From: an uncultured Clostridia bacterium
Lineage (GTDB): Bacteria > Bacillota > Clostridia > Lachnospirales > CAG-274
Assembly: GCA_947628755.1 (NCBI GenBank)
Contig: CANRBC010000016.1
Location: forward strand, 1 to 64,000
Direction: 5' to 3'
Length of the DNA stretch: 64,000 nucleotides
Shown: positions 1 to 64,000 of the stretch, in pieces
Position numbering within the stretch: the stretch's first letter is position 1
How the letters are laid out: the number at the start of each line of letters is the position of its first letter
Notes under the pieces: generated by a model
What the model saw: the letters and a program-made list of their open reading frames with translations, nothing else
The model's database searches: none
Told to the model about the DNA's origin: nothing
Translations under genes and position numbers: made by a program

Positions 1-12
1 TTCCCATACTAA

Positions 13-70
13 AATCCCCTTAATGTAGTTTGGAATTTTTGTTATTTCCATTGTCTACTTTAAGGGGATT
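13..70. repeat. Inverted repeat at the left edge
   Basis: An 11-bp inverted repeat (AATCCCCTTAA at 13-23, its complement at 60-70) is extended by GTAG/CTAC inside it. It lies in the non-coding stretch 1-199, where I see no gene. It could be a hairpin terminator for the leftward gene at 200-694 or part of an element cut by the window edge. Confidence 0.45.
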
Positions 71-199
71 ATATCAATTGTTCATGAGGCTGCTTCTTTA
101 TATTTTGTATGAAGATATTTTGAATGATATAAGGATACAACTGAGTGAGGATTTTATATCTATTATCGGTTTATAATCAGCATACACTCTTGAATTTAT

Positions 200-694
200 C
201 TACAACTCCACATAATGCGTGGTATTTCCGTTGTCCTCTATAACCTTAAGCAAATCGTTGAAGCTAAGCCACACGGTAGCGGTGTTGATATTGGGGTGGA
301 AGCCGAGAACGTCTATATTTTTAAGCTCCTTGTCGAAAACAAGCTCGACACGACATTCCTTATCGTTAATAACGCCGAAGGGAGATACAGAGCCTTGTGT
401 AAGTCCAAGACAGTTCATAAGCCTTTCGGCAGAGCCGAAGCTCAGACGGCTTGAGCCTATCTGCGCCCTTACGCTCTTAAGGTCTACCTCCTTATGTCCC
501 GGCGCTACCAAAAGAAAATGCCGTTTTCCGCTGCCGTCACGCAGAAAAAGATTCTTACATATTTCGCCCTTTTTATACATTCCCTTTTTGTCAAGCTCAT
601 CTATTGTGAATATTGCCTCGTGTTCGTCCACAGTGTAATTTATATTCAATTCATTAAGCTTGTCGTATACCCTTTGCTTTATTTCATTATCCAT
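200..694 (-). CDS. YbaK/ProX-family aminoacyl-tRNA deacylase (prolyl-tRNA editing type)
   Basis: A 164-residue single-domain protein of the YbaK/EbsC superfamily, closest by eye to the ProX/PrdX branch. Family members hydrolyse mischarged Ala- or Cys-tRNA(Pro) in trans in the cytoplasm. Supporting features are the family length, the conserved lysine context KKGEICKNLFLRD near residues 41-53, the core FLLVAPGHKEVD near 60-71, and the segment LGLTQGSVSPFGV near 96-108, typical of the substrate pocket. The start is set by AAGAGGAAAG seven or so bases before ATG. It is a monocistronic leftward gene just downstream of the prfB terminator. A proS gene lies far away at 40.7 kb, so editing of its product is plausible, but the substrate is inferred from family only. 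Confidence 0.85.
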   Translation of the reverse strand: MDNEIKQRVYDKLNELNINYTVDEHEAIFTIDELDKKGMYKKGEICKNLFLRDGSGKRHFLLVAPGHKEVDLKSVRAQIGSSRLSFGSAERLMNCLGLTQGSVSPFGVINDKECRVELVFDKELKNIDVLGFHPNINTATVWLSFNDLLKVIEDNGNTTHYVEL

Positions 695-717
695 AGTCTT
701 TCCTCTTGTATGTAAAT

Positions 718-757
718 ATAAAAAGGGAGCGGCGCATTTGTATAAATGGCGCTCCCC
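718..757 (-). terminator. Intrinsic terminator of prfB
   Basis: On the minus strand a GC-rich stem built on GGGAGCG and its complement (725-739 with 744-756, one small bulge, ATAC loop) is followed directly by a T run. It sits just after the prfB stop codon. Confidence 0.8.
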
Positions 758-767
758 TATGAGCCGA

Positions 768-1874
768 TTATCCGTTTATCCACTTAAGATAAGCGTTTAT
801 ATACATTTCCAAATCTCCGTCCATAACAGGCTGAACATTAGCCGTTTCCGCTCCTGTTCTGTGATCCTTTATCATATTGTAGGGGTGGAATACATAGCTT
901 CTTATCTGAGAACCCCATGCAATATCCTTTACCTCGCCTCTTATATCCTCAAGCATCTGTCCCTGCTCCTTGAGCTTTAGCTCATAGAGCTTGGCTCTCA
1001 GCATTTTCATAGCCATATCCTTGTTCTGGAACTGGCTTCTTTCATTCTGGCATTGTACCACAATATTTGTGGGTATATGGGTTATTCTTATGGCAGAGGA
1101 GGTCTTGTTGACGTGCTGACCGCCTGCGCCGCTTGAACGGTAGGTATCTATTCTCAAATCGTCGGGGTCTATATCCACCTCTATATCCTCGTCGATTTCA
1201 GGCATAACGTCGCAGCTTGCAAAGGAGGTGTGGCGTCTGCCGTTGGAGTCGAAGGGAGATATACGCACAAGGCGGTGTATACCCTTTTCGCCCTTGAGAT
1301 AGCCGTAGGCATTTTCCCCTGTCACCATAAATGTAACGGACTTTATGCCTGCCTCGTCTCCCTCCAGATAGTCCATAAGCTCGAAGCCGAAGCCCTCTCT
1401 TTCCACCCATCTTGTATACATTCTGTATAGCATGGATACCCAGTCGCAGGCTTCTGTGCCGCCTGCTCCCGAATGGAGAGTGACTATGGCGTTGCAATGG
1501 TCGTACTGTCCCGTAAGGAGAGTGGATATTCTGAAATGCTCAAACTTCTCCTCGAATTTTGCTCTTAGCTCCTTGGCTTCGGGAACTATGCTCTCGTCGT
1601 CCTCCTCGTTTCCCATTTCTATAATGGTCATAAGGTCATCATAGTCGGCGGCAAGTCCCTCATAGCCCTCTATTTTGTTTTTAAGCTGCTTTGTCTGCTG
1701 TAATGTTGCCTGCGCCTTTTCCATATCGTTCCAGAAATCCGGGTCGGCAGCTATTTCCTCAAGCTCCTCCACCTTTTCTTTTGCCTCGTCTATATGGAGA
1801 GAGGCGGCAAGCTCCTTAACGCTTTTGGAATAAGGGGCAAGCTCCGTTGCCATTTGTTCAAGCTCAAGTATCAT
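768..1874 (-). CDS. prfB: Peptide chain release factor 2
   Basis: RF2 recognises UGA and UAA stop codons and triggers hydrolysis of peptidyl-tRNA in the ribosome. The 368-residue protein has the RF2 codon-reading tripeptide SPF (in RISPFDSNGRR) and the catalytic GGQ loop (SSGAGGQHVNKTSS). I chose the ATG at 1874 because AAAGGAA lies eight bases upstream and the protein then starts MILELEQM as family members do. A 25-codon extension with no start signal precedes it. The N-terminal region reads through (ELAASLHIDEAKEK) without the in-frame UGA and programmed +1 shift that regulate most bacterial RF2 genes. It lies 53 bases after secA, so secA-prfB is probably one transcript. Confidence 0.97.
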   Translation of the reverse strand: MILELEQMATELAPYSKSVKELAASLHIDEAKEKVEELEEIAADPDFWNDMEKAQATLQQTKQLKNKIEGYEGLAADYDDLMTIIEMGNEEDDESIVPEAKELRAKFEEKFEHFRISTLLTGQYDHCNAIVTLHSGAGGTEACDWVSMLYRMYTRWVEREGFGFELMDYLEGDEAGIKSVTFMVTGENAYGYLKGEKGIHRLVRISPFDSNGRRHTSFASCDVMPEIDEDIEVDIDPDDLRIDTYRSSGAGGQHVNKTSSAIRITHIPTNIVVQCQNERSQFQNKDMAMKMLRAKLYELKLKEQGQMLEDIRGEVKDIAWGSQIRSYVFHPYNMIKDHRTGAETANVQPVMDGDLEMYINAYLKWING

Positions 1875-1927
1875 AATATCATTCCTTTTTGCTTTACGAT
1901 TTACAGAAGAGTTTACCCTCTGTAATT

Positions 1928-4522
1928 TTATGCGCTTCTGCCGCAGCAATGCTTATATTTCTTGCCGCTGCCGCAGGGACATGGGTCGTTTCTGCCTATC
2001 TTGGCTTCTTTCCTTACCTTTGGAGCGTTTACGGCAGATTCGTCACGGTTGGTAGCCATAGGCTGAGCCACCTGCTCTCTCTTAGGCTCTTCGTCGGGTA
2101 CAACTACCCTTACATGGTACATACCCTTTACAATATCAGTCTGTATGTTGTGATTCAATTCCTCAAACATATCGTAGCTTATGAACTGATAATCGATAAG
2201 GGGATCTCTCTGAGCGTAGGAGCGAAGCATTATGCCCTGGCGCATCTGATCCATATCGTCTATATGGTCCATCCACTTGCTGTCAACTACCTTAAGAGTA
2301 ATAACTCTTTCCAGCTCTCTCATCATTTCGCTGCCGAATTCGGCTTCTCTTGAAGCATATTTTTCAAGAGCCTTGTCGTATATTCTCTCAACAAGCATTT
2401 CCTTGGTGATATTATCCTTGTCTTCGTCGGAGAGCTTGAAAAACTCGGAAAATGCAAATATATCTCTGAGCTTTTCATTAAGACCTGCCATATCCCATAC
2501 GGTAGTATCCTGCTCGTCGGTGCAGTAGGTATCCACAAGACGCTGAATAACGGAATGAGCCATATTCAGTATCTTGTCCTTTATATCCTTGCCGGAAAGA
2601 ACCTCGCGCCTTTCTGCATATATTATTTCTCTCTGCTCGTTATTTACCTGGTCGTAGTCCAAAAGTCTTTTTCTTGCGGAGAAGTTGTTGCCCTCTACCT
2701 TTTTCTGGGCGTTTTCAATAGTCTTTGAAAGAAGACCCGCCTCAATAGGCTCGTCCTCTGGAAGTCCCAGCTTAGCTATCATAGCGCCTGTTTTTTCAGA
2801 GCCGAAAAGCCTTAAAAGCTCGTCCTCAAGGGATAAGTAAAATCTGGATTCACCGGGGTCTCCCTGACGTCCGGAACGACCTCTCAGCTGATTGTCGATA
2901 CGTCTTGATTCGTGTCTTTCTGTACCTATTATCTTAAGTCCGCCTGTTTCTACAACGCCTTCGCCCAGCTTTATATCAGTACCACGTCCTGCCATGTTGG
3001 TAGCTATGGTAACAGCGCCTAATTCGCCGGCTTTGGCAACTATTTCAGCCTCGCGCCTGTGGTTCTTGGCGTTGAGCACCTCGCATTTGATACCCTCGCG
3101 CTTAAGCATATTGCCAAGCATTTCTGAAATCTCTATATTTACCGTACCTACAAGCACAGGCTGACCCTTTTCGTGGGATTCCACTACCTCTTTTACGACA
3201 GCCTTGAATTTTGCCTTTTCCGTCTGGTATACCACGTCGTTCCAGTCCTTACGTATTACAGGCTCGTTGGTAGGTATACACACAACGTCCATGCCGTATA
3301 TGGCTCTGAACTCCTGCTCCTCTGTCTGGGCAGTACCTGTCATGCCGGATTTCTTTTCGTATTTATTGAAGAAATTCTGGAATGTAATAGTAGCAAGAGT
3401 CTTGCTTTCTCTCTTTACCTCCAGATGCTCCTTTGCCTCTATTGCCTGATGCAGACCGTCGGAATATCTTCTGCCTGGCATCATACGTCCCGTAAATGTA
3501 TCTACTATAACTATTTCCGGCTCGCCCTTGTCGTTTTCCGTTACATAGTCCTTGTCCTTGAACATATTGTAGTTTGCCTTAAGGGCGTTGTTGATATGAT
3601 GCTGGAGAGCCATATTGTCGGGGTCTGAAAGGTTCTCTACATTAAAGAACTTCTCCGCCTTGGCAACACCCTCCTGAGTAAGAGTAGATGTCTTTCCCTT
3701 TTCGTCTACAACAAAGTCACCCTCCTCCTTAAGCTCCTCGCGCATAAGGGGATTCATAGCCTCGTCCTCGTTCAGTATACGACCCTTTGTAAGACCCTTT
3801 ACAAATATATCCGCCAGCTCGTAGAGCTTAGTGGACTTGTCTGACTGACCGGAAATAATAAGGGGAGTTCTTGCCTCGTCTATAAGTATGGAGTCCACCT
3901 CGTCGATAATAGCGAAGGGCAGTCCTCTCTGCACAAGATCCTTTTCATATACAACCATATTATCTCTCAGATAGTCAAAGCCCAGCTCGTTGTTTGTAGC
4001 ATAGGTAATATCGCAGTTATAGGCTTCCTGGCGTTCGGGTCTTTCCTGGTCGTGGAAAATAACGCCTACGGTAAGTCCAAGGAATTTGTGTACCTGTCCC
4101 ATTTCCTCGGCGTCTCTTTTGGCAAGATATTCGTTTACCGTTACGATATGGACGCCCTTGCCCGTAAGGGCGTTGAGATATGCAGGACAAGTGGAAACAA
4201 GAGTTTTACCTTCGCCTGTTTTCATCTCGGCGATACGTCCCTGATGGAGAACTATGCCGCCTATCATCTGTACGTCAAAATGTCTTAAACCAAGCACTCT
4301 CTTTGACGCTTCTCTTACTACGGCATAAGCCTCGGGCAGTATGTCGTCGAGAGTTTCGCCCTTTGAGAGCCTGTCCTTGAATTCGTCCGTCATGGCTCTG
4401 ATCTGCTCGTCGGTATAGGCTTCAAACCTTGGCTCAAGAGAGTTGATCTGCTTAACTACTGGCATTATTTTCTTTATTTCTTTTTCGCTGTAATTGCCGA
4501 ATATTTTTTCTAAAAAACCCAT
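1928..4522 (-). CDS. secA: Preprotein translocase ATPase SecA
   Basis: The motor ATPase of the Sec pathway binds SecYEG at the membrane and pushes unfolded preproteins across. The 864-residue protein has the Walker A segment TGEGKT near residue 100, the [14 protein letters not shown] block of NBD1, the second helicase lobe with [12 protein letters not shown], and the [13 protein letters not shown] motif. It ends in the zinc-binding SEC-C motif ([13 protein letters not shown]). An AGAGGTG ribosome site precedes the ATG. Length and domain order match housekeeping SecA. prfB follows directly, a gene pair common in Firmicutes. It is upstream-flanked by a long repeat-rich gap. Confidence 0.98.
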
Positions 4523-4702
4523 TGTTGTTACACCTCTGTATTATATAGCTTTTTTAATCATAAATTATCACTATATATAATAACAGATTTTGTATGCGGT
4601 ATGCAATAGGTATTTATATTTTTTTATTTGTCTTAATAAAGATTTTTGTTTATCTTAATAAAATGGGAGGAATATTGTCGGGATGAGATTTTTACATAGG
4701 CT
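4523..4702. other. AT-rich upstream region of secA
   Basis: Non-coding AT-rich DNA between secA and the repeat element at 4703. It must carry the secA promoter on the minus strand. I could not pick one promoter with confidence and see nothing else in it. Confidence 0.5.
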
Positions 4703-5160
4703 TGGGGACTGCCGCATTATGACATATTAACAAAAAGGTCATAATACGACAGCTTTTTTGATTTATGACTGGATTTTTGATTAACTCAATAGAGATTGTT
4801 TTTTGTTTTAAAACGACCCTTCCACCGCCTAACGGCGGTCTCCCTCCCCAGCACTTTTGCTTCGCAAAAGCAAACCTACGGTTTGTCGGATAGCTTTCCG
4901 ATGCAAACCTCCGACGCCTGCAATAAAACACGTTGCGTTTTATTGCTAGGCTAGGGGAGGCTGGGGTATTGACAACAGCTTAGGTATCGCCTTTCAAAGT
5001 AAATAAGCAACTTTGGAAAGCGTACACCTAAGGCTCCCCTTACGAGAAGGGGAGCTGTCAGCCTCGGCTACAGCTAAGTGTAACTAATAGCTTAGAGCGG
5101 GGCTGACTGAAGGGTCGATAAACAACTCTCGTAAACAAAAATTCAATGCGGCAGTCCCTC
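4703..5160. repeat. MITE-like composite repeat, type A copy 1
   Basis: The element is bounded by GGGACTGCCGCATT at 4703-4720 and its inverted copy near 5146-5160. At the left is a core hairpin (TTATGAC near 4714 pairing with GTCATAA near 4738). Its interior (about 4805-5125) begins and ends with CGACCCTTC in inverted orientation and is a chain of small hairpins. About 330 bp of the interior recur in reverse orientation at 35.7-36.05 kb with few changes. There is no coding frame of credible length. The gap 4523-5168 is otherwise empty. Confidence 0.8.
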
Positions 5161-5168
5161 GGAAATCA

Positions 5169-5357
5169 TCAGCACTTATTATCGCATATACCGCCTATGC
5201 TGTTGTTTCCGCAGCAGCAGAAAAGAAGGATGAGAATAATTATCCATGAACAGTCGTTGCCGCAGCCGCCGAAGAGATTGCCCACTCCGTTGTTATTACC
5301 ACAGCAGAAAAGAAGAATGATAATTATCCATAAAGTATTGTTGTTACCGCAACCCAT
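5169..5357 (-). CDS. Small Cys/Asn/Gly-rich membrane peptide with internal duplication
   Basis: A 62-residue protein starting MGCGNNN, preceded by TTGGAGG at good spacing. An upstream in-frame TTG overlaps the ribosome site and is unlikely. It contains two copies of a unit: CGN, then W plus a run of Ile/Leu, then FCC(C)GNN. Each unit has one short hydrophobic segment (about residues 10-17 and 38-46) flanked by cysteines. Similar tiny proteins occur in clostridia and are sometimes given uninformative names such as chorion-like high-cysteine protein. The function is unknown to me. A spore-coat or membrane role is only a guess from composition. It is transcribed alone, between a repeat element and the divergent DMT transporter gene. 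Confidence 0.7.
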   Translation of the reverse strand: MGCGNNNTLWIIIILLFCCGNNNGVGNLFGGCGNDCSWIIILILLFCCCGNNSIGGICDNKC

Positions 5358-5484
5358 ATAAGTTACCTCCAATTTCTAATACATTTCAATTCTATGCGGC
5401 AATATTGAAATATTGCAGGTCCACATAAAAAATTCAAATTTATTTTATTGAAATGCGTGTTGAAATATGGTATATTGATATGAA

Positions 5485-6402
5485 ATGAAAAGAGTGATGA
5501 AAATGTACAGTATATACATAGCGGCAGCGGCGGTGCTCTGGGGCATTATAAGTCTGTTTTCCACAGAGCTTAAGGCGGCAGGTCTTGACCCGGGGAATAT
5601 TGTGGCGCTCAGGAGCTTTGGCGCAGCGGCGGTGCTTTCGCTTATGTTTGTTATAAAGGACAGAAGCGTTTTCAGAATAGAGCTTAAGGATATAAAATAT
5701 TTTATAGGTACGGGTATCGTGAGCTTCGTATGGTTCAACTGGTGTCTTTTCACATCTATGAACGAGTGTACTACGGCAATAGCGGTGGTTCTGCTCTATA
5801 CTGCGCCTGTGTTTGTGGTGTTCCTTTCGGCGGTATTCTTTAGGGAAAGGATAACGCCTATGAAGCTGGTGGCTCTTGTTATGACGGTATCGGGCTGCGC
5901 CCTTGTGACGGGTATTGCAGGCGGCGATATAAACGGTACGCTTTTCGGTATAGTATGCGGTATAGGCTCGGGACTTTTCTACGGACTTTACAGTATATTC
6001 GGCCGCTTTGCCCTTAATAAATACAGCGACGCCACGGTTACGTTATACACGTTTATATTTGCGGCAATAGGCTCTGTGACTCTTTTGAACTTAAATGAAA
6101 TGACGGCGGCTCTTTCACAGCCCGAGGGATACATACCTGCGGTACTTATAATACTTATTTCTACGGTAGCGCCCTTTATACTCTATACAAAGGGACTTTC
6201 GGGAGTGGAATCGGGAACGGCGTCCATACTTGCCACAATAGAGCCAGCGGTGGGAGTGCTTATAAGCGTGTTCATACTTGACCAAAGGCTTACGCTTATG
6301 TCTTTTATTGGAATAATGCTTATATTTTCGGCAGTAATAATGCTTAATATCAGAAACGGGAGAGTAAAAAATGAATTACAGAGAGAGAATACGCGATTAT
6401 AA
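5485..6402 (+). CDS. EamA/DMT-superfamily transporter
   Basis: A 305-residue integral membrane protein with about ten hydrophobic segments arranged as two EamA repeats (roughly residues 7-140 and 155-290), typical of drug/metabolite exporters of the inner membrane. The second repeat shows the usual Gly/Ala-rich helix (SGTASILATIEPAVGVLISV) near 248-267. Several start codons lie close together (5485, 5497, 5503). AGAGTG just before 5503 suggests the real start may be 5497 or 5503. It overlaps proB by 32 bases and heads the proB-fthC-proA-sfsA run, so co-transcription is likely. The substrate cannot be told; an amino acid or metabolite efflux role would fit the neighbours. Confidence 0.85.
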   Translation: MKRVMKMYSIYIAAAAVLWGIISLFSTELKAAGLDPGNIVALRSFGAAAVLSLMFVIKDRSVFRIELKDIKYFIGTGIVSFVWFNWCLFTSMNECTTAIAVVLLYTAPVFVVFLSAVFFRERITPMKLVALVMTVSGCALVTGIAGGDINGTLFGIVCGIGSGLFYGLYSIFGRFALNKYSDATVTLYTFIFAAIGSVTLLNLNEMTAALSQPEGYIPAVLIILISTVAPFILYTKGLSGVESGTASILATIEPAVGVLISVFILDQRLTLMSFIGIMLIFSAVIMLNIRNGRVKNELQRENTRL

Positions 6403-7177
6403 AAGAATAATAGTTAAGGTAGGCACTACCTCTCTTACCTATAAAAACGGAAAATTCAATCTTAAAAAAATGGAGCGCTTTGCCAGAGTGCTTACGGATT
6501 TGAGAAACAGAGGCATAGACGTGGTGCTGGTGTCATCGGGAGCTATTGCCGTAGGCGCTGAAAAGCTGGGACTTGAGGAAAGACCAAGGGACGTAATAGG
6601 CAAGCAGGCGTCGTCGGCAGTAGGTCAGGCTATACTTATGCAGATGTATGAAAGATTTTTCGGCGAATACAATCAGAAAATAGCCCAGATACTTCTTACA
6701 AAGCCTGTGTTCGACGCCGAGCACAAAAAGAGAAACGCCAGCAATACATTCAGCAGACTTTTTGAGCTGAATGTAATACCTATTGTCAATGAAAACGATA
6801 CCGTAGCCACAGACGAGTTCAACGAGTTTTCCGACAACGATACGCTTTCCGCCTATGTTGCGGCTATTGTAAAGGGAGACCTTCTTATAATACTTTCGGA
6901 CATAGACGGTATGTACACGGCAGACCCCAAAAAGGACGAAAATGCCGAGATAATAGATGTTGTGCCGGAAATAACCGACGATATATATTCCCTTGCGGGA
7001 GGCTCTGCCTCTATATTCGGCACGGGAGGTATGATAACAAAGGTACAGGCGGCGGATTTTCTGGGCAAAAGGGGTATAGATATGGTTATCGCTTCGGGAG
7101 AAAGTCCCGATATAATACACGATATACTTGAGGGCGGCAGAATAGGCACGCTTTTTGTAGGCAAGAAAAATGAATAA
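6371..7177 (+). CDS. proB: Glutamate 5-kinase
   Basis: Phosphorylates glutamate to gamma-glutamyl phosphate, the first step of proline synthesis. The 268-residue protein has the amino-acid kinase fold: N-terminal IIVKVGTTSLT (phosphate loop), VVLVSSGAIAVG near 53-64, NENDTVATDEF near 136-146 (glutamate-binding), and ILSDIDGMYTADP near 171-183. It stops after the kinase domain and lacks the C-terminal PUA domain found in the longer bacterial enzymes, which is common in Firmicutes. It overlaps the upstream transporter and, by 8 bases, the downstream fthC gene. This argues for translational coupling. Proline feedback control would be expected from the family. Confidence 0.95.
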   Translation: MNYRERIRDYKRIIVKVGTTSLTYKNGKFNLKKMERFARVLTDLRNRGIDVVLVSSGAIAVGAEKLGLEERPRDVIGKQASSAVGQAILMQMYERFFGEYNQKIAQILLTKPVFDAEHKKRNASNTFSRLFELNVIPIVNENDTVATDEFNEFSDNDTLSAYVAAIVKGDLLIILSDIDGMYTADPKKDENAEIIDVVPEITDDIYSLAGGSASIFGTGGMITKVQAADFLGKRGIDMVIASGESPDIIHDILEGGRIGTLFVGKKNE

Positions 7178-7703
7178 AACAGAGCTGAGAAAAAAATACA
7201 AGGAAATAAGAAAAAATATAGCAAAATCAAGCGTTACAGAGGAAATATACAGCTCCCGTTTATACCAAAACGCCAAAAGTATATTTTCATTTGTAAGCTA
7301 TGGCACTGAAATAGATACCATACCCTTTATATTAAGGGCGCTTAAAGACGGCAAAAAAACAGCCGTTCCCCTTATACTGGAAAAGGGAGAAATGGTGTTT
7401 GTGGAAATTACCTCCCTTAATGAGCTTAAGTCGGGTAAATACGGCATAAAAGAGCCTGAATACAGCAGTAAAAGGGTGCTGGTATCAGATGAACACACGC
7501 TTATAGCCGTACCCGGACTTGCCTTTGACAGCAGAGGCTGCAGGCTTGGCTACGGCGGAGGATATTACGACAGATATTTAAGCCAAAATCCATATATGGC
7601 TGCTGTGGGATTTTGCTATGAGGGACAGCTGACGGACAGTCTGCCCCGTGACGAATACGATATAGCGGTGGACAATATAGCGACGGAAAGGAGAATAATA
7701 TGA
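7170..7703 (+). CDS. fthC: 5-formyltetrahydrofolate cyclo-ligase
   Basis: Converts 5-formyl-THF to 5,10-methenyl-THF with ATP in folate one-carbon metabolism. The 177-residue protein has the N-terminal basic LRKKYKEIRKNI and the signature GCRLGYGGGYYDRYL near residues 119-133, which forms the nucleotide/folate pocket, as in the YgfA/MTHFS family. It overlaps proB by 8 bases and proA by 4 (ATGA). It is thus embedded between the two proline genes. The embedding shows no obvious metabolic logic and probably reflects operon packing. Confidence 0.93.
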   Translation: MNKTELRKKYKEIRKNIAKSSVTEEIYSSRLYQNAKSIFSFVSYGTEIDTIPFILRALKDGKKTAVPLILEKGEMVFVEITSLNELKSGKYGIKEPEYSSKRVLVSDEHTLIAVPGLAFDSRGCRLGYGGGYYDRYLSQNPYMAAVGFCYEGQLTDSLPRDEYDIAVDNIATERRII

Positions 7704-8947
7704 AATCTCTTATAGAAATGGGAAAGGACGCTTTAAAGGCAAAAAGAGAAGCTGCAATACTTACAACAGAGGATAAGAACAGACTGCTTTCGGACTGCGC
7801 AAGGGCTTTGAGAAATAATTGCGAAAAAATACTGTCTGCCAATGCCGTTGACCTTGAAAACGGCAGGAAAGCAGAGCTTAAGCCCTCTCTTATGGACAGA
7901 CTTACATTAAGTAAGGACAGAATATTTTCAATGGCGGAGGGACTTGAGCAGATAGCAGAGCTTCCCGACCCCATAGGTCAGTTTGAAAATATGAAAACTC
8001 TGCCCAACGGACTTATAGTAGGGCAGAAAAGAGTGCCTATGGGCGTAATAGGCATAATATACGAGGCTCGCCCAAATGTCACCTCGGACGCCTTCGGACT
8101 TTGCATAAAGGCAGGCAGCGCCGTTATACTCAGAGGCGGCAAGGAGGCAATAAATTCAAACAGGGCTGTGGTAGAGGTATTCAAAAGCGTTATGTCTGAG
8201 GCAGGAATAGACGAAAATACAGTACAGCTTGTGGAGGATACATCAAGGGAAAGCGCCAATATTATGATGAAAATGAACGGATATATAGACGTGCTTATTC
8301 CAAGAGGAGGAGCAGGACTTATACAGAGCGTAGTTCAGAATTCCACAGTCCCCGTTATTGAAACAGGCGTAGGCAACTGCCATGTATTTGCCGACGAAAG
8401 CGCTGATATAGATATGGCTGTAAACATTATAGTAAACGCCAAGGCTCAGCGCCCGGGAGTATGCAACGCTGCGGAAACATTTCTTGTCCACAGAAATATA
8501 GCCGAAAAATTACTTCCTGTCGCAGCTTCGGCTCTTCGTGAAAAGGGCGTTGAAATAAGAGGCGACGAGAGAGTGCAAAAAATTGTTCCCGATGTAAAGC
8601 CTGCCACAGAGGAGGACTGGGCAACGGAATATCTGGACTATATACTTGCCGTAAAGGTAGTTGACAGCATTGACGAGGCTATAAAACATATTGCAAAATA
8701 TTCAACGGGACATTCCGAGTGTATAGTAAGTCAGAACTATGCAAATACCCAGAGATTCTTAAACGAAATAGATTCCGCCGCCGTGTATGTAAACGCTTCT
8801 ACAAGATTTACAGACGGCAACGAATTCGGCTTCGGCGCAGAAATAGGCATAAGCACTCAGAAGCTCCATGCCAGAGGACCTATGGGACTTAAGGAGCTGA
8901 CCACTACAAAGTATGTAATATACGGAAACGGTCAGATAAGGAAATGA
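7700..8947 (+). CDS. proA: Glutamate-5-semialdehyde dehydrogenase
   Basis: Reduces gamma-glutamyl phosphate with NADPH to glutamate semialdehyde, the second step of proline synthesis, and probably complexes with ProB. At 415 residues it has the family length. The catalytic cysteine lies in RPGVCNAAET near residue 255. The nucleotide-binding region includes IYEARPNVTSDAFGL near 117-131 and GGKEAINSN near 143-151, and the C-terminal HARGPMGLKELTT motif is intact. It overlaps fthC and sfsA by 4 bases each (ATGA type). No proC is present in the window. Confidence 0.97.
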   Translation: MKSLIEMGKDALKAKREAAILTTEDKNRLLSDCARALRNNCEKILSANAVDLENGRKAELKPSLMDRLTLSKDRIFSMAEGLEQIAELPDPIGQFENMKTLPNGLIVGQKRVPMGVIGIIYEARPNVTSDAFGLCIKAGSAVILRGGKEAINSNRAVVEVFKSVMSEAGIDENTVQLVEDTSRESANIMMKMNGYIDVLIPRGGAGLIQSVVQNSTVPVIETGVGNCHVFADESADIDMAVNIIVNAKAQRPGVCNAAETFLVHRNIAEKLLPVAASALREKGVEIRGDERVQKIVPDVKPATEEDWATEYLDYILAVKVVDSIDEAIKHIAKYSTGHSECIVSQNYANTQRFLNEIDSAAVYVNASTRFTDGNEFGFGAEIGISTQKLHARGPMGLKELTTTKYVIYGNGQIRK

Positions 8948-9624
8948 AATATAGAAATATAGTAAGGGGTAAATTCATACTCCGTGAGAACCGCTTTATA
9001 GCCCAGGTGGAAATAGACGGTAAAAGGGAGATATGCCATGTCAGGAACACAGGACGGTGCAGAGAGCTTCTTGTAAAGGGAGCAGAGGTGTACCTTGAAC
9101 CAAGTGGAGATAATAAAAGGAGAACGAAATTTTCTCTTGTTACCGTCAATAAGAATGGCAGGCTCATAAATATGGATTCCCAAGCGCCTAATAAGGTCGT
9201 TGAGGAGGCGCTCAGAGAGGGCAGGCTGTTTGAAAATATCACCTTCATAAAAAGAGAGTGCCAATACGGCGATTCGCGCTTTGACTTTTATATAGAGCAG
9301 GGGAATATAAAGACATTTATAGAGGTGAAGGGCGTGACACTTGAAAATAATAACGTTGTCAGCTTTCCCGACGCTCCCAGCGAAAGAGCCGTAAAGCATA
9401 TCAACGAGCTTTCAAAGGCGGTAGAGGAGGGCTATAACGCCTGTATTATATTTGTAGTGCAGATGAAGGACGTAAATTATTTTACCCCAAACAGCGAAAC
9501 CCACAGAGAGTTTGCTCTTGCCCTTAAAAATGCGGAAAAAGCAGGGGTAAAAATAATGGCATACGACTGCAATATTACGGAAAACGAAATGACTTTGGCA
9601 GATAAAGTAAGGGTGGTTTTATGA
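8944..9624 (+). CDS. sfsA: SfsA-family DNA/RNA nuclease
   Basis: A 226-residue protein of the SfsA family, named for sugar fermentation stimulation in E. coli and now regarded as a PD-(D/E)XK-type nuclease. The N-terminal OB-like part contains CHVRNTGRCRELL near 35-47. The nuclease core shows SRFDFYIE near 113-120 followed by TFIEVKGVTLE near 126-136, giving the D...ExK arrangement, then FPDAPSERAVKHI. It is the last gene of the proBA operon, overlapping proA by 4 bases. Its stop codon lies within the loop of a terminator-like stem. Confidence 0.93.
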   Translation: MKYRNIVRGKFILRENRFIAQVEIDGKREICHVRNTGRCRELLVKGAEVYLEPSGDNKRRTKFSLVTVNKNGRLINMDSQAPNKVVEEALREGRLFENITFIKRECQYGDSRFDFYIEQGNIKTFIEVKGVTLENNNVVSFPDAPSERAVKHINELSKAVEEGYNACIIFVVQMKDVNYFTPNSETHREFALALKNAEKAGVKIMAYDCNITENEMTLADKVRVVL

Positions 9625-9640
9625 CAACCACCCTATTCTT
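9610..9640 (+). terminator. Terminator hairpin of the proBA operon
   Basis: AGGGTGGTT (9610-9618) pairs with AACCACCCT (9626-9634) around a loop that contains the sfsA stop codon. A modest T-rich tail follows. Confidence 0.65.
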
Positions 9641-9689
9641 ATGTATGCTGTGGAGATGTCAATATTATAACCCCTAATTTCCTCTATTA

Positions 9690-10125
9690 AAACAAAAGCT
9701 GTCGCATTATGATTTATGAGTAAAAGGTCATGATGCAACAGCGTTATATGATTTTTAGATAAATTTTTGTTTATATGCATATCGACCCTTCAGTCAGCGC
9801 AGTTCAAAGTTTTATTGTTCCAAAGCCCTTGACTGCGCTGACAGCTTCCCTTCTCTGAAGGGACGCCTTAGGTATATGCTTCCCAAAGGCTTTAATAATG
9901 TTGAAAAATTAACTTTATTTATAACTAAGAAATGAGAAGAATGTATTCCTGAGCTTCCCCTTCAGAGAAGGGGAAGTGGCAGCCCAACTACTTGAATTTA
10001 AAATAATATTGTATTGGGCTGCCGATAGGGTCGATTTCACTAATATAAACAAAAATTTATCCCCAAAAAACAAAAGCTGTCGCGTTATGAGCCTTTTACT
10101 TACAGCTCATAACGCGACAGCTATT
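9690..10125. repeat. MITE-like composite repeat, type B copy 1
   Basis: It begins with an imperfect core hairpin AGCTGTCGCATTATGA (9695-9745) and ends with a perfect 18-bp stem, AGCTGTCGCGTTATGAGC at 10075-10092 pairing with 10105-10122. The interior (about 9762-10060) is flanked by TTTTTGTTTATAT on the left and its inverse on the right, then TCGACCCT/AGGGTCGA. About 290 bp recur in the same orientation at 57.03-57.33 kb. The terminal stem is followed by ATTTTTAT and may also terminate glgD or sfsA transcription. No gene is seen in 9625-10143. Confidence 0.8.
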
Positions 10126-10143
10126 TTTATATATTAATTTTAT

Positions 10144-11256
10144 TTAAACGACCTGACCCTTAGTGATTACAACAGGCTCGTCTGCCGTACCCACTATCTG
10201 CTTGCCGTCGCTTATAACAGCTTCCTTATCGATAATAGCGTTGTCTATAACGCAGTTCTTGCCGATATAGGAGCTCTTCATTATAACGGAGTTATTTACT
10301 CTTGCGCCCTCGGAAACGGTAACCTTTCTGAAAAGCACAGAATTCTTTACGCTGCCGTCAATAATAGTACCGGTGCCTATAAGCGAATTCTTTACCTCTG
10401 CGTCGGTATTGAACTTTGCGGGAGGGTCGTCGCTTGGCTTGGTATCGATATAAGGCTCGGTGGTAAGTATGCTTCTGACATCTGAATTAAGGAAATCCAT
10501 ATTTGTCTGCATATAAGCCTGAATACTGTTCAGAGTATTCCAGTAGCCGTCAAACTGATAGCCATAAATGTTGAGATGACTTCTGTTCCTCAGAATAATA
10601 TCCTTTACGAAATCATAATAACCCTTGGGAATAGTGTTTTCAAGGAGCTTAATAAGGAGCGTTCTTGAAATAACATATATACCCAGAGAAATATTTGTGC
10701 TCTTAGGCTCAATAGGCTTCTCCTCAAAGGAGGTGAGCTTCATATCCTCGTCGAAGGTCATAACGCCGAAGTCGTGAACATCTCTGCCTGTGCCTGCCAT
10801 ATCCTTTGTAACTATTGTAATGTCAGCGCCCTTTGCAACGTGGTACTCAAGGACCTTATTATAGTCCATTTTATATACAGCGTCGCCGGAAGCTATTATA
10901 ACATACTGCTCATGGCTTCTCTTAAGGAATGAGATATTCTGATATATAGAGTCTGCAACGCCTCTGAACCAGAAGCTGTTGTCGCTTGAAAGGAATGGGG
11001 TAAATATGTATAAACCGCCTTCCTTTCTGTCAAGATCCCACCACTTAGCTGAAGAGAGGTGGTCGTGAAGGCTTCTGGAATTGAACTGAGTGATTACAGC
11101 AACCTTCTTTATATTGGAGCTTGACATATTGCTTAATGTAAAGTCTATAGCTCTGTATGAGCTTGCAACAGGCATAGCCGCTATTGCTCTTACCTTACAA
11201 AGAGATTTAAGTCTTTCACTGTTGCCGCCGGCAAGAATAATACCTATCGCTTTCAT
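10144..11256 (-). CDS. glgD: Glucose-1-phosphate adenylyltransferase regulatory subunit GlgD
   Basis: A 370-residue paralogue of GlgC. In Firmicutes GlgD partners with catalytic GlgC to form the ADP-glucose pyrophosphorylase used for glycogen synthesis. The nucleotidyltransferase fold is present (GIILAGGNSERL at the N-terminus; ASGDAVYKMDYN near 121-132), as is the C-terminal left-handed beta-helix of hexapeptide repeats. The catalytic N-terminal lysine loop seen in GlgC (MDKAKPAV) is degenerate here (SLCKVRAIAAMPV), consistent with a mainly regulatory subunit. Its start overlaps the glgC stop by one base (TAATG), implying translational coupling. Confidence 0.94.
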   Translation of the reverse strand: MKAIGIILAGGNSERLKSLCKVRAIAAMPVASSYRAIDFTLSNMSSSNIKKVAVITQFNSRSLHDHLSSAKWWDLDRKEGGLYIFTPFLSSDNSFWFRGVADSIYQNISFLKRSHEQYVIIASGDAVYKMDYNKVLEYHVAKGADITIVTKDMAGTGRDVHDFGVMTFDEDMKLTSFEEKPIEPKSTNISLGIYVISRTLLIKLLENTIPKGYYDFVKDIILRNRSHLNIYGYQFDGYWNTLNSIQAYMQTNMDFLNSDVRSILTTEPYIDTKPSDDPPAKFNTDAEVKNSLIGTGTIIDGSVKNSVLFRKVTVSEGARVNNSVIMKSSYIGKNCVIDNAIIDKEAVISDGKQIVGTADEPVVITKGQVV

Positions 11257-12533
11257 TACATCGCCCCCTCGATAATTACAGACTGACCGCTGGGAAGTTT
11301 GTTGTCTACATAGTCCTCGCTACTTGTCTTACCGTAGATAACGCAGTTTTTGCCTACCTCGATACCTGCGGGCACAAGAGTGTTGCTTCCTATAACGGTG
11401 ATACCTGTGTTATAAATATTAGGCTTCAATTCATTAGGCGTATTATCTCCGCCGCCCATTGAAACATTGTCTTCTATAACTGTGTTCTGGTCGATTATAC
11501 ATCTGTCTAGATGAACATTTTTGCCTATCTTACAGCCCTCCATTATTATAGAGTCCTTTATAACAGAGCCTTCTCCTACGCTTACGCTCTTGCTTATAAC
11601 GGAATGCTCTATGGAGCCGTATATCTGGCAGCCCTCGGAAACTATACTTGCCTTTACCTCAGCATCTGAGCCTGTGTACATAGGCGGCTGATAGTTGCTG
11701 TTGGTGTATATTTTCCAGAAGTCCTCATAGAGGTTGAATTCGGGAAGAGTTCTTATAAGCTCCATGTTTGCTGCCCAGTAGGATTCAATAGTTCCAACAT
11801 CCTTCCAGTAGTCCTTGAAGCGGTACGCATAGAGCGTAGCGCCATCGTTGAGCATAGCGGGAATTATGTGCTTACCGAAGTCGCTGTCCGCATGGGTCTT
11901 GTTGTCCTCAATAAGAGCTGCTCTGAGCTTATCCCATGTGAATATATATATACCCATGCTGGCAAGATTGCTCTTGGGATGCTCCGGCTTCTCCTCGAAT
12001 TCATAAATCTTGTCGTTTTCATCGGCATTCATTATACCGAAACGGCTTGCTTCTTCCATAGTTACTTCAAGAACGGCTATGGTTACGTCACAGTTGTTCT
12101 GCTTATGGAAGTTAAGCATAGCAGCATAGTCCATCTTGTAGATATGGTCGCCTGAGAGAATGAGCACATACTCAGGTCTGCAAGCGTCGATATAGTCGAT
12201 ATTCTGGTATATAGCGTTTGCTGTACCGGAATACCACTCGCCTCTTTCGCCCTCTCTCTGGTGCGGCGCAAGAATGGATACACCGCCGTTCTTGGTATCC
12301 AAATCCCATGGCACGCCAATACCTATATGCTGATTAAGCGTAAGGGGCTGATACTGAGTAAGAACGCCTACCGTATCTACGCCGGAATTAACGCAGTTGC
12401 TCATAGGAAAGTCTATAATCCTGTACTTTCCGGCAAAAGCAACGGCGGGCTTAGCTTTGTCCATAGTAAGAATACCTAATCTACTGCCCTGACCGCCGGC
12501 CAGAAGCATAGCCATCATTTCTTTTTTACGCAT
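11256..12533 (-). CDS. glgC: Glucose-1-phosphate adenylyltransferase catalytic subunit
   Basis: Makes ADP-glucose and pyrophosphate from ATP and glucose-1-phosphate, the committed step of bacterial glycogen synthesis. The 425-residue protein has [11 protein letters not shown] near residues 9-19, [19 protein letters not shown] near 23-41, the metal/substrate motif [11 protein letters not shown] near 125-135, and a C-terminal beta-helix. I chose the ATG at 12533 because AGGGAGGGA lies at proper spacing. An upstream in-frame ATG 13 codons earlier has no such site. No glgA, glgB or glgP lies nearby. Confidence 0.96.
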
Positions 12534-12865
12534 AGCTTTTGATCCCTCCCTATAATATGTAGAAGCGCACAAATGCGCTTTGGAAACAGCCTTGGATACG
12601 ATTTGGATTAGCTGTCTCTCTATTTATTATTATAATAACATACTTTACTGGTAAATTACAACAAAAAAAGTAATTTTGGTTAATTTTTTATGAACTTTTA
12701 TCGAATTTATTTCATAAAGTATTAAAATGTATTGTTATTGTTGGCAAATTGCATTATAATTATTAAAGAAATTTATGTAAATTGTACAAAAATCAACATT
12801 ACGGTAGTTTTTGTATATTATATTTAGGGCAGAAAAACTTGGTAAATATGACTATCAACTATTGT
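12534..12865. other. AT-rich divergent intergenic region
   Basis: Non-coding, very AT-rich DNA between the leftward glgC and the rightward thi promoter. It must contain the glgC promoter, but no hexamer pair stands out enough to mark. No hairpin or gene is evident. Confidence 0.5.
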
Positions 12866-12894
12866 TTGACAAATGGTAATATAAGGTTTATAAT
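12866..12894 (+). promoter_or_regulatory. Consensus sigma-A promoter of the thi operon
   Basis: TTGACA (12866-12871), a 17-base spacer and TATAAT (12889-12894). Both hexamers are perfect. It lies just upstream of the TPP riboswitch. Confidence 0.85.
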
Positions 12895-12909
12895 CAACAT
12901 AAGCTAATA

Positions 12910-12998
12910 TCGTATTGCAGGGGAACTTTAATGTTGAGAGGGCAGCTTGCTGCCGACCCTTTGAACCTGACGGCCAATACCGTGGAAGGGAGCAGGAT
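12910..12998 (+). promoter_or_regulatory. TPP riboswitch (THI element)
   Basis: The leader carries the conserved thiamin pyrophosphate aptamer signature: an AGGGGAAC segment near 12919, TTGAGAGG near 12933, then GACCCTTTGAACCTGA near 12955-12970, AATACCGTGGAAGGGAGCAG near 12976-12995. It stands directly before thiD-thiC, whose expression it should lower when TPP is abundant. The following intrinsic terminator indicates control mainly by premature termination. Confidence 0.93.
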
Positions 12999-13009
12999 CT
13001 TTAAGTAAC

Positions 13010-13038
13010 AGCTTTGGTCTTGCGCCGGAGCTTTTTTT
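13010..13038 (+). terminator. Riboswitch-controlled terminator
   Basis: AGCTTTGG (13010-13017) pairs with CCGGAGCT (13025-13032), including two G-U pairs, around a seven-base loop. Seven Ts follow. The thiD ribosome site GAGGTGG starts a few bases later. This is the expected expression platform of the TPP riboswitch. Confidence 0.8.
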
Positions 13039-13051
13039 AATGAGGTGGATA

Positions 13052-13840
13052 ATGTATAAGGTATTGACAATAGCGGGAAGCGACTGCAGCGGAGGAGCAG
13101 GCATACAGGCGGATATAAAGACAATAACCGCCTACGGTATGTACGCCATGTCCGCAATAACCGCTCTTACCGCCCAGAACACTACGGGAGTTTACGGCGT
13201 GCTGGAAAGCACTTCGGACTTTCTTGATAATCAGCTGAATTGTATTTTCACGGATATTTTTCCCGATGCAGTGAAAATAGGCATGGTATCCGACGCAGGG
13301 CTTATAGAAACAATAGCCGACGCTCTTATGAAATACAGACCGGCAAATATTGTGCTGGATACCGTAATGGTAGCCACAAGCGGAAGTCCTCTCCTTAAGG
13401 AGGACGCCATGTCTGCCCTTATAGAAAGGCTTATACCCCTGGCAGATGTCATAACTCCCAATATACCCGAAGCTCAGGTGCTTCTGGGAAGAAATATAGA
13501 AAACATAGAGGATATGAAAGCGGCGGCTATCGACCTTTATGCCAAGTTCGGCTGCGCCGCTTTGGTAAAGGGCGGTCACGGTACGGAAAACGCCACTGAC
13601 GTTCTTTGCGACAAGGGAGAAATATACATATTCGAGGGTACTAAAATAGATACGGAAAATTCTCACGGCACAGGCTGTACCTTAAGCTCCGCCATAGCCT
13701 GTAATCTGGCAAAGGGCAAAAGCCTTGCAGACAGCATAAAAAATGCAAAGGAATATCTGACAGGGGCTCTTGCCGACGGACTTGATTTGGGTAAGGGCAG
13801 CGGTCCTGTAAATCACTGCTACAAAATCAATAAGGATTAA
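13052..13840 (+). CDS. thiD: Hydroxymethylpyrimidine/phosphomethylpyrimidine kinase
   Basis: Phosphorylates HMP to HMP-P and then HMP-PP for thiamin assembly in the cytoplasm. The 262-residue ribokinase-like protein starts MYKVLTIAGSDCSGGAGIQ. Other blocks are ADIKTITAYGMYAMSAITAL, TPNIPEAQVLLG near residue 139 and the anion-hole motif NSHGTGCTLSSAIA near 202-215. The start at 13052 is chosen because GAGGTGG lies four bases upstream. An in-frame ATG 12 bases earlier overlaps that site. It is first gene of the TPP-controlled operon with thiC 47 bases downstream. Confidence 0.96.
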   Translation: MYKVLTIAGSDCSGGAGIQADIKTITAYGMYAMSAITALTAQNTTGVYGVLESTSDFLDNQLNCIFTDIFPDAVKIGMVSDAGLIETIADALMKYRPANIVLDTVMVATSGSPLLKEDAMSALIERLIPLADVITPNIPEAQVLLGRNIENIEDMKAAAIDLYAKFGCAALVKGGHGTENATDVLCDKGEIYIFEGTKIDTENSHGTGCTLSSAIACNLAKGKSLADSIKNAKEYLTGALADGLDLGKGSGPVNHCYKINKD

Positions 13841-13887
13841 AATAACCGTTTTTCGGGCTCAGACGAAAAAAGACAAGGAGGAATATT

Positions 13888-15210
13888 ATGGCTTACGCAA
13901 CACAAATGGACGCCGCAAAGCAAGGCATCATTACAAAGGAAATGGAAACAGTGGCAAAAAAGGAGTATAAAACTCCCGAGGAAATAAGACAGCTTGTGGC
14001 AAAGGGCACTGTATGTATACCTGCCAATATAAACCACAAATCCTTAAGTCCCGAAGGCATAGGGGAGGGCATGAGGACAAAGATAAACGTAAATCTGGGC
14101 ATATCCGGAGACTGCAAGGATTACAGCCTTGAAATGGAAAAGGTAAATATGGCGATACGCTACGGCGCAGAAGCTATTATGGATTTAAGCAACTACGGCA
14201 AGACAAATACCTTCAGACAGCAGCTTGTGGCAATGAGTCCCGCCATGATAGGCACAGTGCCTATGTACGACGCTATTGGCTATCTTGAAAAGGACCTTAT
14301 GAAAATAACCGCAAAGGAATTCCTTGAGGTAGTTGAAGCCCATGCAAAAGAGGGCGTAGATTTTATGACTATACACGCAGGAATAAACAGGAGAGCCGTT
14401 GAAGCCTTCAAAAGAGACAAGAGAAGAATGAACATAGTTTCAAGAGGCGGTTCTCTGCTCTTTGCATGGATGGAAATGACGGGAAATGAAAATCCTTTCT
14501 TTGAATTTTACGACGACGTATTGGATATACTGAGGAAATACGACGTTACCATAAGTCTGGGCGACGCTTTAAGACCCGGCTGTATGGACGACGCCACAGA
14601 TGCAGGACAGATAGCGGAGCTTATAGAGCTTGGTTATCTTACAAAGAGAGCATGGGATAAGGATGTTCAGGTAATGGTAGAGGGTCCGGGACACATGGCT
14701 ATGGACGAGATAGCGGCAAATATGAAGCTGCAGAAAAGACTTTGCCATAACGCTCCCTTCTATGTATTAGGTCCGATAGTTACGGATATGTTCCCCGGCT
14801 ACGACCATATCACATCGGCAATAGGCGGAGCCATAGCGGCGGCAAGCGGCGCTGATTTCCTCTGCTATGTAACTCCTGCGGAGCATTTAAGACTGCCCGA
14901 CGCAGCAGATGTTAAGGAGGGCATTATGGCAAGCAAAATAGCTGCTCATGCAGCGGATATTGCCAAGAAATATCCCCACGCAAGGGAAAGAGACAACGCC
15001 ATGAGCGACGCCCGCCATGCTCTTGACTGGGATAAAATGTTTGAGCTTGCAGCCGACCCCGATAAGGCAAGGGAATACTATGAAAGCGTACCTCCTGCAG
15101 AAAGACACACCTGCTCTATGTGCGGCAAAATGTGCGCCGTAAGAACCACGAATCTTATACTTGACGGCAAAAAGGTGGAATTCTGCGAGGATAACGGAAG
15201 CTGCGATTAA
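13888..15210 (+). CDS. thiC: Phosphomethylpyrimidine synthase ThiC
   Basis: A radical-SAM enzyme that rearranges aminoimidazole ribotide into HMP-P. The 440-residue protein has the conserved core [10 protein letters not shown] near residue 188, [19 protein letters not shown] near 225-243 and [13 protein letters not shown] near 260-272. Its C-terminal cluster-binding cysteine motif is [10 protein letters not shown] (CX2CX4C order). GACAAGGAGG precedes the ATG. The shorter N-terminus relative to enterobacterial ThiC is normal for clostridia. Co-transcribed with thiD under the TPP riboswitch. Confidence 0.97.
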
Positions 15211-15255
15211 ATTTGGTATTAAAAAGTAGACGAAAATTCATCCATAAATTAAATA

Positions 15256-15303
15256 AAGCTGCCGCGTTATGACCCTTACTCATAAGTCATAACGCGGCAG
15301 CTT
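15256..15303. terminator. Bidirectional terminator-like hairpin, core of the repeat family
   Basis: A perfect 18-bp stem, AAGCTGCCGCGTTATGAC (15256-15273) pairing with 15286-15303, lies between convergent thiC and the surface-protein gene. T-rich tails on both strands fit a bidirectional terminator. The stem sequence is nearly the same as the hairpins in the MITE-like repeats elsewhere in the window. Confidence 0.75.
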
Positions 15304-15323
15304 CTTATTTTGTGTATATATTA

Positions 15324-17270
15324 TCAGATTTTGTTATATACGTTATTCATTAATACAGCCATCTGAGCTCTTGTTATCTTAGCTTCGGGCTCAAGAGTGG
15401 TAGCGGAAGTGCCTGTAATATAGCCGCCGTTTATAAGAGCAGCTACAGCCTCTTCGTTTCCTGCTGAAATATCCTCTCCGTCGGTATAGGAGTCAAGGCA
15501 GGAAATGTCGGTGTTGAAGGAATGACCCGTTGAAACAAGTCCCTTATAGGTCATTACCATAATATCTTCTCTTGTAATATATTCGTCGGGCTTGAATTTA
15601 TTGTCCTTAATGCCTGAGCCTATATTCCTTTTGTTTATTATGCCTACATAGTTAGCATAGTATGAGCCGAAGGGTATGTCGCTGTAATTGCTTGCGGCAA
15701 CATCATTATCTATGCCAAGTATTTTAGTAAGCACTATGGCAAAGTCACATCTCTTTGTATTTGCATCGGGAGAGAACTTATTCTGACCCGTGCCTACAAT
15801 AATTCCGTTAGCAGCCATATTGCCAATAGCGGCTGTCGCCCATGGTCTGTGAGAAATGTCATTAAATGAAACGGCAGGCGTTGTTGACTGAGCAAAAGGA
15901 TTTGAAGCAGGCTGGAAAAGTGACAAATCTATTGTAGTAGATTCTGTTGACGTTTCCTTTGTGGTGGTAGTCGCAGCCTTTGAGATGCCGGATACCGTTA
16001 CGAGTATCTGCACAATATCTCCGTCCTCGTGCTCACAGAGAACAGTTGCAATACCGTTGGCAACGCCTGTTACCTCGCCGTCCTTGTTTACCGTAAGGAC
16101 TTCCTTTCTGTCGCTTGAAAATTCGTATTCGTCAACGTCCTCGTCAAGATACCTTTCAACGCTCTTTGATGAAGTGCCGCTTAAGGACATTTCCTCGAAG
16201 GTGTAATCTCTGTCAACATTTATAGTAAAGCGATAATCGGTACTGCCATCAGCGGTTACCTTAGTATCGCCTTCGTCAACGGCGCTTATTATACCCTTGT
16301 TTTCGTTTACCTCAGCAACGTCTTCGTCAGACACATCCCAGTCGTAGTCGTCAGGGTCGTCCTCCAGTATTTCGCTTACGTCTACCTTGTCATTTTCGCC
16401 TAAATAGAATTCCCAGCTTGTTTTTTCCTTTACGCTTGAGGATGAGCTTCCGCCGCTGCCTACGGTTACGTTAAATGTATATCTGAGATCCCCGTCGTCA
16501 TCGTCGAGAGTAGCCGTTACCTTTGCAGTACCCTCTCTTACGCCTGTTATAACGCCCTTTGCTGATACGGTAACGCAGGAGTCGTTGGACTTCCAGTCGT
16601 AGTCACGGGCTTCATAGTCGTCGTCTACATAGGTGTAGAGATTCTTTGTGCCGTCTACGGCTACGGTTATTTTCTTGGAACTTGAATTTGAGCTTGAGCT
16701 TGAACCCGAAACACTTACGTTAAAGTTATATTCATAGTTCCTGCCGTTTTCGCTGGCAGTTGCCCTTACTGTGGTAGAGCCTTTCTTCTCGCCTGTTATA
16801 ACGCCTCTTGAGGTTACAGATACTATTGAGGAATTGCTTGTCCTCCAGCTGTATTCGCTTGAGCTGAACTTCTTGTCCACATAGTTGTACAGATTCTTTT
16901 CCTCGTCTATATCAATATCTATATCCCTGTCTACTGACACGTTGCTATTGCTTGAGCTGTTGTTTGAGCCTGAGCTTGAACTTGAAGAGGCGGGAGCCTT
17001 TGTGGTAGCCTCCGTAGGCTTTTCTGTAGCCTTCTCTGTAGGCTTTTCAGTAGGCTTTTCAGTAGCCGCTTCAGTAGGCTTTTCGGTCTCCTTTTCCGTT
17101 TCCTTTTCGGTTTCCGGCTCTTTCTCCGGCTCGGTCTGCTGCTCGGTATCGCTATCCGACTGAGTGCTTTCCTCGCTGCCGGAAACAGCTGTATCCTCCG
17201 CATAAGTGCATAGGGCAGGTACGGTTATCATAACGCCTGCCAATATCAACGCTATCAATCTTTTTTTCAT
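15324..17270 (-). CDS. Secreted surface protein with Big2-like repeats and three SLH domains
   Basis: A 648-residue protein beginning with a Sec signal peptide (residues 1-24, cleavage after TYA). A Thr/Glu/Lys/Pro-rich linker of KPTE repeats (about 30-92) and a Ser-rich stretch follow. Four Big2-like beta domains follow (roughly 115-195, 200-275, 285-355, 358-430), recognisable from their repeated [S/N]..V.VS.KGVITG..[E/K]GTAKVTA pattern. Three C-terminal S-layer-homology domains (about 478-648; cues WATAAIGNMAANGI, KFSPDANTKRCDFA, KITRAQMAVLMN) should hold it to cell-wall polymer. There is no catalytic domain, so a structural or adhesive role is inferred. GGAGGGG precedes the ATG. It lies 67 bases after the lipoprotein gene and may share its transcript. 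Confidence 0.88.
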   Translation of the reverse strand: MKKRLIALILAGVMITVPALCTYAEDTAVSGSEESTQSDSDTEQQTEPEKEPETEKETEKETEKPTEAATEKPTEKPTEKATEKPTEATTKAPASSSSSSGSNNSSSNSNVSVDRDIDIDIDEEKNLYNYVDKKFSSSEYSWRTSNSSIVSVTSRGVITGEKKGSTTVRATASENGRNYEYNFNVSVSGSSSSSNSSSKKITVAVDGTKNLYTYVDDDYEARDYDWKSNDSCVTVSAKGVITGVREGTAKVTATLDDDDGDLRYTFNVTVGSGGSSSSSVKEKTSWEFYLGENDKVDVSEILEDDPDDYDWDVSDEDVAEVNENKGIISAVDEGDTKVTADGSTDYRFTINVDRDYTFEEMSLSGTSSKSVERYLDEDVDEYEFSSDRKEVLTVNKDGEVTGVANGIATVLCEHEDGDIVQILVTVSGISKAATTTTKETSTESTTIDLSLFQPASNPFAQSTTPAVSFNDISHRPWATAAIGNMAANGIIVGTGQNKFSPDANTKRCDFAIVLTKILGIDNDVAASNYSDIPFGSYYANYVGIINKRNIGSGIKDNKFKPDEYITREDIMVMTYKGLVSTGHSFNTDISCLDSYTDGEDISAGNEEAVAALINGGYITGTSATTLEPEAKITRAQMAVLMNNVYNKI

Positions 17271-17337
17271 TGAATTCCCCTCCGTTAAAGTATTTATATT
17301 TAGATTATATCACTGTTTACGGTTTTTGCAATATATA

Positions 17338-18099
17338 TTATTCAAATTCTGCGGCAAGAGATGAGTTTACCTTTACGGCAATGCTGTGAACAGTATCCTT
17401 TATGCTGTTAAGCTCGTTTTCAAGTCCTTGATTTACCTGACCTGCATCGGTCTTTTCCTTAAGCTGGGCAAGTCTTATGCCAAGGTCTAAAAGCTGAGTA
17501 TAGTCCTCCTGCGTTATTTCGCCTAAGTCAACTCTTCTGGAGCATTCGTTCTGAAATGAAATATAGTCCGCAGAAAATTCGCTTACCTTTGCCTTTAGTG
17601 TTACAGGCTCGTTTTTAACGGGAGCTGCGGGAGCTTCGGTCGCTGCCTCTGCAGGCGCTGTGTCCTCTGCCGTATCGCCGTCCTCTGTCTTTATGGCGTC
17701 GGCAGGCTTTACAAGAGAGTCTATTACGTCGTTTGAGGCGGATACCTGAGAGGCTATTACCGCCAGCTCCTCCTTTATTTTGCTAAGCTCCTTTTTTACA
17801 GCGTCGGAGCTGCCCTTACTTATTTTAATATCGCTTATTCTCTTGAGATAGTGATTGAATTCGTCATATCTTGTCTTGTCCATTATACCCTTTTGAAAAG
17901 CATTTTCCACAAGGGGCTTAAGCTGCTGTGAAAGAGAATCCAGTTCATCTACTACCTTTGCAACGGCGTCGGCTTCTCCGCTGTTTTCCGCTGCTTCGGA
18001 GGTAGGCTCTGTGCCGCTTTCCTCAGTCTTTTTGCCGCAGCCTGTAAATACAAGAGAAACAGCCACAGCTATTGCAAGGAATACTCTGAATCTTTTCAT
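17338..18099 (-). CDS. Predicted lipoprotein of unknown function
   Basis: A 253-residue protein with a lipoprotein signal: hydrophobic segment then LVFTGC, the cysteine being about residue 20. The start MKRFRVFL is taken because AGGAGG lies six bases upstream. An ATG two codons earlier abuts that site. The mature part is Ala/Glu/Lys-rich and mostly helical in look, with two similar segments (LKPLVENAFQKGIMDKTRYDEF near 66-85 and the ITQEDYTQLLDLGIRLAQL region near 205-225) separated by an Ala/Pro/Thr/Glu linker (about 145-172). No family is recognised. It starts only 10 bases after pyrD, so it is part of the pyrK-pyrD transcript. Confidence 0.8.
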   Translation of the reverse strand: MKRFRVFLAIAVAVSLVFTGCGKKTEESGTEPTSEAAENSGEADAVAKVVDELDSLSQQLKPLVENAFQKGIMDKTRYDEFNHYLKRISDIKISKGSSDAVKKELSKIKEELAVIASQVSASNDVIDSLVKPADAIKTEDGDTAEDTAPAEAATEAPAAPVKNEPVTLKAKVSEFSADYISFQNECSRRVDLGEITQEDYTQLLDLGIRLAQLKEKTDAGQVNQGLENELNSIKDTVHSIAVKVNSSLAAEFE

Positions 18100-18109
18100 A
18101 TACATCCTC

Positions 18110-19012
18110 CTATTCTATTATACCTCTTATTTCGCTTATATCCTCTATACCGTATTTCGCCATATATTCCTCTATGCCCTTTACGGTATCTGCCGTTGCC
18201 GTGGGGTTTATGAAATTGGCAGTACCTATGGCAACGGCTGTTGCTCCCGCCATTATAAACTCTATGGCGTCCTCGCCGTTTGAAATACCGCCCATGCCTA
18301 TAACGGGTACGTCTACGCACCTGCATACCTCATATACCATTCTCAGAGCTATGGGCTTTACCGCAGGACCGCTCATTCCCCCTATTTTTCTGTAAAGCAC
18401 AGGCGCTCTTCTGTGAATATCTATTTTCATTCCCGTAAGAGTGTTTATAAGACTGAGAGCGTCTGCGCCGCCCTTTACAGCCGCCTTGGCAGTAGCCGTT
18501 ATATCGGTTACATTGGGACTGAGCTTTACTATAAGGGGCTTATCCGCCTCCTTTTTCACCTCATACACTACCTTTTCCACCATAACGGGGTCTGTGCCGA
18601 AGGACATACCGCCCTCGTCTACATTGGGACAGGAAATATTCAACTCCAGAAGGTCTATATCCTGTCCTCTCAGCCTTCTTGTAACCGACTTATACTGCTC
18701 TATGGAATGACCGCATACGTTTACAACTATTTTGGTGTCGTACTGCCTTAAAAAAGGAATGTCGTTTTCTATAAAGTAGTCTACGCCGGGATTCTGCAAG
18801 CCTACGGAATTGAGCATACCGCCGTACACCTCGGCTATTCTCGGAGGCGGATTGCCCTGCCAGGGCTCTGCCGCTACGCCCTTTACAACAACAGCGCCTA
18901 TTTTATTAAGGTCTGTAAGCTCGGAATATTCCCTGCCGCTGCCGAAAGTACCGGAGGCTGTCATTACGGGATTCTTAAGCTCTACACCGCATATATTCAC
19001 CTTAGTATTCAT
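18110..19012 (-). CDS. pyrD: Dihydroorotate dehydrogenase B (NAD+), catalytic subunit
   Basis: Oxidises dihydroorotate to orotate in pyrimidine synthesis, passing electrons through PyrK to NAD+. The 300-residue FMN barrel has MTASGTFGSG near residue 17, KGVAAEPWQGNPPPR near 45-59, the class 1B loop LNISCPNVDEGG near 125-136 (Cys as catalytic base), and phosphate-binding GMGGISNGEDAIEFIMAGA near 235-253. The ATG at 19012 shares its A with the pyrK stop (TGATG), which sets the start. Upstream GTG codons are less likely. Confidence 0.95.
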   Translation of the reverse strand: MNTKVNICGVELKNPVMTASGTFGSGREYSELTDLNKIGAVVVKGVAAEPWQGNPPPRIAEVYGGMLNSVGLQNPGVDYFIENDIPFLRQYDTKIVVNVCGHSIEQYKSVTRRLRGQDIDLLELNISCPNVDEGGMSFGTDPVMVEKVVYEVKKEADKPLIVKLSPNVTDITATAKAAVKGGADALSLINTLTGMKIDIHRRAPVLYRKIGGMSGPAVKPIALRMVYEVCRCVDVPVIGMGGISNGEDAIEFIMAGATAVAIGTANFINPTATADTVKGIEEYMAKYGIEDISEIRGIIE

Positions 19013-19776
19013 CACCAACACACCTCCCTGCTGTCAAACACAGGACCGTCCTTGCACACCTTTTTGTATACCACCTTGTCATTTTCCCTTATGGGAACGA
19101 CGCAGCCTACGCAAGCGCCTATGCCGCACGCCATTCTTTCCTCCATGGAAACTCGGCATTTTATGCTTTTCTCCTCCGCCCATTGGGAAAGAGCCTTAAG
19201 CATTACTTTAGGACCGCAGGAGTATATAATGTCTGCTGAAATATCCTCCGCCTTCAGCAGCTCCACAACATTTCCCTTAAAGCCGAGAGAACCGTCGTCT
19301 GTGGCAATATATACCCTTGCGCCTGCCTCTCTGAATTCGTCGGCAAGGAAAGAGCCTGTCCTGTATCCAAGTACGGCTATTTTGTTGCAATTAAGCTGCT
19401 TGCAGGTCTCCAGAAGAGGCGGTATGCCTATGCCGCCGCCTACGAGAAGCGCCGTATCCTCTACATTTTCCGTAAGGGTATAGCCGTTGCCACAAGGACC
19501 AAGCACCCTCAGACCGTCGCCTGCTTTAAGCTGTGAAAAAAGCTCCGTTCCCTTTCCTACTATCTGAAATACAAGGCGTATAGTTCCCTGTATCTTGTTT
19601 ATTTCGCATATACTTATGGGTCTTGAAAGAAGATTCGCCCCGTTGTCGGGATACACCTCCACAAATTGTCCCGCCCTTGCTTCTCTTGCAATGTGGGAGC
19701 ATTTCAACACCAGACTGCATATATTTTCACTTATAAATTCATTTGAAATTATTATTGCATTTTCTATCGCCTTCAT
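19012..19776 (-). CDS. pyrK: Dihydroorotate dehydrogenase B electron-transfer subunit
   Basis: FAD and [2Fe-2S] protein that shuttles electrons from the PyrD FMN to NAD+. The 254-residue protein has the flavin-binding LLSRPISICEIN near residue 49, the NAD-binding LLVGGGIGIPPLLE near 107-120, and the four cluster cysteines in MACGIGACVGCVV near 217-229 plus VCKDGPVF near 240-247. It is first in a pyrK-pyrD-lipoprotein operon with one-base overlap to pyrD. Other pyr genes are not in the window. Confidence 0.95.
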   Translation of the reverse strand: MKAIENAIIISNEFISENICSLVLKCSHIAREARAGQFVEVYPDNGANLLSRPISICEINKIQGTIRLVFQIVGKGTELFSQLKAGDGLRVLGPCGNGYTLTENVEDTALLVGGGIGIPPLLETCKQLNCNKIAVLGYRTGSFLADEFREAGARVYIATDDGSLGFKGNVVELLKAEDISADIIYSCGPKVMLKALSQWAEEKSIKCRVSMEERMACGIGACVGCVVPIRENDKVVYKKVCKDGPVFDSREVCW

Positions 19777-20055
19777 AACTTCCTCCTTTAAGGTTTATAA
19801 CCTCATTGTAAATCATTTCCGCCTATTTTACAAGCATAAAAAAATACCGTGTAAAATACGGTAGATTTTTGCTGCCTCTCCACTTCAAGCCTCCCCTTCA
19901 TAGAAGGGGAGGCTAGGGTTGTGGCGATGACTTGCTTTTGAAATATCAAAATTACTGAACATTGCACAGAAGAAGTATCTGACGATAGTGTAAAATAATC
20001 GCCGCAGCGCCCATGTATGTCGATTTTATCAGCGCTTGGGCTGACATTTTATTGA
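19777..20055. other. Intergenic region with several hairpins
   Basis: Three stems are visible. TACCGT/ACGGTA with T tails lies near 19846-19864. AGCCTCCCCTTC with GAAGGGGAGGCT lies near 19888-19913 and resembles the hairpins inside the MITE-like repeats. A weaker CAGC/GCTG stem near 20014-20044 could terminate the activase transcript. No gene is present. Confidence 0.5.
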
Positions 20056-23000
20056 TTATTCTCTTGCGGCTGCGACCTCTCGTGCAAGATTTTTCTCGGC
20101 GGCAGAAAGCATCAGCTTTATTCTGTTGACCTGATTTACCTCGCTTGCGCCCGGGTCATAGTCTATGGCAACGATATTGCTGTTTTTATTTCTGCGCTTA
20201 AGCTCCTTTATGACGCCCTTGCCCGTAACATGATTGGGAAGGCACGCAAAGGGCTGAGTACATATATTGTTAGGCACGCCGCTGTGTATAAGCTCCACAA
20301 GCTCGGCGGTAAGGAACCAGCCTTCGCCTGTCTGATTGCAAAGGCTGACTATATCCTTTGCCATTTCGCCCAGCTCCGCAATATCGCAGGGCGGTTCAAA
20401 GCGCTTGCTTTCCTTAAGGGCGTCGCTCATACAACGTCTGTAACCCTCTATAAATTTAATACCTGCAGAGGTCATAACCGTAGTGCTGTGCTTCATGCCA
20501 AAGTATTTTTCCTTGAACTGAGCATTATAAAGGCTATAGGTAAAGAAATTGAGCAAATCGGGAACGACAGCCTCTGCGCCCTCCTTTTCAAGGAGAGTAA
20601 CAATATCGTTGTTAGCGGTAGGGTGGAATTTTACAAGTATTTCTCCCACAACGCCTACCTTTGGCTTGACAATGCTCTCATCAAGAGGAAGCTCGTCGAA
20701 GTCCTTAACTATTGCCTTTACATTCCTTTTGAATTCCTTGTAGCTTCTTCTCTTTACCGCCTCTTTGCAGACGGAATTCCATTTTTCATAAAGGGCGTTG
20801 GCAGAGCCCTTTACCTTTTCATAGGGTCTTACCTTATAGAGCACCCTCATGAACAAATCCCCGTAAAGCACAGCCTGTAAAAGACCTATTGCCAGCTTCG
20901 GAGTGATTTTAAAGCCGGGATTTTTTTCAAGACCGCTTGCATTTACGGAAATAACGGGAATATTCCCCATACCCGCCTTTCTGAGCGCTCGTCTTATAAA
21001 GCCAATGTAGTTGGTGGCACGGCAGCCGCCTCCCGTCTGGCTTATCATAAGTGAAACGTTGTCAAGGTCGTATTTGCCCGACTGTAATGCCTTTAAAAGC
21101 TGTCCCACTGTAATAAGAGCAGGATAGCAGGCGTCGTTGTTTACATATTTAAGACCTATATCTATACAGTCCTTGTCTATGGCAGGCATAAGCTCTATAT
21201 TGTAGCCGCAGTTCTCCATGGCAGACTTTGCAATATCAAAATGTATAGGCGACATCTGAGGCATAAGTATGGTATGGTTCTTTTTCATCTCTTTTGTAAA
21301 GAGTATCCTCTCCCTGTTCTTAAGGGGAGAATGAGGTCTGAAGCTCTTTGCGCGTCTTTCCTCAAGAGCCGCAAAAAGTGAACGTATCCTTATCCTTACA
21401 GGACCTAAGTTGTTTACCTCGTCTATTTTAAGAACGGTGTATATCTTGCCGGAAGCCGCAAGTATATCGTGTACCTCGTCGGTAGTAACGGCGTCAAGAC
21501 CACAGCCGAAGCTGTTGAGCTGCACAAGCTCTATATTCTCCTGCTCTCTTACAAAGCTCGCAGCAGCATATAGCCTTGAATGATATGCCCATTGGTCTCT
21601 TACGTTAAGGGGACGCGGCACCTTATCCATGCCAAGATGAGCTATGCTGTCCTCTGTAAGCACGGCTATGCCGTAGCTCACTATCATTTCAGGTATACCG
21701 TGATTTATCTCCGGGTCAACGTGATAGGGGCGTCCCGCTATGACAATGCCCGTCATTTCGTTTTCCTTTATATATTCAAGGGTTTCCTCGCCCTTTTTGC
21801 GCATATCCTCTCTAAAGGACATAAGCTCCTTCCAGCCTGCTCTTGCAGCCTTTTCAACCTCAGTCTTGTCTATTTCGGGGAATTCCTCCTGTAAACGCCT
21901 TACAAGAACATCTTCATTTCCCAGAGAGAAAAACGGGTTTCTGAAATCTATATTTTTTTCTCTTATATCCTCTACGTTATTCTTTATGTTTTCGGGATAG
22001 CTTGTGACTATGGGACAGTTGTAATGATTGTCCGCAGAGGCTATTTCCTTTGTTTCATAGGCAACGCAGGGATAGAATATGAATTTAACTCCGTCGTCTA
22101 TAAGGCTCTTTATATGACCGTGTACTATTTTGGCAGGATAGCAGGCGGATTCGCTTGGTATGGACTCTATACCCTGCTCGTATACTCCTCTGCTGCTCTT
22201 GGGACTTAATTTTACACTATATCCCAGCTTTGTGAAGAACGTAAACCAAAGAGGATAGTCCTCATACATATTAAGGGCGCGGGGTATGCCCACAACGCCT
22301 CTTTTGGCAGCAGATTCGGGTATAGGCTCATAGTTGAAAAGCCTTTCGTACTTGTATTCAAAAAGGTTGGGAACGCAGCCTCTTGAAGCCTCCTTGCCAA
22401 GTCCTCTCTCACAGCGGTTGCCCGATACAAAACGTCTGCCTCCGCTGAATTTGTTTATTGTAAGCAGGCAGTTGTTTCCACAGCCCTTGCAGCGTGTAAA
22501 GCTCGTAGTTATCTCCAAATCCTCCAGCTTGTCTGCCGTAAGGAGAGTAGAGCTTTCGCCCTCGACATATTTTTCCTTGGCTATAACGGCTGCGCCGAAA
22601 GCGCCCATTATACCGCTTATATCGGGGCGTATAGCATCTCTTTCGGAAATAAGCTCAAAGCTCCTGAGTACAGCTTCGTTATAGAATGTGCCGCCCTGTA
22701 CTACTATATGCTCGCCAAGGTCCGTAGGGTCGGTTATTTTTATTACCTTCTGGAGGGCATTTTTTATAACAGAGTAGGCAAGACCCGCTGAAATATCGGC
22801 AACCTCTGCGCCCTCCTTCTGAGCCTGCTTTACTCTGGAATTCATAAATACAGTACAGCGTGAGCCTAAGTCAATGGGACTTTTGGCAAACAACGCGCCC
22901 TTGGCAAAGGACTGTACGCTCAGTCCGAGACTTCTTGCAAAGGTCTCTATAAAAGAGCCGCAGCCTGCCGAACAGGCTTCGTTTAAAAGCACGCTGTCTA

Positions 23001-24303
23001 TAACTCCGTCCTTTATTCGTATACATTTCATATCCTGACCGCCTATGTCAAGTATGAAATCCACCTTTGGGTCGAAAAATGCCGCCGCCTTATAGTGGGC
23101 AACGGTCTCTATTTCGCCCAGATCCACCATAAGAGCCTCTTTGATAAGACCCTCGCCATAGCCTGTAACGCAGGCTTTCTTTATCTCAACGTCTTGGGGC
23201 AGTATGCTGTATATCTGCTTAAGAGCGTTCATTACCATTTTAAGGGGATTTCCCTCGTTTCCTGCATAGAAGGAATAGAGCAAATCGCCGTCCTCACCTA
23301 TAAGCGCCAGCTTGGAGGTAGTAGAGCCTGCGTCTATGCCAAGATAAGCGTTTCCTTTATAGCTGTCAAGGTCGCCCTTTTTCACCTTCGCCTTGTCGTG
23401 TCTTTCCTTAAAGGCTTTGTATTCCTCTTGATTTCTGAAAAGAGGAGAAAGTCTGTTTATCTCCATTGTAATGTGCTTTTCGCCCTTAAGATTGGCAATA
23501 AGCCTGTCAAAGTCAAATGTATCCTCATTCCTTTCAGATGAAATGGCAGAGCCCATGGCGGCAAAAAGGTGAGAATCCTCTACCTCTATTACCTCGTCGT
23601 CTCCTAAATCAAGCACATCTACAAATCTTGCCTTAAGCTCCGTAAGGAAATGGAGAGGACCGCCCAAAAACGCCACTCTGCCCTTTATAGGCTTGCCGCA
23701 GGCAAGACCGCTTATTGTCTGATTAACAACAGCCTGGAATATAGATACAGCCAAATCGGACTTGGCAGCGCCCTCGTTTATAAGAGGCTGAATATCGCTC
23801 TTGGCAAATACGCCGCAGCGCGCCGCTATGGGGTAAATAACGTTGTAGCTCTTGGCATATTCGTTAAGTCCCTCGGCGTCTGTCTGCAGAAGTGAAGCCA
23901 TCTGGTCGATAAAAGAGCCTGTACCTCCCGCGCATATACCGTTCATTCTCTGCTCTATACCGCCTGTAAAATATATTATCTTGGCGTCTTCTCCGCCTAT
24001 CTCTATGGCGACATCTGTCTGAGGCGCTCTGAAATCTATGGCATTGGATACCGCTACGACCTCCTGTATAAAGGGTATGCCTATCCATTCGCCTATGGAA
24101 AGGCCGCCGCTGCCTGTTATCATGGCGGTAAATTCTATATTGCCCAAATCCCTTTTGGCGTCCTCTATAAGACCAAGCAGGGTCTCCTGTATATTGGAGC
24201 GGTGACGCCTGTAATCCTTAAAAATTATGCTGTTTTTTTCATCTAATACCACGAGCTTGATAGTAGTTGAACCTATATCAATACCAGCCCTATAATTACC
24301 CAT
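20056..24303 (-). CDS. Giant 2-hydroxyacyl-CoA dehydratase activator-like protein
   Basis: A 1415-residue fusion of the family that joins BadF/BadG/HgdC-type ATPase domains to dehydratase-like modules. Two ASKHA ATPase domains are seen: [13 protein letters not shown] near residue 5 with [13 protein letters not shown] near 123, and [14 protein letters not shown] near 318 with [15 protein letters not shown] near 435. Those cysteines normally hold a [4Fe-4S] cluster between subunits. A Cys-rich linker ([18 protein letters not shown] near 615) and DUF2229/HgdB-like modules follow (ESACYPAK near 710; [15 protein letters not shown] near 1065; [15 protein letters not shown] near 1095). Such proteins are common single genes in clostridia. 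The true substrate is unknown. AAAGGGAG sets the start at 24303. No hgdAB-type dehydratase genes lie adjacent. Confidence 0.88.
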
Positions 24304-24442
24304 AGTAAAGACTCCCTTTGAATAAATATATTCATAATACAAATGTTTAAACCAACTTTTTATCCTTATATACTATATCACAAACCATCGCATTTTTCAA
24401 CAAAAAAGTAAATATGTATTTTCTGCGGAAAATGCCAAAAAA

Positions 24443-24486
24443 AGCTGTCGGCGCAGTCAATATTGCATTAACACAGCTGCGCCGAC
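24443..24486 (-). terminator. Terminator of the collagen-like/glycosyltransferase genes
   Basis: A 10-bp stem (GTCGGCGCAG at 24447-24456 with 24477-24486) is followed on the minus strand by AGC and seven Ts. It lies in the 296-base gap 24304-24599, which otherwise holds only AT-rich DNA. Confidence 0.75.
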
Positions 24487-24599
24487 TTAAGGAGAATCGG
24501 CATAGCTATACTGCTGATATATGATTTTGTACAGAGCAATGCCGCTTTTTCCTTTAAATATATTTTCCGATAAATCTCTCATTATTGCCGAGCCTTTCA

Positions 24600-25637
24600 T
24601 TATTCAGGTGATAATTCGGGAGTTTCCTCCGTATACTTATCCGCTTTTTTGTATATGCCCATATTCAAGGCGGCGGCAGACACCATATAATAAGGGGTGC
24701 TGTCCCAGCAGAAGCTCTCGTTTATATAGGTCGGAGATTTTTCCTTTATTCTCAGCGCCTCCGTTGTCATGGCGTATACCATATACCATTTTTTAAGCTC
24801 ATAAGCCAAAAAAGCCATTTCCATATATGGCTCGCGGGTATACGGAGCTTCGGCTATGGCTCTGTAAAGCCAGCCTTCAGCCTCCTTATAGTTTCCCAAC
24901 GCCCTGTAACATCTTGCTATATAGCGCATAGATGCGGCTCTTTCATCCCTGTGGGCGGCAGAAGGCATTTTAAGGTGCATTTTAAGTACCTCTATGCTCT
25001 TGTTCCACTTGCCGTAGAACATAAGCTCACGCCCAAGATAATGGGCGTTTTCGGCATTATCCGGCTCTTCCTTTAATGCCGATGTAAGAAGCTCCATATA
25101 CTGTGTCTGAGGGCTAAGAGGCTCGGAGAAGCGGTTTAAATGTATCCTTGGCTCTGTTACGCAGTTATAGGGTCCTTCCCCTTCATACATAAGAACCTCG
25201 TGAACGGGATATACCCACCTGAAGCCTTTTCGGCTGTGAATCTTATCTCCCGTGAACACGACTTTTCCGCCTCTTTCGGAAGCAATATTCCATGTATATG
25301 TGTACATTAGCCTTGATGTATCCCTTTCCCATACATTTTCCAGAAGCTCTCTCCAGCCTTTATCAAAAGTTTCGTCAAGGTCTGCAGCAACACATATATC
25401 CACATTGGCAGGCACGAAGCCGAGAGATATATTTCTTGCCGTATCAAAGCGCAGCTTAGGCAGCTCGGCAGTCTGCACATTTGCCCCTCCCGATATAAGC
25501 CTTTCAACGGTATTGTCCTCGGAACCGATGTCCGTAACATATATTTCATCTGCCTCGCTCATAGCTTCAAGCCATTTATCCACGAATTTTTCCTTATTTT
25601 TGCATATTGCATACACGGCTATACTGTATCCTTTCAT
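24600..25637 (-). CDS. Family-2-like glycosyltransferase with C-terminal TPR-like repeats
   Basis: A 345-residue cytoplasmic protein. The N-terminal GT-A-like domain shows YSIAVYAICKNKEKFVDKWL near residues 4-23, DEIYVTDIGSEDNTVE near 29-44, and an acidic ICVAADLDETFDKGW block near 77-91 that carries the metal-binding acidic cluster. The C-terminal half (about 180-330) looks like tetratricopeptide helices (NAENAHYLGRELMFYGKWNK; YIARCYRALGNYKEAEGWLY). GAGAGGG sets the start. It follows the collagen-like gene by 84 bases on the same strand. Glycosylation of that protein, as for BclA-type fibres, is a reasonable inference but not shown. Confidence 0.82.
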   Translation of the reverse strand: MKGYSIAVYAICKNKEKFVDKWLEAMSEADEIYVTDIGSEDNTVERLISGGANVQTAELPKLRFDTARNISLGFVPANVDICVAADLDETFDKGWRELLENVWERDTSRLMYTYTWNIASERGGKVVFTGDKIHSRKGFRWVYPVHEVLMYEGEGPYNCVTEPRIHLNRFSEPLSPQTQYMELLTSALKEEPDNAENAHYLGRELMFYGKWNKSIEVLKMHLKMPSAAHRDERAASMRYIARCYRALGNYKEAEGWLYRAIAEAPYTREPYMEMAFLAYELKKWYMVYAMTTEALRIKEKSPTYINESFCWDSTPYYMVSAAALNMGIYKKADKYTEETPELSPE

Positions 25638-25721
25638 ACTACCTACCCTCTCAAAAAGTCGGGAGGACAGTTTACCCATCCTCCCTGACTATGATTATTG
25701 CTCAAATGAGCCGAGCCTTTA

Positions 25722-26387
25722 TCACGAGAGCCTTACTATTACAACAGACGCAGATACGGAGGGCGTTTCCGCATCTCCCTGTGTAAGAGAAAACTGAGTG
25801 TCTCCCACATTTCTGATTGTAATAACAGAATCGGGAGCTGTTATGTTTATAACAAATGTACCCGTGACAGTCGGAGCTTTTGCACCTTTCTCAACAGCCG
25901 TATAGGATACAGGCGTTTCGTCAACTGCGACTGCAAGCTCCGCCTCGTCGTCTGAGGCTATGCTGAACTGTACCAGATAATATCCAGGCTCGGCAATGGT
26001 AAATCCACCGTTTCCGTCAGAGGTTATACCGTCGCCTGAGACAGCTCCCTCTGTGGTAAAGGGTACTGCCGTATCCGTTTCTACATTGACCTTCTCTCCC
26101 TTTGTCACAGAGTTATAATAATCAACGGCGGCACAAGAGCCCGGCGGACCTTGCGGACCTACGGGACCTTGCGGACCTGCCGGACCTTGTGCGCCCTGTG
26201 GACCTTGCGCACCCTGAGCGCCCTGAGCCCCCTGTGGACCCTGCGGACCTTGTGCGCCCTGGGCTCCCGTAAGACCTCTCGGACCCTGCGGACCTGCCGG
26301 ACCTTGTGGACCCACAGGTCCTTGACCGCAGCAGCAGTTTCTTCCGAATGTATTATTAGCCGAATTGCTGCATCTGCACCCTGCCAT
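25722..26387 (-). CDS. Collagen-like protein with C-terminal jelly-roll-type domain (BclA-like)
   Basis: A 221-residue protein: a short Cys-rich N-terminus ([12 protein letters not shown]...NCCCG), about 20 uninterrupted Gly-X-Y triplets (roughly residues 26-86, mostly GPQ, GAQ and GPA), then a domain of about 130 residues with a [10 protein letters not shown] strand typical of C1q/TNF-like trimer heads. Family members form fibres on the exosporium or spore surface. GGAAG eight bases before the ATG sets the start. There is no signal peptide, which fits a spore-surface protein made in the mother cell. A candidate sigma-K -10 lies upstream. The Gly-X-Y tract is prone to length change. Confidence 0.9.
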
Positions 26388-26437
26388 AATGACCACTTCC
26401 TTCAAAAATTAATAGAGAAGCTGTACACCTCCCTTAT

Positions 26438-26466
26438 TAATATATGACAGGCTGTTTTTTTTGTTA
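26438..26466 (-). promoter_or_regulatory. Candidate sigma-K-type promoter of the collagen-like gene
   Basis: On the minus strand CATATATTA (26438-26446) matches the sigma-K -10 pattern CATANNNTA. AACA stands about 15 bases upstream as a possible -35 AC element. The short motif can arise by chance in AT-rich DNA; the mother-cell context of the gene is what supports it. Confidence 0.4.
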
Positions 26467-26533
26467 CAAATCAAAAAAATAAATTTATTGTTTACTTTTT
26501 CACGAAAATGCTATATAATTAATTTTGTTATAT

Positions 26534-26606
26534 GCTACCGTAGCTCAGCAGGTAGAGCAGCTCACTCGTAATGAGCAGGTCGTCCGTTCGAATCGGATCG
26601 GTAGCT
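26534..26606 (+). tRNA. tRNA-Thr (anticodon CGT)
   Basis: Cloverleaf with acceptor GCTACCG/CGGTAGC, D-arm GCTC...GAGC, anticodon stem GCTCA/TGAGC with loop CTCGTAA (anticodon CGT, reads ACG), and T-arm with TTCGAAT. CCA is not encoded. Foreign DNA begins just downstream. Confidence 0.95.
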
Positions 26607-26666
26607 TAAAAAAATATCCCCCGGCAAAGGCGGTACAACTAAGTAATTTATGATCTCTGGGAAATT

Positions 26667-26701
26667 CGGCATAGTCGTGAAATGTGGCTATGTCGTTTTT
26701 T
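26667..26701 (+). terminator. Terminator downstream of tRNA-Thr
   Basis: CGGCATAG (26667-26674) pairs with CTATGTCG (26688-26695, one G-U) and is followed by six Ts. Confidence 0.7.
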
Positions 26702-27360
26702 CTTGCCTTTTAGTGGGCAGACAGTTCCATACGATGCAGATGCGCTGGAGTTTGTAGCCGGCTACGCGCTCGGTCTGGGAACTGTAATCACTCCAATCGC
26801 CATTGCTATACAGCTTGCGAAACTTCTCGCCGTTTTTCTGCTTATGAAGGAAGAATCTGTGACAGCAGGCCATTCCTTGAGAAATTTCGTCATTGCGAAA
26901 CGGACGATAAGTACCTTGCAGAATTTAACAAAAGTATGAAAATCTCATGTCCGATGTTCTGGAGACTTTCCAGGATATAAGGATAAGGCTCCATAAAAAC
27001 AAAAAAACCGGCAAAATTGAGATGGGTGCCGATGTGAAATCTGTATTCGATATAGCATGGTATACTTTTGCTCGTCTGGTAGCGGATGTGGCACCACCGA
27101 TTGATGAAGATTTGAACTATTTCGAGTCTCAAGGCTCTGTTCTGACCTGCATGACCTGTGGGGAATACTTTGTCCGTCATTCCAGCAGACAGCGGTATTG
27201 CGACAATCCGAACTGTAAAAGAGAGAGGAATAACCAAAAAGCCGGAGCATATCACGAAAGAAAAAAGGGAACAACAATAAATAATCCTCGTTGTGATACC
27301 ACAAATTGGTACAGCAACGAGGCTTTCTTTATAGCTTCAATATCTTATATTTATGCCTGA
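26700..27360 (+). pseudogene. Decayed gene with C-terminal CX2C...CX4C zinc-finger (DUF6076-like)
   Basis: Protein-like sequence runs through three frames. First comes a segment ending in ...VPYDADALEFVAGYALG (to about 26800). Then comes a frame with FRHCETDDKYLAEFNKSM (about 26885-26938). Finally there is an open frame from 26929 to 27360 whose ATG at 26947 starts MSDVLETFQDIRIRL. The last part carries CMTCGEYF...RYCDNPNCKRERNN, a CX2C-X13-CX4C finger near its residues 68-90. After ERKK the tail looks like out-of-frame junk. It resembles the DUF6076-type proteins common on clostridial mobile elements; that name is from memory and unverified. I read it as a frameshifted, truncated cargo gene of the island. 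Confidence 0.55.
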
Positions 27361-27405
27361 AGTGTAAAATTTGCTTCGTTCTTTCTTTTTGTTGCTTATA
27401 GCCCG

Positions 27406-27434
27406 TTGCCTCAAACTCCGTTTACTCATATAAT
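27406..27434 (+). promoter_or_regulatory. Promoter of the regulator/endonuclease operon
   Basis: TTGCCT (27406-27411), a 17-base spacer and a perfect TATAAT (27429-27434), 22 bases before the XRE start codon. Confidence 0.75.
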
Positions 27435-27456
27435 ATTAATATGGAGGTGTATCTCT

Positions 27457-27672
27457 ATGATTACTGAAGACTTAGGTAAACGAATACGTGAGCTGCGCCA
27501 GAAAACCGGGCTGAGCCAAGAAAAGTTCGCGCTGAAAATAGGTATGGACAGAACCTACTTTGCATCCGTAGAGGCTGGTAGGTGGAACATTGCTATCTGC
27601 AATATAAAGAAAATTTCTGATGGGCTGGGTGTGACGCTCAGTGAGTTATTTGATTTTGATGAATTACAATGA
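27457..27672 (+). CDS. XRE-family HTH regulator, putative R-M controller protein
   Basis: A 71-residue Cro/C1-type helix-turn-helix protein starting MITEDLGKRIRELRQ, with the recognition region TGLSQEKFALKIGMDRTYFASVEAG near residues 18-42. Size and position, directly before a restriction gene, match controller (C) proteins of type II systems. These bind their own promoter and time endonuclease expression. TGGAGG precedes the ATG at 27457. Its stop overlaps the next start (ATGA at 27669). Base composition and greater use of ATT for Ile differ from the host genes nearby. Confidence 0.88.
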   Translation: MITEDLGKRIRELRQKTGLSQEKFALKIGMDRTYFASVEAGRWNIAICNIKKISDGLGVTLSELFDFDELQ

Positions 27673-28124
27673 AAATAAAAGGCAATAGCATATTCCCGTT
27701 GATAAAAATCAAAACCCCAGCAGGCATAGATTTTTTCAATACGCATAAAGAGATTATTGACTCCATCGATTTCGTTTAGTTTTGCAGATTTGGCAAAAAC
27801 AATATTAAGTACGATACAATTTCTTCATGTGCGCCAATTCTTTTCATTAATAATTCCGGTATTTCTAAGGACGGTATTTATATTGCTCGTTATAAAGCCA
27901 TTGAAAATAACCTTAGCGAAAAAGAAGGCGCATATCCAAAATATTATCATAACATTCAACAGCAGCCCGCCATGTGGTTTAAGATTTCTGAAATTAAGCC
28001 GATGGAATACGATATATTCATTGAAAGTTTCATTGGCTCCTCAAGCGGCGGCGATATTGACAAAATACTCAAGTCCATGTGTCCCGCATTTTTTATTATG
28101 TTAACCAAAAACGTTGTTATTTAA
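27669..28124 (+). pseudogene. TAG-interrupted gene between controller and endonuclease
   Basis: A frame starting MKIKGNSIFPLIKIKT at 27669, coupled by ATGA to the XRE gene, runs 36 codons to a TAG at 27777-27779. It then continues uninterrupted for another 114 codons to TAA at 28122-28124. The TAA abuts the ribosome site of the endonuclease gene. Codon use and amino-acid make-up stay protein-like across the TAG, so a single nonsense mutation of a gene of about 150 residues is the simplest reading. The part after the TAG includes GISKDGIYIARYKAIENN and AMWFKISEIKPMEYD. I do not recognise the family; a small PUA-like modified-DNA reader is only a thought. Amber readthrough cannot be excluded. 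Confidence 0.65.
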
Positions 28125-28137
28125 GGAGGAAATTACT

Positions 28138-28962
28138 ATGGCATTTATAGACAAACAACTGCTTGAGTTCAAGCGATTAATTGAGAATTCAATTATTACG
28201 GGAGGCGCAAAAGGTAAGGAATCAATGATTCGTTCATCGGGACTTATTAACTTGATTCATGACGCGGTCAAATATGAATTCATACAAGCTGGGGTGAATC
28301 GTAACAACATTTATCCTCACTTCGGTGATACAAAACCAGAATTAAAAATGGCTGGATTTCTAAAGCAGAAGGATCAAGACATATGTATTGTACCCTCTAA
28401 TATTAGGAAATCACCTACAACCATAAACTGGGGACCACTGGCATTTGAGGGAAAAAATGATCCTTACGGCTTTGACTATTCCACCAACACATTAGTAATC
28501 AATGTTAGAAGCCAAATGAGCAGCCTCGCTAAAAATTCTGATACTTTGTTTGAAAGAACTTTTGCTGAAGCACAAAACCTTCATATTCGTTACCCGGATA
28601 TCGTACTCGGTGAGGTTTATTTAATCCCGGTTCATGAATATGACGATGATTTGGTAAAAAGAAATCGAGTTGGATTCCGCGACAGGCAGACAAACATTGA
28701 AAAATACATAAGTTTCTTTGATTCGATAAATAACAGACCAACCGGCGGTGGTGATTATGCGTATGAAAGGTGTGCTCTGTTAATTGTTGATTTCAATCGC
28801 CCGCAGCCGTATCTTTTCAGAAATAGTGATGAGCTCAAAAAAGCGGGCTATATTTCACAATCATTTGGTATTGAATACGCATCCTTGAATTTTCACGACT
28901 TTGTAGATGATATACTTAATGTCTATGCCGAAAGATATAATATTCAGAATCTAATGGCATGA
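28138..28962 (+). CDS. Putative type II restriction endonuclease
   Basis: A 274-residue protein with TAAGGAGG before the ATG at 28138. Its neighbours (controller gene upstream, convergent adenine methyltransferase downstream) make it the expected restriction enzyme. Visible blocks are SMIRSSGLINLIHDAVKYEF near residues 29-48, MAGFLKQKDQDICIVPS near 71-87 and NTLVINVRSQMSSLAKNSD near 118-136. ERTFAEAQNLHIRYPDIVLG lies near 141-160. The D...VRSQ spacing could be a variant PD-(D/E)XK site like the ExQ version of BglII, but the classical lysine is not obvious. The recognition sequence is unknown. It appears intact. Confidence 0.7.
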   Translation: MAFIDKQLLEFKRLIENSIITGGAKGKESMIRSSGLINLIHDAVKYEFIQAGVNRNNIYPHFGDTKPELKMAGFLKQKDQDICIVPSNIRKSPTTINWGPLAFEGKNDPYGFDYSTNTLVINVRSQMSSLAKNSDTLFERTFAEAQNLHIRYPDIVLGEVYLIPVHEYDDDLVKRNRVGFRDRQTNIEKYISFFDSINNRPTGGGDYAYERCALLIVDFNRPQPYLFRNSDELKKAGYISQSFGIEYASLNFHDFVDDILNVYAERYNIQNLMA

Positions 28963-28975
28963 CTTCGTATTATTT

Positions 28976-29012
28976 CATACCACCCTTACAATTGAAGTGT
29001 GAGGGTGGTATG
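28976..29012. terminator. Hairpin between convergent R and M genes
   Basis: A 15-bp stem with one wobble, CATACCACCC... (28976-28990) pairing with 28998-29012, between the convergent endonuclease and regulator/methyltransferase units. It probably ends transcripts from both sides. Confidence 0.7.
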
Positions 29013-29015
29013 TAT

Positions 29016-29194
29016 TTACAATATTTCGACTACTTTTTTAATGTTGCATTCAAGATATTTACATATTTTTTCAATGATTTCCAGCGAAACAGATTCATTC
29101 TTTCCCATGTGCTAATGCCCGCACCAGAAACAAGATCTGCACGCTTCATCTTTCTGTCAATGAGCAATTTCCATAACCTGTTGTAACTTATCAC
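29016..29194 (-). pseudogene. XRE-family regulator broken by a small deletion
   Basis: On the minus strand a GTG start at 29194 (GAGTGAGGA upstream) opens ISYNRLWKLLIDRKMKRADL...GIST, then the frame is lost. The +2 frame resumes at once with MGKNESVSLEIIEKICKYL and ends CNIKKVVEIL at 29016. Together they read like a normal 65-70-residue Cro/C1 regulator lacking about 16 bases in the turn after helix 3. The first frame instead ends in unrelated residues at a TAG. It lies 13 bases downstream of the methyltransferase on the same strand. Confidence 0.75.
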
Positions 29195-29207
29195 AATAAT
29201 GATTTCC

Positions 29208-31028
29208 TCACTCAAGGTTATAATAATTCCACAGAAATGCATCAAGTTTCTCATCCGAGGCATTTAATATGATTTCGATATCGTGCTCTGAAAACCATGG
29301 AAGCGAGAAGCGTTCAACATATTTTTTCTGATAGCAAAAATAACCACCTTCAATTGAATAGCTTGTATTGCTAACGTAATAACCCATAAGCCGAGAGTTT
29401 AGTATCCGCTGCAATACATCCAAGCTATATCTATCATTCTCAAATACCGCATACCCATTGCAAAAAAGTGCATCTTCATTATCGACATAAATAAATTTGG
29501 GTTTGTTTGCAAACGTAGGGAAAAGGAGTTTTTTGCCATATTTGTTTAAGCCTTGCGTCCTTCCATATGCATACCACCCTTGAGGATTGCCTTTCCCTTT
29601 ATCTCTTGAATCAAGTTCCTCTCTTTGCAGAGATAGGCAGAAGTATGTAAGCGGGAATTCTGATTTAAAAACGCTTTCGTCTATAAGCGTGTAACCGGCT
29701 TTACTCTTTACATATGGAAAAATAATAAATCTTTTAGCGTCATCAATATTGTCGTGCTGCTTCAAATCCGGAATTTTATAAATGGGTTTTACGAGACCGG
29801 GTTCAATATACACTTTTTGAGTTCCTATTTGTTTGAAATAGCCTTTACTGTCACAATCAACTAAGTATACGCCATCTCGTAAGGTTGCGATCCCCGTTCT
29901 GATAAATTCTTTAATGGAAATCATTTGAGATTCGATTTTTCGCAAATTTCTAAATGTGACTTGATCGACCAGCCTCCATCCATTTTTATCAAGGCTATCA
30001 TACGGCATCTTATCATATGATAAGGTGACTATTCTCTTTTTGATATCCTCGGTTTTTTCCATTGTACAATATTCGAATTCTTCGTCGTTCTGTTTGGACA
30101 GAATGATGATACAGTTATAAGTACGCATCGGTTTGAAAACCATATTGTCTCCGAAGTCAAGAATACGTTTTGGTAAGCGGTACGCTTGCAAGTATTCACG
30201 CAATTCGAGTGCGGACTTTATGGTCAAAAAATTATTCGGAATGATATAGCCAAGAAGTCCATGTACATCAAGAAAGCTCATTGCATACTCAATAAATGCA
30301 TAGAATATGTTGAAAACTCCGTTACGGGTCGTAGAAAATGTTTCTTTTAGATATTTTACTGTCTTCTTATTCATATCATGCGGATTAACATACGGAGGAT
30401 TGCCTATTATGTAATCGAATGATTGTAGTCCGAATTCTTTTGCCCAGTTACATTTTAAACTATCACGACATAGCACGTTAGGCCTTACTGCTTGGTAATC
30501 ACAACCGTGTTTCGCACATAAAAGACGTAGAACAAGAACACACCGACGAGCGTTATCTTTGTCGATGTCTATTCCATAGATATTATTATTAACAACCGTA
30601 TCTATTCTTATGTTGAATCTTGACGAAATCATTTCTGCCGCTGTGATAAGAAATATTCCACAGCCACAGCCGGGATCAATTATAGATAAATTCTCACTAT
30701 ACTCTGACAAATTTTCAAAAAGGTTAGCCGCAATATATTCTGCAATATACTGTGGTGTGAATACAATCCCATTTTCATACTTATTGTCTTCTTCCAATAG
30801 AGATTCAAACAACTCTATAATTGTTTCTAAATCTGTCTCTATACTTGTATTTTTAAGAATTTCTTCAATTTCAGCTGCTTCCTTGGAATCATAATAATTA
30901 TCATTACATTGATAGTCATTCAAGCAATATCGCATAATCCCATCTTCAATCTCAGAAAACGAGTACCCAGATAGTCTTTTTTTTATTTCTGCATATGTTG
31001 AAAGACGGTCACTTTTTGTGTTTCCCAT
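29208..31028 (-). CDS. Type II N6-adenine DNA methyltransferase (Eco57I/TaqI-like)
   Basis: A 606-residue SAM-dependent methyltransferase protecting host DNA from the adjacent endonuclease. Motifs in order: GIVFTPQYIAEYIA near 87-100 (motif X), IDPGCGCGIFLITA near 117-130 (motif I), IYGIDIDKDNA near 150-160 (motif II), and catalytic YIIGNPPYVNP near 206-216 (motif IV NPPY, gamma-type adenine enzyme). A large C-terminal target-recognition domain follows, with a TaqI-C-like GYYVSNTSYSIEGGYFCYQK near 552-571. GGAGGACAAC precedes the ATG, which overlaps the stop of the upstream regulator (TGATG). The enzyme looks complete. Confidence 0.92.
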   Translation of the reverse strand: MGNTKSDRLSTYAEIKKRLSGYSFSEIEDGIMRYCLNDYQCNDNYYDSKEAAEIEEILKNTSIETDLETIIELFESLLEEDNKYENGIVFTPQYIAEYIAANLFENLSEYSENLSIIDPGCGCGIFLITAAEMISSRFNIRIDTVVNNNIYGIDIDKDNARRCVLVLRLLCAKHGCDYQAVRPNVLCRDSLKCNWAKEFGLQSFDYIIGNPPYVNPHDMNKKTVKYLKETFSTTRNGVFNIFYAFIEYAMSFLDVHGLLGYIIPNNFLTIKSALELREYLQAYRLPKRILDFGDNMVFKPMRTYNCIIILSKQNDEEFEYCTMEKTEDIKKRIVTLSYDKMPYDSLDKNGWRLVDQVTFRNLRKIESQMISIKEFIRTGIATLRDGVYLVDCDSKGYFKQIGTQKVYIEPGLVKPIYKIPDLKQHDNIDDAKRFIIFPYVKSKAGYTLIDESVFKSEFPLTYFCLSLQREELDSRDKGKGNPQGWYAYGRTQGLNKYGKKLLFPTFANKPKFIYVDNEDALFCNGYAVFENDRYSLDVLQRILNSRLMGYYVSNTSYSIEGGYFCYQKKYVERFSLPWFSEHDIEIILNASDEKLDAFLWNYYNLE

Positions 31029-31246
31029 CAGTGGTTGTCCTCCGTTATCACGATTTCGGCTATGTCAGATATGCCACATTGTAGAGCACAGCATATATTC
31101 ACTAATACTTCCGTATTTACATTCTGATTGGCTGAAAGCTTTGAAATCGCTGAACTACTTAGTCCCGTAATTGATGCTAAATCTTTCTTCTTCAGTTTTT
31201 TATCAACAAGCAGTTTCCATAGCTTTGTATATTCAATATATATCAG
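31028..31246 (-). CDS. Small XRE regulator with apparent CTG start
   Basis: A frame of 72 codons reads IYIEYTKLWKLLVDKKLKKK, then DLASITGLSSSAISKLSA, and ends at TGA 31030-31028, sharing its A with the methyltransferase ATG. It is a clear Cro/C1 HTH, similar in layout to the broken regulator at 29016-29194. No ATG, GTG or TTG occurs between the upstream in-frame TGA and the HTH. CTG at 31246 stands five bases after TGGAGG and five codons before KLW, exactly where homologues start. I infer CTG initiation, or a start codon mutated from ATG. Coupling to the methyltransferase suggests a regulator of it. Confidence 0.7.
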   Translation of the reverse strand: MIYIEYTKLWKLLVDKKLKKKDLASITGLSSSAISKLSANQNVNTEVLVNICCALQCGISDIAEIVITEDNH

Positions 31247-31272
31247 ATATACCTCCAGAAGATTTCAATAGA

Positions 31273-31301
31273 AGTATAGCACAAAATGCAGCAAAAAGCA
31301 A
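31273..31301 (-). promoter_or_regulatory. Promoter of the regulator-methyltransferase operon
   Basis: On the minus strand TTGCTT (31301-31296), a 17-base spacer and TATACT (31278-31273), upstream of the CTG-start regulator. A 7-bp dyad (CGCTCTC...GAGAGCG) spans about 31304-31353 and could be an operator. Confidence 0.6.
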
Positions 31302-31660
31302 TGCGCTCTCGCAAATAAATCCTTATTTTGAGAATATTGTTATGAGAGCGGCAAAAAACACACTAATGATTTTATCCTTCGATATAGTCTTTAGTTTGTG
31401 CCTCCGCTTGAAGAGTGCCGATTAAAAATTCTCGTGTTTTTAGAAAATCACTACCTAGCATTAGGGTGTTATTCCCGGCGCGGCTATTCCTTTGTTATTT
31501 TAATTCGATTTGCCTGTCATTGTCACATTGTAATTGACTGTCATAGTGAAGTCCTCCTCTAATTTAGTAGTGACATCCGCTCTAAACCACAAAAATAGCA
31601 AGCCGATTACCCCAAAATATGGACAAATATACACGCCGATTATTGTTCAATTTGGGTATA
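31302..31660 (-). other. Remnant of an integrative element: short gene fragments
   Basis: Two minus-strand fragments with element-like features are visible. At 31500-31544 a strong AGAGGAGG site precedes a 14-codon frame, MTVNYNVTMTGKSN, that looks like the first residues of a small gene common on clostridial conjugative elements. At 31372-31461 there is a 29-codon frame, MLGSDFLKTREFLIG..., ending KDYIEG. Both look like leftovers of genes lost by deletion. The stretch 31247-31663 otherwise has no intact gene. Confidence 0.4.
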
Positions 31661-31663
31661 AAG

Positions 31664-31707
31664 AAAACGACCATGCAGGAGCATTACACTCTTACATGGT
31701 CGTTTTT
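31664..31707 (+). terminator. Terminator-like hairpin at the right end of the island
   Basis: AAAACGACCATG (31664-31675) pairs with CATGGTCGTTTT (31695-31706), followed by T and CTC. The symmetric A and T flanks allow function on both strands, for instance for leftward cstA. Confidence 0.7.
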
Positions 31708-31818
31708 CTCTTGCCTCACTTGAAGGTTGTCAGCTTAAATTTACTTGTTTTTGTAAATCTCTACGTTGAACCCTCAAAAGCCGAGGTTTTTGTTTTATAT
31801 TTATTTTTATTGCGTTTA

Positions 31819-33501
31819 TTATGCCTTAGCGGTATTTACCTTTTCGGCAAGAGCCTTAAGTCCGCTTATTGATACTATTATACCAAGTATGAACAGAGCG
31901 ATAGCAAAGGCAAGCTGTAAAGCGTCGCCGCCTACATTCTCCGTAGTCATGGCAATAAGTCCTGACAGCTTAGTATATATGGTAATGCCAAGCATTGAAA
32001 GGGTAACTATGAGCATCATTATCATAGGTATCCACAGCATCCAGCCCTGTCTGTTCGTCTTCTTAAAGAATACGGCGCAGGCAATAAGAGCAAGAGCTGA
32101 AAGAAGCTGATTGGCAGAACCGAATAACGGCCATATATTCTTATAGCCTACCTTGGCAAGAGCAAAGGCAACTGCAAGAGTAGCTATTGTTGAAAAATAC
32201 TTGTTGGTGCAGACCTTGGCAACAGGACCTAAATCGGCATCGTCGGTATCTGCGTCTACAAAGAATTCCTCAAAGGCAAGTCTGCCTATTCTGGCAACAG
32301 AGTCAAGAGATGTAAGAGCAAAAGCAGATACGGAAAGAGTAATAAGAGTCATGCTTATACCCTCGGGTACTCCCAGCTTAACAAGGAAGGAAGCAACACC
32401 TGTGGCAAATATAATAGGCTGAGTAGCGTCGGGAATAACTCCGCCCTTTGAAACAGCGCCTACCGCTATAAGAGCTATGACTGCAAGCATACTTTCCATA
32501 AGCATTGCGCCAAAGGCTACGGGAAGCATATTCTTCTCGTTTTTGATTTGCTTTGAAGCCGTACCGGAAGAAACCAGTGAATGGAAGCCCGAAACAGCAC
32601 CGCAGGCAATAGTAACGAAAAGATATGGGAAAAGTGTCTGACCGCCTACATTCCAGCCGTTAAATGCTGCAAGCTCCATAGTGGGGTTGGCAACGAGCAC
32701 ACCCAGAACCGCTGCAACTATCATGGCTACAAGCAGATAGCTGTTAAGATAATCTCTTGGCTGAAGCAGTATCCAGACGGGAGCTATTGAAGCTACCGCA
32801 ATATACAAAAATACTATAAGATGCCATGCGCCTGCAGAAACATATATAGGACAGAGAAGACCTATGGCTATGCAGACAATAAGAATAACTATGGCAACAA
32901 GTGTGTTTATCCATTTATTGAGCTTGCTTCTTCTTAAGAAAACTCCAAGTCCTACTGCTGCCGCTATGAAAAGACAGCTTGTTGTAGCGACCTGACCGTT
33001 TGCCTCAACGGTAGTAATGCCGTCTGCAGCAAAGCCGTTGAAGGTCTGGCATACGACATCTGCAAAAGCAGCGATTACAAGTATTGAAAAAAGCCATGTA
33101 AATATCATGAACAGCTTTTTACCGGTCTTGCCTATATAAAGCTCGATTATGTATCCGATAGTTCTGCCCTTGTTTTTGACAGAAGCATACATTGATGCAA
33201 AGTCCTGAACAGCGCCGAAGAATACGCCGCCTATAAGTATCCACAAAAGAACGGGTACCCATCCGAATATAGCTGCCTGTATAGGCCCGTTGATAGGACC
33301 TGCGCCTGCAATAGATGCAAACTGGTGACCAAACACTACATTGGTGTCGGCAGGAACATAGTCCACACCGTCCTCCAATTCATAAGCGGGAGTCTTGGCA
33401 TTTTCATCAATACCCCAAAGTCTTGCAAGGTATCTTCCGTAAATGAGATAGGCTCCGCCTAATACGATGATTGCAATAACCATCATGATTAAACCATTCA
33501 C
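31819..33501 (-). CDS. cstA: CstA-family carbon starvation / pyruvate-peptide transporter
   Basis: A 560-residue inner-membrane protein with about 16 hydrophobic segments. CstA family members import pyruvate or peptides during carbon limitation. Landmarks are GRYLARLWGID near residue 20, FGHQFASIAGAGPINGPIQA near 53-72, ASMYASVKNKGRTIG near 103-117 and FHSLVSSGTASKQIKNE near 306-322, all characteristic of the CstA N-domain. The start is GTG at 33501, eight bases after AAAGGAGG. A longer frame upstream has no ribosome site. It is monocistronic. No btsSR- or LytTR-type regulator is seen nearby. Confidence 0.93.
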   Translation of the reverse strand: MNGLIMMVIAIIVLGGAYLIYGRYLARLWGIDENAKTPAYELEDGVDYVPADTNVVFGHQFASIAGAGPINGPIQAAIFGWVPVLLWILIGGVFFGAVQDFASMYASVKNKGRTIGYIIELYIGKTGKKLFMIFTWLFSILVIAAFADVVCQTFNGFAADGITTVEANGQVATTSCLFIAAAVGLGVFLRRSKLNKWINTLVAIVILIVCIAIGLLCPIYVSAGAWHLIVFLYIAVASIAPVWILLQPRDYLNSYLLVAMIVAAVLGVLVANPTMELAAFNGWNVGGQTLFPYLFVTIACGAVSGFHSLVSSGTASKQIKNEKNMLPVAFGAMLMESMLAVIALIAVGAVSKGGVIPDATQPIIFATGVASFLVKLGVPEGISMTLITLSVSAFALTSLDSVARIGRLAFEEFFVDADTDDADLGPVAKVCTNKYFSTIATLAVAFALAKVGYKNIWPLFGSANQLLSALALIACAVFFKKTNRQGWMLWIPMIMMLIVTLSMLGITIYTKLSGLIAMTTENVGGDALQLAFAIALFILGIIVSISGLKALAEKVNTAKA

Positions 33502-33774
33502 GATAATTCCTCCTTTTGAATCATGAGAGATGAAATAAAAACTGTTATTTAAAATCCAAGTTAATTCTATAACATTTTTGTTGAAAATACAATACAAAAT
33601 TAAGTTTTTTTTGAATTAAATTAAGAAATTTTTGTTAATAATTTTATTATTATTTTAACAAACTGTTAATTTCCCTGCGCCGAAACAAATGCTAATTTTT
33701 ACATATTTATATAGCTTTTTTCCGTAAAGTATGTTAAAATGTAATTAAATTAACATAAATTAAGGAGGATTTTT

Positions 33775-35553
33775 ATGCAGTCAAGAAAAAGAAAAACAAA
33801 AATAGTGGCTACTCTCGGTCCTGCTTCCAACAGCGTGGAGGAGATAAAGGCCCTTATCAAAGCAGGCATAAGCGCTGCAAGACTTAATTTCTCTCACGGC
33901 GACCATGACGAGCACGGTCAGAGAATGAAGAACCTTATTGCCGCAAGAGAAGAGCTTAACGCTCCTATACCTATTATATTGGATACAAAGGGTCCTGAAA
34001 TAAGGACTAAGACTCTTAAGGACGACAAAAAGGTAAAGCTGGAAACCGGTCAGAAATTCACCGTTACCACAGACGATATAGTCGGTGACAATACAAGGGT
34101 TGCCGTTACCTATCCGGAGATAACCTCCGACCTTTCAGTAGGCTCTACCATTCTTATAGACGACGGACTTATTGAGCTTAGAGTAGACGAAATAGAGGGC
34201 AACGACGTTAACTGTACCGTTATTAATTCCGGCATACTGGGCAACAGAAAAGGCGTGAATCTGCCTAATATACACATTAATCTGCCTGCTCTTACGGAAA
34301 AGGATATATCAGACATACAGTTTGGCGTTAAAATGGGTATAGACTATATTGCAGCCTCCTTTATACGCTCTGCAAAGGACGTTCTGGAGATAAAGAGAGT
34401 TCTTGAGGACTGTGGCGGCAGAGATGTGCATATTATTGCCAAGATAGAGAACAGAGACGGCGTAGACAATATAGACGAGATACTTGAAGTAGCCGACGGA
34501 GTTATGGTAGCAAGAGGCGACTTGGGCGTTGAAATCCCCTTTGAGGAGGTTCCTCTTGTTCAGAAAATGCTTATAGAAAAGTGTATAAACAAGGGCAAGC
34601 CGGTTATTACAGCCACTCAGATGCTCAACTCCATGATAGAAAATCCCAGACCTACAAGAGCCGAGGTAAACGACGTTGCCAACGCTATATTCGACCTTAC
34701 CGACGCTATAATGCTTTCAGGCGAAACGGCTCAGGGCAATTATCCCGTTGAGGCAGTCAAGGCTATGGACAGAATAGCGAGAAAAATAGAGGCGTCTATT
34801 AACTATACCGACAGATTCAACTCCAGCTTTTCAAAGTCTGTTGCAGTCAAGAATATTACAAGCGCCGTAAGTCACTCTGCTTGTACTACTGCTCACGATT
34901 TGAATGCAGCCTTGGTCGGCACTATTACTCTTTCCGGCCGTGCTGTAAAGGAGGTTGCAAAGTACAGACCCGCTACGGCTATACTTGCCTGCACACCTCT
35001 TGAAAGAACATTAAGACAGATGAACCTTATATGGGGCTGTATACCTATGCTTGTAGAATTTGAAAAGAAGAATATATCTCTCCTTTTCGATTCCGTTGCC
35101 AACAGAGCTCTTGAAAACAAAATTGCCGTAAACGGCGAGCTTATGGTATTCACAGGCGGTACTCCTCTTGGAACCACAGGCTCTACCAATACCATTAAGG
35201 TAGGTATTGTAGGCGATATACTTGTAAAGGGCAGACCTATGATAAAGGGCAAAAATATTACTGCTCATACCAATATCTGCACCACTATCGACGAGGCTAA
35301 GCTCCATTTCAGAAAGGGCGATATTTTCGTGACCTCCAATCCCGATAAGGGTCTTATACCTTATATGATGAGAGCTGCAGCTATTATAGTAGGCTCTGAG
35401 GACAAGTCCCTTGACTTCTCTCACGCCGTTGATTTGGCAAGAGAGCTTAAGGTACCTTGCGTATGGTGTGATATTAATGTGGAATCCACTCTTCCCGACC
35501 AGTTTATGGTAACTATCGACAGCAACGACGGTACTGTTTATCTGGATAAATAA
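33775..35553 (+). CDS. pyk: Pyruvate kinase with C-terminal PEP-utiliser-like domain
   Basis: Transfers phosphate from PEP to ADP, the last step of glycolysis. The 592-residue protein has the N-terminal KTKIVATLGPAS, the catalytic IAKIENRDGVDNIDEIL near 221-237, ARGDLGVEIPFEEV near 246-259 and KPVITATQMLNSMI near 275-288. After the usual C-domain (to about 475), a further 110 residues (GRPMIKGKNITAHTNICTT...) form the mobile PEP-utiliser-like extension found in Bacillus and many clostridial enzymes. Its histidine-type motif appears absent. TAAGGAGG precedes the ATG. A strong terminator follows. Confidence 0.97.
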   Translation: MQSRKRKTKIVATLGPASNSVEEIKALIKAGISAARLNFSHGDHDEHGQRMKNLIAAREELNAPIPIILDTKGPEIRTKTLKDDKKVKLETGQKFTVTTDDIVGDNTRVAVTYPEITSDLSVGSTILIDDGLIELRVDEIEGNDVNCTVINSGILGNRKGVNLPNIHINLPALTEKDISDIQFGVKMGIDYIAASFIRSAKDVLEIKRVLEDCGGRDVHIIAKIENRDGVDNIDEILEVADGVMVARGDLGVEIPFEEVPLVQKMLIEKCINKGKPVITATQMLNSMIENPRPTRAEVNDVANAIFDLTDAIMLSGETAQGNYPVEAVKAMDRIARKIEASINYTDRFNSSFSKSVAVKNITSAVSHSACTTAHDLNAALVGTITLSGRAVKEVAKYRPATAILACTPLERTLRQMNLIWGCIPMLVEFEKKNISLLFDSVANRALENKIAVNGELMVFTGGTPLGTTGSTNTIKVGIVGDILVKGRPMIKGKNITAHTNICTTIDEAKLHFRKGDIFVTSNPDKGLIPYMMRAAAIIVGSEDKSLDFSHAVDLARELKVPCVWCDINVESTLPDQFMVTIDSNDGTVYLDK

Positions 35554-35583
35554 TTATACCTTCGAGAAATAAAATATCGAAAT

Positions 35584-35637
35584 AAAAAGCCGAGGAAGTA
35601 CCGCTCTGTGGGCGGTACAAGAACTCGGCTTTTTTAG
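35584..35637. terminator. Terminator of pyk
   Basis: AAAAAGCCGAG (35584 on) pairs with CTCGGCTTTTTT (ending about 35636), enclosing a second stem GTACCGC/GCGGTAC. Long T tail. Confidence 0.9.
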
Positions 35638-35639
35638 GC

Positions 35640-36090
35640 TGTGTCAACACAGCCTTTTTTATGTAAAAATATGGGGGAATGTTTGTAGAATTAAATTTTT
35701 GTTTATATGCATATCGACCCTTCAGTCAGGCACGTTCAAAAATATCTTAATTTGGAATTTTTGACGTGCCTGACAGCTCCCCTTCACGTAAGGGGAGCCT
35801 TAGGTGTACGCTGCCCAAAGTCGCTTATTTACTTTGAAAGACGATACCTGAGCCGTTGCCAACACCCCTGCCTCCCCTAGCCTTGCAATAAAACGCAACG
35901 TGTTTTATTGCAGGCGTCGGAGGTTTGCATCGGAAAGCTATCCGACAAACCGTAGGTTTGCTTTTGCGGAGCAAAAGTGCTGGGGAGGGGGACCATGCGA
36001 AGCATGGTGGAAGGGTCGTTTTAAAACAAAAAAATCTCTATTAAGATAAACCAAAATTTAACGCGACAACCCTTATCAACATTGAATTCT
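35640..36090. repeat. MITE-like composite repeat, type A copy 2 (inverted)
   Basis: From GGCTGTGTCAACACAGCC at 35638 to CGCGACAACCC near 36071. The left interior boundary is TTTTTGTTTATATGCATA then TCGACCCTTCAGTCAG; the right is GAAGGGTCG near 36010. About 330 bp (35715-36020) are the reverse complement of 4805-5125 with few changes, including hairpins GCTTTTGCGGAGCAAAAG and CATGCGAAGCATG. Non-coding; it fills most of the gap 35554-36143. Confidence 0.8.
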
Positions 36091-36099
36091 TGACAGTCT

Positions 36100-36124
36100 A
36101 AAGCCCCGCATAAAGCGGGGCTTT
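36100..36124. terminator. Terminator of the HPr-like gene
   Basis: AAAGCCCCGC (36100-36109) pairs with GCGGGGCTTT (36115-36124) around ATAAA/T. Short T tails on both strands. Confidence 0.75.
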
Positions 36125-36143
36125 GGTATATAAGTCATTTAAT

Positions 36144-36374
36144 TTATGCTTCGTACTTGCCTAAAGCAGCCTTTACAGCGTCATAAGCTGCGTCATCATG
36201 AATGTCAAGACGGATAGGACTGCTTACGTCTAATGAGAATATACCCATAATAGACTTTGCATCAACTACATATCTGTCAGATGCAAGATCGAAATCACCA
36301 TCGAAAGTATTAATGATATTTACAAAATCCTTAACCTTATCAATTGAGTCTAATTTAAGTGTTAAATTCTTCAT
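36144..36374 (-). CDS. HPr-like protein lacking the phosphoryl-accepting histidine
   Basis: A 76-residue HPr-fold protein (MKNLTLKLDSIDKVKDFV...). It keeps the regulatory-serine segment KSIMGIFSLD near residues 40-49, equivalent to Ser46 of HPr. The active-site loop with GIHARPA near residue 15 is replaced by SIDKVKDFVN without histidine. It therefore cannot act as the usual PTS phosphocarrier. It recalls Crh, which also lacks His15 and works in catabolite repression through Ser46 phosphorylation, or a spore-linked HPr homologue. GGGAGG precedes the ATG. It is divergent from spoIVA, across a 337-base gap. Confidence 0.85.
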   Translation of the reverse strand: MKNLTLKLDSIDKVKDFVNIINTFDGDFDLASDRYVVDAKSIMGIFSLDVSSPIRLDIHDDAAYDAVKAALGKYEA

Positions 36375-36494
36375 AATTGTTTACCTCCCTTTATCTGGAT
36401 AAACCACCAAAAATTTATTGTTACAATGTAATAATAACTTGAAAATGAAGTTTTGTCAAATTTATTTTTTGTATGTTTATTTTGTAAATTTTGC

Positions 36495-36541
36495 ACAGTT
36501 AAAGCCGTTGAAAGGGGTTAAAACTGTAAAAAAACGGCTTT
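36495..36541. other. Possible RNA pseudoknot or hairpin in the HPr-like/spoIVA gap
   Basis: Two complementary pairs interleave. ACAGTT (36495-36500) pairs with AACTGT (36522-36527), and AAAGCCGTT (36501-36509) with AACGGCTTT (36533-36541). This order allows an H-type pseudoknot or either hairpin alone. Which strand would be transcribed is unknown. Confidence 0.4.
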
Positions 36542-36655
36542 GTGTTACATTTTTTTAACATTGGAGTAATTTTTATGTAAAGCAGAAAGCAAATTTAGTG
36601 ACAACCTACAAATTTGATGTTCAAATTTTGTTAATATTTCATAAAGTTCAAAATC

Positions 36656-36684
36656 TCATATTTAAGGGGCTAATATCATACAAT
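36656..36684 (+). promoter_or_regulatory. Sigma-E promoter of spoIVA
   Basis: TCATATT (36656-36662), a 14-base spacer and CATACAAT (36677-36684), an essentially perfect match to the mother-cell sigma-E consensus, 27 bases before the spoIVA start. Confidence 0.85.
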
Positions 36685-36711
36685 GTTTATAGCTTTGAAC
36701 GGAGGTATGAT

Positions 36712-38190
36712 ATGAACAGCTATGATGTATATAAGGATATAGCGGAAAGAACAGGCGGAGATATTTATATAGGCGTAGTCGGTCCTGTGAGAACGGGAAA
36801 ATCTACCTTTATAAAGAAATTTATGGAAGAGCTTGTTATACCCAATATTGAAAACGACTATGTAAGGACAAGGGCGAGAGATGAGCTTCCCCAGTCGGCG
36901 GAGGGTACTGTCATAATGACCACAGAGCCTAAATTTGTGCCTAACGAGGCTGTGACCATAAGTCCCGCAGAGGGTCTGGAGCTTAACGTAAGGCTTATAG
37001 ACTGTGTAGGCTATATAGTAGAGGGCGCAGGGGGACATACTGTGAACAACAGTCCAAGAATGGTGTCCACTCCCTGGGCGGAGAGCAAAATGGCATTTGC
37101 CCAGGCGGCAGAGCTGGGAACACGCAAGGTAATAAAAGACCATGCGACAATAGGTCTTGTAATAACCACCGACGGCAGTATTACGGATATTCCCAGAGAA
37201 AATTACATACAAAGCGAGGCGGCTATTATAAAGGAGGTAAAGGATACAGGCAAGCCCTTTGTAATAGTGCTGAATTCAGCCGACCCGTCCTCGGAGAAAA
37301 CACAGGAGATAAAAAGGCAAATGGAGAATAAATACAAGATGCCTGTGCTTGCCGTAAGCTGTAAGGAAATGACTGGGGAGGACATAAACGGCATACTTGA
37401 GGAGGCTCTCTACGCCTTTCCTCTCGGCGAGGTGGATATTGCCATACCGAAGTGGCTTGAAGCCATGGACGACAGCTATCACCTTAAGGAAAGCCTTATT
37501 GCTTCTGTAAAGGAAATGGCAGAGGGCATAAAGGGCATAAGAGATGTGCCAAAGGCTGCGGAAACGCTCAGCGCCAATGAAAATGTAAAGAAAATATATT
37601 CCGAAAGCATTGATTTGGGTCAGGGCAGGGCATTTATAGAGGTATTTTTAAACGACAATCTTTTTTACGATGTGCTTACTGAAACCACAGGCACGGAAAT
37701 AAACAGCGAATTTGAGCTTATATCTACTATTAAGCTGCTTTCCGAGGCAAAAAGAGAATATGACAAGATTAAGAACGCTCTTGACGAGGTAAACAAAAAG
37801 GGCTACGGCATAGTTACGCCATCTGTGGAGGATATGGAGCTTGAGCCTCCCGAAGTGCTTAAGCAGGGGGGACGCTACGGCATAAAAATAAAGGCGGAGG
37901 CTCCGGGCATACATCTTATAAAGACCAATATAAAGACGTCTGTTGCGCCTATTGTAGGCTCTGAGGAGCAGTCCAATGAGCTTGTGAGCTATCTCAGCTC
38001 AAGGTACGACAGCGACCCCGACAGTATATGGGATTACAGTATATTCGGCAGAACTCTCAAGGAGCTTATAACCGACGACCTGAATACAAAGCTCATGCGC
38101 CTTTCTGAGGATACTCAGTACAAATTCAAGGAGTCTCTGCAAAAAATTATTAACGAGGGAAGCGGCGGAATTATCTGTATTTTGCTGTGA
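36712..38190 (+). CDS. spoIVA: Stage IV sporulation protein A
   Basis: A cytoskeletal ATPase made in the mother cell that polymerises on the outer forespore membrane and forms the base of the spore coat. The 492-residue length equals that of Bacillus SpoIVA. The N-terminal nucleotide-binding domain has GVVGPVRTGKSTFIKKFMEE near residues 20-39 (Walker A), then RLIDCVGYIVEGAGGH near 94-109. The C-terminal region with GIICILL is also conserved. GAACGGAGG precedes the ATG at 36712; an in-frame start 38 codons earlier has none and would precede the promoter. Sigma-E control is visible upstream. Confidence 0.98.
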   Translation: MNSYDVYKDIAERTGGDIYIGVVGPVRTGKSTFIKKFMEELVIPNIENDYVRTRARDELPQSAEGTVIMTTEPKFVPNEAVTISPAEGLELNVRLIDCVGYIVEGAGGHTVNNSPRMVSTPWAESKMAFAQAAELGTRKVIKDHATIGLVITTDGSITDIPRENYIQSEAAIIKEVKDTGKPFVIVLNSADPSSEKTQEIKRQMENKYKMPVLAVSCKEMTGEDINGILEEALYAFPLGEVDIAIPKWLEAMDDSYHLKESLIASVKEMAEGIKGIRDVPKAAETLSANENVKKIYSESIDLGQGRAFIEVFLNDNLFYDVLTETTGTEINSEFELISTIKLLSEAKREYDKIKNALDEVNKKGYGIVTPSVEDMELEPPEVLKQGGRYGIKIKAEAPGIHLIKTNIKTSVAPIVGSEEQSNELVSYLSSRYDSDPDSIWDYSIFGRTLKELITDDLNTKLMRLSEDTQYKFKESLQKIINEGSGGIICILL

Positions 38191-38332
38191 TTATGATGAA
38201 TTTGTTTAATAATTTAACAGTTTATTCATAAATTGCGGCAGCGCGGCGGAGATTTTGTAAATTTTATTAATTTTAGGCATTATTCCGCATTTTTTTACAT
38301 AAAAAGTTCTAATTTTTTTTACAAAAAAACTA

Positions 38333-38361
38333 TTTACTTTATATGATATATGTTATATAAT
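38333..38361 (+). promoter_or_regulatory. Promoter of the candidate small RNA
   Basis: TTTACT (38333-38338), a 17-base spacer and a perfect TATAAT (38356-38361). It points at a structured, non-coding stretch that ends in a strong terminator. Confidence 0.7.
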
Positions 38362-38367
38362 ACACCT

Positions 38368-38492
38368 AGATTGATAAACAAGTTGTCAATCTTTTACCTA
38401 AAGCTCTTTAATGAAGTTCTCCCCCTACCCTTTCTAACTTCCATTTTAGAGCTTTACAGCAGACAACACCCCGATTTTTATCGGGGTTTTTT
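38368..38492 (+). ncRNA. Candidate trans-acting small RNA with C-rich loop
   Basis: About 125 bases between a sigma-A-type promoter and an intrinsic terminator, with no start codon plus ribosome site. Three stems are predicted by eye. AGATTGA/TCAATCT is at 38368-38392. AAAGCTCT/AGAGCTTT at 38400-38455 encloses GAAGTT/AACTTC. The terminator CCCCGAT/ATCGGGG with TTTTTT is at 38469-38492. The middle stem shows a loop CTCCCCCTACCCTTTCT, complementary to purine-rich ribosome-binding sites. It resembles no riboswitch class I know, and ligA starts 150 bases beyond the terminator. Confidence 0.65.
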
Positions 38493-38641
38493 ATTGCGCC
38501 GAAATATATATCGGAACTATGTTCCGATTCAGTTATCTAATGTAAAGTAATTTGTTTGGGTATTGGGAAATATAAATCTTTATTTCATTTGATTAATTTT
38601 TCCTTATGAGTTATACTAATATAAGGGAAAGGAGCATGACT

Positions 38642-40582
38642 ATGGAAAGAATGAGGCAGCTTATAGATATACTGAACAGAGCGTCGGAGGCATATTATCA
38701 GAAGGACAGCGAGATAATGAGCGATTTTCAGTACGACAGGCTTTACGACGAGCTTGTTTCACTGGAGGCGGAAACGGGTATAGTGCTTTCCGACAGTCCC
38801 ACCAGGAATGTAGGACATAAGGTGCTGAGCGCTCTTACAAAGGTAAGGCACGAAAGCCGTATGCTTTCTCTCGACAAGACAAAGGAGGTAGGCAGGCTCA
38901 AGGAATTTCTGGGAAGCGAGGAGGGCATACTCTCCTACAAAATGGACGGACTGACCGTAGTGCTTACCTATAATAACGGAGAGCTTGTCCAGGCGGTTAC
39001 AAGGGGCAATGGTGAAATAGGCGAGGATATAACTCACAATGCCGTGTTTTTCAGAAATATACCTCTTAAGCTGGGCTTTAAGGGCGAAATGGTCATACGG
39101 GGCGAGGCGGTCATATCCTTTGAGGACTTCGACAGAATAAACGAAAATCTTGCGCCGGAGGAAAAATACAAGAATCCGCGTAATCTGTGCAGTGGAACGG
39201 TAAGGCAGCTCAATTCGGAAATATCCGCAGGCAGAAATGTGAACTTCATAGCATTTTCTCTTGTAAAAGCAGAGGGCATGACTTTTGGCGACAGCAAGGC
39301 GGAAAGACTGGATTATCTTGAAAAAATGGGCTTTACGGCAGTTGAAAGAAAAATAGTTACCTCCGATAATATAGAGGAAAGCGTAAGGGAATTTGAAAAC
39401 AGGATACCTCAAAATAAATACGCCACAGACGGTCTTGTGCTTACCTACAACAGTATGGAATACAGCCAAAGCCTTGGCGCAACAGCCAAATTTCCAAGAG
39501 ATTCCATAGCCTTCAAATGGGCGGATGAGCTGGCGGAAACTCGGCTTATTTCCATAGACTGGAGCACATCAAGAACGGGACTTATAAATCCCATAGCGGT
39601 ATTTGAGCCGGTGGAGCTTGAGGGCACTACTGTAAACAGAGCTTCTCTCCACAATCTGAGCATTGTGGAAAATCTTAAGCTGGGCATAGGAGATACCATT
39701 ATGGTATACAAGGCGAATATGATAATACCCCAGGTAGCTGAAAATATGACCCAAAGCGGAAATATAGATATACCCAAGATATGCCCCGTCTGCGGTGAGG
39801 AGACTGAAATAATAAGTCTGAGAGACGGCAGGGCGCTTAAATGCCCTAATCCCAACTGTAAGGCACAGAGGGTGCTGAGCCTTGAGCATTTTGTGTCAAG
39901 GGACGCCATGAATATAGAGGGGCTTTCCGAGGCAACAATAGAAAAATTCGTGGAAAAGGGATTTATAGACAATTATACGGATTTGTTCAGACTTGACAGA
40001 TACAGAGATGAGATTATGGAAATGGAGGGCTTCGGCGAAAAATCCTACGGCAATCTCATATCCGCAATAGAAAAAAGCAAAAATGTCCATATAGCAAACT
40101 TCATATATGCTCTTGGCATAAACAATGTGGGACTGAGCAATGCAAAGCTGCTGTGCAAGAAATATAAATACGATATGGATAAAATAAGAAACGCAAGTTC
40201 AGATGAATTGCTTGAAATAGACGGCTTCGGCGAGGTAATTGCCAATTCCGTTCGCAAGTATTTCAGCCACGGGAAAAATATACGGCTTATAGACGAAGCT
40301 ATGGAATATATTTCCTTTATTCCTGAGGAGGAAAGCGGTGAGAATATTCTGGAGGGCAAAACCTTTGTAATAACAGGCGACGTTCATATATATAAGAACA
40401 GAAAGGAGCTTCAGGCTCATATAGAGAAGCTGGGAGGAAAGGCAGCCTCAAGCGTAAGCTCCAAAACCGACTATCTTATAAACAACAATGCCAATTCCAC
40501 CTCCTCCAAAAACAAAAAGGCTAAAGAACTGGGCATACCCATTATAAGCGAGGAGGAGTTTGAGAGCATGATACGCAGATAA
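38642..40582 (+). CDS. ligA: NAD+-dependent DNA ligase
   Basis: Seals nicks during replication and repair using NAD+. The 646-residue protein has the adenylation motif YKMDGLTVVL near residue 102 (KxDG lysine), RGEAVISFEDFDRIN near 158-172, a four-Cys zinc finger (CPVCGEET...CPNPNCKAQR, about 380-408), helix-hairpin-helix repeats (about 435-555) and a C-terminal BRCT domain (about 570-646). AAAGGAG lies seven bases before the ATG at 38642, so I prefer this to an ATG 12 codons upstream. It is monocistronic. The adenylation site YKMDG differs slightly from the usual (L/A)KxDG but keeps the key residues. Confidence 0.97.
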   Translation: MERMRQLIDILNRASEAYYQKDSEIMSDFQYDRLYDELVSLEAETGIVLSDSPTRNVGHKVLSALTKVRHESRMLSLDKTKEVGRLKEFLGSEEGILSYKMDGLTVVLTYNNGELVQAVTRGNGEIGEDITHNAVFFRNIPLKLGFKGEMVIRGEAVISFEDFDRINENLAPEEKYKNPRNLCSGTVRQLNSEISAGRNVNFIAFSLVKAEGMTFGDSKAERLDYLEKMGFTAVERKIVTSDNIEESVREFENRIPQNKYATDGLVLTYNSMEYSQSLGATAKFPRDSIAFKWADELAETRLISIDWSTSRTGLINPIAVFEPVELEGTTVNRASLHNLSIVENLKLGIGDTIMVYKANMIIPQVAENMTQSGNIDIPKICPVCGEETEIISLRDGRALKCPNPNCKAQRVLSLEHFVSRDAMNIEGLSEATIEKFVEKGFIDNYTDLFRLDRYRDEIMEMEGFGEKSYGNLISAIEKSKNVHIANFIYALGINNVGLSNAKLLCKKYKYDMDKIRNASSDELLEIDGFGEVIANSVRKYFSHGKNIRLIDEAMEYISFIPEEESGENILEGKTFVITGDVHIYKNRKELQAHIEKLGGKAASSVSSKTDYLINNNANSTSSKNKKAKELGIPIISEEEFESMIRR

Positions 40583-40681
40583 GCGGTATTTCTTTTACTG
40601 CCTATCCCTCCAAACACCTTGACAAATCCCCTTTATCGTATTAAAATTTATTTTATATAAATGTAATAAGGAGAAATAAAA

Positions 40682-42115
40682 ATGGCTAAGGATAAAATGG
40701 TAACGGCAATCACCTCTATGGAGGAGGATTTTGCCCAATGGTATACGGATGTTGTAAAAAAGGCTGAGCTTATAGATTATTCAAGCGTAAGAGGCTGTAT
40801 GATACTTCGTCCCGCAGGCTATGCTATATGGGAGAATATACAGAAGGAGCTGGACGCGCGCTTTAAGGCTACAGGCGTAGAGAACGTATATATGCCTATG
40901 TTCATACCCGAAAGCCTCCTGCAGAAGGAAAAGGACCATGTAGAGGGCTTTGCTCCCGAGGTAGCGTGGGTAACTCACGGCGGTATGGAAAAGCTCCAGG
41001 AAAGGCTTTGCGTAAGACCCACTTCAGAAACTCTTTTTTGCGACCTCTATTCAAATATAGTGCAGTCCTACCGAGATTTGCCCAAGCTCTATAATCAATG
41101 GTGCTCAGTGGTAAGATGGGAAAAGACTACAAGACCCTTCCTGCGCTCTATGGAATTTTTGTGGCAGGAGGGTCATACTGCTCACGCTACGGCCGAGGAG
41201 GCGGAGGAGAGGACTATACAGATGCTTAACGTATATTCCGACTTCTGCGAGCAGGTGCTGGCAATTCCTATGATAAAGGGCAAAAAGACCGATAAGGAAA
41301 AATTTGCAGGCGCTCACTCCACATATACAATAGAGGCTCTCATGCACGACGGCAAGGCTCTCCAGTCCGGCACAAGCCATAACTTCGGCGACGGCTTTGC
41401 TCATGCCTTCGGCATACAGTATACGGATAAGGACAATAAACTGCAGTATGTTCATCAGACCTCATGGGGTATGTCTACAAGAATAATAGGCGCTGTCATT
41501 ATGGTACACGGCGACAACAGCGGGCTTGTGCTTCCGCCAAGAATAGCGCCGGAGCAGATAGTAATAGTACCTATCATGCAGAAAAAGGAGGGCGTGCTTG
41601 AAAAGGCATCCGAAATAAAGGAGAAAATTTCCGCCGTTGCCAGAGTTAAGCTGGACGACAGCGACAAGTCACCGGGCTGGAAGTTCAGCGAACACGAGAT
41701 GAGAGGTATTCCCGTAAGAGTTGAGCTTGGACCTAGGGATATAGAAAACAATCAGGCTGTGCTTGCAAGACGTGACACAGGCGAAAAGATAACCGTAAGC
41801 CTCGACAATATTGCCGAGGAGGTTTCAAAGCTTCTGGATACCATACAAAGGGATATGCTCGAAAGAGCAAGAAAGCACAGAGACGCCCATACCTATACTG
41901 CCACAAGCATGGACGAGTTTGCCAAGATACTTAAGGAAACTCCGGGCTTTATAAAGGCTATGTGGTGCGGCGACGAGGCGTGCGAGCTTAAGATAAAGGA
42001 AATGACCACAGCTACGTCAAGGTGTATGCCTTTTGAGCAGGAGGAGATCTCCGACAAGTGCGTATGCTGTGGCAAGCCTGCCAAAACTATGGTATACTGG
42101 GGTAAAGCATACTAA
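40682..42115 (+). CDS. proS: Prolyl-tRNA synthetase (short, archaeal/eukaryotic-like type)
   Basis: Charges tRNA(Pro) with proline. The 477-residue class II synthetase lacks the internal editing (INS) domain of the long bacterial form. Motifs: [17 protein letters not shown] near residues 39-55, RPTSETLF near 114-121, the motif 2 region [26 protein letters not shown] near 141-166, and the C-terminal Cys-rich zinc-like domain CVCCGKPAK near 461-469. AAGGAGA precedes the ATG. Lack of editing fits the presence of a ProX-type trans-editing protein at 200-694. Confidence 0.97.
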
Positions 42116-42142
42116 TATTTATTTTAAAGGAGGTATTTAATT

Positions 42143-42577
42143 ATGGAAATATTCAACGCTGTGATACAGAACACAGATACTCCCGAAATTCAGACAATAC
42201 TTGCCAATCTGAATACCGAGGAGGACATACTTCTTACAAATGAAAACACCGAGAGCGAAAACTGTATAGAGGTACAGTACATAGAGCCTATAAACAACAT
42301 AAAGACCATAGGCAAGATTCCTCCTGAAATCATTGCATCAATAAGAGAAAAATACGGCAAGAACGTGGCAATAGAAATATCCGACTATATGGTCACCTAC
42401 GACAGCGGCATTTACGGACTTGTGGCAGACATAACCGTAAACGAAATAAACACGGAGGAAAAGCCTAAGAGCAAGAGGCTTCCCCTTCCTCTGCTTATAA
42501 TAGTAGGCGTCGCTACGGGAATTCTGACGGCGGTGCTTGTCATAATAAAGCTGATAACTTCATTAAAGAAGAAATGA
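42143..42577 (+). CDS. Tail-anchored protein of unknown function
   Basis: A 144-residue protein with a soluble, acidic N-terminal domain of about 110 residues and one C-terminal transmembrane helix (LPLPLLIIVGVATGILTAVL, about 113-135) ending in KKK, so the domain should face the cytoplasm. The stretch KIPPEIIASIREKYGKNVA near 60-78 is its most distinctive segment. No family is recognised. AAAGGAGG precedes the ATG. It starts 27 bases after proS and is followed by a terminator, so it may be the second gene of a proS transcript. Confidence 0.8.
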   Translation: MEIFNAVIQNTDTPEIQTILANLNTEEDILLTNENTESENCIEVQYIEPINNIKTIGKIPPEIIASIREKYGKNVAIEISDYMVTYDSGIYGLVADITVNEINTEEKPKSKRLPLPLLIIVGVATGILTAVLVIIKLITSLKKK

Positions 42578-42581
42578 TTTT

Positions 42582-42615
42582 AAAAATACCTGCATTGTCA
42601 GGTATTTTTAATTTT
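42582..42615 (+). terminator. Terminator after the tail-anchored protein gene
   Basis: AAAAATACCTG (42582-42592) pairs with CAGGTATTTTT (42599-42609); AATTTTTT follows. Confidence 0.85.
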
Positions 42616-42685
42616 TTGTTTATATATTATTCACATAAATATGTTAAATTTAAGATAGAAATATAATATAAGAAAGGGTGATTTT

Positions 42686-43387
42686 ATGAAAATTGCAAGA
42701 AATATTTTTGTACTATGTATGGCTGTGGCTCTTATACTGGTATCCGTACACATGTGCGTTGCAGACAACTTCAATATGAAGGTAGTGGAGCAGAACGGCG
42801 TTGCCAAGCTGCAGCTCACATATAATCAGAAGCAGTATGAGGTAGTGCTTACTCCCGTAGGTCAGACAGCTCAGCCAAATACAGGCGCTCAGACGACTGC
42901 GCCGCAGACTGCTCAGTCTACTGCCGTAACTCTTGAACAGGCAAAGAACATCGCTCTTAAGGACGCAGGACTTACAACTGCCGATTTCGTTAAGGCAAAG
43001 CAGGACTATGACGACGGCAGACAAATTTACGAGTTGGAATTCAGAAGCAACGGTAAAGAATACGACTACGATATAGACGCCGCAACGGGCAGGATACTTA
43101 AGACGGATATTGACTATTACAACAATATATTCGGCGGAAATACTCAGGCTCAGCAGAGCACACAGCAGACGACAGCCAATGGCATAACAGCTGCCGAGGC
43201 TGAAAATATAGCTCTTAAGGACGCAGGTATTTCAAAGACAAGCGTAAGATATATATATTCTCACAACGACAGAGAAGACGGCAGAGCCGTGTATGAGGTG
43301 GAATTTGCCCTTGACAATACAAAGTACGAGTATCAGATAGACGCCGCCAACGGCAATATATATGATAAGGATATAGACAGGGATTAA
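42686..43387 (+). CDS. Exported protein with two PepSY domains
   Basis: A 233-residue protein with an N-terminal signal peptide (hydrophobic residues 6-24, ending near MCVAD). A Gln/Thr/Ala-rich linker (about 55-80) follows, then two PepSY repeats (about 84-150 and 165-233). Each repeat starts with an ALKDAG helix and ends in a YDYDIDA/YEYQIDAANG strand pair. PepSY domains often inhibit peptidases or bind surface components, but the target here is unknown. AAAGGGTGA precedes the ATG. It is transcribed alone, ending at a repeat-family hairpin. Confidence 0.88.
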   Translation: MKIARNIFVLCMAVALILVSVHMCVADNFNMKVVEQNGVAKLQLTYNQKQYEVVLTPVGQTAQPNTGAQTTAPQTAQSTAVTLEQAKNIALKDAGLTTADFVKAKQDYDDGRQIYELEFRSNGKEYDYDIDAATGRILKTDIDYYNNIFGGNTQAQQSTQQTTANGITAAEAENIALKDAGISKTSVRYIYSHNDREDGRAVYEVEFALDNTKYEYQIDAANGNIYDKDIDRD

Positions 43388-43410
43388 AATTTAAAATTTA
43401 TGTTAAAGAC

Positions 43411-43655
43411 GCCGTCGCGTTATGACCTATGGAGAAAAGGTCGTAATGCGGCGGCTTTTTTGAGTTATGGGGGATTTTGTTTTTGTGAACAGATTCGGGA
43501 AATTATATAAATTCCTCAACAGGAGACCTCCCCTGCAAGGACTGGTCGTATTGCTATGCAATGCTCGCTATGCGTCCAAGGATGTGGCAGCCGTAAGGCT
43601 GACAGAGATGTCTATACTCATATAAACTAAAATCCAACACAACAGCCCTTTTATA
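43411..43655. repeat. MITE-like repeat with a divergent interior
   Basis: It opens with the core hairpin GCCGTCGCGTTATGACC (43413-43429) pairing with GGTCGTAATGCGGC (43439-43452) and T6, also a likely terminator for the PepSY gene. It ends near 43655 with a weakly conserved inverted end (ACACAACAGCCC, the inverse of GGGCTGTTGTGT). The 200-bp interior differs from types A and B. No gene lies in 43388-43686. Confidence 0.6.
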
Positions 43656-43686
43656 TCAATAAAACATTAATAAGAAAAAATACAAA

Positions 43687-45099
43687 TCACGCCGCTTCGC
43701 CAAGGTGCTTTATATTTTTATTATACATATATCTGAATGCAAAGGCGCAGAGGGTAAATGAAATACACTCGGCTGCAACAAATGCGAACCATACGTTGCT
43801 TACGTGCTGTGTAAGTGAAAGAAGGAATGCCACCGGCACAAGCACTACGAGCTGACGCATAAATGAAACGCACATTGAAAGCAGACCGTTTCCCAAAGCC
43901 TGGAACATTGACAGGCTTATTATACAGAAGCTGGCAATAGGGAAGTGTATGCTTATTATTCTAAGAGCGGGAACACCCATTGAAAGTATATGCTCAAGGT
44001 TGCTTTCATTGGCAAAAAGTCCCAGAAGGGCATCGGGTATAAGCTGGAAAATAACAGTGCCTATAAATAGCAGAGAAAAGGCGTAAATTATACTGAGCTT
44101 TACCGTCTTAACAAGTCTGTCCTTTTTCCTTGCGCCAAGGCAGAAAGCCACAATAGGCACCATACCGTTATTAAGACCGAATACAGGCATGAATATAAAG
44201 CTTTGCAGCTTGAAGTATATGCCAAATATAGCTATGGCGGTATCTCTTGCCTCTGTCAGCTCAAGAGTAGTGTCCACAATGGTCATGTGAGAGAATATGG
44301 TATTAAGTCCCAGCACCATTACAGAGCCTATTGACGCCATAAGTATTGAGGGTACGCCTATATAGAGTATTTTCAGTATAGTTTCCCTGCTTGGCATAAA
44401 GCCCTTCAGATTAAACTGTATCTCCTTATTTACCTTGATATTCAGCACTAGGGCAAATATACCTGCCACACATTGACCGATGACAGTGGCAAGGGCAGCG
44501 CCTGCCATACCCATACGGGGAGCGCCCAGAAGTCCGAATATAAGTATAGGGTCGAGTATTATATTTATAACAGCGCCCGTAAGCTGTGTAAACATAGAGT
44601 ATATGGTCTTTCCCGTAGATTGCAGCAGCTTTTCAAAGCAGAACTGCATATACATTCCCACACTTACGCAGCATACTATCTGCAAATATACCGTACCGGC
44701 GTCTTCTATTTCCTTTGAGCTTGCCTGGGCAGCCATAAAGGGTCTTGCAATAGTCATGCCCACTAGGAAAAATATCAAAAAGCACACTATATACAAGAGC
44801 ACACCGTTAAGCGCCGTTTTATTTACGCCCTCCTGATCTCTTGCGCCCAGGTATCTGGAAAGTATGGCGTTCATACCTACGCCTATACCCGTACCGCAGG
44901 CTATCATAAGGCTCTGCATTGGGAATACAAGAGATATGGCGGTCATACAGGCTGCGCTGTACTTTGCCACAAATATTGAGTCTACTATATTATAGAGCGC
45001 CTGCACCAGCATTGAAATCATCATAGGCAGCGCCATAGATATAAGAAGCCTGTTTACAGGCATTGTACCCATTTTATTTTCTCTCATTGTTTCAGCCAT
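43687..45099 (-). CDS. MATE-family multidrug/sodium antiporter
   Basis: A 470-residue inner-membrane protein with about 12 hydrophobic helices in two homologous halves. MATE proteins export cationic drugs or metabolites using Na+ or H+ gradients. Cues are MGTMPVNRLLISMALPMMISMLVQ at the N-terminus and GTGIGVGMNAILSRYLGARDQEG near 72-94. AGGAGG precedes the ATG, 15 bases after the MarR gene, with which it forms an operon. The substrate is not evident. Confidence 0.93.
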   Translation of the reverse strand: MAETMRENKMGTMPVNRLLISMALPMMISMLVQALYNIVDSIFVAKYSAACMTAISLVFPMQSLMIACGTGIGVGMNAILSRYLGARDQEGVNKTALNGVLLYIVCFLIFFLVGMTIARPFMAAQASSKEIEDAGTVYLQIVCCVSVGMYMQFCFEKLLQSTGKTIYSMFTQLTGAVINIILDPILIFGLLGAPRMGMAGAALATVIGQCVAGIFALVLNIKVNKEIQFNLKGFMPSRETILKILYIGVPSILMASIGSVMVLGLNTIFSHMTIVDTTLELTEARDTAIAIFGIYFKLQSFIFMPVFGLNNGMVPIVAFCLGARKKDRLVKTVKLSIIYAFSLLFIGTVIFQLIPDALLGLFANESNLEHILSMGVPALRIISIHFPIASFCIISLSMFQALGNGLLSMCVSFMRQLVVLVPVAFLLSLTQHVSNVWFAFVAAECISFTLCAFAFRYMYNKNIKHLGEAA

Positions 45100-45114
45100 T
45101 GTTATGTCCTCCTG

Positions 45115-45573
45115 CTATTCGTTTTTATCCTCATGTCTGTTGGCGATTTCCGAGAGCTTGTCCAGTATAGCGAACAGCGTATCTATTTCCTCGGGACTAA
45201 GAACCTTCTCCACACTTTTTTCAAAATCCACTATGACAGAGTGCATTTTACTTACGGCTGCAAGTCCTGTTTTTGTTATGATGAGCTTTTTAAGTCTTGC
45301 GTCATAGTCCACGCTCTGCCTTGAAACATAGCCCTTTTCCTCAAGATGAGTCAGTATGGAGGAAACGCTTGAGCGCCTTATGTCAAACTCCTCCTCTATA
45401 TCCTTTTGGAAAATATCCCTGTGGGAATTTCTTGCCAAATATGTGAGTATTATATTCTGGGAGTGAGTAAGCCCGAAGCCTGCAAGCTCCCCGTCCATTT
45501 TCCTCTTTATCTGATTGGAAACTATGTGTATCCTCTTTCCTATATGCTTTATTTCGTTATTTTCACATTTCAT
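45115..45573 (-). CDS. MarR-family transcriptional regulator
   Basis: A 152-residue winged-helix protein. The DNA-binding core runs ILTYLARNSHRDIFQKDIEEE, then FDIRRSSVSSILTHLEEKGYV (about residues 43-84), and the wing contains RLKKLIITKTG. MarR proteins usually repress a linked efflux gene and release on ligand binding. The MATE gene 15 bases downstream fits that arrangement. The start ATG has a weak AGGATAT-type site. Autoregulation is likely, but I could not assign an operator. Confidence 0.92.
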   Translation of the reverse strand: MKCENNEIKHIGKRIHIVSNQIKRKMDGELAGFGLTHSQNIILTYLARNSHRDIFQKDIEEEFDIRRSSVSSILTHLEEKGYVSRQSVDYDARLKKLIITKTGLAAVSKMHSVIVDFEKSVEKVLSPEEIDTLFAILDKLSEIANRHEDKNE

Positions 45574-45722
45574 ATTTATATCCTCATTAAACCCCGAATG
45601 TTAGCCTCCTAACATTTTATACGCATTTGCCTGTTTTGTCAATAGTATTTAAGGTTTTTTGCAATAAAAACAGTCGGTATGGCAGAGCATAAAAGCTATA
45701 CCCCTCCCGCCGCAATATATAA

Positions 45723-45759
45723 GGGACTGTTATATAGATAAAGTCCAAATAACAGTCCC
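45723..45759. terminator. Hairpin downstream of sdaAA
   Basis: GGGACTGTTAT (45723-45733) pairs with ATAACAGTCCC (45749-45759). It lies just beyond the end of the leftward serine dehydratase genes; T tails are weak. Confidence 0.6.
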
Positions 45760-45781
45760 AAAATCAGAATACGCTTTTCGT

Positions 45782-46651
45782 TTATTTAAGTCTTGGCATT
45801 TTTTCGGCTATTTCAATGCCAGTAGGCGTTGCCGCCAGTCCGCCCTCGGCTGTTTCTCTGAGAGAAGAGGGCATTGATATGCCTACCTCTCTCATGGCGT
45901 CTATTACCTCGTCGGCAGGTATCATTGTCTCTATTCCCGCAAGAGCCATATCCGCAGACGTTATGGCGTTTACCGCCCCTATTACGTTACGCTTTACGCA
46001 AGGCACCTCCACAAGACCCGCCACAGGGTCGCACACAAGTCCCAGAAGGCTTTTAAGAGCAAAGGCAAGAGCCGACGCCGACTGTCGGGGACTGCCGCCC
46101 TGCAAATACACAAGCATAGCCGCTGCCATAGCGGAGGCAGAGCCTATCTCTGCCTGACAGCCGCCCAGAGCGCCTGCTATAAAGGCTCTCTCCGCTATTA
46201 TCTGACCGAAGCCTGCGCTTACGAAAAGCCCCTTTATTATTTTATCCTCATCTGTATTATGCTTCCTTACGTATGGTATGAGTACCGCAGGAATAACGCC
46301 GCATGAGCCTGCCGTAGGCGCGGCTACTATACAGCGCATACAGGCGTTGCTTTCAGCCATGCCTATGGCTTCTGCAATAACTTCACCCATAAATTCTCCG
46401 CTTACACATTTTTCCCTGTATTCCCTTATCTTCTGACTGTCGCCTCCTGACAGTCCCGAAGAGGATTTGAGAGACGGGTCATAGCTGTCCGAGGATGCCT
46501 TCATAGCCCTCCACATAGACCTCATCTTTTCAAAGGAATCCGACGTATCCACATTTCTGTCGTTGGCATCCTCCTCCATTATGAGCTGCCACACCTCTTT
46601 GCCCGTTTCACGGGAGCGCTCCAGAAGCTCTTTGACGCTTTTATAAGCCAT
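45782..46651 (-). CDS. sdaAA: L-serine dehydratase, iron-sulfur-dependent, alpha subunit
   Basis: Deaminates L-serine to pyruvate and ammonia using a [4Fe-4S] cluster. The 289-residue subunit carries the cluster cysteines: CMRCIVAAPTAGSCGVIPAV near residues 130-149 and LVCDPVAGLVEVPCVKRN near 207-224. AGGAGG before the ATG at 46651 sets the start over an ATG seven codons earlier. It lies 10 bases after sdaAB; the two subunits form the clostridial-type heterodimer. Confidence 0.96.
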   Translation of the reverse strand: MAYKSVKELLERSRETGKEVWQLIMEEDANDRNVDTSDSFEKMRSMWRAMKASSDSYDPSLKSSSGLSGGDSQKIREYREKCVSGEFMGEVIAEAIGMAESNACMRCIVAAPTAGSCGVIPAVLIPYVRKHNTDEDKIIKGLFVSAGFGQIIAERAFIAGALGGCQAEIGSASAMAAAMLVYLQGGSPRQSASALAFALKSLLGLVCDPVAGLVEVPCVKRNVIGAVNAITSADMALAGIETMIPADEVIDAMREVGISMPSSLRETAEGGLAATPTGIEIAEKMPRLK

Positions 46652-46661
46652 AACATACCTC

Positions 46662-47318
46662 CTATACAACATTTATATATGTCACTTTTATTATGCCTTC
46701 CTTTTTCTCCAGCTCGCATATAGCTTCAACAGGTATAGGCTCGTCTGTCTCAACTACCATTATGGCAAAGCCTCCTCTTTTATCTCTGTATGAACGGAGA
46801 GAGGCTATGTTTATATTTTTCTCTGCAAGCATTTTTGTGACCTGGGCGGCGTGTCCCGCCTTGTCCAGATTGTGTACCACAAGGGTGGGATATTCTGCGG
46901 TAAAGCCTGTCTTTATATCGTCTATCTCGTCTATGGATATACGTCCTCCGCCTAAGGAGGACGCCTGTACCTTTATGCTCTTGCTTTCGCCCTTAAGCTC
47001 CATAAGCACAGTATTTGGATGAGCGTCCTTAAGGTCAACGGTATCTATTGTAAACTCCATTCCTCTTTCCCTTGCAAGGTCAAAGCTTCGGGGTATCCTT
47101 ATATCGTAGGTCTCCATATCCATAAGTCCCGCAACCACAGCCTTGTCTGTGCCGTGTCCAACTCCCGTAAGGGCAAAAGAGCCGTGGAAATGTATTTTGG
47201 CGCTTTTTACTCTTTCCCCCAGTATACGCAGACTTACTCTGCCTATACGCACAGCGCCTGCGGTGTGAGAGCTGGAGGGTCCTACCATAACGGGACCCAT
47301 TATGTCGAACAGATTCAT
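46662..47318 (-). CDS. sdaAB: L-serine dehydratase, iron-sulfur-dependent, beta subunit
   Basis: The 218-residue partner of SdaAA. The N-terminal domain begins NLFDIMGPVMVGPSSSHTAGA, the family signature. The C-terminal part (about 148-218; TLVVHNLDKAGHAAQVTKML, NINIASLRSYR) is an ACT domain, probably sensing serine. AAAGGAGG precedes the ATG. It starts 13 bases after a small membrane-protein gene, extending the same-strand run. Confidence 0.96.
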   Translation of the reverse strand: MNLFDIMGPVMVGPSSSHTAGAVRIGRVSLRILGERVKSAKIHFHGSFALTGVGHGTDKAVVAGLMDMETYDIRIPRSFDLARERGMEFTIDTVDLKDAHPNTVLMELKGESKSIKVQASSLGGGRISIDEIDDIKTGFTAEYPTLVVHNLDKAGHAAQVTKMLAEKNINIASLRSYRDKRGGFAIMVVETDEPIPVEAICELEKKEGIIKVTYINVV

Positions 47319-47331
47319 ACAGACGCCTCCT

Positions 47332-47754
47332 TTAATATTTTTTGTGAAGTATTATGCTGAATAAAACGTACAAAAGCACAAGAGCGCACAGATTAAGCGC
47401 CACTATAAGAGCCTCTCTCTGCATATAGAATATGCTGCATATTATTATGGCTGTGGCTGCGCCTATACTGTATGCGCCAAAGGCATATACCCTTGCTTTA
47501 TCGGCTATCATAATATTTCTTTCGTCCCTTGCGGAGACCTCGAATTTGCGCATAAGCTCGGGACTTCTCTTTATCCTTATGAACTTTACGAGAAGAGCAG
47601 CTCCCGATATTGTAAACGCACAGCCCAGAGAGTACAAATATCCCCCATTGACCTTGTCGCCGAAAATATTGGCGCTTATTGTAATTGCTATACCAAGTAT
47701 TGCATACACGGCAGATATAATTATCCTTTGTTTTATTTTCTTATTATAATCCAT
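47332..47754 (-). CDS. Small four-helix membrane protein
   Basis: A 140-residue protein with four hydrophobic segments (about 12-30, 40-58, 90-108, 112-132) and a conserved-looking cytosolic loop KFEVSARDERNIMIADKAR near residues 70-88. Proteins of this layout commonly follow YozG-like regulators in Firmicutes (DUF2178-like), which is the case here: the HTH gene ends three bases upstream. The function is unknown. Confidence 0.8.
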   Translation of the reverse strand: MDYNKKIKQRIIISAVYAILGIAITISANIFGDKVNGGYLYSLGCAFTISGAALLVKFIRIKRSPELMRKFEVSARDERNIMIADKARVYAFGAYSIGAATAIIICSIFYMQREALIVALNLCALVLLYVLFSIILHKKY

Positions 47755-47757
47755 TTT

Positions 47758-47955
47758 TTATTCCTCCTCGAATATAAATACGTCTTCTATTTTTACTCCG
47801 AAAAATTTTGCCAGCTTGTAGGCAAGCTGCAGCGAAGCGTTGTACCTTCCGCCTTCAAGGGATATTATGGTCTGCCTTGTTACGGAAAGGGCATCGGCAA
47901 GATTTTCCTGAGTAATGTTTTTTTGTTTTCTTAGCTCCTTTATTCTGTTTTCCAC
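47758..47955 (-). CDS. YozG-like XRE-family regulator
   Basis: A compact 65-residue Cro/C1 HTH protein: MENRIKELRKQKNITQENLA, then DALSVTRQTIISLEGGRYNA, then KLAKFFGVKIEDVFIFEE. It is the type paired with small membrane proteins in many Firmicutes. GGAGG lies before the ATG. It is the first gene of a tightly spaced run (HTH, membrane protein, sdaAB, sdaAA) and probably autoregulates. Whether it controls the serine dehydratase is open. Confidence 0.9.
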   Translation of the reverse strand: MENRIKELRKQKNITQENLADALSVTRQTIISLEGGRYNASLQLAYKLAKFFGVKIEDVFIFEEE

Positions 47956-48072
47956 AGCACCGCCTCCTTGTGTAAAATATGCTTTACATTTTCATTATAG
48001 CATATATTTTATAAATGTCAAGCGTGCTTTACATATTTTTTTCTCTGTATTTAAAAAAATATAGGGCTGTAT

Positions 48073-48146
48073 AATTCCGACTAAAATACTTGACATTTAC
48101 ATATAATAGTGTTAATATATCAATGCCGAGTTAAAAAGTCGGAATT
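48073..48146 (+). promoter_or_regulatory. iscR promoter flanked by two Rrf2-type operator half-sites
   Basis: TTGACA (48090-48095), a 17-base spacer and TAATAT (48113-48118). AATTCCGACT at 48073-48082 runs into the -35 region, and its exact inverse AGTCGGAATT lies at 48137-48146. Each extends into an imperfect palindrome (CCGACTAAAATACTTGA; GCCGAGTTAAAAAGTCGG) like the IscR type 1 pattern GACT-N4-AGTC. Autorepression by holo-IscR is the likely role. Confidence 0.75.
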
Positions 48147-48162
48147 AAAAGAAGGTGATTTT

Positions 48163-48573
48163 ATGAAAATATCCACAAGAGGGCGCTACGGTCTTAAGGC
48201 AATGGTGGATATAGCTGTAAATTCAAGAAACAACACCTGTGTTTCTCTTAAATCCATAGCCGAGAGAACGGGCATAAGCGAAAACTATTTGGAGCAGCTT
48301 ATAGCCCCTCTCAAGAAAGCCCAGCTTGTAAAAAGCACAAGAGGCGCACAGGGCGGATATATTCTGAATAAAAAAGCGGAGAATATATCGGTAGGCGACG
48401 TATTGCGCGCCGTTGAAGGACCTCTTCAGCTGGTGGAATGTCTTTCCGGAAGCGAGAGCTGCGGTATGGGAGACTGCGATACCTGCGTTACAAAGGGCGT
48501 ATGGGCAAGGCTCAGCGACAGCGTAAGCGAAACTGCCGACAATATATCTTTAGCAGAATTAGTTGATAAATAA
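48163..48573 (+). CDS. iscR: Rrf2-family Fe-S cluster regulator IscR-like
   Basis: A 136-residue winged-helix regulator: MKISTRGRYGLKAMVDIA, recognition helix region ISENYLEQLIAPLKKAQLV near 44-62, and three cluster cysteines in CLSGSESCGMGDCDTC near 91-106. Rrf2 proteins with this cluster sense Fe-S status and control cluster assembly genes. GAAGGTGA precedes the ATG at 48163; an in-frame start 18 codons earlier would overlap an operator. It is first gene of iscR-iscS-iscU-mnmA, 12 bases before iscS. Confidence 0.93.
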   Translation: MKISTRGRYGLKAMVDIAVNSRNNTCVSLKSIAERTGISENYLEQLIAPLKKAQLVKSTRGAQGGYILNKKAENISVGDVLRAVEGPLQLVECLSGSESCGMGDCDTCVTKGVWARLSDSVSETADNISLAELVDK

Positions 48574-48585
48574 GGAGAGAGTAAA

Positions 48586-49761
48586 ATGGAATATTATTTT
48601 GACAATGCTGCGACTACGGCTGCAAGACCGGAGGTCGCAGAAGCTATGGCGCATTACTTTACCGAAAGCTACGGCAATCCCTCAAGCATTTATAAAATAG
48701 CTCAGAAAAACAAAACGGCTGTGGAAAAGGCAAGAGAACAGATAGCCAAGGCAATAAACGCAGAAACAAACGAAATATATTTTACCGCAGGCGGTTCAGA
48801 AGCAGACAACTGGGCTATAAAAGGCGTTGCTGAAAGCTATGCAAATAAAGGCAAGCATATTATAACAAGCTGCATAGAGCATCACGCTGTGCTGCACACC
48901 TGCGAATACCTTGAAACAAAAGGCTATGAGGTAACGTATCTGCCTGTTGACGAATACGGTCTTGTATCCTTGGAGGATGTCAAAAAAGCCGTAAGAGAGG
49001 ATACCATACTCATTACCATAATGTTTGCCAACAACGAAATAGGCACAATAGAGCCTATTGCTGAAATAGGCGCTTTTGCAAGGGAGAAAGGCATACTTTT
49101 CCATACCGACGCCGTTCAGGCAGTAGGTCATGTGCCTATTGATGTAAAGGCTATGAATATAGATATGCTCTCAATGAGCGGTCATAAGTTCTACGGACCT
49201 AAGGGCATAGGCGCTCTTTATATGAGAAAGGGTATCAAGATAACTCCCCTTATACACGGCGGCGCCCAGGAGAGAAGCAGAAGGGCAGGTACTGAAAACG
49301 TCCCCGGTATTATAGGTATGGGACTGGCGGCTGAGCTGGCGGTAAAGGAGCTTGATACGGAAATGCCAAGGCTTACCGCTCTGAGAGATAAGCTCATAGG
49401 CAGCATACTTGAAAAAGTGCCATATTCAAGACTAAACGGTCACCCGACAAAAAGACTTCCCGGCAATGTAAATATTTCATTTGAATATATAGAGGGCGAG
49501 AGCATACTTCTTCTTCTGGACTACAAGGGTATATGCGCCTCCTCCGGCAGCGCTTGTACAAGCGGCTCTCTCGACCCCTCCCATGTGCTTCTGGCAATAG
49601 GTCTTCCTCACGAAAAGGCTCACGGCTCTGTAAGACTTACTATGGGACATTTTACAACGGAGGAGCAGGTAGACTATGTTATACAGGAGCTGCCTCCTAT
49701 TATAGAAAGACTGAGAATGATGTCTCCTCTCTATGAGGAAGTGCTGAGAAATAATAAATAA
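48586..49761 (+). CDS. iscS: Cysteine desulfurase (NifS/IscS)
   Basis: PLP enzyme that removes sulfur from cysteine for Fe-S clusters and tRNA thiolation. The 391-residue protein has [14 protein letters not shown] at the N-terminus, [13 protein letters not shown] near residues 66-78, the PLP lysine in [14 protein letters not shown] near 201-214, and the sulfur-carrying cysteine in [19 protein letters not shown] near 321-339. It is closest to the NifS/IscS group. AAGGAGAGAG precedes the ATG. Its neighbours IscU and MnmA are the two expected sulfur acceptors. Confidence 0.97.
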
Positions 49762-49766
49762 GGAGA

Positions 49767-50216
49767 ATGATGAATATGCAGTACAGTGAAAAGGTAATGG
49801 ACCATTTTATGAACCCCAGAAACGTAGGAGAAATTGAAGATGCAAGCGGCGTAGGTACCGTAGGCAATGCCAAGTGCGGAGATATTATGAAGGTATATCT
49901 CAAAATAGAGGACAATATAGTAAAGGACGCCAAGTTCAAGACATTCGGCTGCGGCGCTGCCGTTGCCACAAGCTCTATGGCTACTGAGCTTATAAAGGGC
50001 AAGACCATACAGGAGGCTATGGAGATAACCAACAAAGCTGTTATGGAGGCTCTCGACGGACTTCCGCCTATTAAGGTACACTGTTCATGTCTTGCAGAGG
50101 AGGCTCTCCACGCTGCTCTCTGGGACTATGCCCAGAAAAACGGCATAGTTATAGAGGGTCTTAAAGAGCCTGTAAACGATATAAGCGAGCACGAGGAAAT
50201 TCCCGAGGAGGAATAA
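49767..50216 (+). CDS. iscU: Fe-S cluster assembly scaffold (NifU/IscU-like)
   Basis: Scaffold on which Fe-S clusters are built from IscS sulfur. The 149-residue protein has the three ligands: GNAKCGDIM near residue 35, TFGCGAAVATSS near 59-70, and IKVHCSCLAEEALH near 105-118. Start codons at 49767, 49770 and 49776 all follow AAGGAG. The last (MQYSEKVMDHF) is the usual family N-terminus, so the listed start may be slightly long. It lies five bases after iscS and one before mnmA. Confidence 0.96.
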   Translation: MMNMQYSEKVMDHFMNPRNVGEIEDASGVGTVGNAKCGDIMKVYLKIEDNIVKDAKFKTFGCGAAVATSSMATELIKGKTIQEAMEITNKAVMEALDGLPPIKVHCSCLAEEALHAALWDYAQKNGIVIEGLKEPVNDISEHEEIPEEE

Positions 50217-50217
50217 T

Positions 50218-51270
50218 ATGACTAAAGCGGTAGTAGGTATGTCGGGAGGCGTGGATTCCTCTGTTGCCGCATATCTCCTTAAGGAAAAGGGCTATGACGT
50301 CATAGGCGTGACAATGGCGCTCTATGACGGCGCAGACGAGGAGGGTCTGTGCTGCGGACTTTCGGCAACCGAGGACGCAAGAGCCGTTGCCGACAAAATA
50401 GGCATACCTCACTATGTTTTTAACTTTAAGAAGGAATTCAAGGAAAAGGTTATAGATTATTTCATAGACCGGTATTTAAAGGGCGTTACGCCTAACCCCT
50501 GTATAGCCTGCAACCGTTATCTGAAATGGGAGTCTCTTCTGAGCAGAAGCCTTGAGATAGGGGCGGAGTATATTGCCACAGGGCATTATGCAACGGTGGT
50601 GAAGCACCCCGATACGGGCAGATACACCCTTAAGACTGCCGACAGCAAGGACCAGACCTACGCCCTCTACGCTCTTACACAATATCAGCTTGCCCACACC
50701 CTTATGCCCGTTGGGGAATATTCCAAGCAGGAGATAAGGGAAATCGCAAGAAAAATAGGTCTGAAAGTCGCAGACAAGCCGGACAGTCAGGATATATGCT
50801 TTGTGCCCGACGGCGACTACAACGGATTTATAAGAGAAAATACAAGCGCAGCTATACCCGAAGGAGATTTTACGGACAGCAAGGGAAATATACTGGGACG
50901 GCATAAGGGCATAACCGCCTATACTATAGGTCAGCGAAAGGGACTGGGCATAGCCTTGGGCGTTCCCGCCTATGTTACAAGCATAGACGCTGAAAACAAC
51001 CGCGTGGTGCTTGGCAGCAATGAAGAGCTATTCAGAACAAAGGTAATCGTTCGGGACTATAACCCTATGGGACTTGATATGCCCCAGTGGGAAATACGCG
51101 TACAGGGAAAGCTCCGCTATACACAGCCAAAGGCGAATTGTATAATAAGACCTATGGGAGAGAATATGGTTGAGGCTGTATTCAATACGCCTCAGAGGGC
51201 AGTTACTCCGGGACAGGCGGCTGTGTTTTATGACGGCGAATATGTAGCAGGCGGCGGAATAATCGTATAA
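50218..51270 (+). CDS. mnmA: tRNA-uridine 2-sulfurtransferase
   Basis: Thiolates U34 of Lys, Glu and Gln tRNAs. The 350-residue protein has the PP-loop VVGMSGGVDSSVAAYLLKE near residues 4-22, the first catalytic Cys in TPNPCIACNRY near 91-101, the ATP/tRNA block YIATGHYATV near 117-126, and the second Cys in DSQDICFVPDGDY near 179-191. It begins one base after iscU in an isc-type operon, so its sulfur should come from IscS. Confidence 0.97.
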   Translation: MTKAVVGMSGGVDSSVAAYLLKEKGYDVIGVTMALYDGADEEGLCCGLSATEDARAVADKIGIPHYVFNFKKEFKEKVIDYFIDRYLKGVTPNPCIACNRYLKWESLLSRSLEIGAEYIATGHYATVVKHPDTGRYTLKTADSKDQTYALYALTQYQLAHTLMPVGEYSKQEIREIARKIGLKVADKPDSQDICFVPDGDYNGFIRENTSAAIPEGDFTDSKGNILGRHKGITAYTIGQRKGLGIALGVPAYVTSIDAENNRVVLGSNEELFRTKVIVRDYNPMGLDMPQWEIRVQGKLRYTQPKANCIIRPMGENMVEAVFNTPQRAVTPGQAAVFYDGEYVAGGGIIV

Positions 51271-51280
51271 AGGTGCTGAG

Positions 51281-51565
51281 ATGGATTCGAGATACAAAAA
51301 CCCAAGAAAAAGAAAAATTAAAAAGCCTATTCTGGACAGTATACGAAAATTCAGAAGCGATATTTCCCGTGTACTGGCATATATAGAAATGTTTTCCGGT
51401 CAGAACAAGTGGATGGACGTGGATAAGGTAAGTATAGAGCTGGACTACTGCCGTAAGCAGCTCGACGCCATAATAGACGCTATGAACAGGGAATATGGTC
51501 CTGCAGAGGAAAACAGAGCTAAGGAAATACGCGAAATGATAGATTATAACAGAAAAAGACGCTGA
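51281..51565 (+). CDS. Small basic protein of unknown function
   Basis: A 94-residue, Lys/Arg-rich, helical protein (MDSRYKNPRKRKIKKPIL...) without membrane segments or cysteine motifs; a single Cys lies near residue 52. It starts 10 bases after mnmA behind AGGTGCTGAG and ends inside a strong terminator, so it is the last gene of the isc operon. The basic ends could bind nucleic acid, but I recognise no family. Confidence 0.75.
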   Translation: MDSRYKNPRKRKIKKPILDSIRKFRSDISRVLAYIEMFSGQNKWMDVDKVSIELDYCRKQLDAIIDAMNREYGPAEENRAKEIREMIDYNRKRR

Positions 51566-51589
51566 AATCAGTTTCAGCGTCTTTTTGTA
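51553..51589. terminator. Bidirectional terminator between the isc operon and the flippase gene
   Basis: AAAAAGACGCTGAAA (51553-51567) pairs with TTTCAGCGTCTTTTT (51572-51586) around TCAG. A and T flanks serve both strands. Confidence 0.9.
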
Positions 51590-51596
51590 TAGTGTT

Positions 51597-53234
51597 TTAT
51601 ATTCTGTTCATTTTTTCAAGTATAGGTATGAGCTTGCTGCCGCCCGGCATAAGCTGTAAGTCCTCTCTGTTAAGTCCTCTTATAAGCACCATAACGGCAA
51701 AGTACACCGCCAAGGCTGCTATTATGGCAAAAAGCGTTGCCAATGTATTGTGGGGCGCTATTAAATAAATGAGCTTATATACAATTATACAGGCAGCCGC
51801 CATTACCGCAGAGGCAATTCCGGGCTTTACAAGCATACCTACAAAGTCCGGCTTAACGCCCGTAGCCTTTATAAGCGCTCTGAAATTGAGAAGAGAGCAT
51901 ACTATGTAGCATATAGTCGTGCTAAGCACCGCGCCTATTACGTTTATGAAAGGTATGGCTACCAATACATAGGTAAAGGGTATCTTTGTAAGAGCGCCTA
52001 TAAGGGCGTTAAAGGCGGGAGTTTTTACCTTGCCTATACCCTGCAGTACCCCTGTTGAAATTTGGCTCAGTGAAAGGAAAATAACACTGAATGAGCCTAC
52101 CTGCAAAAGAGTTCCGCCCTCGGGATAGTTGGGAAAGAGCATAGCCAGTATAGGCGTGCCCAAGGCTCCAAGACCTGCCGCAGCAGGTATTGAAATCATC
52201 ATTGTTATCCTTAGAGTGGTATCCACCTTGGACTGTACTATTTCCTTTTCCTTACGCACAACGCTTGCGGCTATACTCGGTATAACAGCCGTAGCTATGG
52301 CGGTGGATATGGCAACGGGAAGCGTCGTAAGCGTAACATACTTGCCGTTGAGCTGACCGTAAAGGTCTATTATTTTATTTGGTGCAAAGCCTGCCGCCGC
52401 AAGCCTGCTGTTTACCATTATCATATCCACAAGATTTGTCATTGAGAATATTGCCGTGCCTGTAATAATAGGCACAGCTATTTTAATAAGGCTTACTGTT
52501 ATTTCCTTGAAGCTCTGTACTCTGTAATCGCCCTTGTCCCGTGAAAACTCCATATCTCTCTGCTTCTTAGTGGCATAGAATACCGCTACTAGCAGTACAA
52601 GTCCTGCAAGAGCGCCTATGCCTGTGCCGGCAGTACCGCCTGCCGCCGCATACTCAACGCCCATATCCAGCAAGAGATATGCAAGCAGTATACTGAAAAC
52701 AGCGTGAAAAATCTGCTCTATAAGCTGTGACATAGCCGTAGGCACAGTGGTGTGAAGTCCCTGGAAAAAGCCTCTGAACACAGCCATAATGCCTACTATG
52801 AATACAGTAGGCGCAAGGGTGTATATACAGCCTATGCTCAAGTACCACATACTGTCCGTATTGCCTATCATTTCGCAGTATCGCCCTACGGCGTAAGCGC
52901 CGCATACCATGAACATGGCGCACAGAAAGCTCAGAGAGCCTGCTACCGTCATGGATACTCTGAACACCTTTTTTGCATTTGTATATTCTCCCAGAGCAAC
53001 TCTCTCGGAAACCATTTTGGATATGGCAACGGGAAGTCCCGCAGAGCTCATAATAAGGAAAAAGTTGTATATATTATAGCCTGCGCCGTAAATACCGTTT
53101 CCCTCATTGCCTATCATATTGGTAAGAGGAAGTCTGTATAAAAAGCCAACTATTCTGACAAGTATACCTGCGCCTGCCAGTATAGCCGCCTGCTTTATAA
53201 AAGAACCTCCGCCTTTTTTGCCTTTTTTGCTCAT
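51597..53234 (-). CDS. Polysaccharide/lipid II flippase of the SpoVB-MurJ family
   Basis: A 545-residue membrane protein with about 14 helices of the MOP exporter superfamily. The N-terminus (FIKQAAILAGAGILVRIVGF, then YRLPLTNMIGNEGNGIYGAGY) is characteristic of the SpoVB/YtgP/MurJ-like group. These move lipid-linked peptidoglycan or polysaccharide precursors across the membrane. SpoVB itself is needed for spore cortex. Which paralogue this is cannot be decided here. It follows typA by five bases on the same strand, so the two are probably co-transcribed. Confidence 0.9.
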   Translation of the reverse strand: MSKKGKKGGGSFIKQAAILAGAGILVRIVGFLYRLPLTNMIGNEGNGIYGAGYNIYNFFLIMSSAGLPVAISKMVSERVALGEYTNAKKVFRVSMTVAGSLSFLCAMFMVCGAYAVGRYCEMIGNTDSMWYLSIGCIYTLAPTVFIVGIMAVFRGFFQGLHTTVPTAMSQLIEQIFHAVFSILLAYLLLDMGVEYAAAGGTAGTGIGALAGLVLLVAVFYATKKQRDMEFSRDKGDYRVQSFKEITVSLIKIAVPIITGTAIFSMTNLVDMIMVNSRLAAAGFAPNKIIDLYGQLNGKYVTLTTLPVAISTAIATAVIPSIAASVVRKEKEIVQSKVDTTLRITMMISIPAAAGLGALGTPILAMLFPNYPEGGTLLQVGSFSVIFLSLSQISTGVLQGIGKVKTPAFNALIGALTKIPFTYVLVAIPFINVIGAVLSTTICYIVCSLLNFRALIKATGVKPDFVGMLVKPGIASAVMAAACIIVYKLIYLIAPHNTLATLFAIIAALAVYFAVMVLIRGLNREDLQLMPGGSKLIPILEKMNRI

Positions 53235-53239
53235 AAAAA

Positions 53240-55075
53240 TTACCTTCCTCTGGCAGCCAGCTTCTTCCTCAGTGATGGGTCAAGCACTTTCTTTCTTATT
53301 CTAAGACTTTCGGGAGTTACCTCCACAAGCTCGTCGTCTGTAATAAAGTCTATGCACTGTTCAAGGCTCATTACAATATGAGGAGTCAGCTTAAGAGCGT
53401 CGTCAGAACCGGCGGCTCTTGTGTTTGTAAGCTGCTTTTTCTTGCATACGTTTACGTCTATATCCTCGGCTCTTGCATTTCTGCCCACTACCATTCCGCA
53501 GTATACCTTAGTGCCTGCGCCTATGAAAAGGTCGCCTCTCTCCTGGGCGTTGAAAAGACCATAGGCAACGGCGTCGCCTGTTTCAAAGGCTACAAGAGAG
53601 CCCTGTGGTCTTGATGTAATATCGCCCTTGTATGGCTCATAACCGTTGAATATGGTATTGAGTATACCGTTTCCTCTTGTGTCTGTCAAAAACTCGTTTC
53701 GGTAGCCTATAAGACCTCTTGCGGGTATATTGAATTCAAGACGGGTATAGCCGCCCTGTCCGGGCTGCATATTTACCATTTCGCCCTTGCGTGTGCCCAG
53801 CTTTTCTATAACCGTGCCAACATATTCCTCGGGTACGTCTATGGTAGCCATTTCCATAGGCTCGTGGCGTTTGCCGTTTACTGTTTTATAAAGCACCTGT
53901 GGGCGGGATACCTGGAATTCGTAGCCCTCTCTTCTCATTGTTTCAATGAGTATTGAAAGGTGAAGCTCGCCTCTGCCGCTTACCTTAAATGCCTCTGTGG
54001 TGTCTGTGTCCTCCACTCTCAGAGAAACGTCGGTATTAAGCTCCTTCATAAGCCTTTCGCGCAGATGTCTGCTTGTTACATACTTGCCCTCCTGTCCTGC
54101 AAAGGGCGAGTCGTTTACGCTGAACGTCATTGAAAGAGTAGGCTCGCTTATTTTGTTTACCTCTATGGGCTGAGGGTCGTCAAGACAGGCTATTGTATCG
54201 CCTATGTGAATATCGGGCATACCCGTTACGGCAACAATAGAGCCAACTGTGGATTCCCTTACCTCAACTCTTTCAAGTCCCTCGAATTCATAGAGCTTTG
54301 ATACCTTTATCTTTATATTCTTATCCGGGTCGTGATAATTGACTATGCACACGTCGTCATTTACCTTGACTGTGCCGTTTTCTATTTTGCCTATACCTAT
54401 TCTGCCTACATATTCGTTGTAGTCTATTGTGGTGACAAGCATCTGCAAGCCTGCGTCGGGGTCGCCCTCGGGAGCGGGTATATGCTCTACTATGGTGTCA
54501 AAGAGCGCCTTCATATTGTCCGCCTCCAGAGCCTCTTTGTATGACATGGCAGCCTTGCCCAACTTGGCTGATGCAAATACAAAGGGCGAATCCAGCTGCT
54601 CGTCAGTAGCGTCAAGCTCCATAAAAAGCTCCAGCACCTCGTCTACAACCTCGTCGGGTCTGGCTTCGGGTCTGTCTATTTTGTTGATACAAACAACAAC
54701 GGGCAGACCGAGAGCAAGAGCGTTCTTAAGCACAAACTTGGTCTGAGGCATAGCGCCCTCATAAGCGTCTACCACAAGGACTACGCCGTTTACCATTTTA
54801 AGCACACGCTCTACCTCGCCGCCAAAGTCCGCATGACCCGGAGTATCCACTATGTTTATCTTTGTATGCTCATAGTATACGGAGGTGTTCTTTGAAAGTA
54901 TTGTTATACCTCTTTCCCTTTCAATGTCTCCGCTGTCCATTATCCTTTCCCTTACCACCTGATTGGTACGGAAAGTACCGCTCTGCTTCAGCAGCTCGTC
55001 TACAAGAGTAGTCTTGCCGTGGTCTACATGGGCGATTATGGCTATGTTCCTTATATCATCTCTTGTAATTTTCAT
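53240..55075 (-). CDS. typA: Ribosome-associated GTPase TypA/BipA
   Basis: A 611-residue translational GTPase that helps 50S ribosome assembly and stress growth. GTPase motifs: NIAIIAHVDHGKTTLVDELL near residues 11-30 (P-loop), RERGITILSKNTS near 53-65, IVDTPGHADFGGEVER near 74-89 and CINKIDRPEARPDEV near 127-141. Domains II-V follow, and a C-terminal TypA-specific domain (about 480-611) distinguishes it from EF-G and LepA. It is first of a probable two-gene transcript with the flippase gene. Confidence 0.97.
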   Translation of the reverse strand: MKITRDDIRNIAIIAHVDHGKTTLVDELLKQSGTFRTNQVVRERIMDSGDIERERGITILSKNTSVYYEHTKINIVDTPGHADFGGEVERVLKMVNGVVLVVDAYEGAMPQTKFVLKNALALGLPVVVCINKIDRPEARPDEVVDEVLELFMELDATDEQLDSPFVFASAKLGKAAMSYKEALEADNMKALFDTIVEHIPAPEGDPDAGLQMLVTTIDYNEYVGRIGIGKIENGTVKVNDDVCIVNYHDPDKNIKIKVSKLYEFEGLERVEVRESTVGSIVAVTGMPDIHIGDTIACLDDPQPIEVNKISEPTLSMTFSVNDSPFAGQEGKYVTSRHLRERLMKELNTDVSLRVEDTDTTEAFKVSGRGELHLSILIETMRREGYEFQVSRPQVLYKTVNGKRHEPMEMATIDVPEEYVGTVIEKLGTRKGEMVNMQPGQGGYTRLEFNIPARGLIGYRNEFLTDTRGNGILNTIFNGYEPYKGDITSRPQGSLVAFETGDAVAYGLFNAQERGDLFIGAGTKVYCGMVVGRNARAEDIDVNVCKKKQLTNTRAAGSDDALKLTPHIVMSLEQCIDFITDDELVEVTPESLRIRKKVLDPSLRKKLAARGR

Positions 55076-55328
55076 AATGTCACTCTTTCTCTTATTTTCT
55101 GTTTAATTGTAAATAGGCGTTTGTTTTGCCGTCCTTTTGAAAGGAAGGCAAGCGCAAATTTACCTTAACAATAACATACCCATAATTTTACCACAGCTGT
55201 TACAATATTATCAAGTCTCAATATAACAAAATTTGGCATAACTTTGGGAATTAAATGAACAAAATAACTAATTTATTACAAAATCTCATACCTTTTATGA
55301 CAAAATTGCATAATAATTATTTTAAGCC
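55076..55328. other. AT-rich divergent intergenic region
   Basis: Non-coding region between leftward typA and the rightward putP promoter. It must hold the typA promoter. I see no gene or stable stem in it. Confidence 0.5.
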
Positions 55329-55357
55329 TTGAAATATGGCATAAAAATGTGTATACT
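55329..55357 (+). promoter_or_regulatory. Promoter of putP
   Basis: TTGAAA (55329-55334), a 17-base spacer and TATACT (55352-55357), 46 bases before the putP start codon. Confidence 0.75.
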
Positions 55358-55403
55358 TGTACTTAAATGTATATAAAAAAATAAATTGAGGGAGGAACTT
55401 TTT

Positions 55404-56873
55404 ATGAACGGAATGAACATTTCCGAAGTTGTGGTATTTATATTATACCTTTTATTTATGCTTTCGATAGGCATATTCTTTTTTGTAAAGACAAGAAACG
55501 GCGGTGAAAAGACCTATTTCTTAGGCGGCCGTCAGATGGGACCATGGGTAACGGCTCTTTCAGCAGGCGCATCCGACATGAGCGCATGGGTGCTTATGGG
55601 TCTGCCTACATCTATATACGCTTTGGGTCTTGGTCAGGTATGGATTTCAGTAGGTCTGGCTATCGGCTATACATTAAGCTGGATATTCCAGGCGCCCAGA
55701 CTTCGCCGCTTTTCAATAGTGGCAAACGATTCCATAACTATTCCGCAGTACCTTACAAACAGATTCCTTTCAAAATCAAAGGTATTGCAGATAATATGCG
55801 CAGTTGTTTTCCTTATAGCCTATACTATTTACGCCGCATCAAGCGTTAAAGCCTGCGGTACTCTTTTCCACACGGTTATAGGCATAGACGCCAATGTGGC
55901 TATGTACATAGCAGCTTTCATTATAATAAGCTATACATTCTTAGGCGGCTTTTCAGCAGTATGCTGGACAGACTTCTTCCAGGGTCTTCTTATACTTGCG
56001 GCTCTGCTCATAGCTCCTATATTTGCAGCCGCTATGCTTGACACAAGCGCAATAGCTCCCGTTGAGGCAGGCTATTGGAATCCCTTTGCAAGCTGGACGG
56101 ATATAGTATCCGGTCTTGGCTGGGGTCTCGGCTACTTCGGTATGCCTCATATCATTATCAGATTCATGTCTCTTGAATCTCAGAAGTCACTTAAGAAGTC
56201 TGCCAAGATAGGTATTTCATGGACTCTTATAATAGTTATATTCGCTGCCATAGTCGGCGTTGTGGGACGTATGTTCTTAGGCTATGACGACGCTGTTAAT
56301 GAAAATTCGCTTGTATTCATAAATATGGTAAGAGCTATATTCCCGGGCGTTGTTTCCGGTATACTTCTTTCAGCTGTACTTGCGGCGTCTATGTCCACAG
56401 CGGACAGTCAGCTTCTTGCTGCTGCTTCAGCCTTTGCCAGCGACGTTTACAAGCCTGTGTTCAGAAAGGACAAGGCAAGCGACAAGGAAATGCTTTGGGC
56501 AGGCCGTATAGTAGTGCTTGCAATAGCTGTGGTAGCGCTTCTTGTAGCATCCAATCCCAACTCCGGCTCAATTATGGCTCTTGTTGAGAATGCATGGGGC
56601 ATATTTGGCGCATCCTTCGGTCCTGCTATAATGCTTAGCCTTTTCTGGAAAAGATTTAATTTCCAGGGCGCAGTTGCAGGAATACTTGCAGGCGCAATAG
56701 TAGACATCGGCTGGTTCATATATCTCAAGAGCGCAACAAACATATACGAGATAATACCCGGCTTCATAGCAGGTCTTGTAGTAGGTATCGTTGTAGCCCT
56801 TATTACCAAAGCTCCCGATAAGGAAGTGGAGGAACTCTTTGACAAGGCAGTTGCCTACGACGAAGAAAATTAA
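55404..56873 (+). CDS. putP: Sodium/proline symporter
   Basis: Imports proline with Na+ across the inner membrane. The 489-residue SSS-family protein has about 13 helices. Cues are YFLGGRQMGPWVTALSAGASD near residues 34-54 (Na+/substrate region of helix 2), GLGWGLGYFGMPHIIIRFM near 228-246, and LAASMSTADSQLLAAASAFASD near 320-341 with the Na+-site SxxxTADS pattern. GAGGGAGG sets the start at 55404. A strong terminator follows. Proline itself is inferred from close family resemblance. Confidence 0.95.
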   Translation: MNGMNISEVVVFILYLLFMLSIGIFFFVKTRNGGEKTYFLGGRQMGPWVTALSAGASDMSAWVLMGLPTSIYALGLGQVWISVGLAIGYTLSWIFQAPRLRRFSIVANDSITIPQYLTNRFLSKSKVLQIICAVVFLIAYTIYAASSVKACGTLFHTVIGIDANVAMYIAAFIIISYTFLGGFSAVCWTDFFQGLLILAALLIAPIFAAAMLDTSAIAPVEAGYWNPFASWTDIVSGLGWGLGYFGMPHIIIRFMSLESQKSLKKSAKIGISWTLIIVIFAAIVGVVGRMFLGYDDAVNENSLVFINMVRAIFPGVVSGILLSAVLAASMSTADSQLLAAASAFASDVYKPVFRKDKASDKEMLWAGRIVVLAIAVVALLVASNPNSGSIMALVENAWGIFGASFGPAIMLSLFWKRFNFQGAVAGILAGAIVDIGWFIYLKSATNIYEIIPGFIAGLVVGIVVALITKAPDKEVEELFDKAVAYDEEN

Positions 56874-56918
56874 TTACTGCAAACAGGAGGATTACTTTGG
56901 GGGAGGATCCTCTTGTTA

Positions 56919-56950
56919 AAAAGGCGTTCTTGGGAACGCCTTTTTTTGTT
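56919..56950. terminator. Terminator of putP
   Basis: AAAAAGGCGTTC (56919-56930) pairs with GAACGCCTTTTT (from 56935), followed by further Ts. Confidence 0.9.
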
Positions 56951-57345
56951 GCAAATGGAGCTGCGGCAATATGACCTGTGAATGAAAAGACATAATGTGA
57001 TAGATTTGTTTGATTTGTGGGGGAATTTTTGTTTATATGAGTATCGACCCTTCAGTCAGCCCCGCTCTAAGCCATTCGTTACACTTAGCTGTAGCCGAGG
57101 CTGACAGCTTCCCTTCTCTGAAGGGAAGCCTTAGGAATACGCTTTCTAAAGGCTTTAATAATGTTGAAAAATTAACTTTATTACTAACTAAGAAATGGGC
57201 AGAATGTACTCCTGAGCTTCCCCTTCAGAGAAGGGGAAGTGGCAGCCCAACCATTTCTGAGAGTAAAAAATACTTTTTCGTTGGGCTGCCGATAGGGTCG
57301 AATTTACTACGATAAACAAAAATTCACCGCAACATCCATGTCGAT
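56950..57345. repeat. MITE-like composite repeat, type B copy 2
   Basis: It opens with a degenerate core hairpin (GGAGCTGCGGCAATATGACC, 56956 on). A left flank GGGGGAATTTTTGTTTAT at 57020 leads to TCGACCCTTCAGTCAG. The right boundary is AGGGTCGAATTTACTAC near 57295, then GATAAACAAAAATTCACCGC. About 290 bp match 9.76-10.06 kb in direct orientation, including the segment CTTTAATAATGTTGAAAAAT. It is non-coding. It fills most of the gap 56874-57477; beyond 57345 only AT-rich DNA and a short AGACCCAATCGGGTCT hairpin (57450-57465) are seen. Confidence 0.8.
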
Positions 57346-57449
57346 AAAACGTTTAATTTGCATACTTCTGTTAAAGTTTAAATAAACAGTATCTGCTCAA
57401 TCAATTTGTTGGATAAACGTTATTATATTGTCTTCTCACAATATAAAAG

Positions 57450-57466
57450 AGACCCAATCGGGTCTC
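57450..57466 (-). terminator. Terminator hairpin of the ABC importer operon
   Basis: AGACCC (57450-57455) pairs with GGGTCT (57460-57465) just downstream of the leftward ATPase gene, with CTT-rich flank on the minus strand. The stem is short. Confidence 0.5.
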
Positions 57467-57477
57467 CTTGCAATTTA

Positions 57478-58251
57478 TCAGTTGCCTCTTTCTATACTTA
57501 TCCTATTGAATATATCCAATATATCGTCTACTACGACGGAGCGCTTTTCATCGCCCTCTATATCCATAATGGCGTTGCCCTCGTGCATCATTATAAGTCT
57601 GCTGCCGTATTCAAGGGCGTACATAAGGTTATGAGTTACCATAATTGTGGTCAGATTTTTTTCTCTTACTATCTTATCTGTAAGCGCCATTATTATTTCA
57701 GCCGTTTTAGGATCAAGAGCGGCTGTATGCTCGTCAAGTATAAGTATATCTATGGGCGTCATAGTGGACATAAGCAAAGCCATAGCCTGTCTTTGTCCTC
57801 CTGAGAGCAAGCCTACCTTTACGCCCAGCTTATCCTCAAGTCCCAGATTCAGCTGCGCCAGCTGCTCCTTATAGAATTTTATCCTTTTTTTGTTAGTACC
57901 CCATTTAAGGTCGAATATTTTCCCCTTATTGTCGGCAAGGGACATATTTTCAAGTATTGTCATATTGGCGCAAGTACCCATGGCGGGATTCTGATACACG
58001 CGGCCTATTCTCTTATAGCGCCTGAATTCGCTTAGCTTATTTATGCTTTCGCCGTTTATAAGTATTTCTCCATTATCTATGGGTATAGAGCCGCATATCA
58101 TATTGAGAAGTGTGGTCTTTCCGGAACCGTTGCTGCCAATAATGCTTACAAATTCGTTGTCCTTTACCTCCAAATTAAAATCCGTAAACAGCTTTGTTTC
58201 ATTTACAGTATTTGGATTATAGGTCTTGTCTATATGCGCCAGCTTAATCAT
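57478..58251 (-). CDS. ABC importer ATP-binding protein
   Basis: A 257-residue ATPase: Walker A IIGSNGSGKTTLLNMICG near residues 37-54, signature LLSGGQRQAMALLMSTM near 149-165 and Walker B ILILDEHTAALDPKT near 168-182. The start at 58251 (MIKLAHIDKTY) follows GCAGG at good spacing, and it overlaps the permease gene by eight bases. Third gene of a substrate-binding protein, permease, ATPase operon. The DEHTAALDPKT variant is typical of the branched-chain-like/TrpX-associated group. Confidence 0.93.
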   Translation of the reverse strand: MIKLAHIDKTYNPNTVNETKLFTDFNLEVKDNEFVSIIGSNGSGKTTLLNMICGSIPIDNGEILINGESINKLSEFRRYKRIGRVYQNPAMGTCANMTILENMSLADNKGKIFDLKWGTNKKRIKFYKEQLAQLNLGLEDKLGVKVGLLSGGQRQAMALLMSTMTPIDILILDEHTAALDPKTAEIIMALTDKIVREKNLTTIMVTHNLMYALEYGSRLIMMHEGNAIMDIEGDEKRSVVVDDILDIFNRISIERGN

Positions 58252-59116
58252 TGTCGACACCTGCCTTTCTGAAATTGCTCAGAACAAGTATAACAAGGAA
58301 AAGCGCGCCCGTTATCAGCTTCATATCTATGGCGGCAAGACCCATCCATATAGCGATTGCAACACAAGCCTTGTATATTACAGAGCCTATTATAACAGAT
58401 GTGGTAGTCTTTATAAAACTCAGCTTGCCGAATACATTTGTGCCTATTATAACGGAAGCAAGTCCTATAACTATTGTACCCGTACCCATTGATATTTCAA
58501 AAAATCTCTGATCCTGACACATTACGCAGCCTGCAAGGGCTACAAGAGCGTTGGCTATTACAAGACCTATTATCTTTACAATGCCCTTGTCCTTTGCAAG
58601 CACGGTCACAACGGTATCGTTGTCGCCTACGGCTCTGAGGAGATAGCCGGACTTTGTCTTAAGATAAAGATCCATAAGTATTTTGCAAATAAGCATAATT
58701 ATGAAAATAACGGCGACCTTGTTATATTTTCCCAGCTTATCCGCAAAGGGCGAAAGGGTGAATATATTGTCGTCGCTGAAAATAGGCATATTTGCCTGAC
58801 TGCCTGTAATATGGAGATTTATGGAATAGAGTATAGTCATGGTAATAATACCGGAAAGTAGATCCCTTACCTTGAATTTAACGTGAATAAGGCCTGTTGC
58901 CAGACCTGCGATACCACCCGCTGCAAATGAAACGGGCAATGTGATATAGGGATTTATTCCCGCTTTTATCATAACAGCGCAGACAGCAGCTCCCAAGGGG
59001 AAGCTGCTATCTACCGTAAGGTCGGGAAAATCAAGTATTTTGTATGTGATATACACGCCCAGAGCAAGTATTGTGTATATAAAGCCCTGCTCCAGTACAC
59101 TCAGCACCAATGCCAT
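58244..59116 (-). CDS. ABC importer permease (BPD_transp_2-type)
   Basis: A 290-residue inner-membrane permease with about eight hydrophobic helices, of the branched-chain amino acid/sugar permease type. Cues are DFPDLTVDSSFPLGAAVCAVM near residues 28-48 and GIVKIIGLVIANALVALAGC near 174-193. It sits 12 bases after the substrate-binding lipoprotein gene and overlaps the ATPase gene. One permease gene implies a homodimer channel. Confidence 0.93.
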   Translation of the reverse strand: MALVLSVLEQGFIYTILALGVYITYKILDFPDLTVDSSFPLGAAVCAVMIKAGINPYITLPVSFAAGGIAGLATGLIHVKFKVRDLLSGIITMTILYSINLHITGSQANMPIFSDDNIFTLSPFADKLGKYNKVAVIFIIMLICKILMDLYLKTKSGYLLRAVGDNDTVVTVLAKDKGIVKIIGLVIANALVALAGCVMCQDQRFFEISMGTGTIVIGLASVIIGTNVFGKLSFIKTTTSVIIGSVIYKACVAIAIWMGLAAIDMKLITGALFLVILVLSNFRKAGVDND

Positions 59117-59128
59117 AGTTAATTCTCC

Positions 59129-60142
59129 TTACTCTGCCTCTGCCGCCTCTACGGCGTTTGCCTTAAGCTCCTCGGGACACTCCATGTTAAGAGCCGCAAG
59201 AGCCTCTGAGTTAATGTAAAGGCTGTATTCGGAAATAGTTTCATAAGGTATGCTTTGAGCGGATTCGCCCTGTAATACTCTTGCTGCCATAGCGCCTGTC
59301 TGCTTGCCCAATGCTATATAGTCAAGACCCTCAGTAGCAACGCAGCCGTTCTTTACCTGCTCTATTTCGCTGCCGTATACGGGGATACCCGCATTCTTTG
59401 CTGCGTCCAGAAGTACGGGAAGTGAGCTTACTACTGTGTTGTCCGTAAGGTTTGAAATACAGTCTACCTTAGAAGCAAGGTCTGCCGCTGCCATAGGAAT
59501 ATCGGAGGACTGACTTATGCCGCTTTCAACTATTTCAAAGCCGTAATTTCCCGCAAGGCTCTTGTATTCCTCTATGGCGCTTACGGAGTTAGCCTCGCTT
59601 GTGGTATAGAGTATACCTATATTCTTGGCGTCGGGCTGGAATTTTCTTATCATTTCAAGCTGAGCGTCTACTGCTAGCTTGTCGCTTGTGCCTGTAGCGT
59701 TGCCTACGCCTGAGCCGTCCTCATTGGCAAGCTCTGCCGCAACGGGGTCTGTAACTGCCGTGTATATAACGGGTATATTGCCCTGAGCAGCATTGTAGGC
59801 AGCCTGCGCCATAGGTGTGGCAACTGCGCATATAAGGTCTACATTTGCCGCAACCATGCTCTGAGCTATCTGATTGGTATTTGCCATATCAGCCTGGGCA
59901 TTCTGGAAATCTATTTCAAGATTTTCGCCCTCAACATAGCCTGCCTCGGCAAGACCCTGCTTGAAGCCCTCTACACAGTTATCGAGAGAACCGTGAGGCG
60001 CAAACTGAGCAATTCCTATCTTAACATTGTCCGCAACATTTACATCGGTTTCTCCGTCGGCTTCTCCTATCTTTCCGCCGCAGCCTGTAAGCATAGTCAT
60101 AGCCATAGCCGAAGCCAGTAAAATTGATAAAAATTTCTTCAT
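59129..60142 (-). CDS. ABC importer substrate-binding lipoprotein (TrpX-like family)
   Basis: A 337-residue lipoprotein: signal then LTGCGG lipobox (Cys about residue 20). The mature part is a two-lobe periplasmic-binding-type fold (VKIGIAQFAPHGSLDNCVEG near 40-59; ICAVATPMAQAAYNAAQGNIP near 106-126; KNIGILYTTSEANS near 169-182). This family (PF04392-like) includes tryptophan- and tyrosine-linked systems of streptococci, so an aromatic amino acid is a fair guess but unproven. AAAGGAG sets the start at 60142. First gene of the operon. Confidence 0.9.
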   Translation of the reverse strand: MKKFLSILLASAMAMTMLTGCGGKIGEADGETDVNVADNVKIGIAQFAPHGSLDNCVEGFKQGLAEAGYVEGENLEIDFQNAQADMANTNQIAQSMVAANVDLICAVATPMAQAAYNAAQGNIPVIYTAVTDPVAAELANEDGSGVGNATGTSDKLAVDAQLEMIRKFQPDAKNIGILYTTSEANSVSAIEEYKSLAGNYGFEIVESGISQSSDIPMAAADLASKVDCISNLTDNTVVSSLPVLLDAAKNAGIPVYGSEIEQVKNGCVATEGLDYIALGKQTGAMAARVLQGESAQSIPYETISEYSLYINSEALAALNMECPEELKANAVEAAEAE

Positions 60143-60183
60143 TAATAACACGCTCCTTTTATATTTACAATTCTTTGTTTTTC

Positions 60184-60212
60184 AGTATAACACAATTTAT
60201 GGTATTTAGCAA
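60184..60212 (-). promoter_or_regulatory. Promoter of the ABC importer operon
   Basis: On the minus strand TTGCTA (60212-60207), a 17-base spacer and TATACT (60189-60184), 42 bases before the lipoprotein start. No T-box or other leader element is visible between them. Confidence 0.7.
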
Positions 60213-60344
60213 GCCAAAATAAAGGCTTTGTGCCTTTCGTAAGACTACAAATCAACAGACTGTCGAAAAAATAACATTTTGATAGGAAATATAAATTTCA
60301 AGTAAAGAACAGTTTGCAAAAAAAGCGTCGCAGACTTTAATCCG

Positions 60345-60530
60345 CAGGAGGAATTCACTTCCTCCGAGGACAGGAACTTTTCTGTAATTTAGGCATTTAT
60401 GCCTAAATTACGGAAAACACGGCTGGTTCCTACATTAGCTAACTGAAAGAAATGCCAATAAGCATTTCTTTCAAGCGTGTCGATTTTATCGACACGCTAA
60501 AATGGAGCTGCCACAAAGCAACTCCATTTG
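60345..60530. repeat. Cluster of five consecutive hairpins
   Basis: Stems in order: GGAGGAA/TTCCTCC (60347-60365); GTAATTTAGGCAT with its inverse (60384-60411), itself enclosed by AGGAAC/GTTCCT (60372-60431); GAAAGAAATGC/GCATTTCTTTC (60445-60472); AGCGTGTCGAT/ATCGACACGCT (60474-60498); AAATGGAG/CTCCATTT (60500-60529). The last may terminate leftward nfnB. No gene is present in 60213-60537. Confidence 0.75.
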
Positions 60531-60537
60531 CAAAAAA

Positions 60538-61923
60538 TTATTTACTGAGATATTCGTCTATAGCTGCGGCAGCCTTTTTGCCTGCGCCCATAGCCAATAT
60601 AACGGTAGCTGCGCCTGTTACGGCGTCGCCGCCTGCATACACGCCCTCGCGGCTTGTAAGTCCTGTTTCCTCCTCGGCTATTATACATTTTCTCCTGTTT
60701 ACATCAAGTCCCGGAGTATTGGAGCTTATAAGGGGATTTGGTGAAGTGCCTAAGCTCATTATGACTGTATCCACTTCCATTGTAAAGTCGCTGCCCTCTA
60801 TTACCACAGGGCTTCTTCTTCCGCTTTCGTCAGGCTCGCCCAGCTCCATTTTAACACAATTCATACCGCATACATTGCCGTTTTCGTCTACAAGTATCTC
60901 CGTAGGGTTGGTAAGGAGGTTGAATATGATACCCTCCTCCTTGGCATGGTGTACCTCCTCGGCTCTTGCGGGAAGCTGCTCCTCGGCACGTCTGTATACT
61001 ATATGACTTTCAGCGCCAAGTCTGAGAGCCGTTCTTGCAGCGTCCATAGCCACGTTTCCGCCGCCTATTACAGCCACCTTTTTGCCTATCTTTACAGGTG
61101 TGTCATAGTCGTCAAGATATGCTTTCATAAGATTTACTCTTGTAAGCACCTCATTGGCTGAGAACACACCGTTGGCATTTTCTCCGGGAATACCCATGAA
61201 CTTGGGAAGTCCTGCGCCGCTGCCTATAAACACCGCCTCGAAGCCTTCCTTGTCGAAAAGCTCGTCAATAGTAAGCGTTCTGCCTATTATTACGTTTGTT
61301 TCTATTTTAACGCCCAGCTTTTTGATATTGTCTATCTCTGTTTTCACAACGGTCTCCTTGGGCAGTCTGAATTCGGGTATACCGTATTCCAAAACGCCGC
61401 CTGCCTTGTGGAGCGCCTCAAATATAGTCACATCATAGCCCTTTTTGGCAAGATCGCCTGCGCAGGTAAGACCTGCAGGGCCTGCGCCTATTACGGCTAC
61501 CTTTTTGCCCTTGGGGGCGTCCTTTGCCGTAAGGTCTATATTATGCTCTCTTGACCAGTCGGCAGTAAATCTCTCCAGCTTGCCTATTGAAACAGCGTCG
61601 CCCTTATTGCCCAGTATACACTTGCCCTCGCATTGAGTTTCCTGTGGGCATACGCGTCCGCATACGGCAGGAAGTGAAGAATATTTCGCTATTTCCTTGG
61701 CAGCGCCTTCAAAATCCTTTTCCTTTATATTTTTGATAAAAGACGGAATGTCTATATTTACAGGACAGCCTGTTACGCACATAGGCTTGGGACAGTTAAG
61801 GCATCTGGATGCCTCCAGTACCGCCTCCTCCTCGTTGTAGCCTAAGCATACCTCTTCAAAATTAGTGGCTCTCACCTTTGGGTCTTGTTCTCTTACGGGA
61901 ATTTTCGTATAATTTACAGCCAT
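60538..61923 (-). CDS. nfnB: NADP-dependent ferredoxin:NAD+ oxidoreductase large subunit (NfnB; GltD-like)
   Basis: Large subunit of the electron-bifurcating transhydrogenase that couples NADPH, NADH and ferredoxin. The 461-residue protein has two N-terminal [4Fe-4S] cysteine clusters (CLNCPKPMCVTGCPVNIDIP near residues 42-61; CGRVCPQETQCEGKC near 89-103). It also has an FAD-binding VAVIGAGPAGLTCAGDLA near 141-158, NADP-binding VAVIGGGNVAMDAART near 286-301, and a C-terminal GVYAGGDAVTGAATVI. Alone it could be called glutamate synthase beta chain, but the adjoining NfnA-like gene with one-base overlap (TAATG) makes Nfn the better call. Confidence 0.92.
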   Translation of the reverse strand: MAVNYTKIPVREQDPKVRATNFEEVCLGYNEEEAVLEASRCLNCPKPMCVTGCPVNIDIPSFIKNIKEKDFEGAAKEIAKYSSLPAVCGRVCPQETQCEGKCILGNKGDAVSIGKLERFTADWSREHNIDLTAKDAPKGKKVAVIGAGPAGLTCAGDLAKKGYDVTIFEALHKAGGVLEYGIPEFRLPKETVVKTEIDNIKKLGVKIETNVIIGRTLTIDELFDKEGFEAVFIGSGAGLPKFMGIPGENANGVFSANEVLTRVNLMKAYLDDYDTPVKIGKKVAVIGGGNVAMDAARTALRLGAESHIVYRRAEEQLPARAEEVHHAKEEGIIFNLLTNPTEILVDENGNVCGMNCVKMELGEPDESGRRSPVVIEGSDFTMEVDTVIMSLGTSPNPLISSNTPGLDVNRRKCIIAEEETGLTSREGVYAGGDAVTGAATVILAMGAGKKAAAAIDEYLSK

Positions 61924-62813
61924 TATCTGTCACCTCCGCAACCGCAGCCGCCGTTTTTATGGGTAGCGCCTTCTTCGTATCTGAGCCTTGCCTGACCTTC
62001 CTCTGTCCTATACATTGTCTGACGGCGCATAGCCTCGTCGTAGTTAATGAGATGTCCGTCAAACTCAGGACCGTCTACGCAGGCAAATTTTACCTCGCCG
62101 CCTACGGTTACTCTGCAGGCTCCGCACATTCCTGTGCCGTCTACCATAATGGGGTTAAGGCTTACTATTGTGGGAATACCAAGCTCCTTTGTCATCATAG
62201 ATGTAAATTTCATCATTATCATAGGTCCTATGACTACGGCGTGGTTATAGCTCTTGCCCTGTTTTTCCACAAGGTCCTTGAGCAAGTCCGTAACTCTGCC
62301 GTTGTAGCCGTATGTACCGTCGTCTGTGGAGATATACAGATTGGTTGCGACCTCTGACATTTTATCCTCAAGAATAAGCAAATCCTTTGTTCTTGCGCCT
62401 ATAATAACGTCGGAGTCAATACCTCTTTCCTTAAGCCACTTTACCTGTGGATATACGGGAGCAGCGCCTACGCCGCCTGCCACAAATATTATTTTCTTTG
62501 ACTTAAGCTGCTCCTCTGTCATCTCGCACAAATCGCTTGGTCTGCCCAAAGGACCTACGAAGTCGCTTACATACTCTCCCTCTTTATAGCTCATAAGCTC
62601 CATTGTGGACTTGCCTACGGCCTGTGTCACTATTGTAACAGTACCCTTGTCTTTATCATAGTCACATATAGTAAGAGGTATCCTCTCGCCCTTATCGCTG
62701 TTCTTGACAATTATAAACTGACCAGGCAATGCTGACGCCGCAACTCTGGGCGCTTCTATTTCCATAAGGAAAATGGTATCCGTCAGCATTTCCTTTTTCA
62801 CTATCTTATACAT
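61923..62813 (-). CDS. nfnA: NADP-dependent ferredoxin:NAD+ oxidoreductase small subunit (NfnA; PyrK-like)
   Basis: A 296-residue FAD and [2Fe-2S] subunit. The flavin domain contains ERIPLTICDYDKDKGTVTI near residues 43-61, the NAD-binding FVAGGVGAAPVYPQV near 108-122, and the cluster cysteines GTGMCGACRVTVGG near 220-233 followed by KFACVDGPEFDG near 236-247. A Cys/Gly-rich tail ends GGCGCGGDR. First gene of nfnA-nfnB. The pair lets ferredoxin reduced by fermentation drive NADPH production, fitting a strict anaerobe. Confidence 0.92.
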   Translation of the reverse strand: MYKIVKKEMLTDTIFLMEIEAPRVAASALPGQFIIVKNSDKGERIPLTICDYDKDKGTVTIVTQAVGKSTMELMSYKEGEYVSDFVGPLGRPSDLCEMTEEQLKSKKIIFVAGGVGAAPVYPQVKWLKERGIDSDVIIGARTKDLLILEDKMSEVATNLYISTDDGTYGYNGRVTDLLKDLVEKQGKSYNHAVVIGPMIMMKFTSMMTKELGIPTIVSLNPIMVDGTGMCGACRVTVGGEVKFACVDGPEFDGHLINYDEAMRRQTMYRTEEGQARLRYEEGATHKNGGCGCGGDR

Positions 62814-63061
62814 AGCTACACTCCTTAATAAATTTACTTCTTTGCATTATCGGAATTGTTGTAACAAATATGATTATACAATAAATTATTCAATAATAAA
62901 AGTTTTTTTTGATATTTTCTTAAAAAAATTAATAATATTGTGCAAAGTATGTAATATGGATTACATTTTTTTAATATTAATAAAAAAAATACTTGTTATT
63001 TTAGCATATACTGGTTAAAATATAATTGAGGATTATTATATATGTTGGGAAGTGTATTATT

Positions 63062-64000
63062 ATGAACAGTAAAAGCAGCAGCGATCTGACAAATCACAAG
63101 AAAAAAGCAAAGAGCATGATGCCCGTTATGATGGTGATAGTTATAATCATGGGTCTTGTAGTGGGTATAGGCAGCTTTTCATTTGTATATAAATATATGA
63201 TGAGCGACTCCGAGGGCGAGATTAATACCGAACGCTTCAGCGCAAACGATATTGCGGGACAGGCAATGGCAAACCTTATGGGTTCGGATATAGACGCCGT
63301 TGTAAAGAGCGTAGACGCCAGCGCAGGCACTATTACATTCCTGAATCTTAAGAATGAGACCACTAACGCCCTTTCCGTTACGGAAAACAGCATAATGCCG
63401 CAGAATGTATCTCTTGAGAACATTACGGCAGGCGATATATATACATACGTTTTCAATAAGGATAAGGAGCTAAGCGAGCTTAAGGAATGTAAAAACGCAT
63501 GGGAATTTGCCGATTACGGCATTACCATAAACAAGACCGCCCAGCTTATTAAATTTACAGGCGAGGCAAAGGAACACGCCGACAGGACATATAAATACGT
63601 AGAGGGTATCACAACGGCAAAGCGCTATAACGAAATAATACCCTTTGAGCAGCTCAGTCCTCTCGACCTTGTAAAGGTAAGAGGCTATGACAACGGCAAG
63701 ATAAACAAAATATATTCCATAGAGGTGCAGAAGGGTCACGGTCAGCTCCAGCTGCGCAACCTCAACTCCATAAGCTATCCCGTTGTCTATGTCAATAACG
63801 AAAAGAAAACCGTAAACAAGAGCAATCCCAATATATATCTTGCAGAGGGCACATATAATGTAAAGGTAACAGGCTCTAACTGCGACGATATTGTAAAAGA
63901 AGTAAATATAAATCCCAAAGAGCCGTATATACTGGATCTTGCAAAGGCTATGGTAAAGTCGGGCGTGCTTAATATCACCGCCAATGTTACAGACTTTAAG
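63062..64000 (+). CDS. Membrane-anchored protein with PEGA-like domain, cut by the window edge
   Basis: An open frame of 313 codons that runs off the right edge without a stop. It begins MNSKSSSDLTNHKKKAKS, then has one transmembrane helix (about residues 20-45, MMPVMMVIVIIMGLVVGIGS). A large extracytoplasmic part follows. Residues about 235-300 (VYVNNEKKTVNKSN, YLAEGTYNVKVTGSNC) look like a PEGA-type beta domain. The N-in orientation is set by the basic start. GGGAAG lies nine bases before the ATG. The family of the rest (about 60-230) is not recognised. Confidence 0.75.
   Translation, partial: MNSKSSSDLTNHKKKAKSMMPVMMVIVIIMGLVVGIGSFSFVYKYMMSDSEGEINTERFSANDIAGQAMANLMGSDIDAVVKSVDASAGTITFLNLKNETTNALSVTENSIMPQNVSLENITAGDIYTYVFNKDKELSELKECKNAWEFADYGITINKTAQLIKFTGEAKEHADRTYKYVEGITTAKRYNEIIPFEQLSPLDLVKVRGYDNGKINKIYSIEVQKGHGQLQLRNLNSISYPVVYVNNEKKTVNKSNPNIYLAEGTYNVKVTGSNCDDIVKEVNINPKEPYILDLAKAMVKSGVLNITANVTDFK

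What the first reader, a model, noticed from the sequence alone, without database searches (positions are those of the whole stretch)
31028..31246. XRE regulator gene that seems to start with CTG, hidden in front of the methyltransferase
Seen: a 72-codon HTH frame with no ATG, GTG or TTG after the preceding in-frame stop. CTG at 31246 sits five bases after TGGAGG and at the position where this regulator type normally begins. Its TGA shares a base with the methyltransferase ATG. Inference: either rare CTG initiation keeps regulator dose low, or ATG was lost and the gene is a silent relic whose translation no longer couples to the methyltransferase.
Basis: partly seen in the sequence, partly recalled or inferred. 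Interest (0 to 1): 0.6.

Follow-up and report, generated by a model that had tools for sequence, protein, structure and literature searches.

The report
Regulator gene with a lost ATG
A small DNA-binding regulator next to a restriction-modification methyltransferase has lost its start codon by one base change (ATG became ATA, one codon after the CTG that was noticed); it is probably a gene switched off or nearly so, an ordinary kind of gene decay.

Summary
The frame is real: 71-72 codons, HTH_26 (PF13443, E 1.4e-15), with a Shine-Dalgarno site, a promoter-like site and a TGA that overlaps the methyltransferase ATG. No ATG, GTG or TTG could start a whole protein. The CTG, however, is not the ancestral start. 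The two close orthologous loci, L046 and L047, have ATG one codon further on, where the window reads ATA (31243-31241). Of 91 distinct homologous loci, 76 have a canonical codon exactly there, and the window is the only one with no canonical start nearby. The island is operon regA-M-regB facing C-R. In the window the second HTH_26 gene, regB, is also broken, by a 16-base deletion; in L046 regA is frameshifted and has lost its stop. Nine more distant M loci carry no intact HTH_26 partner. Best reading: an accessory regulator recently silenced or strongly lowered by ATG to ATA, in a locus that sheds these regulators while M, R and C remain open. Low-level translation from ATA or CTG is not excluded, nor is a one-base assembly error. 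Low interest.

The parts
31028..31243 (-). regA: HTH_26 regulator frame from the ancestral start position (now ATA) to TGA
31241..31243 (-). ATA at the position where L046 and L047 have ATG and the family usually starts
31244..31246 (-).
31252..31257 (-). Shine-Dalgarno site TGGAGG, 5 nt before CTG and 8 nt before ATA
   Evidence: same in L046
31273..31301 (-). promoter-like TTGCTT-17-TATACT with TG before the -10; TATACT also in L046 and L047. Found by eye; the consensus scan did not list it
   Evidence: not listed
29208..31028 (-). M: adenine methyltransferase, PADLOC MTase_II, Pfam Eco57I
29019..29200 (-). regB: second HTH_26 gene, broken by a 16-base deletion; ATG GCG of L046 reads ATT GTG here
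28138..28962 (+). R: PADLOC REase_II, open, starts ATG at 28138
27457..27672 (+). C: PADLOC Control_protein, ATG start, open

Best explanation
The frame is regA, a small HTH_26 repressor-like gene at the head of the methyltransferase operon of a type II R-M island (regA-M-regB facing C-R). In this genome one G-to-A transition turned its ATG into ATA. Nothing canonical can replace it, so the protein is not made or made only in traces. The second regulator of the operon, regB, is broken too. The methyltransferase keeps its promoter-like site and its own ribosome-binding site, and C stays open next to R, so the R-M system goes on without regA and regB. Shown: the sequence differences, the homologous start, the broken regB, the open M, R and C frames. 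Inferred: the direction of the change, that translation is lost, that regA bound DNA of this operon, that its loss is tolerated.
For: ATG at the aligned codon in both close orthologues. 76 of 91 distinct homologous loci have a canonical codon at that exact position, and 90 of 91 have one within 12 codons upstream of the conserved Tyr, the window alone excepted. regB carries a 16-base deletion in the same genome. In L046 regA has a one-base deletion and a lost stop. None of 9 more distant loci with M holds an intact HTH_26 neighbour within the DNA held, while R is found in 8 of 9. dN/dS window-L046 is 0.30 for regA (12 N, 10 S) against 0.088 for M; on the window branch regA has 7 N: 6 S and M 31 N: 68 S.
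Against: The frame is otherwise open over its whole length, and leader, Shine-Dalgarno site and TATACT are kept. The excess of amino-acid changes is not significant: Fisher p = 0.13 on the window branch, 0.056 for window and L046 together. Neutrality is neither excluded nor shown: 6 N of 12 changes outside the start codon, p = 0.12 against a neutral share of 0.70; no stop codon in 12 neutral changes would be seen 65% of the time anyway. Over the whole window-L046 distance regA dN/dS is still below 1. Only two close orthologues were found, both in metagenome assemblies, and the L046 lesions could be assembly errors.
Confidence: 0.63

Rival explanations
1. regA is still translated at a low rate from ATA (8 nt after GGAGG) or CTG (5 nt), and the weak start sets a low regulator dose, as GTC does for Streptomyces sigR.
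For: Intact Shine-Dalgarno site, promoter-like site and open frame. infC of this genome has ATT 8 nt after GGAGG (the nearest in-frame canonical codons are a GTG inside the Shine-Dalgarno site and an ATG four codons later), so the host probably starts at AUU in that gene (the use of AUU by infC is recalled). Non-canonical starts that matter exist: sigR GTC (PMC5472188, passages read).
Against: Not conserved: L046 and L047 have ATG, and no other of 91 loci lacks a canonical codon nearby; sigR's GTC is kept in 32 of 34 species. CUG is a codon on which initiator tRNA does not initiate efficiently (PMC11497404, passages). regB is broken in the same genome. In the window, non-canonical codons at Shine-Dalgarno spacing in frames of 60 or more codons are not rare (28 listed, CTG 4 and ATA 2 of them, this gene's own CTG and ATA counted).
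Confidence: 0.25
2. A one-base error in the assembly; the strain has ATG.
For: One base decides it, and no reads or second strain were available (searches found no same-species copy).
Against: regB in the same genome is broken by a 16-base deletion, which is not a typical single-base error. The window also differs from L046 at many other sites in the gene, so the base is not an isolated difference.
Confidence: 0.09
3. The frame is a chance open frame, not a gene.
For: No canonical start.
Against: Pfam HTH_26 E 1.4e-15; ortholog at the same place in L047 with 71 codons, 73% identical to the window.
Confidence: 0.01

Closest known systems
regA of L047 (Oscillospiraceae MAG, CANPWM010000042.1)
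   Same: Same place before M, same TGA/ATG overlap, 73% identical protein
   Different: Has ATG (and a GTG just before it); regB, R and C all open
HTH_26 (PF13443) small Cro/C1-type regulators; best NCBIfam model VanU, below its cut-off
   Same: Whole-length domain match, 57.7 bits; VanU model 58.5 bits against a cut-off of 150
   Different: No canonical start codon; not a VanU by the curated cut-off
C (controller) proteins of type II R-M systems
   Same: Small HTH protein in an R-M island
   Different: The C protein of this island is the separate gene at 27457-27672; regA is HTH_26 and lies before M, not before R
Streptomyces sigR with its GTC start (PMC5472188)
   Same: Regulator gene with a non-canonical start after a good Shine-Dalgarno site
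   Different: There the codon is conserved across species and shown by experiment; here it is found in one genome only

Membership tests
HTH_26 regulator (PF13443) | Pfam match over the curated cut-off | tested here: met
   57.7 bits against 22, profile 1-61 of 63
HTH_26 regulator (PF13443) | Canonical start codon near the place where the homologues start (usual, not part of the Pfam definition) | tested here: not met
   ATA in the window; canonical at that exact codon in 76 of 91 loci, within 12 codons in 90 of 91
Pseudogene by start loss | Orthologues have a canonical start where this gene has none | tested here: met
   ATG in L046 and L047, ATA in the window
Pseudogene by start loss | No protein made | not testable with these tools
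   needs ribosome profiling or proteomics
Pseudogene by start loss | Loss of purifying selection | tested here: inconclusive
   7N:6S against 31N:68S in M, p = 0.13; window and L046 branches together p = 0.056
Gene with a functional non-canonical start (sigR-like) | Non-canonical codon conserved in orthologues | tested here: not met
   0 of 2 close orthologues
C protein of R-M systems | Match to a PADLOC Control_protein model | tested here: not met
   regA matches none at E 0.1; the gene at 27406-27672 does, 1.9e-24

The most novel reading that the evidence does not exclude
The ATG-to-ATA change is an adaptive down-tuning: regA is made at a low rate from AUA or CUG, its level answers to initiation factor IF3, and the R-M operon is thereby set to a new M level while regB has been dropped.
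Probability: 0.12. Interest if true: 0.5.

Novelty: new member of a known kind. Interest (0 to 1): 0.17.

Why it matters
As found it is a clear small example of regulators in an R-M operon being lost piece by piece, and a reminder that a gene list built on canonical starts misses such frames. If the weak start proved to be used, it would be a rare natural case of dose control by start codon in a defence system.

Tried and rejected
CTG as ancestral start: rejected. The aligned codon is TTG in L046 and GTG in L047 with ATG directly after it; an NTG before the ATG is found in only 7 of 65 homologous loci that have ATG at that place, so it is not a conserved feature.

Upstream start in the same frame: the in-frame TGA at 31267-31265 lies about where transcription should begin after TATACT (the transcription start is inferred).

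RNA structure over the regA start and over the M start: no more stable than shuffles (z 0.46 and 0.34). A block conserved upstream of the promoter-like site (GAGAnCGCATTG) as an operator: the pattern with up to 3 mismatches is no more frequent in the window than in shuffles, and no copy lies before C. The inverted repeats were not followed further, and the upstream region of C was only aligned with L047.

Same-species copies elsewhere: none in viral contigs or phages; only two weak partial plasmid matches. Further M loci were sought in 48 family genomes (2 with a match, the window's own counted), 392 order genomes (3, own counted), 400 genomes of the family of L047's genome (2, that genome counted) and 397 of the family of L046's genome (3, that genome counted). 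A 30-residue weak match to regA (E 0.002) before M in L017 may be a relic; left open.

Counts dropped: one search counted second BLAST pieces of L016 and L046 as loci; the clean count is that (91 distinct loci; L002, L004, L016 and the duplicate L091 left out). A first version ignored the strand of the loci and was discarded. A canonical codon nearby does not prove that it is used.

Papers: PMC11497404, PMC6397469 and PMC5472188 seen as passages only; others only as search listings. Those listings showed me no paper on a non-canonical start in an R-M regulator, which is not proof that none exists.

Full report
What is there. On the minus strand, after an in-frame TGA at 31267-31265, a frame runs to TGA 31030-31028, and this TGA shares its last base with the ATG (31028-31026) of a 606-residue adenine methyltransferase. 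The frame encodes a complete HTH_26 domain (PF13443, E 1.4e-15). TGGAGG lies at 31257-31252, CTG at 31246-31244, ATA at 31243-31241, ATT at 31237-31235. The only canonical codons inside are GTGs at codons 49 and 66 from the CTG, too late for an HTH protein. A promoter-like TTGCTT-17-TATACT with TG before the -10 ends at 31273; it was found by eye and is not in the list of the consensus scan.

The island. The window holds C (27457-27672, PADLOC Control_protein 1.9e-24), R (28138-28962, REase_II 9.2e-115), then facing them M (MTase_II 4.9e-185) between two HTH_26 genes, regA (this one) and regB. The same island is complete in L047, with all five frames open.

Where the gene starts. The genome-contig scan gave six relatives of M; the closest are L046 (89%) and L047 (83%). 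Alignment of the leaders reads CTG-ATA-TAT in the window, TTG-ATG-TAT in L046, GTG-ATG-TAT in L047. So the homologous ATG is one codon downstream of the CTG. In 91 distinct homologous loci (the window, L046, L047 and the places listed, some of them fetched), the codon at that position is ATG in 65, TTG in 6, GTG in 5; 90 of 91 have a canonical codon within 12 codons upstream of the conserved Tyr; the window does not.

Decay of the two regulators. regB of the window lacks 16 bases that L046 and L047 have, which breaks its frame, and its ATG GCG reads ATT GTG. regA of L046 lacks one base and its TGA reads GGA, while its regB is open and no R is found on the contig held. In nine more distant loci with M (L048, L049, L050, L051, L017, L103, L110, L112, L113), R is found in eight and C in one, within the DNA held, and an HTH_26 neighbour in none, apart from a 30-residue weak match in L017. 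The regulators thus look like a late and dispensable addition to an M-R pair (inference).

Selection. Window against L046: regA dN/dS 0.30, M 0.088. Window against L047: regA 0.144, M 0.049, R 0.068, C 0.067. Changes on the window branch: regA 7 N and 6 S, M 31 N and 68 S, p = 0.13; window and L046 branches together 12:9 against 69:130, p = 0.056. Outside the start codon 6 of 12 window-branch changes alter the protein, against a neutral expectation of 70%, p = 0.12. The data are too few to separate relaxed from purifying selection.

How it most likely works. A G-to-A transition removed the start of an accessory regulator. Translation from AUA or CUG, if any, would be weak: CUG is described as a codon on which initiator tRNA does not initiate efficiently (PMC11497404, passages). 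The host's infC appears to start at ATT 8 nt after GGAGG (inference with recalled knowledge), the same spacing as the ATA here, so trace initiation is possible. M has its own GGAGG ten bases before its ATG in the window, and GGAGG is kept in L046 and L047, so loss of regA translation need not silence M.

Comparison with a true case. Streptomyces sigR starts at GTC; this was shown by mutation and is conserved in 32 of 34 species (PMC5472188, passages). Here the non-canonical codon is found in one genome only. By that yardstick the present case looks like start loss, not like a fixed device.

Verdict. Interest is low.

Noticed in passing
window 29019-29200 (-): Second HTH_26 gene (regB) after M, broken by a 16-base deletion, intact in L046 and L047.
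   Followed up: yes
L046 3787-3998: regA of this MAG has a one-base deletion and its stop codon reads GGA, so its frame runs on past the M start; R and C are not on the contig held.
   Followed up: partly
L104 (own genome, infC): infC appears to start at ATT, 8 nt after GGAGG, with an in-frame TAG just upstream.
   Followed up: partly
window 31304-31350: Inverted repeat with perfect 7-base outer arms CGCTCTC/GAGAGCG just upstream of the regA-M promoter-like site; possible operator, not tested.
   Followed up: no
L017 1406-1495: Thirty-residue weak match to the regA C-terminus directly before M (E 0.002), possibly a relic of a lost regulator.
   Followed up: no
window 25722-26405 (-): Collagen-like G-x-y repeat protein.
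   Followed up: no

Follow-up and report, generated by a model that had tools for sequence, protein, structure and literature searches.

A predicted small RNA family with a conserved C-rich loop in two genera of uncultured gut Clostridia

The stretch of DNA analyzed here, which we call the window, covers 64,000 nucleotides of a contig from an uncultured Clostridia bacterium. Between spoIVA and ligA, at 38333–38492, it holds what the original prediction had described as an orphan small RNA: a TTTACT-N17-TATAAT promoter, a transcript of about 125 bases with three stems, and a perfect terminator followed by T6. All of these are present, with the transcript predicted and the terminator confirmed as an 8-bp stem (Table 1). 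The arrangement supports the view that the putative sRNA is an independent gene, with a sigma-A-like, housekeeping-type promoter and an intrinsic terminator of its own.

Table 1. Predicted features of the sRNA locus and its neighbors, in window coordinates.
Feature	Position	Strand	Remarks
spoIVA	36706..38190	+	upstream neighbor, outside the RNA
A/T-tract GTTCTAATTTTTTTTACAAAAAAACTA	38306..38332	+	5' of the -35; nearly invariant within the genus
sRNA promoter TTTACT-N17-TATAAT	38333..38361	+	-35 = 38333-38338; -10 = 38356-38361
Predicted sRNA transcript, ~125 nt	38368..38492	+	start inferred from the -10
5' hairpin AGATTGATAA/TTGTCAATCT	38368..38392	+	sequence varies, hairpin retained among relatives
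Main hairpin TAAAGCTCT...AGAGCTTTA, upper stem GAAGTT/AACTTC	38399..38456	+	stems covary between two genera
Unpaired C-rich loop CTCCCCCTACCCTTTCT, 17 nt	38419..38435	+	presumed seed; invariant in the genus
Intrinsic terminator ACCCCGAT-TTTT-ATCGGGGT, 8-bp stem, then T5/T6	38468..38492	+	outer stem covaries in the genus
ligA	38606..40582	+	downstream neighbor only here and in G001

Folding of positions 38365–38492 gave −38.3 kcal/mol, compared with −16.2 ± 3.1 kcal/mol for 200 dinucleotide shuffles (z = −7.1), and the 5' hairpin, the C-loop hairpin and the terminator all formed. The 17-nt loop had a mean probability of being unpaired of 0.999 in the ensemble and was unpaired in all three family members that we folded, which confirms the exposed C-rich loop of the original prediction.

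Promoter-like sites in this AT-rich stretch were found at a frequency near chance (4, with 2.7 expected). The sRNA promoter is credible because it is conserved across nine genomes and not because of any count of sites: the 17-bp spacing between the -35 and -10 elements is common to all nine, with TTTACA/T as the former and TATAAT or TATATT as the latter. Upstream of the -35, the A/T-tract may act as an UP-like element or as the site of a regulator. Positions 38306–38361 also contain a near-palindrome, ATTATATG...GTTATATAAT, which overlaps the promoter in four of the five genus members, and the spacer is unusually conserved. This near-palindrome may be the operator of a regulator.

The element is present once per genome in all five genomes analyzed from the window's genus (G000–G004). 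The four others are metagenome-assembled genomes labeled "uncultured Clostridia bacterium", from isolates named "Lapin" (presumably rabbit), and their copies are 78–93% identical over about 200 nt, with a loop that is 100% identical. The loop together with its closing stem, GAAGTTCTCCCCCTACCCTTTCTAACTTCCATT, is the same throughout the genus, and the terminator stem has four pairs with compensatory changes within it. Upstream, spoIVA is always present on the same strand (5/5). The downstream gene varies: ligA follows in the window species and G001, whereas G002 and G004 have a coat-like hypothetical gene and G003 has a phosphodiester-glycosidase-like gene, both of these named from a reading of their translations. 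Since the next gene differs between genus members, the RNA is not a ligA leader.

Four orthologs were identified in a sister genus, g9, using covariance models and a reading of the loci (G033, G035, G036 and G037; 4 of 7 genomes). In G033, the hairpin AATAAGCTTCTCAAAAAAGC(CTTTCCCCCTGCCCTTTTT)GCTTTTTGAGAAGCTTATT, which leads into a T run, lies downstream of spoIVA; it is preceded by a TTTACT-N17-TATAAT promoter and a 5' hairpin, and tRNA-Phe follows. The other three were weak matches of the first loop-hairpin model, built from the five genus members and G033, and were clearly related on inspection. They share the hairpin AGCTCTTCTTAAAGC(TCTCCCCCACCTACCCTTTCTG)GCTTTTTGAAGAGCT plus a T run, a 5' hairpin of the form GGCTG...CAGCC, a TTTACT-N17-TATATT promoter and tRNA-Phe immediately downstream. 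The G037 loop reads CTCACCC where the others have CTCCCCC, and this copy was recovered by a later model built without it (E = 3.7e-8, a rough value given that model calibration was shortened). Because G033 has both neighbors, the spoIVA-side and tRNA-Phe-side copies are orthologs.

All nine genomes have the loop on a covarying stem, a TTTACW-N17-TATAWT promoter and a 5' hairpin. The loop follows the consensus CYYYCCCCC(ACC)TRCCCTTTYT or comes close to it; it has five consecutive Cs in eight of the nine and CACCC in G037, three sister-genus members have a 3-nt insert, and loop length across the family is 17–20 nt. The loop hairpin of the sister-genus members doubles as their terminator, whereas the window's genus has a separate terminator downstream. 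A repeated element of unrelated structure, with CCCCCTACCCTTTT in a GC-rich stem, occurs in several copies on one contig of another sister-genus genome, G012 (L067, L072, L074, L075).

In six genomes spoIVA lies immediately upstream of the element and on the same strand. The element might then be no independent RNA but the end of the spoIVA transcript (its 3' UTR or terminator) or the beginning of the following one (a 5' leader or attenuator). Its own conserved promoter argues against this, as do the three orthologs located away from spoIVA. A leader would also have to serve ligA, the coat-like hypothetical gene, the phosphodiester-glycosidase-like gene or tRNA-Phe, depending on the genome, and the predicted terminator would stop the transcript ahead of any of them. 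We therefore consider an origin as part of a neighboring transcript very unlikely; changing neighbors and the separate promoter rule out a ligA leader, a spoIVA 3' UTR and a tRNA-Phe leader specifically. The RNA is independent of its neighboring genes, and the label "orphan" was right.

A six-member alignment made from sequence only showed 4 of 15 pairs changed on both sides and still paired; shuffles averaged 1.0, and 2 of 500 reached 4. An eight-member alignment gave five such pairs, although it was fitted to the model and so leans towards it. The original prediction had proposed conservation with covariation as a check, and both were found, in nine genomes of two genera with compensatory stem changes. 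If the loop is the functional element, it should stay constant while its stem changes, as is seen here.

The same loop is spanned by an 8-codon ATG...TAA frame (38411–38437, MKFSPYPF). The original prediction had stated that the RNA contains no reading frame, which holds in that there is no long one inside the transcript. The short frame could in principle encode a tiny conserved peptide, and ATG and TAA do frame the loop in four of the five genus members. It has no ribosome-binding site or SD sequence, however; the ATG is lost in G004, the frame is absent from the sister genus, and third codon positions are conserved along with the others. Comparison thus largely refutes a peptide, which we regard as hardly credible.

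Covariance-model searches found no convincing member in the family's other genera or among some 390 genomes sampled from the order, and no paralog in the genome of the window species. Fifteen weak matches that the whole-RNA model gave in genomes of other families were inspected and proved to be ordinary terminators. Inspection of weak loop-hairpin matches (L259–L263, L266–L271, L273–L275, L277, L278) likewise revealed no such C-loop hairpin. Among viral contigs there was one exact 17-mer, outside any comparable hairpin.

Rfam 15 contains no family that matched above its gathering threshold, and permissive thresholds did not change this; the best hit, MicC (22.8 bits; cutoff, 90), is at chance level. 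6S RNA was not found in the genome, and 6S or another Rfam family is ruled out as the identity of the element. The Rfam scan called for in the original prediction therefore yielded no known class. Elsewhere in the window, a TPP riboswitch at 12909–13008 scored 55.2, barely above its Rfam gathering score of 54.3. Judged from sequence comparison, the element at 38333–38492 represents a new sRNA family with a narrow taxonomic range, two genera of gut Clostridia, and we are highly confident that a real sRNA gene lies there.

We studied possible targets in 2.31 of the 2.50 Mb (92%) of the window species' genome, with gene starts taken from a simple home-made caller. The original prediction had assigned the loop to a type that pairs with Shine-Dalgarno (SD) regions. 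At −14 kcal/mol, pairing was indeed better with SD regions (65) than with coding sequences (21) or upstream sequences (14; n = 900 each). However, shuffled loops of the same letters preferred SD regions as much as, or more than, the real loop did; at −16, the real loop paired with 69 genes and shuffled loops with 108.6 ± 39.8. Since shuffled loops equal or exceed the real one, composition alone explains the preference. No loop complement of 10 nt or more was found in SD regions in this 92% of the genome, and predicted targets were not significantly enriched in secreted proteins. Target prediction with the loop, another of the checks proposed, returned no conserved SD target. The gene fakA, the best SD candidate, was rejected as one, having TAGGGGGA in three species and the canonical TAGGAGGA in two with the same loop. 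Within the window, a secreted-protein gene (42686–43387) is a candidate SD target; its RBS region, AAGAAAGGGTG, agrees with the loop complement over 9 nt.

The window also carries, at 35880–36060, a dispersed G-rich, palindromic repeat, GGGGAGGGGGACCATGCGAAGCATGGTGGAAGGGTCG, with more than 45 copies in the 2.31 Mb of its own genome. It is REP/MITE-like, occurs at sister-species loci as well and yields spurious ORFs (MRSMVEGS...). We rejected this repeat as a sponge for the sRNA: it pairs with the loop at −25.9 kcal/mol, yet 22% of shuffled loops match that value, and its G-rich arm often has a complementary arm of its own.

The sole exact match of at least 13 nt in 92% of the genome is AAAGGGTAGGGGGAG, a perfect 15-nt complement of the loop within the coding region of an RND-type transporter (so identified from a reading of its translation) at G000:C9:46541 (L052:1501). 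The orthologs in G001 (L065) and G004 (L064) carry it base for base, so that it is present in three of the five species. The sRNA might accordingly regulate one or a few mRNAs, such as this one, by pairing within coding regions. Against this, the site lies about 1930 nt into the coding sequence and is inexact in G002 and G003, the loop has its 3-nt insert in three sister-genus members, and a rough estimate puts the probability of one such match arising by chance at a few per cent, which is not very low. We consider regulation of this kind quite unlikely, and the transporter match is only a lead, not a result.

A loop that is nearly invariant on drifting stems, with no specific SD enrichment and no conserved SD targets found, could also be recognized by an RNA-binding protein or titrate it, the RNA acting as a sponge or decoy and the stem merely displaying the loop. 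Titrating RNAs usually carry a repeated motif, whereas this RNA has a single loop and no paralog in the genome. To our knowledge, no protein preferring C-rich single strands has been described in these bacteria. On balance, a protein decoy seems rather improbable. A related view, that the single long loop is either a protein site or a global modulator of ribosome–mRNA contact and not mainly an SD-masking seed, strikes us as doubtful, and somewhat more so. The loop looks like the 16S rRNA tail, CACCUCCUUUCU, interrupted by extra bases; the 16S gene itself was not found in the contigs searched.

Our preferred reading is trans-acting base pairing, mainly at SD regions, to which we give a probability of roughly 0.6. 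The sRNA would start from a housekeeping-type promoter of its own and end at the intrinsic terminator, and its stable stem would display the conserved single-stranded C-rich loop of 17–20 nt. This loop, with UCCCCC or UACCCUUU as its seed, would pair in trans with mRNAs at G-rich stretches, most of them in or close to SD sites, and the pairing would block translation or alter mRNA stability, as for Gram-positive C-rich-loop sRNAs. Hfq and CsrA, which a simple search, a weak test, looked for in 92% of the genome, were not found, and this counts against the reading. Expression, pairing, SD masking and targets are what we infer, whereas gene structure, conservation, the covarying stem, the conserved loop and independence of the neighbors can be read directly in the genomes. 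The original prediction of a trans-acting riboregulator, possibly undescribed, is borne out as far as an independent, undescribed sRNA is concerned (promoter, terminator, conservation in two genera, compensatory stems), and neither an Rfam match nor a lack of conservation, which would have refuted it, was seen, but pairing with SD regions is plausible only.

These results add a well-delimited, nine-member sRNA family, with a presumed seed and covarying stems, to a group of uncultured gut Clostridia that has few described sRNAs. A loop that is kept while its stem drifts, and a terminator role that is swapped between genera, illustrate in compact form how a base-pairing sRNA may evolve. With so conserved a loop, tests of targets are straightforward.

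Several base-pairing sRNAs of Firmicutes invite comparison. In Clostridioides difficile, SpoX and SpoY base-pair with the 5' region of spo0A and are linked to sporulation (PMC10267692). The likeness is that of clostridial base-pairing sRNAs; SpoX and SpoY came from Hfq RIL-seq and have no known sequence relation to the new sRNA. CsfG, which occurs in endospore formers, is a structured sRNA whose CU-rich loops are highly conserved (PMC3574147); it has no known targets (PMC9147052). The new sRNA shares with it the structured RNA, the endospore-former setting and a conserved C-rich loop. CsfG, however, is forespore-specific (sigma F/G), has three C-rich regions and lies at ylbG-ylbH, whereas the new sRNA has one loop, lies beside spoIVA or tRNA-Phe and has a promoter (TTTACW-N17-TATAWT) that reads as sigma-A-like.

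In Staphylococcus aureus, RsaA uses an unpaired, conserved UCCC as the seed for RBS pairing (PMC3961350), and an unpaired conserved UCCC is what the new sRNA has in common with RsaA and the other UCCC-motif sRNAs of that species. We detected no sequence or Rfam relation to RsaA, and no second, loop–loop contact was identified in the new sRNA. The unpaired C-rich regions of Bacillus subtilis RoxS pair with SD regions (PMC4409812), and C-rich regions have also been recorded for FsrA and CsfG (PMC3961350, PMC4409812). Like RsaE/RoxS of Staphylococcus and Bacillus, the new RNA is a short Firmicute sRNA with an unpaired C-rich sequence; RoxS has several such regions (CRR1-4), whereas the new sRNA has a single loop of 17–20 nt, another lineage and genomic place, and no Rfam match. 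In its sequence features it is a stand-alone intergenic gene with a promoter, a terminator and a conserved unpaired C-rich stretch. By analogy, it most probably belongs to the same functional kind as RsaE/RoxS, RsaA and CsfG, as a family distinct from all those described.
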